Virus record (IMG/VR): IMGVR_UViG_3300017783_005857
Span: 1-32,589 of that record
DNA length: 32,589 nt
Strand: one strand, 5' to 3'
Origin: a virus
Shown: positions 1 to 32,589 of the stretch, one piece after another
How the letters are laid out: every line of letters begins with the position of its first letter
Position numbering within the stretch: position 1 is the stretch's first letter
Position numbers and translations under genes: made by a program
Notes under the pieces: model-generated
What the model saw: only the letters and a program-made list of their open reading frames with translations
Database searches by the model: none
What the model was told of the DNA's origin: nothing

Positions 1-773
1 ACAATAGTTCCTGGTGTAGGATCCACAAAGTGTGGCATACTGTAACGTGTTTGGTTAATGTGTGTGTTTACTACTCTATGTTTTGTACTCACAAAGTAAT
101 CGTTTGTCCAACGCTGTAGTAAGTCACCAATGTTGACCACTACTCCATCTTCTGCATACGGGACTGGATGCCACGATCCTTTGAGATCTTGGACTTCGAG
201 ACCCGGAACGTCATTAATTTGCCAAAGTAAAGTAATAGTGCCGTAATCACTGTGCTCTCCTATTCTCATTTGTTTATCTTCGAGTGGGCCAGTATATGCT
301 GGATAGTGTATAACGCGTGTTGTATTATATGGATCCTGATGCGCATCTACTAGTGTAGTACCGCAGTCTAGGATAGTATCAAACTTAGCAAGTATACGCA
401 GTGTTAGATCATCTGCAATACGAATAGTTTGTAATCCTGTTGTACGAAGGTCAACTTCCTCTGGCCATAGGGAGTCAGGCATACGAGTATTATTGTAATT
501 AAAACTTTCTTTCATATCTTTAGGAGCAGTTGGGTCTACATTTTCTGCACCCATTACACTGTATCCTAAGTTATTTTCTGCTTGATAACTGTATTTCTTT
601 TTTGTATCTAAGTCCAATTCAAAGAACTGCTTCATGTAATCAAACCAGTGATGCATGGTTTGTTTATCTTTGGGATTTAGTGTATTAGTAAAAACAGCGA
701 AGCCCACAGTTGTGTAGGCTTCGCGAATCTCTTCCAATACTGATTCACATGTGAAATCAATAACTGGAATCAT
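1..773 (-). CDS. Isopenicillin-N-synthase-like 2OG-Fe(II) oxygenase, partial
   Basis: My translation from the ATG at 773 gives 257 codons open to the window edge, so the C-terminus is missing. It begins MIPVIDF, the usual start of the IPNS/2-oxoglutarate dioxygenase superfamily. The family motifs are intact: the iron ligands HSD (H174, D176) and H232, and the 2OG-binding RxS (R243, S245). The family uses Fe(II), O2 and usually 2-oxoglutarate to oxidise small molecules; the substrate cannot be predicted. The start overlaps the stop of the BMP gene by one base (TAATG), so it is the distal gene of the nrd/BMP run and probably translationally coupled. The fold is well supported and the reaction is unknown. 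Confidence 0.88.
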   Translation of the reverse strand, partial: MIPVIDFTCESVLEEIREAYTTVGFAVFTNTLNPKDKQTMHHWFDYMKQFFELDLDTKKKYSYQAENNLGYSVMGAENVDPTAPKDMKESFNYNNTRMPDSLWPEEVDLRTTGLQTIRIADDLTLRILAKFDTILDCGTTLVDAHQDPYNTTRVIHYPAYTGPLEDKQMRIGEHSDYGTITLLWQINDVPGLEVQDLKGSWHPVPYAEDGVVVNIGDLLQRWTNDYFVSTKHRVVNTHINQTRYSMPHFVDPTPGTI

Positions 774-1852
774 TACTTAGGTACCGTTGCGTCAATACCT
801 TCAACATAATACATCATGCTGTTAAGGTGTGCATCGTCAGCAACAACGCCTTCTGCAAGTTGCAGTTTACCAGTGTTGTCTTTAATTGGGCCTGTAAATG
901 CAAAGTACTCGCCTTTAGAAATAGCATCTTTAATTGCTTGTGCTTTTGCTTCTACGTCTGCTGGCATATTTGTAAAAGGCGCCATTTGCACAGCATCTTC
1001 ATTCATATGACCAAAGTAATCCTCAACTTGCCAGTTACTATCAATAACCTGCCCTACTTTCTTAATGTAGTAAGGACCCCAGTTGTCAATAGTTGCTGTA
1101 AGTTGTGCTTTAGGAGCAAACTTGATCTGATCACTTGCTTGACCAAAACCTAACTTGCCTTTTAGTTGTGCAGCCTGTAATGGAGCAGGTGAATCAGTGT
1201 GTTGTGCCATCATGTCACAGCCTTCTGCCATCATAACGTTGGCAGCATCTGCTTCTTTACTAGGATCGTACCAAGTGTTTACCCAAATGATGTCAATGTC
1301 TACTTTAGGATTTACACTCTTTGCACCCATATAATAGGTATTAATTTCACGGATGACTTCTGGAATAGGATACGCACCAACATAACAAATCTTGTTTGTC
1401 TTTGTCATTAGTCCTGCAATAACACCTTGCACATGGCGTGCTTGATACAAGCGCAATCCGTATGTACTCATATTGTCTGCACGTTTATAACCTGTCGCAT
1501 GTTCAAACTTTACATTTGGAAAGTCTTTAGCAACTTTAAGCATTGGTTCCATATAACCAAAACTTGTAGCAAAGATGATGTCAGCACCTTCTTTTGCCAT
1601 CTGCCGGATTACACGTTCTGCATCAGGGCCATATTGTACGCTTTCGGCGTAGATTGTTTTAACTTTGTCTCCGTATGCTTCTTCTACTTGTTGACGACCA
1701 ATGTCATGACGATATGTCCAGCCATGGTCACCGATAGGCCCGACATATACAAAACCTACCTTAACAGGCTCTGATGCTACAGCAATTGCTGACATAAAAC
1801 CTAAAAATATACTGATTACTATAGTATGAAACACTTTTTCAAAATACTTCAT
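773..1852 (-). CDS. BMP/PnrA-family ABC transporter substrate-binding protein
   Basis: This is a periplasmic solute-binding protein of the basic membrane protein (BMP, PnrA-like) family, whose known ligands include nucleosides and purines. I start it at the ATG at 1852 (359 aa), not the upstream ATG at 1897. The 1852 start has an AAGGA Shine-Dalgarno, avoids a 29-base overlap with nrdB, and begins with a signal peptide (MKYFEKVF, a hydrophobic stretch, then a probable cut after AIAVA). Family hallmarks are VGFVYVGPIGDHGWTY near the mature N-terminus, then ERVIRQMA, FATSFGY, VKFEHATGY, QHTDSPAP, FGQASD and DNWGPYY. No permease or ATPase gene is visible, so it would have to feed the host's transporter. 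There is no lipobox cysteine; it looks soluble periplasmic. Ligand specificity is inferred only. Confidence 0.92.
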   Translation of the reverse strand: MKYFEKVFHTIVISIFLGFMSAIAVASEPVKVGFVYVGPIGDHGWTYRHDIGRQQVEEAYGDKVKTIYAESVQYGPDAERVIRQMAKEGADIIFATSFGYMEPMLKVAKDFPNVKFEHATGYKRADNMSTYGLRLYQARHVQGVIAGLMTKTNKICYVGAYPIPEVIREINTYYMGAKSVNPKVDIDIIWVNTWYDPSKEADAANVMMAEGCDMMAQHTDSPAPLQAAQLKGKLGFGQASDQIKFAPKAQLTATIDNWGPYYIKKVGQVIDSNWQVEDYFGHMNEDAVQMAPFTNMPADVEAKAQAIKDAISKGEYFAFTGPIKDNTGKLQLAEGVVADDAHLNSMMYYVEGIDATVPK

Positions 1853-1868
1853 TTTTTTTCCTTTTCTA

Positions 1869-2993
1869 TTAAAGTGAAAATCCCTTAAACGAATCATTAG
1901 TTACATCTTGCTTAGTACCTCCGATTACGTATGAAGAAATTTCCGTTTCTTGTGGTGCTACTTGTACTTCAGCACCACTAATCCATTTTTGTGTCCAAGG
2001 TAATGGATTGGCTCTAGGAACAGAATAAGGTGAGCTAAGTCCTATAGCTGTTATTCTCTTATTACCAATCCATTCAATATAGTCTTTTAGTAGTTGCGAA
2101 TTAAGACCAATCATTGAACCGTCCTTGAACAAATAGTCTGCCCATTGTTTCTCTTGATCAACTGCTTCGATAAACATATTAATAACTTCTTTTTCACATT
2201 CTTTTGCGATTTTAATAAATTCGGGATCGTCTTGTGGAAGCAGTTTTAGTATTTGTTGCGTACTGCCTAGGTGTACATTTTCATCTCTGGCAATAAGTTT
2301 AATAATTTTAGCATTACCTTCCATTTTCTTCAATTCAGCAAATGCCCAACTACAAGCAAAACTTACATAGAAACGAACTCCTTCAAGAATATTTACACTG
2401 GCAATACATAAGTATAGTAATTTTTTAAGCTCATAAAGATCTATCTTGATTGTTTTACCATTGACTTCGTGAGTACCTTCTCCTAATAGTTGATACCATT
2501 TAGTCATTTCAATTAATTTATCATAATGTTTAGAAATACTATCTGCACAGTCTATAATTTCACTAATATTCATCATTTCATCGAACACTTTTGATGGATT
2601 AGGGTAGATATTACGAATAATATGAGTATAAGAACGTGAATGAATAGTCTCAGAAAAAGTCCAAGTAATAATCCAATTTTCAAGTTCAGGTATTCCTACG
2701 ATAGAGCCAAAGGATTCTGCAGGAGCACGACCTTGTACAGAGTCTAAAACAATTTGACGCTTTAAATTAGATGTAAAAATATGCTGCTCGTGTTCTGTAA
2801 GATTTTTAAAATCAGCTGCATCACGTAAAATATCTATTTCTTCTGGCCTCCAGAAAAAACCAAGTTGTTTATCAGTAAGCTTATCAAATGCACGATATTT
2901 GAGAGTATCATATCTTTGCATACCTAAATCTTCGTCATCAAAAAACATTTTTGCTTTTGTATGATCATTCTGTTTTGTGTTTAATATTGTCAT
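1869..2993 (-). CDS. nrdB: Class Ia ribonucleotide reductase beta subunit (NrdB)
   Basis: This is the small radical-generating subunit that pairs with NrdA to reduce ribonucleoside diphosphates. It is 374 aa from the ATG at 2993. With this start the diiron and radical residues fall at the E. coli numbers: D84 (VLDSVQG), E115 and H118 (FSETIHS), and Y122 as the radical tyrosine (RSYTHIIRN). A later glutamate (AFAELKKMEGN) and E/H in RDENVHL match E204, E238 and H241. The C-terminus has the conserved VQVAPQE block. A TTG five codons upstream (3008) is possible but spoils this register. The gene starts a few bases after the envelope-protein stop and lies 16 bases before the BMP gene. All catalytic ligands are present, so an active enzyme is expected. 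Confidence 0.97.
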   Translation of the reverse strand: MTILNTKQNDHTKAKMFFDDEDLGMQRYDTLKYRAFDKLTDKQLGFFWRPEEIDILRDAADFKNLTEHEQHIFTSNLKRQIVLDSVQGRAPAESFGSIVGIPELENWIITWTFSETIHSRSYTHIIRNIYPNPSKVFDEMMNISEIIDCADSISKHYDKLIEMTKWYQLLGEGTHEVNGKTIKIDLYELKKLLYLCIASVNILEGVRFYVSFACSWAFAELKKMEGNAKIIKLIARDENVHLGSTQQILKLLPQDDPEFIKIAKECEKEVINMFIEAVDQEKQWADYLFKDGSMIGLNSQLLKDYIEWIGNKRITAIGLSSPYSVPRANPLPWTQKWISGAEVQVAPQETEISSYVIGGTKQDVTNDSFKGFSL

Positions 2994-2997
2994 CCTA

Positions 2998-3402
2998 TCA
3001 CCTATCAAATCTTAAGTTGTATTTTTTTCCATTTGACCAAAAAGTAACAGTGCTATGACTATATACTTGTTTTGACTCTTCTTGGTAACGAGTTTCTATA
3101 GAACACTGTCTGGCTGTTCCTCCAGTAGCATCGCTGTTTTGATTAGCAATAATACCTCCTAACAATGCTCCAACGGCGCCGCCATTTTCAACATTTTTAG
3201 TAACATTATTTCCTATTGCTCCGCCTATAAGGGCTCCCATTAAAGTGTCTTTTGTTTTATCTCCTGATACTGTAACATCTTTACAAACTTCTACTTTGTA
3301 AGGTTTTTGCTCAATAACTGTTTTATAATGGTCGTTGACGATAGCATCTTCTGCAAAAGCAGGGGTAGAGACTAATAATCCTATCATAATTAATTTTTTC
3401 AT
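2998..3402 (-). CDS. Glycine-zipper envelope protein (SlyB/17-kDa antigen-like)
   Basis: A 134-aa exported protein. It starts MKKLIMIGLLVSTPAFA, a clean Sec signal peptide with probable cleavage after AFA. It then has a glycine-zipper 2TM segment (LMGALIGGAIGNNV...GGAVGALLGGIIA), typical of outer-membrane 17-kDa-antigen/SlyB-type proteins. The C-terminal part (CSIETRYQEESKQV...VTFWSNGKKYNLRF) is a small beta-rich region. Two cysteines (CKDV and QCSIE) could form a disulfide. There is no lipobox. The ATG overlaps the nrdA stop (ATGA), and a TTG three codons upstream is an alternative start. It lies between nrdA and nrdB, which suggests co-expression rather than a role in reductase chemistry. 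An effect on the infected cell envelope is an inference. Confidence 0.85.
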   Translation of the reverse strand: MKKLIMIGLLVSTPAFAEDAIVNDHYKTVIEQKPYKVEVCKDVTVSGDKTKDTLMGALIGGAIGNNVTKNVENGGAVGALLGGIIANQNSDATGGTARQCSIETRYQEESKQVYSHSTVTFWSNGKKYNLRFDR

Positions 3403-5684
3403 ATCACGCAACTTTCACATTCTCCTTCATCAATATCTTCTAAAGGTAATTCTTCATCTAATTTATTTATATCTATTTCTCCCTGCCCATCGTAGGTATT
3501 AAAATAGTATAATTGTTTTCCACCGTATTTATAAAACATCAATAAATGCTGAATCATAGTACTCATTGGAATTTTCTCATCTTCATAATGCACCGGATTA
3601 TAACTGGTGTTTACGCTAATGCCTTGGTCAATGTATTTTTGTAACACTGCCATAATTTTTAAATAACCTTCTGGTGATTTTTGATCCCATAGTAGATCAT
3701 ATTTTTTCTTTAGTTTATGGATACCTGGAACAACTTGCTTTAATACTCCATCTTTTGATTGTTTAATACTTACAAAACTACGAGGAGGCTCAATGCCGTT
3801 TGTAGCATTAGAAATCTGAGCTGAGGTTTCTGCAGGCATCAAAGCCATTAAAGTAGAATTTCTAATACCATGCTCTTTTAAACTTTTTCTTAGAGATTCC
3901 CAATCCATACGCTCTACATGAGGTACTAATTCATCAACATCTTTTTTATATGTTTGATTTGGAGTAATACCTTTACCGTATTTTGTCTCCACATAGCCAG
4001 GACAAAAACCTTGTTCAATTGCTAAATCATTAGAAGCTTTAATTAAATAATAACTCCATGCTTCTGCATATTCGTCAATAAGCTCTAAATCTGGATTTTG
4101 ATATGTTGTATTATTTTTAGCCAACCAATATGCTAGGTTGATAATACCAATACCCAAAGGTCTTCTAAGATCTGTAGAAATTTCTGCTGCCAAAACAGGG
4201 TAGTGTTGATAAGATAACAAAGCATCTAATCCACGAACAGCAAGTTCACAAGGTTTTGCAAAATCTTCTGGTTTACGAATATTACCCCAATTGATTGCTG
4301 AAAGAGTACATAGAGCAATTTCTCCGTCAGGATCATTAAAATCACGTAAAGGTTTTGTTGGTAAATCAATTTCACAACATAGATTAGATTGATGTATCGG
4401 AGCTAATTTTTCATCAAAAGAAGAGTGTGTATTAGCATGGTCTACATTCATTAAATAAATGCGTCCTGTATTTTTACGTTCTTCCATAAACATAGAAAAC
4501 AAATCAATTGCTTTAATAGTTTTTTTACGAATATCAGGATTTTTTTCTGCTTTTTCATACACAATTTTAAACAATTCTTGATCATTAAAAAAAGAATAGT
4601 GTAGGTGTGGGACGTCACTTGGAGAGAATAGTGTAATATCACCTCCTTGTAATAAACGCTCGTACATTAATTTATTAAATTGTACTCCGTAATCCATGTG
4701 ACGTACCCTATTATCTTCAGTACCTTTATTATTTTTTAATACTAAAAGATCTTCGACTTCGTAGTGCCAAATTGGGTAGTATAAAGTAGCGGCACCGTTT
4801 CGTACCCCTCCTTGAGAACAGGATCGTGTCGCTGCTTGAAACATTTTATAAAAAGGAATAACTCCTGTGTGATAAGCATCCCCATTTCGGATTGGAGTAC
4901 CAAGTGCTCTAATACTACCTGCTCCAATCCCAATGCCTGCTTTTTGGCTGACATATTTAACAACACTACTAGTAGTAGCATTGATGCTATCAAGTGAATC
5001 ATCTGTTTCGATAAGGACACAAGAGCTAAATTGCCTTTGTGGTGTGCGAACACCTGCCATTACAGGAGTAGGAAGACTGATATCAAAGTTACTGATTGCA
5101 TCATAATATTCTTTTACCCATCTAATTCTATTTTCTTTATCATAACTATTAAATAAAGTCATTGCAATTAACATATAAGCCATTTGAGGTGTTTCAAATA
5201 TTTGCTTTGTGACACGGTTTTGAACTAGATATTTACCTCTAAACTGCTCCATTGCAGCATAGGTTAGATTTTCATCACGCTTATGTTTAATATGCTTATT
5301 TAGAATATCAAACTCTTTTTTAGTGTAGTAGTTTAATATTTCAGAATCGTAAAAACCACGTTCAATATTTTTTTCTACTAATTCACGTAAAGAAATAGGT
5401 TCATATTGTCCATAAACCATTTTACGAAGGTGATATGTAATAAGACGCCCAGCTACGTATTGATAGTTTGGAGTATCTTCACTAATAAGATCCGCTGCTG
5501 ATTTGATTAAGGTTTCTTGAATATCAGAACTTTTAATACCATCATAAAATTGAAGCTGACTATGCATTTCTACTTCGCTAGGAGAAACTCCTGCAATCTC
5601 TTCACAAGCAAAAAATACTACTTTATGTAATTTTTCAATATTTAATAGTTCTTTTGTTCCGTCTCTTTTAATTATTTCAGTCAT
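3399..5684 (-). CDS. nrdA: Class Ia ribonucleotide reductase alpha subunit (NrdA)
   Basis: The 761-aa catalytic subunit is collinear with E. coli NrdA, including the N-terminal ATP-cone region (IIKRDGTKELLN...SSDIQETLIKSAADLI). The active-site cysteines are present: FSSCVLIE (C225 equivalent), NLCCEI (C439) and ALCTLSAINW (C462). The radical-transfer tyrosine pair is in KQLYYFNT near the C-terminus. The phosphate-binding loop PAETSAQISNATNGIEPPR is conserved. The tail ends GECESCVI, so the two shuttle cysteines are retained but more closely spaced than in E. coli. Start ATG 5684 has AGGA nine bases upstream and lies 11 bases after the gp46-like stop. It supplies dNTPs for phage replication together with NrdB. 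Confidence 0.98.
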   Translation of the reverse strand: MTEIIKRDGTKELLNIEKLHKVVFFACEEIAGVSPSEVEMHSQLQFYDGIKSSDIQETLIKSAADLISEDTPNYQYVAGRLITYHLRKMVYGQYEPISLRELVEKNIERGFYDSEILNYYTKKEFDILNKHIKHKRDENLTYAAMEQFRGKYLVQNRVTKQIFETPQMAYMLIAMTLFNSYDKENRIRWVKEYYDAISNFDISLPTPVMAGVRTPQRQFSSCVLIETDDSLDSINATTSSVVKYVSQKAGIGIGAGSIRALGTPIRNGDAYHTGVIPFYKMFQAATRSCSQGGVRNGAATLYYPIWHYEVEDLLVLKNNKGTEDNRVRHMDYGVQFNKLMYERLLQGGDITLFSPSDVPHLHYSFFNDQELFKIVYEKAEKNPDIRKKTIKAIDLFSMFMEERKNTGRIYLMNVDHANTHSSFDEKLAPIHQSNLCCEIDLPTKPLRDFNDPDGEIALCTLSAINWGNIRKPEDFAKPCELAVRGLDALLSYQHYPVLAAEISTDLRRPLGIGIINLAYWLAKNNTTYQNPDLELIDEYAEAWSYYLIKASNDLAIEQGFCPGYVETKYGKGITPNQTYKKDVDELVPHVERMDWESLRKSLKEHGIRNSTLMALMPAETSAQISNATNGIEPPRSFVSIKQSKDGVLKQVVPGIHKLKKKYDLLWDQKSPEGYLKIMAVLQKYIDQGISVNTSYNPVHYEDEKIPMSTMIQHLLMFYKYGGKQLYYFNTYDGQGEIDINKLDEELPLEDIDEGECESCVI

Positions 5685-5695
5685 TTTATATAATC

Positions 5696-7525
5696 CTATA
5701 TAGTACTTACATTATTTTCTTTTTTAATTTGAATTTTATCAATTAAAGGGTGTGTGAAATCGTGAGATATTAAGAAAACATTTAAACCATCTTCTTCTCT
5801 TAGTACTTCTATTAACTTTTCTTTACCTTCATCATCTAGTACTCCTGTTATTTCGTCCAAGAATAATAGATTTACGTGATTACCCCCAATCTTGGACATA
5901 ACCTTTCTAATTGCTAATAGTATGGAAGTTTGAATTCGACTGAACTCTCCTCCTGAAACAGTTTCTATTGGTGTTTCAATACCATTGTTTATTACAACAA
6001 TATTTAATTTCTCACCTGCTAATCTAAAAATAACTTGAAACTGTCCATCAGATAGTTCTGATAAATACTGGTTTATTTGTTCTTCAAGTTCTTTTGTTAA
6101 ATTCTCTAATTTAAAAGCAACAATACCTGTAGTGCTGAAAGCTTTTTTAAGAATATTTAAATGTTTATTTTTATTTTGTAAAATAATAATATCATTATCT
6201 AATAGCTTTTGTCTATTTGTAAATTGTATTTTTTGCTCTTTTAGAGCTTCCACCTTAGTATTATGTATTTTTACTTGTTCGTTATGCTCAGTTGCTTCTT
6301 TATAAATTTTTTCTTGTTTATTTAATTCTTCTTTTGTAATTGTTAATCTGTTTTGAATATCAGAATAGTCTGGATAATCAGTTTGTAAAGAAAAATCGAT
6401 TAACTGAGAAAGATTTTCAAATCTCTCAGCTGCTTTTTGATTAATTAAAAACACATCAATTTCTGATTGAATCTCGTTTTTTTGAATTTTTAATTCAAAT
6501 AATTTTTCTCTGGCTACATTCCTGTGTTGAGTAAAATCATTTATATCATTCCAAAGTTTTTCTTTCATTTGAACAGCATGAGTATTATCAAGCGCTTGAC
6601 CACAAGCGTAACATGTATCTGCTGTATCTAAATCAGATAAACTTTTATTTCCTTTAGCTATATCTTTATCTATAGATTGTATTTCTGTTTGTATTTTTGT
6701 AATTTCAGATTGTAAATTATCATATATTTTGTATTCTGGCTCTGTTATTGCGACATCAAAAGACAAAGAATTTCTTTCATCTATTAGCATATTATTTTTA
6801 TCAATTTTTTTACATAAATCATTATAATCTGCTAATTCATTTTCTAATCTGGCAACCGAGTTTCTTAAAGTATCGTCTATATTAGGAACCTTAATTGTTT
6901 CTTTTTCTTCTTCAATAGTAGCACTATCTAAAAAATTAACAACACCTTTTAGTTCGCCTTCGAGTTTTAGTTGTTCTCTATCAGAACTATTTAATTTTAC
7001 TTTTATAGCTTCTCCAATAGTAATATATTTTTCTAGATTAAATAAGTTTATTAAGAATTTTTTTCTATTTGTGTCTGTTGCTTTAAGAAACTCTAACAAA
7101 TCAGTAGAAGATTGATAAGTGAGTTGTGAAAATACTTCAAAATCTAACCCAATAATTTCATTAATTTTTTTATAAGTATCTAACACTTTGTGTTCACTTA
7201 AGTCTGTTTCGTTCTCAAGAAATTTTACTTTAGTAGTTGCACCTGTTCTTTTTATTTCCACAACATATTCTTTATTAAGGCTTGAGAAAGATAAGGACGC
7301 GCCCCAATTTTTTGAAGTACTGTGTCTGTTTAAAATATCTCCTTTTTTGATGCCTTTAATATTTTTATTATATAATACTTCTTGTAAAATTAAAGCAATG
7401 CTTGATTTTCCACTTCCGTTAGGGGCGGTTAATTGAGTTATTCTGTTCTTATTAAAACTTATTTTATTATTCTCTCCATAACTAAACATATTAGAGAATT
7501 TCAATTCTTTTAAAATAATAGACAT
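5696..7525 (-). CDS. 46: Recombination nuclease ATPase subunit (T4 gp46/SbcC/Rad50-like)
   Basis: A 609-aa SMC-type ATPase that pairs with the gp47-like nuclease to process DNA ends for recombination-dependent replication. The N-terminal ATPase half has Walker A in TAPNGSGKSS (about 33-42). Coiled coils follow on both sides of a zinc hook, CYACGQ (C305, C308). The C-terminal half has the ABC signature VSGGEFSRIQ (about 520), Walker B LLFLDEITG (about 550) and the H-loop ISHDF. It is compact, like T4 gp46 and unlike cellular SbcC of about 1000 aa. The Shine-Dalgarno is weak. It is separated from its partner gene by a 2OG-oxygenase gene, which breaks the usual 46/47 adjacency. Confidence 0.95.
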   Translation of the reverse strand: MSIILKELKFSNMFSYGENNKISFNKNRITQLTAPNGSGKSSIALILQEVLYNKNIKGIKKGDILNRHSTSKNWGASLSFSSLNKEYVVEIKRTGATTKVKFLENETDLSEHKVLDTYKKINEIIGLDFEVFSQLTYQSSTDLLEFLKATDTNRKKFLINLFNLEKYITIGEAIKVKLNSSDREQLKLEGELKGVVNFLDSATIEEEKETIKVPNIDDTLRNSVARLENELADYNDLCKKIDKNNMLIDERNSLSFDVAITEPEYKIYDNLQSEITKIQTEIQSIDKDIAKGNKSLSDLDTADTCYACGQALDNTHAVQMKEKLWNDINDFTQHRNVAREKLFELKIQKNEIQSEIDVFLINQKAAERFENLSQLIDFSLQTDYPDYSDIQNRLTITKEELNKQEKIYKEATEHNEQVKIHNTKVEALKEQKIQFTNRQKLLDNDIIILQNKNKHLNILKKAFSTTGIVAFKLENLTKELEEQINQYLSELSDGQFQVIFRLAGEKLNIVVINNGIETPIETVSGGEFSRIQTSILLAIRKVMSKIGGNHVNLLFLDEITGVLDDEGKEKLIEVLREEDGLNVFLISHDFTHPLIDKIQIKKENNVSTI

Positions 7526-7530
7526 TTAAA

Positions 7531-8109
7531 TTACCATAGCGTGTTAGTGGGTTTAAAAGATGGGCGAGTATCAGATAATAATTCAATATTTATACTGACT
7601 CTCCAATCCATAGAGTGTTTTTGAGGATTTGGTTTGTGATCCATCCAATAAGGCCAAAAGTATATCCAACCTTCTTTAACAGGAATATCGCCTACTCCTT
7701 CTCCGTCTCTTATAGAGAGAGTCCCAGATTCATCTGGAACACTTGGATACCATACTGCATTAATAGTCGTAGTATTTTTATGATTGTGCCAAACTGAATT
7801 ATATCTTTCTTTATTTTGTACGTATGCCCACATAATTTTTCTGTTATGGGGTACTACATTTATATTATCAAAATTGTGAAAACATATTTTTAAAAAATCA
7901 TCATATATAGTATTGATAATATCTAACTTGTTAGGATCTAATAAAACATTATAACCTTTTGTAGGATTATAATCTTTTTTAAAAGTTTTGACAGAAAAAT
8001 TGACAACATCATTTTTATAGATATCCCATTTAGGTATTTTTGCACCTAAAAAGAAGGAATACGGATCTGACTGTGTATTATTAGATAATAAAGGTTGTAA
8101 GTTAATCAT
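7531..8109 (-). CDS. Small 2OG-Fe(II) oxygenase-like protein between gp46 and gp47
   Basis: A 192-aa protein with the C-terminal pattern of the putative 2OG-Fe(II) oxygenase family common in marine T4-like phages (PF13759-like). It has WHNHKN (H108/H110), AVWYPSVPDESGTLSIRDG, then EGWIYFWPYWMDHKPNP (H158) and DWRVSINIEL (R170, S172). These would be the iron ligands and the 2OG-binding arginine of a double-stranded beta-helix. An acidic second ligand is not obvious, since HNH replaces HxD, so catalysis is less certain than the fold. The ATG follows the gp47 TAA directly and no strong Shine-Dalgarno is seen, so coupling to gp47 translation is likely. The substrate is unknown. Confidence 0.75.
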   Translation of the reverse strand: MINLQPLLSNNTQSDPYSFFLGAKIPKWDIYKNDVVNFSVKTFKKDYNPTKGYNVLLDPNKLDIINTIYDDFLKICFHNFDNINVVPHNRKIMWAYVQNKERYNSVWHNHKNTTTINAVWYPSVPDESGTLSIRDGEGVGDIPVKEGWIYFWPYWMDHKPNPQKHSMDWRVSINIELLSDTRPSFKPTNTLW

Positions 8110-9075
8110 TTATTGTGCTTTCAAATCAATGTATTCTTTTAAAGTTCCTTCAATATCTGAAACTTTCATATACTTTAAATAAAGTTTTAATTCTTCATAA
8201 GTATTTAAGTTTTTCAAATCTAATTTAGATTCTTCTGTGGGTTCATAGGAAACTTTCTTGTCTAATAATTCAGAGTTTTTAATCTTAGACAATTCATCAA
8301 TAGAGCCAACAACTTCATAAATAACATGATGAAAATCATTAGGAATCATTTCTTCTTCTATTTTAATAGTTTTTCTAATTAATTTTGGAAGATTTAAATC
8401 TACAAATTTTACTGCATAATTAGCACTATCAATAAAATCTATAACATTGACTCCGTATTCTTTAGACTCGTCTCTATCAAAATGAGTATTTATAGGACTT
8501 CCACTATACCAAGCCCCATAATCTTGATATCTGTGATGAAAATGGATGTCTCCGAGAAGTATTAATCCCCATTTTCTAAGTTTTTCAAAATCATATTCAG
8601 CAGTGATATGAGGAGGAACTTCTCCTCTAATATGGCCAACTAGTATATCACCTTCTACATATTCCGGTAAGTTATCAAGTTGTAACTCTCCGTATGGCCA
8701 AAACTGAATTCCAGGTTGGGCAGGTTCTTTGATTCTTTTATTTTTTGTAAACAATCTTACATTAGTGTTGGTTATAACAGCGTCTTCTAAAAAATGTTCT
8801 AGAAAAGTTTCGCCTTTTTTAGTTGCTTCATGATTACCTGGAATTATATAAGTAGGTATAGAAACACAATTTATATAAGAAAGAAATAAACATATTTCAT
8901 CAGGTTCAGGTTTTCTATCAAAAACATCTCCTGCTATTATATGAATATCACAAGAATCTTCAAGCTCATGTAGTTTCTCGAACATGAGCCTGAAGCGTTT
9001 TTCTTGCCACTCAATAGGTACTTTTTTCTTATGAAGATTAATATGCCAATCAGCTGAGTGTAATATTTTTGTCAT
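8110..9075 (-). CDS. 47: Recombination nuclease subunit (T4 gp47/SbcD/Mre11-like)
   Basis: A 321-aa calcineurin-like metallophosphoesterase, the nuclease partner of the gp46-like ATPase. Phosphoesterase motifs run in order: SADWH (D8, H10), AGDVFDRKP (about 49), PGNHEATKK (about 80), VGHIRG (about 147) and LGDIHFHHRY (about 175). These supply the two-metal site. The C-terminal region (about 230-321) is likely the ATPase-binding cap. The length matches T4 gp47. Its start overlaps the preceding glycosyltransferase stop (TAATG). Family assignment is secure. Confidence 0.95.
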   Translation of the reverse strand: MTKILHSADWHINLHKKKVPIEWQEKRFRLMFEKLHELEDSCDIHIIAGDVFDRKPEPDEICLFLSYINCVSIPTYIIPGNHEATKKGETFLEHFLEDAVITNTNVRLFTKNKRIKEPAQPGIQFWPYGELQLDNLPEYVEGDILVGHIRGEVPPHITAEYDFEKLRKWGLILLGDIHFHHRYQDYGAWYSGSPINTHFDRDESKEYGVNVIDFIDSANYAVKFVDLNLPKLIRKTIKIEEEMIPNDFHHVIYEVVGSIDELSKIKNSELLDKKVSYEPTEESKLDLKNLNTYEELKLYLKYMKVSDIEGTLKEYIDLKAQ

Positions 9076-9926
9076 TATCTATCCCAATTAAAAACCTTAT
9101 TAACATCACCTTGAAAAGTGTAACTACCAACATGATTAAGCTTGGTATTAGGGTCTAACCAGATTTCTCCTCCAATTTTTTGCCAACGACGACAGAAAGT
9201 ATAGTCTTCGGATAAATATCTATTATCATCAGGATCGTGAATAGTATCAAAGAAAGAGTAACAATATTTATTATATTTAGGATCAATTGAACTATCATTT
9301 ACATAGAATAATTCTGGATAAGATTCAATCATCTGTTCAATAACTGTTCTTTTAACCAAGAAAAATCCTGTTGATGCATCTAGTACTTCAACTGCGCCGT
9401 TTTCTACTCTTACTTGTTTACGTGCTTCATCAACAAATTTTAGATTAATAGCATAATCAATTGGTAAAGTTTTTTTAGGATATGCTCCTGCAATAAGATC
9501 TTTATCCATCGCTAACATTCTAATGATAGCATCTTGTTCCCATTCAATATCAGCATCGATAAACATTAAATGAGTACAATTACTCTCTAAAAACATAGCT
9601 GTAAGAATGTTTCTTGCTCTAGAAATTAAACTCTCATTTCTTAAAGTAGTAAGTCTAAAATTAATACCGTGTTGTATTAATGTTTGTGTCGTTTTAAACA
9701 TGCTTAAGAAAAATTGGTCAGTTATAAGCCCTCCATAACAAGGAGTAGCGAAAAATATATTATGCTGCCTAAGCAGAGATGTATCTATAGTTACTTGATT
9801 CCCCTCTACGTGTTTAATTGCGGCAGGTAAAGACATCGAATCTCCGTCATTTTTCTTTGGAGTTTGTTTACTATTTGATTTTGTATTCTCTTCTAAAATA
9901 TCAGAGAGCTTATATTTTTTTGCCAT
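9075..9926 (-). CDS. GT-A-type glycosyltransferase-like protein in the replication operon
   Basis: A 283-aa protein. After a polar 40-residue N-terminus it has a GT-A nucleotide-sugar fold signature: IFFATPCYGGLITDQF, RNESLISRARN, then a DxD motif in HLMFIDADIEW that would bind metal and sugar nucleotide. STGFFLVKR and SEDYTFCRRW in the acceptor half are also typical. It lies between SSB and gp47 with one-base TAATG overlaps on both sides, far from the glycan module at 26-32 kb. That position makes DNA-base glycosylation one possibility, but a surface-sugar role cannot be excluded. Proteins starting this way recur in marine phages, from memory. The acceptor is unknown. Confidence 0.75.
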   Translation of the reverse strand: MAKKYKLSDILEENTKSNSKQTPKKNDGDSMSLPAAIKHVEGNQVTIDTSLLRQHNIFFATPCYGGLITDQFFLSMFKTTQTLIQHGINFRLTTLRNESLISRARNILTAMFLESNCTHLMFIDADIEWEQDAIIRMLAMDKDLIAGAYPKKTLPIDYAINLKFVDEARKQVRVENGAVEVLDASTGFFLVKRTVIEQMIESYPELFYVNDSSIDPKYNKYCYSFFDTIHDPDDNRYLSEDYTFCRRWQKIGGEIWLDPNTKLNHVGSYTFQGDVNKVFNWDR

Positions 9927-10579
9927 TAGTCTAGATCCTCAACGCTTTCTGGTGAGAAAGAATTATCATCATCACCCGCAAATAGAGTAGTATTTTCTAG
10001 TAGCCAACGTTTTTGTTCTGTATAGTCTGGTCTTTTATAAATTCTATCTAATTCAAAAAGTTCTGCTTCTTTCTCAGAATCAGTTAATGCTGTAGAGGCG
10101 CGAGCTGGTCTAACAGTATATTTTACGTTTTGAGGAAGAGGTCCAGTTTTCTCCTTCACAATAGTGATGTCGTAACCACTAGTGTCGTCAGCAGGGTTTC
10201 CATATTCTGAATCTTTTGCAAAATCAACAATCTGACGATAAATAGTTGCTTTTAAATCAAAAAGTTTTACTTGATTGTCGTTACGATCAATTACGTTACA
10301 TACATAAGCAAATTGCGGTTTATCAGCATAAATATCTTGAGATATTTCGTCAAAAGGATCTTCTGTCCCTGAAAATTGTTCGTTGTTTCTATCAAATTTT
10401 AAACATTCAACAGGCATACGTTTTCCATCTTTAGTAGTAAGCCAATAAACATAGCGAGGCATTACTTCACCAACTAGTCTAATTTTATTATCTCCGTTTT
10501 GAAGAGTAATTCTTTGAATTTCTTTTCTCTCTCCAGAGCCTTGTGATTTGATTCCTTGTGTTTTGTCCCATGATACCAT
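9926..10579 (-). CDS. Single-stranded DNA-binding protein (gp32-like)
   Basis: A 217-aa protein consistent with a phage SSB. It has an OB-like central part (NGDNKIRLVGEVMPRYVYWL...FAYVCNVIDRNDNQVKLFDLKATIYRQIVDFA) and GYDITIVKEKTG, which resembles the gp32 core. It ends in an acidic tail (AGDDDNSF...ESVEDLD) of the kind SSBs use to recruit partner proteins. No zinc-binding Cys/His set like that of T4 gp32 is visible. A strong AAGGAG lies eight bases before the ATG at 10579, consistent with high expression. It is embedded among helicase, nuclease and polymerase genes. The call rests on a weak core match plus the tail and context. Confidence 0.75.
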   Translation of the reverse strand: MVSWDKTQGIKSQGSGERKEIQRITLQNGDNKIRLVGEVMPRYVYWLTTKDGKRMPVECLKFDRNNEQFSGTEDPFDEISQDIYADKPQFAYVCNVIDRNDNQVKLFDLKATIYRQIVDFAKDSEYGNPADDTSGYDITIVKEKTGPLPQNVKYTVRPARASTALTDSEKEAELFELDRIYKRPDYTEQKRWLLENTTLFAGDDDNSFSPESVEDLD

Positions 10580-10582
10580 TTA

Positions 10583-11029
10583 TCATTCTCCTTCGTATAT
10601 GAATTTTAGGTTGTTTTTTCCGTGTTTTAACAGTGGATTATCTAAATTTGCTACAATTTCGTTTCTAAAAGTATTTAAATTTAGATAATCATTATTATTA
10701 GACATTTTTCTATGGCCTAATAAATATATGTAATTAATCTTATATTCTAAGGGAATATTTAAGAATAAAAATTTCTTATTCTTAAAGTAAGCATCGGGAA
10801 ATTTAATTGTATAATTTCCTATGATGCCTTTTTTAGAATTGATTAATAAATTTTTTTTAAATAGTATACTAGGTATACTATTAATTTTTAAAGAATTCAT
10901 TAGGTGTTTTGAATTCCAGGCTATAATAGAATTATAGCTTTTTGTTAGGGCATATGTCAAGATTAATATAGCTTCTGGTTCGTAGTTGGATTTAACTCTC
11001 AAGTCAAACCAGCTATACTTGTACTTCAT
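10583..11029 (-). CDS. Hypothetical protein, 148 aa
   Basis: I do not recognise this protein. It is Lys/Asn/Ile-rich, begins MKYKYSWFDLRVKSN and has no signal peptide or transmembrane segment. A hydrophobic stretch (KFLFLNIPLEYKINYIYLLGHRK) sits in the middle. The start overlaps the UvsW-like helicase stop (ATGA), and its last codons (GAA GGA GAA TGA) carry the Shine-Dalgarno of the SSB gene. Tight coupling to both neighbours supports a real gene. Confidence 0.75.
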   Translation of the reverse strand: MKYKYSWFDLRVKSNYEPEAILILTYALTKSYNSIIAWNSKHLMNSLKINSIPSILFKKNLLINSKKGIIGNYTIKFPDAYFKNKKFLFLNIPLEYKINYIYLLGHRKMSNNNDYLNLNTFRNEIVANLDNPLLKHGKNNLKFIYEGE

Positions 11030-12324
11030 AATATATAGTTCCTACTTTGATACCATGCTAGCCGCTTTCTTTGTTGATTATTAACAATAGCTCCTTTAAA
11101 CCAGAAATCTTTTATTAGAGGAACTTTTTTATCTGGGTGTTCTCTAATAATTCTACCTATTCTTTGTTCTAATTTTATTGGATTATTATTAGGGCAAGTT
11201 AAATACAAAGTATCTAATCTATGACAAGAGATGCCTTCATCAAATATTTTTGTAGATAGAATAGCTTTATATTTAGAACCTGCTGTTTTTAATATATCTT
11301 TTCTATCTTCTTCTCCTGTTTCTCCAATAAGTAGTACACTTTTATTTATCATTTTTTGAAGAGTTTTTAGCATATCTACTCGTTCTGATAAGATTAATAA
11401 ACATCTACCATTAGCTATGTCTTGAGTTGCTTCTTTAGCTATAAGAGAAAGAAGCACTTTACTCTGGGTTACTTTATTCATTTGTCTAGACCAGTCTCTT
11501 TTAGGTTCAATAACATTAAAAGAAACGTCTGTACTGATAACCTGTATTCTAGGTGTTTCATGTTCTTTTTCATCTCTAGCTACAACACGAAACGGAGTAA
11601 AAAAATCATTTAATACTATATGCTTACCATCTTTTCTACGGGGTGTAGCAGTAACAGCTATCTTAATTTTACAATTGATATTGTTAACTGTAGTAGAAAA
11701 TAAATCAGCAGGACACAGGTGCGCTTCGTCTACAAATATTAAACTAAACTTATTTTTAATTTGTTCCATATTATTATGAACACTTTTATATATACCGACT
11801 GTAAGATTAGTTACTTTAAATTCCCCATCTCCTATAGATCCTATAACAGAATTTGGAATTAATTTTTCTAACTCTTGTTGCCATTGTTTAAAAAGCAACT
11901 TAGTATGAACAATAATTAATGTAGGCATATCTGCTTGCGATATTAATGAACAAGCAGCATAGGTTTTTCCCCATCCACAAGGTGCTTGAAATAGCCCACT
12001 ACGTACTCTGCCTATTTTAAAGAATGAATCAACTACGTCTTGTTGCTCCTGACGAAGATCTCCTGCAAAAGTAAAATGCTTATCTTTCTCGTTAAGAAAA
12101 AAGTTTCTATTATCAATATAATCTTCAATATCTAATTTATAATAAGAGTTTGAGGGAACAGAATATATATCCTCTTCTTCGTCATATTCATAGGTATAAA
12201 AAGTTACATCATCTAGTATGTAACTATATGCTCTTTCAAACTTTTCTATGTCTTTGATATGAGTACCGTTAATATATATTTTATCTGACAGTTCCGCATA
12301 TTTTATTTTTATTTTATCTATCAT
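11026..12324 (-). CDS. uvsW: SF2 DNA helicase (T4 UvsW-like)
   Basis: A 432-aa superfamily 2 helicase of the UvsW/XPB type, which in T4 unwinds branched DNA and R-loops and promotes the switch to recombination-dependent replication. Motif I is APCGWGKTYAA (about 114-124), motif Ia LIIVHTKLLFKQW, motif II VDEAHLCP (DEAH), motif III VTATPRR and motif VI EQRIGRIIRE. The N-terminal 100 residues are divergent and may be the UvsW accessory domain. The ATGA overlap with the upstream gene indicates coupling. The helicase family is secure; orthology to UvsW rests on size and context. Confidence 0.9.
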   Translation of the reverse strand: MIDKIKIKYAELSDKIYINGTHIKDIEKFERAYSYILDDVTFYTYEYDEEEDIYSVPSNSYYKLDIEDYIDNRNFFLNEKDKHFTFAGDLRQEQQDVVDSFFKIGRVRSGLFQAPCGWGKTYAACSLISQADMPTLIIVHTKLLFKQWQQELEKLIPNSVIGSIGDGEFKVTNLTVGIYKSVHNNMEQIKNKFSLIFVDEAHLCPADLFSTTVNNINCKIKIAVTATPRRKDGKHIVLNDFFTPFRVVARDEKEHETPRIQVISTDVSFNVIEPKRDWSRQMNKVTQSKVLLSLIAKEATQDIANGRCLLILSERVDMLKTLQKMINKSVLLIGETGEEDRKDILKTAGSKYKAILSTKIFDEGISCHRLDTLYLTCPNNNPIKLEQRIGRIIREHPDKKVPLIKDFWFKGAIVNNQQRKRLAWYQSRNYIL

Positions 12325-12842
12325 ATAATTAAATAATTACTATACTTTTTATATTCATATGAAAAGTTTTTTATAAACCATTCATTATTAATCATTACTA
12401 TAGTAGCCCATAGTTCATCAATATTACTTTCTTCTAAAGGAACTTTTAATTCAAATGAGTGTAGAACTTTCTCTAACCATATTTTATCTTCTTTTACTGT
12501 TTTAACTTTTCTACACTCTACTGGTAGGTTTTGTTTGTGTCCAAGATTAAAAATTTTCCCATCTGAATCTACACACCATTCTATATTTTCATAGCTAAAC
12601 ACTAATTGTTCCCTATTTAGAATAGTATAGTCAAATTGTATTCTGTTTTCAACTTCTTCTTCCATATAAAATAGTCTTTCGACATAAGAATTTACATTAT
12701 CAACCATAATATCAAACATATACTCTTTACCATCGGGTTGTTTTGTAATTCTTATATCAGTGTCGGTATAATATACTTTATAAGGTACGTCTTTTAAAGC
12801 AAACGCTGGATATTTTATTGTATCTATCATTTTACTAATCAT
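12321..12842 (-). CDS. Hypothetical protein, 173 aa
   Basis: Function not recognised. It is a soluble, acidic and aromatic-rich protein (for example YKVYYTDTDIRITKQPDGKEYMFDIMVDN) without a signal peptide or clear motif. The ATG at 12842 has AAGGA six bases upstream and overlaps the previous stop by eight bases; a second ATG at 12830 is less well placed. It ends in an ATGA overlap with the UvsW-like helicase gene, so a helper role in replication is possible but not shown. Confidence 0.75.
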   Translation of the reverse strand: MISKMIDTIKYPAFALKDVPYKVYYTDTDIRITKQPDGKEYMFDIMVDNVNSYVERLFYMEEEVENRIQFDYTILNREQLVFSYENIEWCVDSDGKIFNLGHKQNLPVECRKVKTVKEDKIWLEKVLHSFELKVPLEESNIDELWATIVMINNEWFIKNFSYEYKKYSNYLII

Positions 12843-13479
12843 AATTATTCCTTATATTCTTTAATGCTTTTAATAGCTTATATTTACTAATTTTATTTTT
12901 TAAGAATAATCTATCTATAATACTAATGGGATGATTATTTTCATTAATTCTTATCTCCATCACCCAATATTTTTTATTCTTTTTCATAAAAAGTTTATTT
13001 AAAGACTCTGTAGTTATTTTATTAGTGCTTCCATCACTATTAAAACAGGATTCTATCATCTCATTTCTTTTAAAACTTTCGGCCTCTTCTGATATTTCAT
13101 CCCATTTAATATTAAATAGTCCTTCTCTATATATAGAATGATCATGTGTGTTATAAGTAGTAATTTGTTTTATTTTTGATATTTTGTCTTTTACATTGTT
13201 AATATTATTTATATTTTCTACTATAAATGATACGTAGGCGTGACCTCCTTCTGAGATATGACCCTCACAACTTCCTAAAGTAAAATAACCTTTTTTAATA
13301 AGTAAATTTACTATAGGCTTTATTCCTTCTTCAATTTGGGTATGAAAAAGTTTATGAAATGGGCTACAAGTCATAGAAGTTTTGGGATAGAGTTTGTAAT
13401 AAATTCTACCATCGGGATGTAGCTTATTTAAGGCTACTTCGTGTCTTTCTTTGTATTTATCAGGGTAATTTCTTAACAT
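12835..13479 (-). CDS. Hypothetical protein, 214 aa
   Basis: Not recognised. The most distinctive part is YFTLGSCEGHISEGGHAYVSFIVEN (about residues 65-90), a Cys/His/Gly-rich turn that could be a metal or nucleotide site. The rest is basic and Asn/Lys-rich, ending KLLKALKNIRNNYD. AAGGG lies five bases before the ATG at 13479, which overlaps the polymerase stop by seven bases. It is co-expressed with DNA polymerase. Confidence 0.75.
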   Translation of the reverse strand: MLRNYPDKYKERHEVALNKLHPDGRIYYKLYPKTSMTCSPFHKLFHTQIEEGIKPIVNLLIKKGYFTLGSCEGHISEGGHAYVSFIVENINNINNVKDKISKIKQITTYNTHDHSIYREGLFNIKWDEISEEAESFKRNEMIESCFNSDGSTNKITTESLNKLFMKKNKKYWVMEIRINENNHPISIIDRLFLKNKISKYKLLKALKNIRNNYD

Positions 13480-15722
13480 TTAAACCCTTCTAATTCTCCC
13501 CAACTGTCCCCAATTTCAAAATCTACACCAATAGGGCATCCTTCAATTTCTACTCCTCTAGGTGTTTGAAGAGCCTTAGTACAATTAACTGCCCAATCAT
13601 GGCAAAGATCTTCTCTAACCTCGGCAACAATCGAATCGTGAACTACTGTAAACGGAAGAATATCGTCTTGATAGTTATTATCATCAATCCATTTCATAGC
13701 ATCAATTAGTCCTAATACATTAATATCTGATGCGACTGACTGAACTAAAAAGTTAACTCCGGAACGAACCGCGTGTTTAGCAACTCCTTGATTTGGAGAA
13801 CGAGATTCTGGTAATCTGCGTTTACGACCAAAATAAGAATAGATATAAGCATTATTCTCAATTTGTCTGTTTGCAGAGTCAATCCAGCGTTTAAGATTAT
13901 AAGCTTCATTAAAATATTTATTAATAAAAGATTTTGCTTCTTGAAAACCTACCCCAGCTGTTTCAGCAACTTTTGCTGGACCTGCTTGATACATAATACC
14001 AAAAGTAATAGCTTTAGCATGTTGTCGCTTATCTCCAAAAGTATTTTTTACTTGCTTAACCTCACAAGGAAGATTAAATATTTGTTTAGCGATATAAGAA
14101 TGGAAATCTAACTTTTCAATAAAAGCTTTTTGTAAAAACTTATCACCACTCAATGCTGCTGCATAATAAACTTCAGCTGTTTGTAAATCACATTGCATTA
14201 TTCTAAAACCTGGTCTAGCTTTAAACATTTTTTTAATATCTTTATTATCACGAGGAATATTTTGATAATTAAGATTGCCGCTTGACGATAAGCGCCCAGA
14301 CGTAGTTCCGTGAATATTAAACCCAGAACGCAGACGACTATCTTGATCAGTGCCGTTTTGAATATTAGATAAATAAGTATTTGTCAATTTAGTTTTTTCA
14401 CGTAAGTCAAGAATTGCTTCTGCTAGTGGGTGGTTTAATTCTTGTAGTACTTCTTTATCTGTAGATTCTGCCCCTGTCGATGTCTTTTTAGTAGATTTTA
14501 GTCTAAGTATTTTGAAAAATACTTCTCTTAACTGCATAGTGCTATTTGGGTTAAAAGTCTTTTCATTTAATTTTTCATATCTTTGTACTGCCTCATGCAT
14601 TGATATTTCTTCGATACACTCTTCAATATCAATTTCATATCCTTCTTTTACTTTTTCTAACATAGAAGTGTCAATATAACCTCCGTTTTTTTCAAGACGC
14701 ATAAGAGCAGATGTCGCGGGTAACATAATATCTCTATACAAACTTGAAAAACCTTCACTACGGTCGATTAAAGGCCAAAATTTGTTATATAACTGAAAAG
14801 TAGCGTCTGCATCTTTTTCCGCATAAGGGGCTAGAATATCAATAGGAATCATACCATAATTAAATTGATCTAATTTGATTTTATTTTTGCGACAAAATAC
14901 TTTTTTATAGTCGTCTAATTCTTTTTCGTAATCCCCAAGATCTGTAAATCTTAATGCTAAAGGTTTGAGACCGTGAGTACCTACAGCTTCTTCTAGACAA
15001 TAGTGCATGAGCATTGTGTCATCAAATTTAGGAAATTCAAACCCAAATTCATAAATTAAAAATCCCATATCAAACTTGCCATTATGAAAAATACATCTTC
15101 TAGTTTTAAACAACTCATGTAGTTGTTCTTTATAGGCATGACATACTTCTGCAGAGGCGTATATGCCTTCGTGTGGTTTAGTACTTAGAGCAATACCAAG
15201 AATATTAGAACTTCTTGGATTGAGACCAGAAGTTTCAATATCTACAACGATAGGGTCTGCTTGTTGTAATGCTTTAAGATATTCTTCAAATTCTGAACGA
15301 GTATCAATAAATCTATAGTCTTTTTTATGAGAAGTATTGTCTACTTCGCCAAGTAAAATTTTATTTAGCATATTAAAAGCTTTAATAATGTCTTCTTCAT
15401 ATTGTGGCTTAAATACAATCATAGAAGGGTTAATCAGTGGTAAGAATTTTTTCTCAATAAACACCCCATTGTATTTTGTAATACCTGTAAGGCCACAGAC
15501 ATATTTTAGAGCTTCTGCGCCAATAGGTACTACTATCTCATAGTCTTGTTTTAATTTTTCAATATCACAATCTATGTCTTTTTTTAGGATTTTTTCTTTT
15601 TCTTGAGAACAAAGAAATACATAGTCAACTTCATCGCTGATATGTTTATCCATAAATTTAGCTAGTGTTTTTTCTGGATTGTTTATCTTTGCCGGATAAA
15701 CAAATGCAATTCTTTTACTCAT
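13473..15722 (-). CDS. polA: Family A DNA polymerase with UDG-like N-terminus
   Basis: The replicative polymerase, 749 aa from the ATG at 15722, which has AGGA six bases upstream; an ATG two codons earlier is too close to it. Residues 1-120 resemble the uracil-DNA-glycosylase-like domain of some phage pols (IVVPIGAEALKYVCGLTGI, INPS). The 3'-5' exonuclease has VDIETSGL (D161, E163), HNGKFDMG and YAEKDADATFQLY. The polymerase domain has motif A CDLQTAEVYY (D512, E517), motif B RQHAKAITFGIMY (R566, K570, F574, Y578) and motif C VVHDSIVAEV (D696; Ser replaces the usual Glu). The E. coli 762 position is Phe. There is no 5'-3' exonuclease domain. All catalytic aspartates are present. Confidence 0.96.
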   Translation of the reverse strand: MSKRIAFVYPAKINNPEKTLAKFMDKHISDEVDYVFLCSQEKEKILKKDIDCDIEKLKQDYEIVVPIGAEALKYVCGLTGITKYNGVFIEKKFLPLINPSMIVFKPQYEEDIIKAFNMLNKILLGEVDNTSHKKDYRFIDTRSEFEEYLKALQQADPIVVDIETSGLNPRSSNILGIALSTKPHEGIYASAEVCHAYKEQLHELFKTRRCIFHNGKFDMGFLIYEFGFEFPKFDDTMLMHYCLEEAVGTHGLKPLALRFTDLGDYEKELDDYKKVFCRKNKIKLDQFNYGMIPIDILAPYAEKDADATFQLYNKFWPLIDRSEGFSSLYRDIMLPATSALMRLEKNGGYIDTSMLEKVKEGYEIDIEECIEEISMHEAVQRYEKLNEKTFNPNSTMQLREVFFKILRLKSTKKTSTGAESTDKEVLQELNHPLAEAILDLREKTKLTNTYLSNIQNGTDQDSRLRSGFNIHGTTSGRLSSSGNLNYQNIPRDNKDIKKMFKARPGFRIMQCDLQTAEVYYAAALSGDKFLQKAFIEKLDFHSYIAKQIFNLPCEVKQVKNTFGDKRQHAKAITFGIMYQAGPAKVAETAGVGFQEAKSFINKYFNEAYNLKRWIDSANRQIENNAYIYSYFGRKRRLPESRSPNQGVAKHAVRSGVNFLVQSVASDINVLGLIDAMKWIDDNNYQDDILPFTVVHDSIVAEVREDLCHDWAVNCTKALQTPRGVEIEGCPIGVDFEIGDSWGELEGFKC

Positions 15723-15751
15723 TATCATTCCTCATTTTTAATTTATACATT

Positions 15752-15780
15752 ATTATAGCAATTTTTTATCCATTATACAA
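15752..15780 (-). promoter_or_regulatory. Possible internal sigma70 promoter for DNA polymerase
   Basis: Minus-strand TTGTAT (15780-15775), 17-base spacer, TATAAT (15757-15752). The -10 box is perfect and the -35 matches at three of six positions. It overlaps the end of the primase gene and lies 30 bases before the polymerase ATG. It could boost polymerase expression within the long operon. Such matches can arise by chance in AT-rich DNA. Confidence 0.4.
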
Positions 15781-16629
15781 TAGAGATTTTATTTCATCTG
15801 CTACTAATAGACCAGGATCTTTTCCTAGAGGTAGTTTAATAATATTTGATGATATATTATTTTTAGTTAATAAATTTCTTATTTTTACTGCCGCACTTTG
15901 CCCTGCGGCGTCTCCATCAAACATTATTTGTACATTTCTAATACCTACATCGTCAAACAATTTTACTTTCGATTCTCCAAAGTTTTGAGTACCAAAAACG
16001 CATAAAACATTTTTAATTCCGTGTTGCCATAAGTTTAACATATCAAATATACCCTCTACGATAATAACTTTAGATTTATCTTCTAATTTATCTAGTGGGA
16101 AGGCTATATTATTAACATTTACACCGTTTGGTTTACGATTGTATTTTGGTTTATTTTTAGAATTAAATCTATATCTTCCTTCAATAAATTTTAATTTACC
16201 AAATTGATAAATAGGTAAACAGATATAATCTTCAAAACCCATTTCTGCTGTAGTAAAAAAATTAAACTCTTTCAAGGTTTCTATTTTTATTCCTTTATAC
16301 GTCTGTGTCCATGCTCTGTATTCTATAGGCATAGTACACTCATTTAATTCCATCAACCTTTGAATTTTATTTTTAAGTTTTTGAATTTTAAAAGACTGCT
16401 TAGTTTCAAAAGTTATTGCACTACTGACACCTATACTTTCTAGAAAGCGTCTTTTACCTCCTTTAAAACCACAACTCCAACAATGGAACATATCTTTTTC
16501 TAAATTATAACTCAAGCTAGGGTCTTTATCTACATGCTCACCAGAAGTACACGTAATAAGTATCTCGCTTGGGTTATTAGATTTTTTATAATATACATTT
16601 TTTTCGTTTAATAAATCAATTAAGTCCAT
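15766..16629 (-). CDS. DNA primase (CHC2 zinc finger + TOPRIM)
   Basis: A 287-aa DnaG-type primase lacking a fused helicase. The N-terminal zinc finger has C27, H32, C50 and C53 (ITCTSGEH...FHCWSCGFKGG). The TOPRIM fold has VIIVEGIFDML (E192) and IMFDGDAAGQSA (D238, D240), the metal-binding acidic residues. It would make primers for the DnaB-type helicase encoded 0.9 kb upstream. It is shorter than cellular DnaG and has no obvious C-terminal helicase-interaction domain. AGGTG lies about 11 bases before the ATG. Confidence 0.93.
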   Translation of the reverse strand: MDLIDLLNEKNVYYKKSNNPSEILITCTSGEHVDKDPSLSYNLEKDMFHCWSCGFKGGKRRFLESIGVSSAITFETKQSFKIQKLKNKIQRLMELNECTMPIEYRAWTQTYKGIKIETLKEFNFFTTAEMGFEDYICLPIYQFGKLKFIEGRYRFNSKNKPKYNRKPNGVNVNNIAFPLDKLEDKSKVIIVEGIFDMLNLWQHGIKNVLCVFGTQNFGESKVKLFDDVGIRNVQIMFDGDAAGQSAAVKIRNLLTKNNISSNIIKLPLGKDPGLLVADEIKSLLYNG

Positions 16630-16630
16630 T

Positions 16631-16765
16631 TTATCCCAAACACCTTGCTAAAAATTCTGATACACCTTGTATACGTACTACAAACGGCAGTATTGCAACC
16701 GTGATTAGTACAATTATCATCCATATAATCCAAACTGTACGATCAGAAGTCAACATCTCTTCCAT
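16631..16765 (-). CDS. Small single-pass membrane peptide, 44 aa
   Basis: I translated this small frame directly. It starts MEEMLTSDRTV, has one strongly hydrophobic helix (WIIWMIIVLITVAILPFVV) and ends RIQGVSEFLARCLG before TAA, one base before the primase ATG. The first ATG (16765) lacks a good Shine-Dalgarno; the ATG three codons on (16756) has GGAAG just upstream and may be the true start. It overlaps the end of the preceding small gene. A membrane role (lysis, exclusion or transporter modulation) is possible but unsupported. Confidence 0.6.
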   Translation of the reverse strand: MEEMLTSDRTVWIIWMIIVLITVAILPFVVRIQGVSEFLARCLG

Positions 16766-16835
16766 TTATACTATAAGTACTACCATTAAAGCCTTGTTTT
16801 AGCTTATCTTCGTCAGTCATATTTTCACTGTTCAT
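16743..16835 (-). CDS. Very small hypothetical protein, 30 or 60 aa
   Basis: The frame is open from an ATG at 16925 (60 aa) but overlaps the zinc-ribbon gene by about 100 bases there. The ATG at 16835 has an ideal AAGGA five bases upstream and overlaps the previous stop only slightly, so I prefer a 30-aa product beginning MNSENMTDEDK and ending INGRDVDF. The longer version also has GAGGAAG upstream and would add a Lys-rich extension. Function unknown. Confidence 0.45.
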   Translation of the reverse strand: MNSENMTDEDKLKQGFNGSTYSINGRDVDF

Positions 16836-17115
16836 GCGGGTCCTTGGATTGAACGGCGTAGTTTCCTTCTTCGAAGTCTTCATTGGTTTTTTCTTTGTAA
16901 ACTTTTTTAATAGATTCTTCAGCATGTTTCACTTCCTCTAATCCAAATTCAGTCATTTCCATTAATATACCGTGTACGTAACGTCTTTCACCTGGTGTTA
17001 GGGTATACGGCTCTTTGATTGTTAACGTACTTCCACACTTAGTACAAAAAGTATAGTTACCAAGCGCACTAGTTATTGCATAGTTGTGTCCAAATATTCT
17101 ACACATAATACTCAT
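16825..17115 (-). CDS. Small zinc-ribbon-like protein, 96 aa
   Basis: Begins MSIMCRIFGHNYA and continues YTFCTKCGSTL, giving Cys/His plus CxxC ligands like the short 'MCRIFGH...CxxCG' phage proteins (DUF1660-like). The remainder is acidic and helical (EMTEFGLEEVKHAEESIKKVYKEK). AGGAG sits six bases before the ATG at 17115, a strong initiation signal. It is probably a small zinc-binding accessory protein; the target is unknown. Confidence 0.75.
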   Translation of the reverse strand: MSIMCRIFGHNYAITSALGNYTFCTKCGSTLTIKEPYTLTPGERRYVHGILMEMTEFGLEEVKHAEESIKKVYKEKTNEDFEEGNYAVQSKDPHEQ

Positions 17116-17124
17116 ATAATTCTC

Positions 17125-17508
17125 CTAATCTAGTGTGTTACGTCCACCACCTGGGCTTTGTGTACACTGTTGTGTTCTTGGACATTGAAAATATTTGTCC
17201 ATAGCAACAGTTAAATCTGCGTGTCCTGTAGCACCCCTCTCGTATATACACATACGTTCATTAGTTTCTGGGTCTACATATTGTCTTTTAAGTCTGCAAG
17301 TTATAGTATTAGTAACAGTTGGAGGCACTGCCTTACGTCTACACTCCATTGATTCTAGTCCTAATATTTTTTGAGGCCAGCGTAATACTTCTCTGTTCCA
17401 TAATGTACAGTGTGATTTATCTTCATTACCTGTATATGTACGGCCTTCAGCATATACACTTGTAGAAAACAAACATAATATTATAACTATTTTTTTATTA
17501 CAAATCAC
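17125..17508 (-). CDS. Cys-rich exported protein, 127 aa
   Basis: From the GTG at 17508 the product starts MICNKKIVIILCLFSTSVYA, a compact signal peptide with probable cleavage after VYA. The mature part has six cysteines (SHCTLW, ECRRK, TCRLKRQ, RMCIYER, FQCP, QQCTQ), suggesting three disulfides in the periplasm. ATGs further upstream would bury the signal peptide inside the helicase gene; a TTG at 17514 is an alternative. It overlaps the helicase stop by about 11 bases. Function unknown; an action on the infected cell's envelope is an inference. Confidence 0.7.
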   Translation of the reverse strand: MICNKKIVIILCLFSTSVYAEGRTYTGNEDKSHCTLWNREVLRWPQKILGLESMECRRKAVPPTVTNTITCRLKRQYVDPETNERMCIYERGATGHADLTVAMDKYFQCPRTQQCTQSPGGGRNTLD

Positions 17509-18898
17509 GTTCAATTTCTCTTTTACGTTTTGGTTGTTTATCTTCTTCACTTCCATATTTTGCGGCCGCAAAAGGTTTTTCATTGATAAGATTTGAGTCT
17601 GAAGCTACAACTTTTGTACACTCCCAATTCATACCAATATCAAAATTCATAGTTCTACCGTTACGTATTTTTGTGGTATGGACAGCTACTCGATTGTTGT
17701 CTCCATTCTCATCTGGTGGAAAAAAGTTAAAACTACGATCAGCAGAATCAAGAATACCTTTAGCAAAACGTGCTTCTCCTCCCGCATCAATTTGATAAGG
17801 AGAAAACATTGTTAAGTCATATTTACGGCTCATTAATTTTAGATTTTCTGCTATAGTAATCTGACTTTTCCAATCTTTTTGATCTTCGTGTCTAATAATA
17901 TTAATATAATCTACACAAGCCATAGTGTACCTTGGGTATTTGGCTTGAAACATATTACAATAATGATCAATACGATTAAGAGTTAAACCTGCATCATCTA
18001 TAATAAAAAAACGATTTTCTTTATATTCAGGCTTATCGAACTTCATTTTTTGTTCAAAAGCCTTAAAGTCTTTTGTTTTTTCTAGTTCATTATAATAATC
18101 TATAGCTTTTTGATCTGTATTATCAAAAAAATAGTTTAGCTTTGATTTCGCTAATCTTAGTTTTTGTTCTTCATTTAGTTTATTTTTATAAATATCAAGA
18201 AACGGAACTTCACTGATTATACTTAAAAGACGGTCATGTACTTCTTTATATCGCATCTCAATACTAAAGAAAGCTACGGTTGATCCTTGTAAGAATCTAT
18301 TAATAGAACAATTTAGAGAAATAATAGATTTACCCGAGCCTCTTCTACCTCCAAGAAGTACTAGTTCTTGAGAACCAAAACCGCCATTAACAGAATCATA
18401 TTCAGCACTTAATCCAGAAGGATAAAGTTTAAAATCGTCTGCACTAGGAAAGAAATCTAAATCTGCTACGTCAAATAATTCATCTGAAGTAGGTAAAGCA
18501 CTGTTAAGTTTTAATAAGTGGTTTTGTATTTTATCTACAATCTCAATCTTTTCCAAATCTTCTAGCTGGTCTATATAACCATCTAAAAACGATATAGTCT
18601 CTTCTCTTACAAAATGGTCTTGAAGCTGGGCAATAATAAAATCATTATCAATATCAGTATATTTACCAGATGCCACAATTTGGTTCTCAAAATATTCTTG
18701 AGAATTAACGTCTTTATTTATTAGATAAAACTCTTCTTCAGAAGGTATTTTAAGGTTAGCTTTATAGTATGATTCAATTTTATTATAGATAGAAGAGTTA
18801 GCCCCCGAAAAAAAGTAAGGACTTAGTTTTGTAAAAAAATCATGATTTTGTCCAGACAATAATCTTTTTATTGTCAGTTTTTGAAGATCAATGTTCAT
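17498..18898 (-). CDS. Replicative DNA helicase (DnaB/gp41-like)
   Basis: A 466-aa RecA-fold hexameric helicase. The N-terminal helical half (1-165) is followed by Walker A GRRGSGKS (184-191), FFSIEM, Walker B with MACVDYINII and the DnaB-type tail SADRSFNFF...TTKIRNGRTMNFDIGMNW, which carries the motif 4/arginine-finger region. It would work with the separate primase as a gp41/gp61-like primosome. The gene ends in a basic tail (KQPKRKREIERDL). The Shine-Dalgarno is weak. It lies four bases after the HTH gene in the run driven by the promoter at 19705-19733. Confidence 0.92.
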   Translation of the reverse strand: MNIDLQKLTIKRLLSGQNHDFFTKLSPYFFSGANSSIYNKIESYYKANLKIPSEEEFYLINKDVNSQEYFENQIVASGKYTDIDNDFIIAQLQDHFVREETISFLDGYIDQLEDLEKIEIVDKIQNHLLKLNSALPTSDELFDVADLDFFPSADDFKLYPSGLSAEYDSVNGGFGSQELVLLGGRRGSGKSIISLNCSINRFLQGSTVAFFSIEMRYKEVHDRLLSIISEVPFLDIYKNKLNEEQKLRLAKSKLNYFFDNTDQKAIDYYNELEKTKDFKAFEQKMKFDKPEYKENRFFIIDDAGLTLNRIDHYCNMFQAKYPRYTMACVDYINIIRHEDQKDWKSQITIAENLKLMSRKYDLTMFSPYQIDAGGEARFAKGILDSADRSFNFFPPDENGDNNRVAVHTTKIRNGRTMNFDIGMNWECTKVVASDSNLINEKPFAAAKYGSEEDKQPKRKREIERDL

Positions 18899-18901
18899 AT
18901 A

Positions 18902-19681
18902 TTATTTGCTCGCTACAGGATAAAATTTGTCTCTAGTTCCAGAAAAGTAGCCACCGTGATCACTTTCCATATATGCTAAGTAAGTTTCTCTACCGGTTTC
19001 TTCTATGTATGTTTCTACTTTTTTAATTAATCTAATAATAGCATCTTCTTTCCAGGAAGATCCGTTATCATATTCCCAATAAATTTGATAATGAATATCA
19101 GGATACCCTTCAAAATCAATACCATGTTTTTGTTTTGCTGATTTCATAGCGTGAAGTTCTACATATTTTCTTCTAATCGGAGAGCGATAATACTCTACCC
19201 ATTCTTCATCATAAACTTCATACACTTTAGCAAATGTATTTTTTTCGGGTACAAACACCCTATCTCCTGCTTTAAACAAAGCATCTAAATTCTGCACTAC
19301 ATGACTAACTTGTGCGGGTTTATTTTTACCTCTTGCACGAATAGGCACATTGTTTTCCATAAGAACTTTTTTAACACGCTGGGGGCTAATGTAAAGTCTT
19401 TTTGCTATAGCGCTTTGATTTTCTCCATCAAGATAGTCTCCAACTATTTGTTTAATTTCACCTGCAGAAAGAGTTTTTGCTCTAGCTTTTTTCTTTAGTT
19501 CTTTTTGTCTTTCTTCTTTTTGTCTAAAGTCTTCTATGATTGCATCTAATCGTTTAGTATTGTAGGCAATACCTAAGTGATCACAACAAGCCTTTTTTGT
19601 CTTGTTTGATTTAATCATCCATATTACTTGTCTGATTTTTGCTTCAGGAATTTCGTTTGTATTTATTCTCGCTCTTGCCAT
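18902..19681 (-). CDS. DNA-binding HTH protein, first gene of the replication operon
   Basis: A 259-aa basic protein with two helix-turn-helix-like segments: about residues 13-52 (KIRQVIWMIKSNKTKKACCDHLGIAYNTKRLD) and about 72-115 (EIKQIVGDYLDGENQSAIAKRLYISPQRVKKVLMENN, resolvase/Hin-type HTH). A C-terminal domain of about 125 residues (RVFVPEKNTFAKVYEVYDEEWVEYYRSP...) is not recognised. The SD GGAGG is the right arm of the 19690-19723 inverted repeat. First position after a consensus promoter suggests a regulator of the replication operon, perhaps binding the palindrome. That is inference. Confidence 0.8.
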   Translation of the reverse strand: MARARINTNEIPEAKIRQVIWMIKSNKTKKACCDHLGIAYNTKRLDAIIEDFRQKEERQKELKKKARAKTLSAGEIKQIVGDYLDGENQSAIAKRLYISPQRVKKVLMENNVPIRARGKNKPAQVSHVVQNLDALFKAGDRVFVPEKNTFAKVYEVYDEEWVEYYRSPIRRKYVELHAMKSAKQKHGIDFEGYPDIHYQIYWEYDNGSSWKEDAIIRLIKKVETYIEETGRETYLAYMESDHGGYFSGTRDKFYPVASK

Positions 19682-19683
19682 TT

Positions 19684-19723
19684 AAAAAACCCTCCATTTT
19701 GTATATTATAACAAAATAGAGGG
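19684..19723 (-). terminator. Intrinsic terminator hairpin overlapping promoter and RBS
   Basis: On the minus strand CCCTCTATTTTGT (19723-19711) pairs with ACAAAATGGAGGG (19702-19690). That is 13 base pairs with one T-G wobble and an 8-base loop, followed by six T (19689-19684). It lies 24 bases past the stop of the membrane-protein gene. The right arm contains the Shine-Dalgarno of the next gene and the loop contains its -10 box. Confidence 0.8.
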
Positions 19724-19733
19724 TAGATGTCAA
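19705..19733 (-). promoter_or_regulatory. Perfect-consensus sigma70 promoter
   Basis: Minus strand TTGACA (19733-19728), exactly 17 bases, TATAAT (19710-19705). Both hexamers are perfect. Predicted start about seven bases downstream, near 19698, leaving a leader of about 17 bases carrying GGAGGG. It would drive the HTH gene and the long replication/nrd run. The -10 box lies in the loop of the inverted repeat at 19690-19723. Confidence 0.88.
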
Positions 19734-19746
19734 ATACAATATATCT

Positions 19747-20601
19747 TTATCTTGCATTATTTAGTAACTGAACTAACGCTTCTTTTGACATTTTTTCTGC
19801 TTGTGTCCTAGTTAGTCCTAATCTTTTCTTTGCAAGTTCTATAGCTTTAAGTTTTGTAAGATTTTCTGCATTAAACAGCTTTTGTTTATTAAAAATCTTA
19901 TCTACTGATAAAATTAGTAACATTAGGGCTAATGGATCAAAACAGAAAATAATAATAAATATTACGATTGTAACAGCGTTTTGTAAATTATCTGATTCAC
20001 CAATTAAATTAGCAACATATTTTATCGGCCCTAATTCTGCCTCAATACTGCTAATTGATAATTTTTCTGTTAGTTTTTCTTGTTCTAACTTTGCAATTAT
20101 GTTTAATTCTTGTTGTATCTGTGATTGAATGTCAGAAATATCATTTTGGGTTTTATCTAGTCCTTTTGATACTGCTCCAAGTTCTATATATTTTCCCATA
20201 GCTTTATTTAAAGTTTCTAGTCTTTGTGTAAGTCTGTCTACTTTTTGTGTGGAAAAATCAATTTGAGTGTCAATAACTGCTACTTTTTGCTCTACTATAA
20301 TAATAGGCATTTCTTGAGCACTATGCCCTTTGGACAGTAAGCCAAAAATACCTAAACTTGTAACTATCATTAACAAGCCTACAATTGGAACTAATATTAT
20401 TTTAGATATATGTTGTAAATCGCTCCAGTGCTGGTGTGTCCATACTGCTGCAACCACTTTACCTAATTCTAATACTCCACCCATAATTGCGACAGGCAGA
20501 AAAGCTGCCGCAAATATTTGCGTCAATCCAATAACACTAAACCATGCAGCTACTGCAGAAATTGCAATAGCAGTTAGGAAGGTTATCCAGACTAATATCA
20601 T
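19747..20601 (-). CDS. Membrane protein with central coiled coil, 284 aa
   Basis: Three hydrophobic helices lie in the first 90 residues (ILVWITFLTAIAISAVAAWF; FLPVAIMGGVLELGKVVAAV; IILVPIVGLLMIVTSLGIFG). A Gln/Lys-rich coiled coil follows (about 105-195), then another helix (AVTIVIFIIIFCFDPLALMLLIL) and a basic tail. Short coil-containing membrane proteins like this occur in marine T4-like phages from memory, without known function. An excellent AAGGAGG precedes the ATG. It follows uvsE closely, so both are probably transcribed from 21710-21738 and end at the 19684-19723 terminator. A role in membrane remodelling or superinfection exclusion is speculative. Confidence 0.8.
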   Translation of the reverse strand: MILVWITFLTAIAISAVAAWFSVIGLTQIFAAAFLPVAIMGGVLELGKVVAAVWTHQHWSDLQHISKIILVPIVGLLMIVTSLGIFGLLSKGHSAQEMPIIIVEQKVAVIDTQIDFSTQKVDRLTQRLETLNKAMGKYIELGAVSKGLDKTQNDISDIQSQIQQELNIIAKLEQEKLTEKLSISSIEAELGPIKYVANLIGESDNLQNAVTIVIFIIIFCFDPLALMLLILSVDKIFNKQKLFNAENLTKLKAIELAKKRLGLTRTQAEKMSKEALVQLLNNAR

Positions 20602-20610
20602 TGCGCCTCC

Positions 20611-21681
20611 TTAAATTGTTTTTGTTTTTAGTTCTTCTCCTGCAAACTCTTCTTCTTGTTTGATAAAGTCATAGAAACCTTGTACGGCAACTTCTTTGTG
20701 TTTTGCCTCAATATCAAAGTCTGCATATTCAAGCATTGGCACATGTCTTGCCATTAGTTCTTCGTCCCAATATGTTTCTGAGTGTGCATTAGGTTTCATC
20801 CAATAAGCTGAATTGTCGGGGTGAAAGGATTGTGATTTGTGGAACAACGGGCGTACACCTCTCCATGACTTGACAGCTTCACGGAAATAGTCGTCTGTGT
20901 GGGAGATATGATCCACGTCTCGCACTTTCCTATTGACCGTTTTCTCGCCAACTTTAACTCTCTCAGTCTCAACCATTCGATGACAGGCATAGTGGTGTGT
21001 GTCGAGGGTACAGCGGATAGGGATCCGTTGGGCAAGTTCAAGTGTGTGTTTAATGTCGTATCCGTTGGGTTTATCTTCATTTTCGACAGATAAGCATCCT
21101 TGGGCATAGTCGGATAGGTAGGGGAAGTGTGTGGCAAAGCGTTTAATACCATCTTCGTGTTTTCCTCCATAAAGTCCTTGTAAGTGAATATTCATAGAAA
21201 AATCTTGAGCGGGCAATCCCATCATTGAGCCATACAAAGCATGATACTCAAGATCTTCGATAGACTTAGTTACAACATCTGGATTATTAGATGCGAGTAC
21301 TGTGTATTGAGCAGGATGAGTAGACAAACGAATACCGTGTTTTTTAGCGGCATTACCTGCAAGTTTAAGAATTTCTGATAGTTCTTCCCAAATTTCTTCA
21401 TACCACGGTTGTGTAAACTCTAGAGTGTAGCAAGGAAATAGCTCACTAGAAATTCTAAACGCACGCAAATTTTGTGGTTGCTTAGGAAAATATGTTGTCA
21501 GTATATCGAGTAATTTTTTACTATTTGCTATAGCTTTTTGTTGTACTTTTTCTTTACCGCCTTCTTTGAGGGCGTAAGTTTTGGTAGTAGTACCAAAATT
21601 GTACCTTTTTGCTAAAGTTTTATCATGCCACTGGCAACACTGAGAGAGTCGCCAATTGGTTTGCGTTTTGTTAAAGTACAT
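20611..21681 (-). CDS. uvsE: UV-damage endonuclease (UvdE/UvsE)
   Basis: A 356-aa TIM-barrel endonuclease that nicks 5' of UV photoproducts. Family motifs with probable metal ligands: FRISSELFP (75-83), RLSTHPAQYTVLAS (H122), SMNIHLQGLYGGK (H166), CLSVENEDKP (E200) and CTLDTHHYACH (D227, H229/H230), then VDHISHTDD. It provides excision repair independent of UvrABC, useful for a phage in sunlit water. Its Shine-Dalgarno AGGAG is the right arm of the 21689-21728 repeat. Family assignment is secure. Confidence 0.95.
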   Translation of the reverse strand: MYFNKTQTNWRLSQCCQWHDKTLAKRYNFGTTTKTYALKEGGKEKVQQKAIANSKKLLDILTTYFPKQPQNLRAFRISSELFPCYTLEFTQPWYEEIWEELSEILKLAGNAAKKHGIRLSTHPAQYTVLASNNPDVVTKSIEDLEYHALYGSMMGLPAQDFSMNIHLQGLYGGKHEDGIKRFATHFPYLSDYAQGCLSVENEDKPNGYDIKHTLELAQRIPIRCTLDTHHYACHRMVETERVKVGEKTVNRKVRDVDHISHTDDYFREAVKSWRGVRPLFHKSQSFHPDNSAYWMKPNAHSETYWDEELMARHVPMLEYADFDIEAKHKEVAVQGFYDFIKQEEEFAGEELKTKTI

Positions 21682-21683
21682 AT

Positions 21684-21728
21684 AAAAACTCCTGATTAGT
21701 TATGTATTAATAATACGCTAATCAGGAG
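21684..21728 (-). terminator. Intrinsic terminator hairpin overlapping uvsE promoter and RBS
   Basis: Perfect 11-base arms CTCCTGATTAG (21728-21718) and CTAATCAGGAG (21699-21689) on the minus strand. The loop can itself form GTATT/AATAC. Five T follow (21688-21684), then the uvsE ATG. It could end transcripts of the Na/Pi gene and would mask the uvsE Shine-Dalgarno in them. Confidence 0.72.
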
Positions 21729-21738
21729 CATCTGTCAA
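21710..21738 (-). promoter_or_regulatory. Near-consensus sigma70 promoter for uvsE
   Basis: Minus strand TTGACA (21738-21733), 17 bases, TATTAT (21715-21710). The -35 is perfect and the -10 has one mismatch. Predicted start near 21703 leaves a leader of about 20 bases with AGGAG. As at 19705-19733, the -10 lies in the loop of an inverted repeat whose left arm is in the spacer. Confidence 0.82.
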
Positions 21739-21753
21739 TATATAATTTGATTA

Positions 21754-21775
21754 GAGAAAGACTTGTGCCTTTCTC
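21754..21775. terminator. Hairpin after the Na/Pi gene
   Basis: Seven-base arms GAGAAAG/CTTTCTC with an 8-base loop, just after the Na/Pi stop codon. The plus-strand side is followed by ATTTTATTTTT and the minus-strand side by TAATC, so it looks more like a plus-strand terminator. It may block opposing transcription or help the 21684-21728 element. Confidence 0.4.
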
Positions 21776-21784
21776 ATTTTATTT

Positions 21785-22261
21785 TTATGTTGTAATTTTA
21801 GTTATCCATTGCGCAATAGGTCGAACAAACGGTAACAACGATATCGCCATCAGAAGATTCACACCTGTATGAGCCATTGCAATTCGCAACGTATCACCCT
21901 TCGGCATGCCATCTGAGACAAGAGCACCTGCCAACCAAATAGTACCAGTCGTTCCAATGTTAGCACCAAGCACTGCAGCAATGGCTGCTGGTAGAGGTAC
22001 TGCACCAGATGCAACTAATCCAATAATTGCTGTAGTTGATAGAGAAGATGATTGCCAAAGTAGAGTCATAATAATTCCACCAGCAAACATCCATAAAGGA
22101 CTATGTGTAAAGTACGCAAGATGTTCAATGTTTCCCATAGATTTCATGCCGCCTGCAAACATTTTTAGACCGATATAGAATACAACTAAACCAACAAGAG
22201 TAGTAATTACGGGATTACCTAGTTCCATTTTGTTTACCGTTTTCCAAAGTTTTGTTACCAT
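21785..22261 (-). CDS. Half-size Na+/Pi cotransporter (single PF02690-type repeat)
   Basis: A 158-aa polytopic membrane protein with the Na/Pi-cotransporter signature: LWQSSSLSTTAIIGLVASG (QSSS at 70-73) and AAVLGANIGTTGT (GANIGTT at 99-105). About four hydrophobic helices are visible. Cellular NptA/YjbB-type proteins carry two such repeats in 300 or more residues; here there is one. Start ATG 22261 follows AGGAG by nine bases; an ATG at 22265 in another frame belongs to a short leader ORF. The frame is intact, so it is not an obvious pseudogene. It may dimerise into a phosphate importer for nucleotide synthesis (inference). Confidence 0.87.
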   Translation of the reverse strand: MVTKLWKTVNKMELGNPVITTLVGLVVFYIGLKMFAGGMKSMGNIEHLAYFTHSPLWMFAGGIIMTLLWQSSSLSTTAIIGLVASGAVPLPAAIAAVLGANIGTTGTIWLAGALVSDGMPKGDTLRIAMAHTGVNLLMAISLLPFVRPIAQWITKITT

Positions 22262-22292
22262 TCATATGGTCTCCTTTTAAAATATTGTTCAT
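22215..22292 (-). CDS. Possible 25-residue leader peptide ahead of the Na/Pi gene
   Basis: The ATG at 22292 has GGAG six bases upstream and opens a 25-codon frame starting MNNILKGDHMNGNK and ending TAA at 22215, inside the transporter gene in another frame. It reads through the transporter Shine-Dalgarno. It could control transporter translation by coupling. The composition is unremarkable and it may be fortuitous. Confidence 0.3.
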   Translation of the reverse strand: MNNILKGDHMNGNKTLENGKQNGTR

Positions 22293-22316
22293 TTTTATCT
22301 CCGATTATATATAAAT

Positions 22317-22348
22317 AAAAAAATAGCAGAGTTTATGAACTCTAACTA
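22317..22348 (-). terminator. Intrinsic terminator after the 98-aa gene
   Basis: Minus strand: TAG-TT-AGAGTT, loop CATA, AACTCT-G-CTA, then TATTTTTTT (T-run 22323-22317). The six-pair core is extended past a wobble and a bulge. It lies about 60 bases after the stop at 22409 and before the leader of the Na/Pi gene. Confidence 0.7.
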
Positions 22349-22357
22349 CTATTTATT

Positions 22358-22366
22358 ATTATAACA
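22358..22366 (-). promoter_or_regulatory. Possible extended -10 promoter upstream of the Na/Pi leader
   Basis: Minus strand TGTTATAAT, a perfect extended -10, but no recognisable -35 at 15-19 bases. A transcript from here would meet the 22317-22348 terminator almost at once, suggesting attenuation if it is real. Another TATAAT at 22309-22304, after the T-run, also lacks a -35. Confidence 0.3.
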
Positions 22367-22408
22367 TATAAATATTACAATTTTGTGAAATATTCAAAAT
22401 TAGTTATT

Positions 22409-22705
22409 CTAGTGCGTACTTAATTCGTCATCTGAGTAATAGATATCGTGTATGACATTTCTTACAAGTCCACCATCAGAATAAACTATTGTAAAGTTTT
22501 TTCTTAAAAATTCGTTGTTTCGATATAATTTTTCAAAGAGAATACTAACTTCTAACCCTTTTATTAACGATTCTAGCATCTCTTTATCAGTTTCATCAAC
22601 TTTAAAATTACTTAAAGCTACTTGTTTAAGATATAGATAACGCTGCTGTGGGCTAAGAGATAGAATATAATCTATCGAAGTTTCAGGTAAAGTATATAAT
22701 TTCAT
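22409..22705 (-). CDS. Hypothetical protein, 98 aa
   Basis: Not recognised. From the ATG at 22705 it reads MKLYTLPETSIDYILSLSPQQ and continues as a helical, acidic soluble protein (for example DETDKEMLESLIKGLEVSILFEKLYRNN), ending in the acidic SDDELSTH. A TTG at 22714 is an alternative start; neither has a strong Shine-Dalgarno. It is flanked by hairpins at 22717-22741 and 22317-22348, so it could be a separate unit or weak read-through. Confidence 0.65.
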   Translation of the reverse strand: MKLYTLPETSIDYILSLSPQQRYLYLKQVALSNFKVDETDKEMLESLIKGLEVSILFEKLYRNNEFLRKNFTIVYSDGGLVRNVIHDIYYSDDELSTH

Positions 22706-22716
22706 TATGCACAAAT

Positions 22717-22741
22717 AGGCAGAGGGGTTTCACCTCTGCCT
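22717..22741. terminator. GC-rich hairpin after the four-repeat HTH gene
   Basis: Nine-base perfect arms AGGCAGAGG/CCTCTGCCT with a 7-base loop, about 30 bases past the stop at 22770. The plus-strand side is followed by GTTCTTTTT (good T-tract) and the minus-strand side by ATTTG (poor). It probably works as a terminator, possibly in both directions. Confidence 0.6.
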
Positions 22742-22769
22742 GTTCTTTTTATTTGACTAACAGTTATTA

Positions 22770-23453
22770 TTAACCTTCGTTAGCTTTAGGAGTATAGTCT
22801 GTGCATGAAAGACCACGACGGGTAAGCACAGTTTTTACACCACGTACAGTTTTGCCAAATGATTCAGCAATATCTTCTACACTTTGATCAAGCATATCTT
22901 CGATGCCTTCATATGGATCGCTCTTAGAAGCTTTCTTATCGCGCTGCTCAGCTTTCAAACCCATTGAAAGAAGCTTACCGCGTACTGAGTTAACAGGACG
23001 TCCAAGTGAGTCAGCAATTTCTTCAAGGTATTTACCTGCATTAACCATAGACTCAATATCAGCTTCTTGCTCTGCAGTGAAAGTCTTTGGAGTGATTTTC
23101 TTTTCAGCTGGCTTGATATGAGAAGTCATTTCAAGTGAAAGAGCTTTACCATTAATTTGACGAGCGGTGAACTTACCGTTAGCAAATACGTCAGCAATTT
23201 CTTCAGCTGTATGGACACCTGAGTTTTCTCCCAAGAAAGATGCAAGAGCATCAGTCTCTTCAGCAGAGAATACTGGAGCTGCACCTGGCTTTTTAGGAAC
23301 GTCAAATCCAAGCTTGCGAAGTTTAGCAGTTACAGAACGACGTGGGAATTCAAACTCTCCACAAAGATTCTCGATAATATCTTCAGTTACTCCGCCAGCA
23401 CAAGCTGATTCCATACGAGCTACCATTTCATCAGTATATTCAAATTTACTCAT
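22770..23453 (-). CDS. Four-repeat HTH (Myb/SANT-like) DNA-binding protein
   Basis: A 227-aa protein built of about four related trihelical units: YTDEMVARMESACAGG...RRSVTAKLRKLGF (4-50), FSAEETDALASFL...ARQINGKALSLEM (62-109), FTAEQEADIESMVNAGKYLEEIADSLG...VNSVRGKLLSMGL (124-167) and YEGIEDMLDQSVEDIAESFGKTVRGVKTVLTRRGL (180-217). Each ends in a recognition-helix pattern [R/T]-x-[V/I]-x-x-[K/V]-[L/A]. It has its own extended -10 promoter, a long CA-rich leader with AAGGA, and a following hairpin, so it looks like a strongly expressed single-gene unit. Likely a chromosome-coating or regulatory protein; not matched to a named family. Confidence 0.8.
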   Translation of the reverse strand: MSKFEYTDEMVARMESACAGGVTEDIIENLCGEFEFPRRSVTAKLRKLGFDVPKKPGAAPVFSAEETDALASFLGENSGVHTAEEIADVFANGKFTARQINGKALSLEMTSHIKPAEKKITPKTFTAEQEADIESMVNAGKYLEEIADSLGRPVNSVRGKLLSMGLKAEQRDKKASKSDPYEGIEDMLDQSVEDIAESFGKTVRGVKTVLTRRGLSCTDYTPKANEG

Positions 23454-23470
23454 TTTAATTTTCCTTTTTT

Positions 23471-23527
23471 GTTGGTTGGTTGGTTTTAGTTTTTTTATTT
23501 GAAGTTGAAAAACTCTTTTCTCAACTT
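23471..23527 (-). promoter_or_regulatory. Structured CA-rich 5' leader (hairpin plus ACCA repeats)
   Basis: The minus-strand leader starts with a hairpin, AAGTTGAGAAA pairing with TTTTTCAACTT (23527-23502). An A-rich stretch and three ACCA/CCAA tetranucleotide repeats (23487-23471) follow, then AAGGA and the ATG. The order resembles a stabilising 5' hairpin plus an unstructured CA-rich ribosome standby region. Function is inferred. Confidence 0.5.
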
Positions 23528-23536
23528 TATGAATTG

Positions 23537-23566
23537 ATTATATCAGAGAAATTCAGCTATAACCAA
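23537..23566 (-). promoter_or_regulatory. Extended -10 promoter for the four-repeat HTH gene
   Basis: Minus strand TTGGTT (23566-23561), 18 bases, TATAAT (23542-23537) preceded by TGA, giving TGnTATAAT. A perfect extended -10 compensates for the weak -35. Predicted start near 23530, giving a leader of about 75 bases. Confidence 0.65.
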
Positions 23567-23593
23567 GTAAAAAGTTAAAGTAATTGCTTGTTG

Positions 23594-25336
23594 TTAAACA
23601 ATTCCTTTAAGAATCTCTGCACGATTATTCCAATAATTAATAATTTTTATGCCTAGCGATTCCGCACGTTTTGCTTTTGAACTAGCAGTATTATCATCAC
23701 CACTGATTAAAGCTACGCAGTCTTTTGTTACAGTATTAGTAACTTGATATCCAAACTGAGCTAGATGCTCTGATATCTGATTACGTGTCATATCAAGTTT
23801 GCCTGTAACACAAACTTTTTTATTACTAGAAGTATCTAAAACTCGTTCGATACTTAAATCTTGTTTTAGTTGAACAGGAAGTGTTTCTACCCATTCTTCG
23901 TTTACTTCTAGCCAAGTTAGTATATTCTCAACTGTTTTAGGACCGACGCCTGCTATTGTCTGGTATTCAATCTCTCGTAATTGTGAGAACTGAGGTAAAA
24001 TAGATACAATATCTCTCGACATTGATCGACCTACTCCAGGAATACCTAAAGAAGCCAACACTTGAGAATAAGGCTTTGTCTTAGAACGATCAAGTTCGTC
24101 TTGTATTTTAGAACCGTTTGCTCCAAGAATATGCCAAGGTTGGGGAGTATACAAGTCTACTGGATGAGTTAACCCCATCTTCTTAATGGAAGCAGGCCCA
24201 ACACCTTTAATTTCCATTATTCTAATATAGTGTTCAAGTAATTTTACTGTAGAAAGTTTTGAATCATCATCACAAAATAGTTTTGGTCCTTGACGACGAA
24301 GTGTACACCCAATAGCTTGTTCTGCATGAAGTTTATCAATAGTCTGAGAGCTAGGATGAGCTTCTAAAACACTGATAAATTTAGGGATAACTCCTCCAGA
24401 GCGTTCGATCTGAATTAAGTCTCCAACGCCTAGTTTATGTGATTCAATGAATTCTATATTGTGTAGAGTAACACGTGAGATTAGTGCTCCGTCAATTTCT
24501 ACAGGATCAACATGTCCTACAGGATTAACTGCACCAGTACGGCCAACCACCCAATCTACTGACTGTAGACGAGTAACGGCAAGTAATGCTCCCCTCTCTT
24601 TAAGAGCAATTGCAAATCGTGGATATTTTGAAGTATATCCTAAACGATCACACTCGCTCCATGAATCTATTCTATATACTACACCATCTTGCGGATATTG
24701 TCCACACAAATCTTCTTCAAAAATAATATTGAAGCCCGCATTTTTTACTATTGACATTCTTGCACGATAGTCTGTACGAACTCCGAGATAATCATGGGCA
24801 ATAAAACGAATTGATCTTTCAGAAAACTCATCAGCGCTCTTCAATCCGAGTGCGCCAGAAACATAGTTACGAAAGTTGTCTACTGTATTATCGGTGACAC
24901 ATTCACCAACAATTACCGCAGAATCAATTGATATTTTTTGAGGAACACCTGCACAGTGTTTCATTAGGTGAGTAACATTTTCTCCATACTCGCCATTACC
25001 GCGAGTAAGAGCTAGATCGAGTTTGCCTTCTCGATAGATAAGTGAAAGATTAGTTCCATCAAGCTTAGGAACTCTAACATTAAATTCAGAACCAATCTCT
25101 GTAGAATCATAACTTTTCTGAAGTGAGTATAGCTTGAAAGGATGACGCACTTTACCGGCTTCTCCTCCAACACGTAGAGTAGGAGAGTCACTATCTTTCC
25201 AGCCTTGACGAGATTCGATAGTATGCAACTGATCATATAGAGCGTCCCACTCTTCATCAGAAACTGATGGGTGAGCCAGGTCATAGTATTCATGCGACAG
25301 CTTCTTGACTAAATTTTTGAGTTCCGAATAATCCAT
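23594..25336 (-). CDS. ligA: NAD+-dependent DNA ligase (LigA-like, shortened)
   Basis: A 580-aa ligase. Domain Ia has YYDLAHPSVSDEEWDALYDQL; the adenylated lysine is K91 in PKLDGTNLS; RGNGEYGENVTH, GECVTDN and DGVVYRID complete the nucleotidyltransferase. The OB fold has VGRTGAVNPVGHVDPVEIDG. The zinc finger region (about 345-362) keeps only two cysteines (GCTLRRQGPKLFCDDD) and is degenerate. HhH repeats (IKGVGPASIKKMG, LGIPGVGRSMS, IAGVGPKTVENI) precede a C-terminal BRCT domain (from about 505, KKVCVTGKLDMTRNQI). Cellular LigA is about 670 aa. AAGGAG lies six bases before the ATG. It seals nicks in phage replication and could complete UvsE repair. Confidence 0.95.
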   Translation of the reverse strand: MDYSELKNLVKKLSHEYYDLAHPSVSDEEWDALYDQLHTIESRQGWKDSDSPTLRVGGEAGKVRHPFKLYSLQKSYDSTEIGSEFNVRVPKLDGTNLSLIYREGKLDLALTRGNGEYGENVTHLMKHCAGVPQKISIDSAVIVGECVTDNTVDNFRNYVSGALGLKSADEFSERSIRFIAHDYLGVRTDYRARMSIVKNAGFNIIFEEDLCGQYPQDGVVYRIDSWSECDRLGYTSKYPRFAIALKERGALLAVTRLQSVDWVVGRTGAVNPVGHVDPVEIDGALISRVTLHNIEFIESHKLGVGDLIQIERSGGVIPKFISVLEAHPSSQTIDKLHAEQAIGCTLRRQGPKLFCDDDSKLSTVKLLEHYIRIMEIKGVGPASIKKMGLTHPVDLYTPQPWHILGANGSKIQDELDRSKTKPYSQVLASLGIPGVGRSMSRDIVSILPQFSQLREIEYQTIAGVGPKTVENILTWLEVNEEWVETLPVQLKQDLSIERVLDTSSNKKVCVTGKLDMTRNQISEHLAQFGYQVTNTVTKDCVALISGDDNTASSKAKRAESLGIKIINYWNNRAEILKGIV

Positions 25337-25360
25337 AGTTTCTCCTTCAATCTTGAATAT

Positions 25361-25389
25361 ATAATATCATAAGAAAGAGGAATAAGCAA
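25361..25389 (-). promoter_or_regulatory. Promoter for the ligase gene with RBS-pairing arm
   Basis: Minus strand TTGCTT (25389-25384), 17 bases, TATTAT (25366-25361), preceded by TGA (TGnTATTAT). CTCTTTC in the spacer (25379-25373) can pair with GAAGGAG (25348-25342), which contains the ligase Shine-Dalgarno. There is no T-run after the second arm, so this version would mask the RBS rather than terminate. Confidence 0.6.
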
Positions 25390-25392
25390 TGT

Positions 25393-25713
25393 CTAAACGT
25401 CTTTTTCTGCTAGTTTACGCTCAAGCGCCACAACTAGATTGGTTAAATTAGACTTTTTATTAAGATTAGTTCCCTCAATCTCAATATCAAGCATTGTTTC
25501 TAAATCACGTAGCATTGTTTTTACTGTTCGCGATCCTTCACTATCTTCGTCTGAAGGCTTTTCATAAATACGTAGTTGTACAAGTTTAGAAATTACACTT
25601 CGATATCCTTTACCAAAATGCTCTCCAAGTTCGTTTACGTCTTTTGTATTATTTTCTGTGTAGAGGCGAATTAATTCTGCCTCTTGTTCATCACTCCACG
25701 CTTTCACGCTCAT
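25393..25713 (-). CDS. Single-repeat HTH (Myb/SANT-like) DNA-binding protein
   Basis: A 106-aa protein from the ATG at 25713, which has a perfect AGGAGG five bases upstream. Residues 5-50 (WSDEQEAELIRLYTENNTKDVNELGEHFGKGYRSVISKLVQLRIY) match the unit repeated in the 227-aa protein at 22770-23453. The C-terminal half is a charged helix (TVKTMLRDLETMLDIEIEG...LVVALERKLAEKDV) that may dimerise. It overlaps the end of the PC4-like gene by 23 bases. A regulatory role is likely, target unknown. Confidence 0.8.
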   Translation of the reverse strand: MSVKAWSDEQEAELIRLYTENNTKDVNELGEHFGKGYRSVISKLVQLRIYEKPSDEDSEGSRTVKTMLRDLETMLDIEIEGTNLNKKSNLTNLVVALERKLAEKDV

Positions 25714-25969
25714 GCGAACCTCCTTTTCTATGTCTGCGAGCTGCGTGTTCTGCAGCTTCATCTAGTAGTTTAGCCACGGATGTAGTTTCGTCTGCGAGTA
25801 AGGCGTAGCCTTTAGACGTAGGATACCAATTTCCCGAGTCGCCGTCCATATTATATTCACGAATGTGAACATAGGCGACTCCTCGAAATTCGTTATAGGT
25901 TACACGAATCTCATTTCCGTTTGCTTTCTTGTACGCAGTTCCAAAACTACGTTCTGTTTCGTTTTCCAT
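25691..25969 (-). CDS. PC4/p15-like ssDNA-binding transcription cofactor
   Basis: A 92-aa protein from the ATG at 25969 (AAGGA upstream). The core VTYNEFRGVAYVHIREYNMDG...WYPTSKGYALLADE (about 23-61) fits the PC4/Sub1 (PF02229, YdbC-like) pattern, including VxIREY and the P-x-x-KG turn before the final helix. PC4 proteins form dimers that bind ssDNA and influence transcription. The tail is His/Arg-rich (HAARRHRKGG). It is first after the 199-base gap, suggesting an early transcription or replication cofactor. Confidence 0.8.
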   Translation of the reverse strand: MENETERSFGTAYKKANGNEIRVTYNEFRGVAYVHIREYNMDGDSGNWYPTSKGYALLADETTSVAKLLDEAAEHAARRHRKGGSHERESVE

Positions 25970-26168
25970 GTTTTCCTTTCTTTTAGTACAGCTTAATATC
26001 AAGAGTAAAAATTTTATATTTGCGCTTTGTCAAAATTTATGTTACTTTATACTCGTATTTAACAGCGTACTTAAATTAACTAAATCGTAGATTTAACGCA
26101 ATTTAATCTAGATGTCACATGGCTTTCCCTAAATTATCATGCGTTATTTGTATATGCACGGAGTGCAT
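25970..26168. other. 199-base intergenic gap between glycan module and early genes
   Basis: No ORF or tRNA-like fold seen. Two exact palindromes are present: ATGCAC-GGA-GTGCAT (26154-26168), directly after the glycosyltransferase stop, and TAAATC-GTA-GATTTA (26081-26095). A TTGACA on the minus strand (26033-26028) has no acceptable -10 at 15-19 bases. TATAAA-like words occur at several places. It probably contains the promoter of the PC4-like gene, which I could not fix. Confidence 0.5.
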
Positions 26169-27317
26169 TCAAGTAGCACGCCACCCTTGCGCCAAAATTC
26201 TGGCAGTAGGTTCGTCCATATCAACGGAGTTGATTAACGCGGCGTAGCGTTCTACTATATCTTCCCAAGTAAATAAATCTTTTGAATAATCTCTACCTGT
26301 TATATTTCTATCATAACACGCTCTCATTTTACCTGCTAAATCATGAATATCAGGTTCTGTAGCAATAGCGTGTCCCCCCATTGTTGTTAAAGCATCTCCT
26401 GGTTTCATCATCATAACTTTAGGATCATCTGCTTTTACAGTTACATATTTAGGAGGAATTCTACAAAGATCATCTTTAACAAATTCATCTGTAGGACCGT
26501 CTCCTGTTACTAGGGGAAAACAACCACAAGCCATAGCTTCTTGAATATGCATACCAAAACCCTCTCCTCTATAAGGATGTACTACTGTATGACTAGATTT
26601 AAACATACGGCTCATATCAATCTCACTCATTTGTTTGTCATTATACTCAATCTCTGCGCACCCAGTATCATACTGTAATTTAAGAATTTGAGGTACAATT
26701 TTATAATCACCATAAACAGCAGGGTTGTCTTTAATAATCAATTTTGCATTATCTTCTTTTTTAAACACTTGACTCCATATCTGTAGTAAAATATCTAACC
26801 CTTTTCTCCACTGAGCGTTTCCAACAAAGACAAATGTATATTTATCATTTAAATTTTTATTTTTAGTATTAAAATGTTTTGTATCATAACCGTTTGGAAT
26901 TACTTCTATCTTATTAGGTCTTAGTCCTGCGTCTTTATATATGTTTGCAGTCCAATTAGAAGGGGTAATAACTTTATCTACAAAAGTCTCAAACTTATAT
27001 TGCCATTCAAAAGGTAGCTTTCTATATTCCCAAGGCTGAATTTGAAATACTTTTGTTTTATCAGAAACAGGCCATTTCCATATTGGAGGATAGGTGTGTC
27101 TAATTTGAATATCTGGTTCTTCATCCATATTTTTCATTAACTTTTTTAGTGCTTTTAAATCAGTGCTAGACACATTATATTGTGGATCATACTGGTCTAG
27201 AGGATTAATAAATACCTCTATATTATCTACTTCTGATAAACCAATTGCAAGCTTTCTATTAATGATAGCAAGACTGTGGTTATCAAAAAATTTACCAATT
27301 ATTTCTACTTTTCTCAT
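26169..27317 (-). CDS. GT4-family glycosyltransferase
   Basis: A 382-aa GT-B glycosyltransferase. The C-terminal donor-binding half has FVFVGNAQWRKGLDILLQIW (about 165-185) and the retaining EX7E motif HPYRGEGFGMHIQEAMACGCFPLVT (about 240-265). The N-terminal half has the acceptor-domain pattern with DKVITPSNWTANIYKDAGL and VIPNGYD. It transfers an activated sugar to an unknown acceptor. It is the last gene of the glycan module and is followed by a palindrome and the intergenic gap. Confidence 0.9.
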   Translation of the reverse strand: MRKVEIIGKFFDNHSLAIINRKLAIGLSEVDNIEVFINPLDQYDPQYNVSSTDLKALKKLMKNMDEEPDIQIRHTYPPIWKWPVSDKTKVFQIQPWEYRKLPFEWQYKFETFVDKVITPSNWTANIYKDAGLRPNKIEVIPNGYDTKHFNTKNKNLNDKYTFVFVGNAQWRKGLDILLQIWSQVFKKEDNAKLIIKDNPAVYGDYKIVPQILKLQYDTGCAEIEYNDKQMSEIDMSRMFKSSHTVVHPYRGEGFGMHIQEAMACGCFPLVTGDGPTDEFVKDDLCRIPPKYVTVKADDPKVMMMKPGDALTTMGGHAIATEPDIHDLAGKMRACYDRNITGRDYSKDLFTWEDIVERYAALINSVDMDEPTARILAQGWRAT

Positions 27318-27319
27318 CT

Positions 27320-28156
27320 TTAAATTCCAATCATATTTGCTTGTTCTACTGCTTTTTTTCTAAATTCTTCTTTTGAGATCTGTGTAAGTCTCGACCACTG
27401 AGATGGGTCACCGAATCCTGAAGTTTTAAAATTACGTAATTCATTAAAATTACCTAGATTAATATTTCTCCAAATATCATAGAACGGATCTTCATCAACA
27501 ATATCTGCATGACCTATATTATGAATTTTTTGGTTTAATTCTTTTTCTTTTCTACAAATACTCCAATGTAAAATAGCTAGAGGGGTTGCAAGTACTCTTT
27601 TTGCTCCTTGAGCATTATTAGTCCAACGAGCATAAACAAATTCATAGTTTTTCCAATTAGCAAATCCTTGAGTTTCTTGTAAATTCCAATTACCTCTCTC
27701 ATCTGTAATTACTAAGTAACTGTCTTCAAACTCTTTATAAGGTAAAAACCAATTAAAAGCTAAATCATAATCTTTATAGTAAGGCTCTACAAGAGGTAAA
27801 TAGCTTTCAAAAAAATGATTAGCGTTTAATAATTCTTCATCTGCGTCAAAACTAAATAACCAATCATGTGAACAATGACTTTTTAAATAATTTCTTTCAT
27901 AATTATCGTTATTAATAAAGACATCAGACTTATAAAAATCTTCTTCAACAACAGTAATTTTATTATCTCCATCAATTACAGATAGTTTTTTAAACAAATC
28001 TTGTTCATCGAAGCTAAAATTATTGCCTGCCCAAGTTTTTCTATTTTTATCTAATCCTAACACAATCTCGTCTACATAAGCATAATATGACATAATACTT
28101 GCAGGTAAATACTCTGCGTCGTAACTAATTAAACTAATCGCTGATTTTTTTTGCAT
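27320..28156 (-). CDS. GT2-like glycosyltransferase
   Basis: A 278-aa protein with a GT-A fold pattern: SLISYDAEYLPASIMSYYAYVDEIVLGLD at the N-terminus and the metal-binding DxD in WLFSFDADEELL (about 100-111). The C-terminal half (ANWKNYEFVYARW...LAILHWSICRKEKE) is typical of acceptor regions. AGGA lies seven bases before the ATG, which overlaps the small membrane-protein gene by about 23 bases. Acceptor unknown. Confidence 0.85.
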   Translation of the reverse strand: MQKKSAISLISYDAEYLPASIMSYYAYVDEIVLGLDKNRKTWAGNNFSFDEQDLFKKLSVIDGDNKITVVEEDFYKSDVFINNDNYERNYLKSHCSHDWLFSFDADEELLNANHFFESYLPLVEPYYKDYDLAFNWFLPYKEFEDSYLVITDERGNWNLQETQGFANWKNYEFVYARWTNNAQGAKRVLATPLAILHWSICRKEKELNQKIHNIGHADIVDEDPFYDIWRNINLGNFNELRNFKTSGFGDPSQWSRLTQISKEEFRKKAVEQANMIGI

Positions 28157-28379
28157 TTTTTATTCCTCTATAAATTCCTATTAAAAGTGCTTCTACTATA
28201 AAAAAGGGAAACATAATTATAAACAAAGATATTCCTACTAAGACTATAAGAATAGTTGTTACTACTACAAATAGTTTTTCAAAAACTTGGGATGATATTG
28301 TGCTAGACATCTTATTGTCTACATCGTGTTTTTTAAACATTTCTTCAAGTTGTTCATAGTTTACTAATTTAGACTTCAT
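28134..28379 (-). CDS. Small membrane protein, 81 aa
   Basis: A hydrophilic N-terminus (about 35 residues) is followed by a long hydrophobic region that could form one or two helices (FVVVTTILIVLVGISLFIIMFPFFIVEALLIGIY), and a basic tail (RGIKNAKKISD). Size and topology fit a holin, but no endolysin is nearby and its place between glycosyltransferases suggests a membrane partner for them. ATGA overlap with the upstream gene. Confidence 0.7.
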   Translation of the reverse strand: MKSKLVNYEQLEEMFKKHDVDNKMSSTISSQVFEKLFVVVTTILIVLVGISLFIIMFPFFIVEALLIGIYRGIKNAKKISD

Positions 28380-29110
28380 TTTTTTGCTACCCTATCTACA
28401 GTACTATAAAAAGGACTGTTTGCCCATTTATTTTGTAAAACATTAAGATTATGCAACTCTGCGTCAACATTTTCTTGTGTTTTAATTCTTTTTACATCCT
28501 TACTTTGAAAATGATACATTGGAATAGGTAATTGATATATTCTCCAACCAGCTTTTCTAGCTTCTAAAGAGTAATCAACATCTCTGTTATAACTCCAAAG
28601 ATATCTAGGATCAAAGTCTCCTACTCTATTTAGTAACTCTCTTCTAATATAAATACCTCCAAAAGTATACCAAGCAACTTCTCGTACTTTATCATACTGG
28701 CCTTCATCATATTCCAGTTCTTTCCATTTATGACCACTAAATAATTCTAACCCAGACCCATAGTGATCCGGTTTATTATCTGTAAATTTACCGCCAGCAC
28801 ACTCAATAACTTGCTTATTATTATGAGATCCAGGATATATCAATTTTAATCCTAGTATTCCTGCTTCTGGGTATTTTTCTACATATTCTAATAGTTTTTC
28901 ATCCCAATCTTCTGCGTCTTCGTGAGGAGCCATATCTGCATGCATAATAAAAATATCTGTATCGCACGAATTCCATAACTTTTGATACATTAAATCTGGG
29001 CCTATTTTGTTTGTATCTTTTTCTAAAAGTGCAGGAACTCCCCACGGTAGTTTATTTTTAAATTCTGCAATCTCTTCATCAAACACATATGGAGTAATAA
29101 TAGTAAACAC
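28376..29110 (-). CDS. GT2-like glycosyltransferase
   Basis: A 244-aa GT-A-type protein. FIMHADMAPHED (about 55-65) replaces the canonical DxD region, and GILGLKLIYPGS, YTFGGIYIRRELLNRVGDFDPRYLWSYNRDVDYSLEARKAGWRIY is characteristic of rhamnosyl-type GT2 enzymes. The start is GTG at 29110, supported by AGAGGAAG upstream and a TAGTG overlap with the preceding 50-aa ORF. Acceptor unknown. Confidence 0.85.
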   Translation of the reverse strand: MFTIITPYVFDEEIAEFKNKLPWGVPALLEKDTNKIGPDLMYQKLWNSCDTDIFIMHADMAPHEDAEDWDEKLLEYVEKYPEAGILGLKLIYPGSHNNKQVIECAGGKFTDNKPDHYGSGLELFSGHKWKELEYDEGQYDKVREVAWYTFGGIYIRRELLNRVGDFDPRYLWSYNRDVDYSLEARKAGWRIYQLPIPMYHFQSKDVKRIKTQENVDAELHNLNVLQNKWANSPFYSTVDRVAKK

Positions 29111-29262
29111 TAGGGCTTCCTCTTTTCTAGTTCTGTAACTTTGTTTTCTAACCAGTTAATAACAATTTTAGTTTCTTTGTTTGGGTGTATATTTTGTATT
29201 TTTAAATCTTCTAATTCAGATCTAAGAACCATTAATGATGACCACTCACTACTAGATAACAT
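29110..29262 (-). CDS. Small coupled hypothetical protein, 50 aa
   Basis: I found this frame between the epimerase and the glycosyltransferase. It starts MLSSSEWSS, continues as a charged helix (LRSELEDLKIQ, WLENKVTELEKRKP) and ends TAG. Its ATG overlaps the epimerase stop (TAATG) and its TAG overlaps the next GTG (TAGTG), so it fills the gap exactly and is very likely translated. It may be a coiled-coil adaptor; not recognised. Confidence 0.7.
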   Translation of the reverse strand: MLSSSEWSSLMVLRSELEDLKIQNIHPNKETKIVINWLENKVTELEKRKP

Positions 29263-30266
29263 TAAAATCTCTTTTCTGTCCAAGTTTTAGGAGTTTTTTC
29301 GTTTACAATTTCTAAAGGTAAATGATACTTAAAAGGTTTTGTACCTTTTTCTCTAATCCAATTTGCTGTCTTTGTTACCGATTCTTCAACCGTAGTAGTT
29401 GTTTTATACCCTAATAGTTTTCTTGCTTTATCAGAAGAACAAGTAGCGTGCTTTACTTCTTGTGGTCTTCCTTGCGTATAATAAATTGGGTCTTGATTTA
29501 GTCCTGTTTCGTTTGCACAAAATTCGGCTAGTTCTTTAATAGTGATTGATTCTTCGTCCGGACCGATATTTATAGTTTCATATACAATATTTTCTTGTGT
29601 GCCCATTTTTTCTAAACATTGTACACAATCATCTACATAAGAAAAACAACGTGTTTGCTCTCCATCACCATAAATAATAGAAGGCTTACCTTGAAGATTT
29701 CTATTTAACATAATACTCATTACATTTCTAAAGGGATCATCATATTTTTGATATTCTCCTACTATATTATGAGGTACTGCTATATTCCACTCTATGTTAT
29801 GAACTTTTCCTAATACTTTTAAAACATCTTCTGCGGCTACCTTAGCTATCCCATAAGGATCTACTGGTGACGGTTTCATATTTTCTGTAAAAGGAGGTTT
29901 CTGCTCTCCATATCTCGCCATTGATGTGCAAAACACTATACGATTTACTTTTGCAGCAATTGCTGCAGAAAAAGTAGTGACAGAGGCTTCAAATATATTA
30001 CGAGTAATAAATGAAGGAGAAAATACAGATAATCCTTCGTGTGCTGTTGCAGCACAGTGATAAACTAAATCACAACCTTCCATTGCATTTTTCATCGCTT
30101 TAAAATCGCAACAATCACTTAGAGTAAAATCTACAAAAGAAGGAACATTATCTTCTTCTCCTCCTATAAAAGTATCATTACCTGCTACTTTCCATCCTAA
30201 TTCGTGCATACGAACTGCGATATGGTGTCCTAAGAATCCTCCGACCCCTGTAACAAAAACTTTCAT
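29262..30266 (-). CDS. NAD-dependent sugar epimerase/dehydratase (extended SDR)
   Basis: A 334-aa extended short-chain dehydrogenase. The Rossmann motif is GVGGFLG (7-13), the catalytic triad is TS (114-115) and Y138xxxK142 (DPYGIAK), and the substrate half has EYQKYDDPFRNVMSIM, YGDGEQTRCFSYVDDCVQCL and INIGPDE. GalE/WbpP-type UDP-sugar 4-epimerases are the closest pattern, but the exact substrate cannot be told. AGGA precedes the ATG and the stop is coupled to the 50-aa ORF. It would supply a nucleotide sugar to the adjacent transferases. Confidence 0.92.
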   Translation of the reverse strand: MKVFVTGVGGFLGHHIAVRMHELGWKVAGNDTFIGGEEDNVPSFVDFTLSDCCDFKAMKNAMEGCDLVYHCAATAHEGLSVFSPSFITRNIFEASVTTFSAAIAAKVNRIVFCTSMARYGEQKPPFTENMKPSPVDPYGIAKVAAEDVLKVLGKVHNIEWNIAVPHNIVGEYQKYDDPFRNVMSIMLNRNLQGKPSIIYGDGEQTRCFSYVDDCVQCLEKMGTQENIVYETINIGPDEESITIKELAEFCANETGLNQDPIYYTQGRPQEVKHATCSSDKARKLLGYKTTTTVEESVTKTANWIREKGTKPFKYHLPLEIVNEKTPKTWTEKRF

Positions 30267-30874
30267 TGGTATTTCCTATTTATAAAGGCAAAGTCACTAC
30301 CATAGTTATGATATTTTATATAGTTTTTCTGTTCTAAGTAGTCAGTTACTTCTTGACGGGTATATGATTTCTGTTCTTGAATATGATCAGGGTGCATCTC
30401 TAAATTAAAACCTACGATAGAATCTAAAAATACCCCACAACTTCTTAGCATTATGAGTTCGCTTCCTTCTATGTCTGCCCATACTGCAATTTTTTTATCT
30501 TGTAGCCCTCTATCACTTATAAAAGTATCTAGTCTAGTACATTTAACTTCTTCTTTTATATAGGAACCTGCCGGAGCATTTTCTCCGGCAATTAACCAAA
30601 AATCAGCTTTACCCTTTTCGTGCCCCATAAATCCTTCTATTGTACCATCATTTTCTGCGATAGCTAGTTTTATAAGCTCTCCTGGAAAAATTTTAGATAA
30701 TTCATCAAACCTTCTATGCTCTGGTTCAAATCCGATAATTTCACAATCAGGACGAAGCCTGTTTATTGTCCACGCTTCGCTTCCTTTTATGCCTACTCCG
30801 CAGTCTATGAATACATCTATATCACCTACTAGTTGTAGAAATTTTTCTGTACCGCTTTTTAAATACTCTTCCAT
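30263..30874 (-). CDS. FkbM-family SAM methyltransferase
   Basis: A 203-aa class I methyltransferase. The SAM-binding start is FIDCGVGIKGSEAW (about 22-35), the acidic strand 2 is IIGFEPEHRRFDEL, and the FkbM features are KCTRLDTFI and VWADIEGSELIMLRS. It probably O-methylates a sugar of the phage-made glycan. AAGGG lies upstream. Paired with a second FkbM gene, but the two differ in length and sequence. Confidence 0.85.
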   Translation of the reverse strand: MEEYLKSGTEKFLQLVGDIDVFIDCGVGIKGSEAWTINRLRPDCEIIGFEPEHRRFDELSKIFPGELIKLAIAENDGTIEGFMGHEKGKADFWLIAGENAPAGSYIKEEVKCTRLDTFISDRGLQDKKIAVWADIEGSELIMLRSCGVFLDSIVGFNLEMHPDHIQEQKSYTRQEVTDYLEQKNYIKYHNYGSDFAFINRKYQ

Positions 30875-30879
30875 TTTTA

Positions 30880-31599
30880 TTACCCTTCTGTATCATATGT
30901 AAAAAGATAATCATCTTTTCCGTTTTCTTTTTTAATAGAATAACCTAATTCCTTTAAAAAATTTAGAATAAAACTTTTATCTTTTTCGGAATTGTGATTA
31001 AGTTCAATTACTATTACTGGTTTATAATTCATAATTGTTTTTTTCATCCCTAAAAGAACATTTTTTTCATAGCCTTCTACATCAATTTTAACAATGTCTA
31101 CTTTTTTATTTAAATTATCAATAGATAGGGTTTCTATATCAATAAATTGATCTGTTCTTGGGCCTCCATTTTCAATTCCAAAAGAACCATAACTATCCCA
31201 TGTAAATCCTGTTAAGGGTGCAGGAATATTATAGCTAATTTTTTCATTATCTGAATAAGACACAGCTTTATTATAACACTTAACTTTGTTGTTATAGTTT
31301 CCGTGGTTTGCTAACAAATTTTTAGATAAGCAATCATAAACCACTGGATTAACTTCAAAAGCGCATACTTCAGCTGTTATATTTTTTTCCTCTAATAATT
31401 TTAAATATTGAAGTGATATACAACCAAAATGAGCACCAATATCAAAAAAGACACTATCTTGTGTAATATAATCTTTAAATAAGTTAAAAGTTTCATAGTA
31501 TGGCGGTGTTTCTTTGAAAGAGCTAATATACCTCATATCGCCAACAGCTGATTCTGGAAAATGTAATTTACCTAATAATTGATGTTGAATAATTTCCAT
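30880..31599 (-). CDS. FkbM-family SAM methyltransferase
   Basis: A 239-aa protein with motif I VFFDIGAHFGCISLQYL (about 50-66), motif II VCAFEVNPVVYDCLSKNL, IETLSIDNL and the FkbM signature VDIVKIDVEGYEKNVLLGMK, followed by PVIVIELNH. SAM-dependent methylation of a glycan hydroxyl is the likely role. AAGGA is nine bases before the ATG. It lies five bases before the next FkbM gene. Confidence 0.9.
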   Translation of the reverse strand: MEIIQHQLLGKLHFPESAVGDMRYISSFKETPPYYETFNLFKDYITQDSVFFDIGAHFGCISLQYLKLLEEKNITAEVCAFEVNPVVYDCLSKNLLANHGNYNNKVKCYNKAVSYSDNEKISYNIPAPLTGFTWDSYGSFGIENGGPRTDQFIDIETLSIDNLNKKVDIVKIDVEGYEKNVLLGMKKTIMNYKPVIVIELNHNSEKDKSFILNFLKELGYSIKKENGKDDYLFTYDTEG

Positions 31600-31616
31600 T
31601 TTTATTTTTCCTTATA

Positions 31617-32237
31617 CTATACATTCCATGCCTGTTGTTTATCAACTATAATTAAATAATCTAGTTGATTTAATTCAACATCTTTTGGTTTTGTTCTAAT
31701 TTTTTGCACAGAAGTTGCATAGGGTCTTGCCATTTCTACTAGTTCGTGTACATTTTTATAGCCCGCTGTTCCGTCATCGTTCCAAAAGTTACAATGCCCT
31801 TTTGGCGGGGGTGCAGCATCCATAAAAGAACGAGCCCAAGGAAATGTTAAAATTAGTCTTCGTTCAGTTAGTTGTAGTAAATTTTCAAAAGCCTTTTTAT
31901 AATCTACTAAATGTTCTAATACTTCAGAACATATCACACACTCATAAGAATCTTTTGGAAAAGTTGAAAGATCAAATATGTTTGTATTTACTACTTTTAA
32001 TGTAATTCCACGAGCTTTCATTCTTTCTTCGAACTCTGGGTATTTATTACGTTCTGGAATATAATCAGTCGGAGTAACGTCCCAGCCTATATCTGCTAAA
32101 TATTGATCTAATTGCGGTACTCCGCAACCAACATTAAGAACTTCTTTTTTTGTTCCATATACAGGTAAAGCATCTACTATAGATACATGACGTATATCTA
32201 ACCAATGATCATTAACAAACGGTGGTTTTTCAAGCAT
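31617..32237 (-). CDS. Class I SAM methyltransferase
   Basis: A 206-aa methyltransferase (UbiE/Methyltransf_11-like). Motif I is VLNVGCGVPQLDQYL, motif II WDVTPTDYIPE and the motif IV region VICSEVLEHLVDYKKAFENLL. The start is placed at the ATG at 32237, with AAGG nine bases upstream and an eight-base overlap with the previous gene; an ATG at 32255 lacks a Shine-Dalgarno. The substrate is probably a sugar of the same glycan. Confidence 0.88.
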   Translation of the reverse strand: MLEKPPFVNDHWLDIRHVSIVDALPVYGTKKEVLNVGCGVPQLDQYLADIGWDVTPTDYIPERNKYPEFEERMKARGITLKVVNTNIFDLSTFPKDSYECVICSEVLEHLVDYKKAFENLLQLTERRLILTFPWARSFMDAAPPPKGHCNFWNDDGTAGYKNVHELVEMARPYATSVQKIRTKPKDVELNQLDYLIIVDKQQAWNV

Positions 32238-32589
32238 TATAAATAACCTTTTCATAATTAAAGTGTAATGGTTTTACTACATCCCAGACTTCTTGTCCTC
32301 TTTGAAAATAAGCTATATCAACATCAAGATCTAAAGCGTGAGCTACATGGTATAACGCAGAATCAGCCAATATTCTATATGTTGCTTTTTTCATTATATC
32401 AGCAGCAAATGACATAGGAATTTTTTTAATATCCCACATCCAATCAGGAGAGATAACTGGGAGATCTAAATTATTTTCTTGTTCCCATTTTTGAATATAC
32501 GATTTATTTAAATTTTTTCTTTCTAGTCCGGTATTTCCAGAAAAGAAAATAAACTCGTTGGGTAATTTAATACCTGTTTCTTCATACCA
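32230..32589 (-). CDS. Partial protein at window edge, possible GT9-like transferase
   Basis: The frame is open from the right edge to the stop at 32230, giving 119 C-terminal residues; an internal ATG at 32439 is not the start. It contains LPNEFIFFSGNTGLER and, near the end, RILADSALYHVAHALDLDVDIAYFQRG. The latter resembles the donor-site 'DSG.xHxA' block of family 9 glycosyltransferases. The match is short, so the function is a guess from motif and neighbours. Confidence 0.5.
   Translation of the reverse strand, partial: WYEETGIKLPNEFIFFSGNTGLERKNLNKSYIQKWEQENNLDLPVISPDWMWDIKKIPMSFAADIMKKATYRILADSALYHVAHALDLDVDIAYFQRGQEVWDVVKPLHFNYEKVIYNA

Follow-up and report, generated by a model that had tools for sequence, protein, structure and literature searches.

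The uvsE Locus

The DNA analyzed here, hereafter the window, comprises 32,589 bases and is a virus contig from IMG/VR. The DNA polymerase, D5-like and D2-like proteins encoded in the window were most similar to those of T5-like phages (Demerecviridae), at about 30% to 40% identity, and the contig was therefore taken to represent a distant T5-like phage. It was also noted that the window encodes a Bmp/PnrA-type nucleoside-binding ABC substrate protein (PF02608; positions 773 to 1855), relatives of which were identified in at least 242 IMG/VR stretches.

The gene for a UvsE-like UV damage endonuclease of 356 amino acids is located on the minus strand at positions 20611 to 21681, with its ATG at 21681. 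It had been named uvsE in an earlier note on this DNA, and this identification holds: the product matched the PHROG endonuclease profile phrog_8420 with an E-value of 2.6e-59, and its matches in named phages were annotated as UvsE or UV-damage endonuclease. Upstream, at positions 21785 to 22261 of the minus strand, lies a co-directional gene for a Na/Pi cotransporter (PF02690). Since the genes in this region are co-directional, transcription from upstream should extend into the segment in front of uvsE, with the cotransporter gene as the expected source of read-through.

This segment contains an element of about 57 bp (21682 to 21738, minus strand), recognized from its sequence, a stringent scan and its recurrence in IMG/VR, which is made up of a promoter, a hairpin, a Shine-Dalgarno (SD) sequence and a T-run. 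In the direction of transcription, the −35 hexamer TTGACA (21733 to 21738) is followed by the left arm CTCCTGATTAG (21718 to 21728), which lies within the promoter spacer; both are invariant among relatives. The −10 hexamer TATTAT (21710 to 21715) lies in the hairpin loop, and the right arm CTAATCAGGAG (21689 to 21699), also seen in folding predictions, includes the SD sequence AGGAG (21689 to 21693) and is directly followed by 5 Ts (21684 to 21688). The promoter, TTGACA-17-TATTAT, is of the sigma70 type, with 11 of 12 hexamer matches, and the arms form 11 of 11 Watson-Crick pairs around an 18-nucleotide loop that contains the −10 hexamer. From the sigma70 spacing, transcription is predicted to start at position 21703 of the minus strand, 7 nucleotides past the −10 hexamer, in the loop and upstream of the right arm. 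The anatomy given in the earlier note was thus confirmed in its parts and in their order, but the T-run does not touch the ATG directly, as 2 bases (AT) intervene.

A companion element with the promoter TTGACA-17-TATAAT was found at positions 19684 to 19733 of the minus strand from its sequence, the scans and a family of relatives. Its arms, ACCCTCTATTTTGT (19711 to 19724) and ACAAAATGGAGGGT (19689 to 19702), both on the minus strand, include one U.G pair; the SD sequence GGAGGG is located inside the arm, and a T-run is present. Downstream is a D2-like gene for 259 amino acids (18902 to 19681, minus strand), which was assigned to phrog_3611 and matched T5-like D2 proteins weakly in tblastn. 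As previously proposed, the window therefore contains 2 elements of the same layout with differing arms, CTCCTGATTAG/CTAATCAGGAG and ACCCTCTATTTTGT/ACAAAATGGAGGGT, and the exact uvsE repeat occurs in it only once.

To put numbers on chance occurrence, the window was scanned for near-consensus promoters, allowing a total of up to 2 mismatches, in which a stem surrounds the −10 hexamer. This stringent scan returned 2 sites, against a mean of 0.05 and a maximum of 1 in 200 dinucleotide shuffles, so that the excess over shuffled controls for which a check had been suggested was found. A looser scan returned 3 sites versus 1.55 in shuffled sequence, which is near background, and the stringent form alone is therefore significant. 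While the looser scan would suit a chance palindrome in AT-rich DNA, this explanation is already contradicted by the stringent scan, by the conservation and by the class-wide permutation test described below, and its probability is negligible. The uvsE element is a real, non-random regulatory element, and most likely a promoter, terminator and ribosome-binding-site mask in one.

The possibility of many copies in this phage was ruled out, as each relative contained 2 to 3 dissimilar sites. Elsewhere in the window, at positions 22714 to 22744, we noted a perfect 12-bp terminator-like hairpin with its T-run on the plus strand, in a region where the genes are on the minus strand.

Conservation among Relatives

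The exact uvsE arms were identified in 16 IMG/VR contigs, which span 2 unrelated gene neighborhoods, and were located just before uvsE in every one of them. In an alignment of 8 sequences from diverged phages, no change was seen in any of the 22 arm bases. Variation was found in the first spacer bases and in the loop, both in its sequence and in its length of 18 or 19 nucleotides. A T-run of at least 4 bases preceded the uvsE ATG in all 7 repeat-bearing alleles, versus 0 of 38 repeat-less leaders; as the sequences are related, the Fisher p-value cannot be read as a true probability. The association of the T-run with the repeat fits, and suggests, a terminator.

Judging from the alignment, the invariance of the uvsE arms exceeds the sequence constraint that a hairpin alone needs, and because of it a protein site may be present at this element. 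The 11-bp repeat could be an operator, at which a phage or host regulator bound to 2 half-sites around the −10 hexamer would repress uvsE, with the hairpin being incidental. The invariance of the arms next to variable bases is what such a site would produce, but the spacing of the half-sites is not constant (loop of 18 or 19), the repeat is accompanied by a T-run, and no second copy was found in the window or, in IMG/VR, in front of any gene but uvsE, a distribution by which one operator reused genome-wide was also rejected.

Covariation within the families was not informative. There were no compensatory arm changes in the 8 aligned sequences of the uvsE family, and the companion family contained a single compensatory pair along with G.U-compatible changes in the left arm, which was no better than shuffles (301 of 500). 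Within-family covariation was therefore discarded as proof of RNA pairing, and with 0 and 1 compensatory pairs these 2 families are by themselves compatible with both a protein site and paired RNA.

Before an exonuclease-like gene of 2 T5-like relatives (L150 near 13555, minus strand; L158 near 15955, plus strand), there is a third promoter hairpin, ATCTTTGTG/CATAAAGAT, which is weaker. Furthermore, the T5-like Vibrio phage Ceto (NC_042094) contains a promoter hairpin, TTTACA..TGCCTAGGTTTT..TATTAT..AAAGACCTAGGCA, near position 2676 of the minus strand, between gp10 and gp9 in the terminal region.

A Class of Elements in IMG/VR

IMG/VR was searched with the pattern TTGACA-N-CTCCT-N-AGGAGTTTT, which fixes the first 5 stem pairs and the AGGAG in the arm, and leaves the −10 hexamer unspecified. 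The pattern was present in at least 120 IMG/VR stretches, with 90 distinct elements among the matches listed. Among these listed matches, 63 of the 90 (70%) had a −10 hexamer (at least 5 of 6 bases) at 16 to 18 nucleotides, compared with 1% to 13% at other spacings, and 97% of the 63 had an ATG directly behind. Their arm pairs were very diverse, and extended inward past the searched seed by a mean of 3.06 bp, versus 0.90 bp with the arms swapped between elements (maximum 1.41 bp in 2,000 permutations). Orthologous leaders of the MazG-like, DsbA-like and MTM families switch pair types on both sides, in a compensatory manner, with the first 5 pairs being fixed by the search. The genes downstream of class elements include MazG-like and UvsX-like genes and those of one transcription-regulator family. 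In a phage of 205 kb, 12 promoter-in-hairpin sites were identified versus 0.8 in shuffled sequence, several of them with the SD sequence in the arm.

Given the stem extension beyond permuted controls and the compensatory pairs in orthologous leaders, these comparisons support selection on the layout, and not on one sequence, across the class. Selection on the design had been argued previously from the 2 elements in the window. It stands class-wide, across many phages, but 2 elements with differing arms in one genome are compatible with protein sites as well, and the uvsE element by itself does not support layout selection, its arms being invariant. Returning to the operator, in the companion and the class elements the arms and spacings are unrelated, and some of these elements contain G.U pairs, which would be tolerated only by RNA of the gene strand. 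We consider an operator at uvsE decidedly improbable.

The mazG leaders of named cyanophages were considered as well (ACG-2014a, P-SSM2, S-SCSM1, P-HM1, Syn1, and ACG-2014f); most of them overlap or abut the upstream gene, and the element was not found in those inspected, nor in the PhiW-14 leader. In another phage, we noted a perfect 13-bp promoter hairpin, AAAACCCTCCTCT/AGAGGAGGGTTTT, whose loop contains TATAGT and behind which an ATG follows after 3 nucleotides (L331 near 10846, plus strand; L332 near 5687, minus strand).

Predicted Folding and Proposed Mechanism

The predicted hairpin energies were −16.2 kcal/mol for the uvsE element and −19.5 kcal/mol for the companion. With both arms present, the predicted unpaired probability of the SD sequence was 0.00 in both elements, and without the left arm it increased to 0.19 for uvsE and 0.78 for the companion; the SD sequence in the uvsE transcript is only partly free owing to a weak alternative pairing. 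Over 65 elements, the predicted value was 0.009 in read-through RNA versus 0.51 in RNA from the element's own promoter, folded from 7 nucleotides after the −10 hexamer, and it was higher in the latter in all 65.

We infer the start site, the termination and the translational silencing at the uvsE element as follows. The host sigma70-type polymerase would initiate within the hairpin loop, and since the start lies inside the loop, the resulting uvsE mRNA would carry the right arm only, with a free SD sequence. A transcript arriving from upstream would contain both arms and form a GC-based stem followed by 5 Us, so that most such transcripts should terminate just before the uvsE ATG, and in RNA that escapes termination the SD sequence would be sealed. 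Termination and masking of read-through, as put forward in the earlier note, is the best reading of the element. The 18-nucleotide loop and the 5 Us are not ideal terminator features. On balance, we consider it likely that the uvsE element combines a promoter, a terminator and a mask of the ribosome site, and that uvsE expression is set by where the transcript starts.

Comparison with Known Systems

Promoter-early stem-loops (PeSLs) are composite promoters and terminators at the borders of exchanged genes. Such cassettes were reportedly described in T4-like phages by Arbiol in 2010 and by Comeau in 2014. We compared the uvsE element with PeSLs as presented in 2 secondary descriptions, where they are the promoter-early stem-loop cassettes of T4-like phages (PMC4503421, PMC3950731). 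In our scans, the promoter-in-hairpin layout was found at 8 sites in RB49 versus 0.1 in shuffled sequence, and at 5 sites in T4 versus 0.35; very probably, these sites are the PeSLs that Arbiol and Comeau reported. They resemble the uvsE element in having a sigma70-type promoter with the −10 hexamer enclosed by a stem-loop, and may also share with it the combination of a promoter with a terminator and a position at the borders of exchanged genes. However, the RB49 sites mostly have the SD sequence outside the arm and no T-run, whereas the uvsE element has both an SD sequence in the arm and a T-run. Furthermore, the uvsE element occurs in a T5-like phage with 2 to 3 dissimilar sites, whereas PeSLs occur as many similar copies in the hyperplastic regions of a T4-like genome.

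Because most of the RB49 and T4 sites lack the SD sequence in the arm and the T-run, masking is inessential to the layout. The element could be mainly a terminator that insulates the promoter, with SD masking as a by-product of the closeness of the stem to the gene. This fits the RB49 sites and most T4 sites, where the SD sequence is not in the arm, as well as the T-run that goes with the uvsE repeat and the GC-rich stem base that adjoins it. Yet the SD sequence was sealed in all class members tested (the search pattern having fixed AGGAG in the arm), and the leaders of T4 alc and alt.-3 have the SD sequence in the arm without a T-run. We regard a mainly terminating role as somewhat unlikely, and favor the composite in which masking has a part.

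Masking as such is already known. In T4 gene e, soc, 49, and I-TevI, long transcripts from upstream have their SD sequence sealed, and in transcripts starting inside the structure it is free (PMC3014915). Folding predicts the same for the uvsE and companion elements, with the SD sequence paired in the upstream transcript and freer in their own. The inner promoters of gene e-type masks are, however, late (gp55) and serve timing, whereas the uvsE promoter is of the sigma70 type and its T-run suggests termination as well. The T4 alc and alt.-3 leaders in our scan share with uvsE a near-consensus early promoter, a −10 hexamer in the loop and a GAGG SD sequence in the right arm, but have no T-run and a −35 hexamer of TTTACA. 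In one of the secondary descriptions, TATA-plus-inverted-repeat motifs before many ORFs of the haloarchaeal virus HGTV-1 are likened to PeSLs (PMC3950731); as described there, they share a promoter-like box and an inverted repeat with the uvsE element, but the promoter is archaeal.

The arms CTCCTGATTAG/CTAATCAGGAG, with an SD sequence in the right arm, a T-run and an ATG as in uvsE, were also found in leaders of IS256-like transposases of Anaerococcus, Peptoniphilus and relatives (L282 to L327), the family name being taken from the look of the transposase. These leaders differ in having a loop of 10 to 13 nucleotides and no TTGACA or −10 hexamer around it. The shared arms probably represent convergence, as a match of about 6 bp outside the SD sequence is all that is needed. 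Read-through protection in insertion sequences was looked for in the literature, with no result. What we regard as new, with PeSLs compared through secondary descriptions, is that an SD sequence in the arm, a T-run and a sigma70-type promoter are combined, that a T5-like phage carries this combination and that it is spread among uncultivated phages.

Gene Exchange at the uvsE Element

In the uvsE tree, repeat-bearing genes were found in 3 places, corresponding to at least 2 to 3 changes. The leader and first codons in the window matched the T5-like clade, and from about codon 4 the uvsE gene matched repeat-less relatives, with about 90% nucleotide identity to those in other neighborhoods (L013, L014, L016). 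By this comparison, the uvsE gene in the window was swapped, with the border at the start codon. The same leader was joined directly at the ATG to another type of uvsE in L040, and leader and uvsE together were found in a second, unrelated neighborhood (L046, L040). With 2 gene swaps bordering the element and 2 sites compared, this exchange of leaders and bodies resembles PeSL shuffling.

The genes next to uvsE also varied. Among closely related phages, the slot just upstream of the element contained non-homologous phosphate-uptake genes (window, 21785 to 22261; L160, 88 to 792; L043, 8965 to 9921; L011, 7491 to 8450; L024, 8978 to 9931). Their products were of the Na/Pi cotransporter type (PF02690), PHO4-like (weak, below the cut-off), PstS-like periplasmic-binding-protein type (PBP; PF12849), or a protein of 317 to 319 amino acids with no Pfam hit and a PiT-like look. 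Downstream, uvsE is followed by a gene for a 284-amino-acid membrane-like protein of no known family (window, 19747 to 20601; also L018 and L041), which follows repeat-less uvsE genes in other phages as well and is absent from the close relative L011.

In L040 and in the window clade, one leader is fused to differently derived uvsE bodies, with the joint at the ATG or directly behind it. This, together with the non-homologous phosphate genes upstream in close relatives, is what would be seen if the element were kept chiefly as a recombination junction, a shuffling cassette of the PeSL type with regulation being secondary. We consider this unlikely, as the breakpoints were compared at 2 sites only and selection on the leader would likewise preserve it during gene swaps.

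Implications

The composite promoter, terminator and mask at uvsE may belong to a widespread and as yet unnamed class of phage cassettes, in which a single hairpin serves as promoter spacer, terminator and SD mask, and translation requires that the transcript was initiated at the cassette's own promoter. We propose this tentatively, with slightly less than even confidence. If true, single genes such as uvsE, mazG and dsbA-like genes could be inserted anywhere in an operon, free of operon control, and such operon-independent insertion would favor gene exchange among T4-like, T5-like and other phages. The class would offer a rule, concrete and testable, for the independent regulation of phage accessory genes within dense operons. 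It would also supply a compact part of about 57 bp with a promoter, a terminator and a ribosome-binding-site lock that is readily assayed, and would extend a concept from T4 phages to T5-like and many uncultivated phages.
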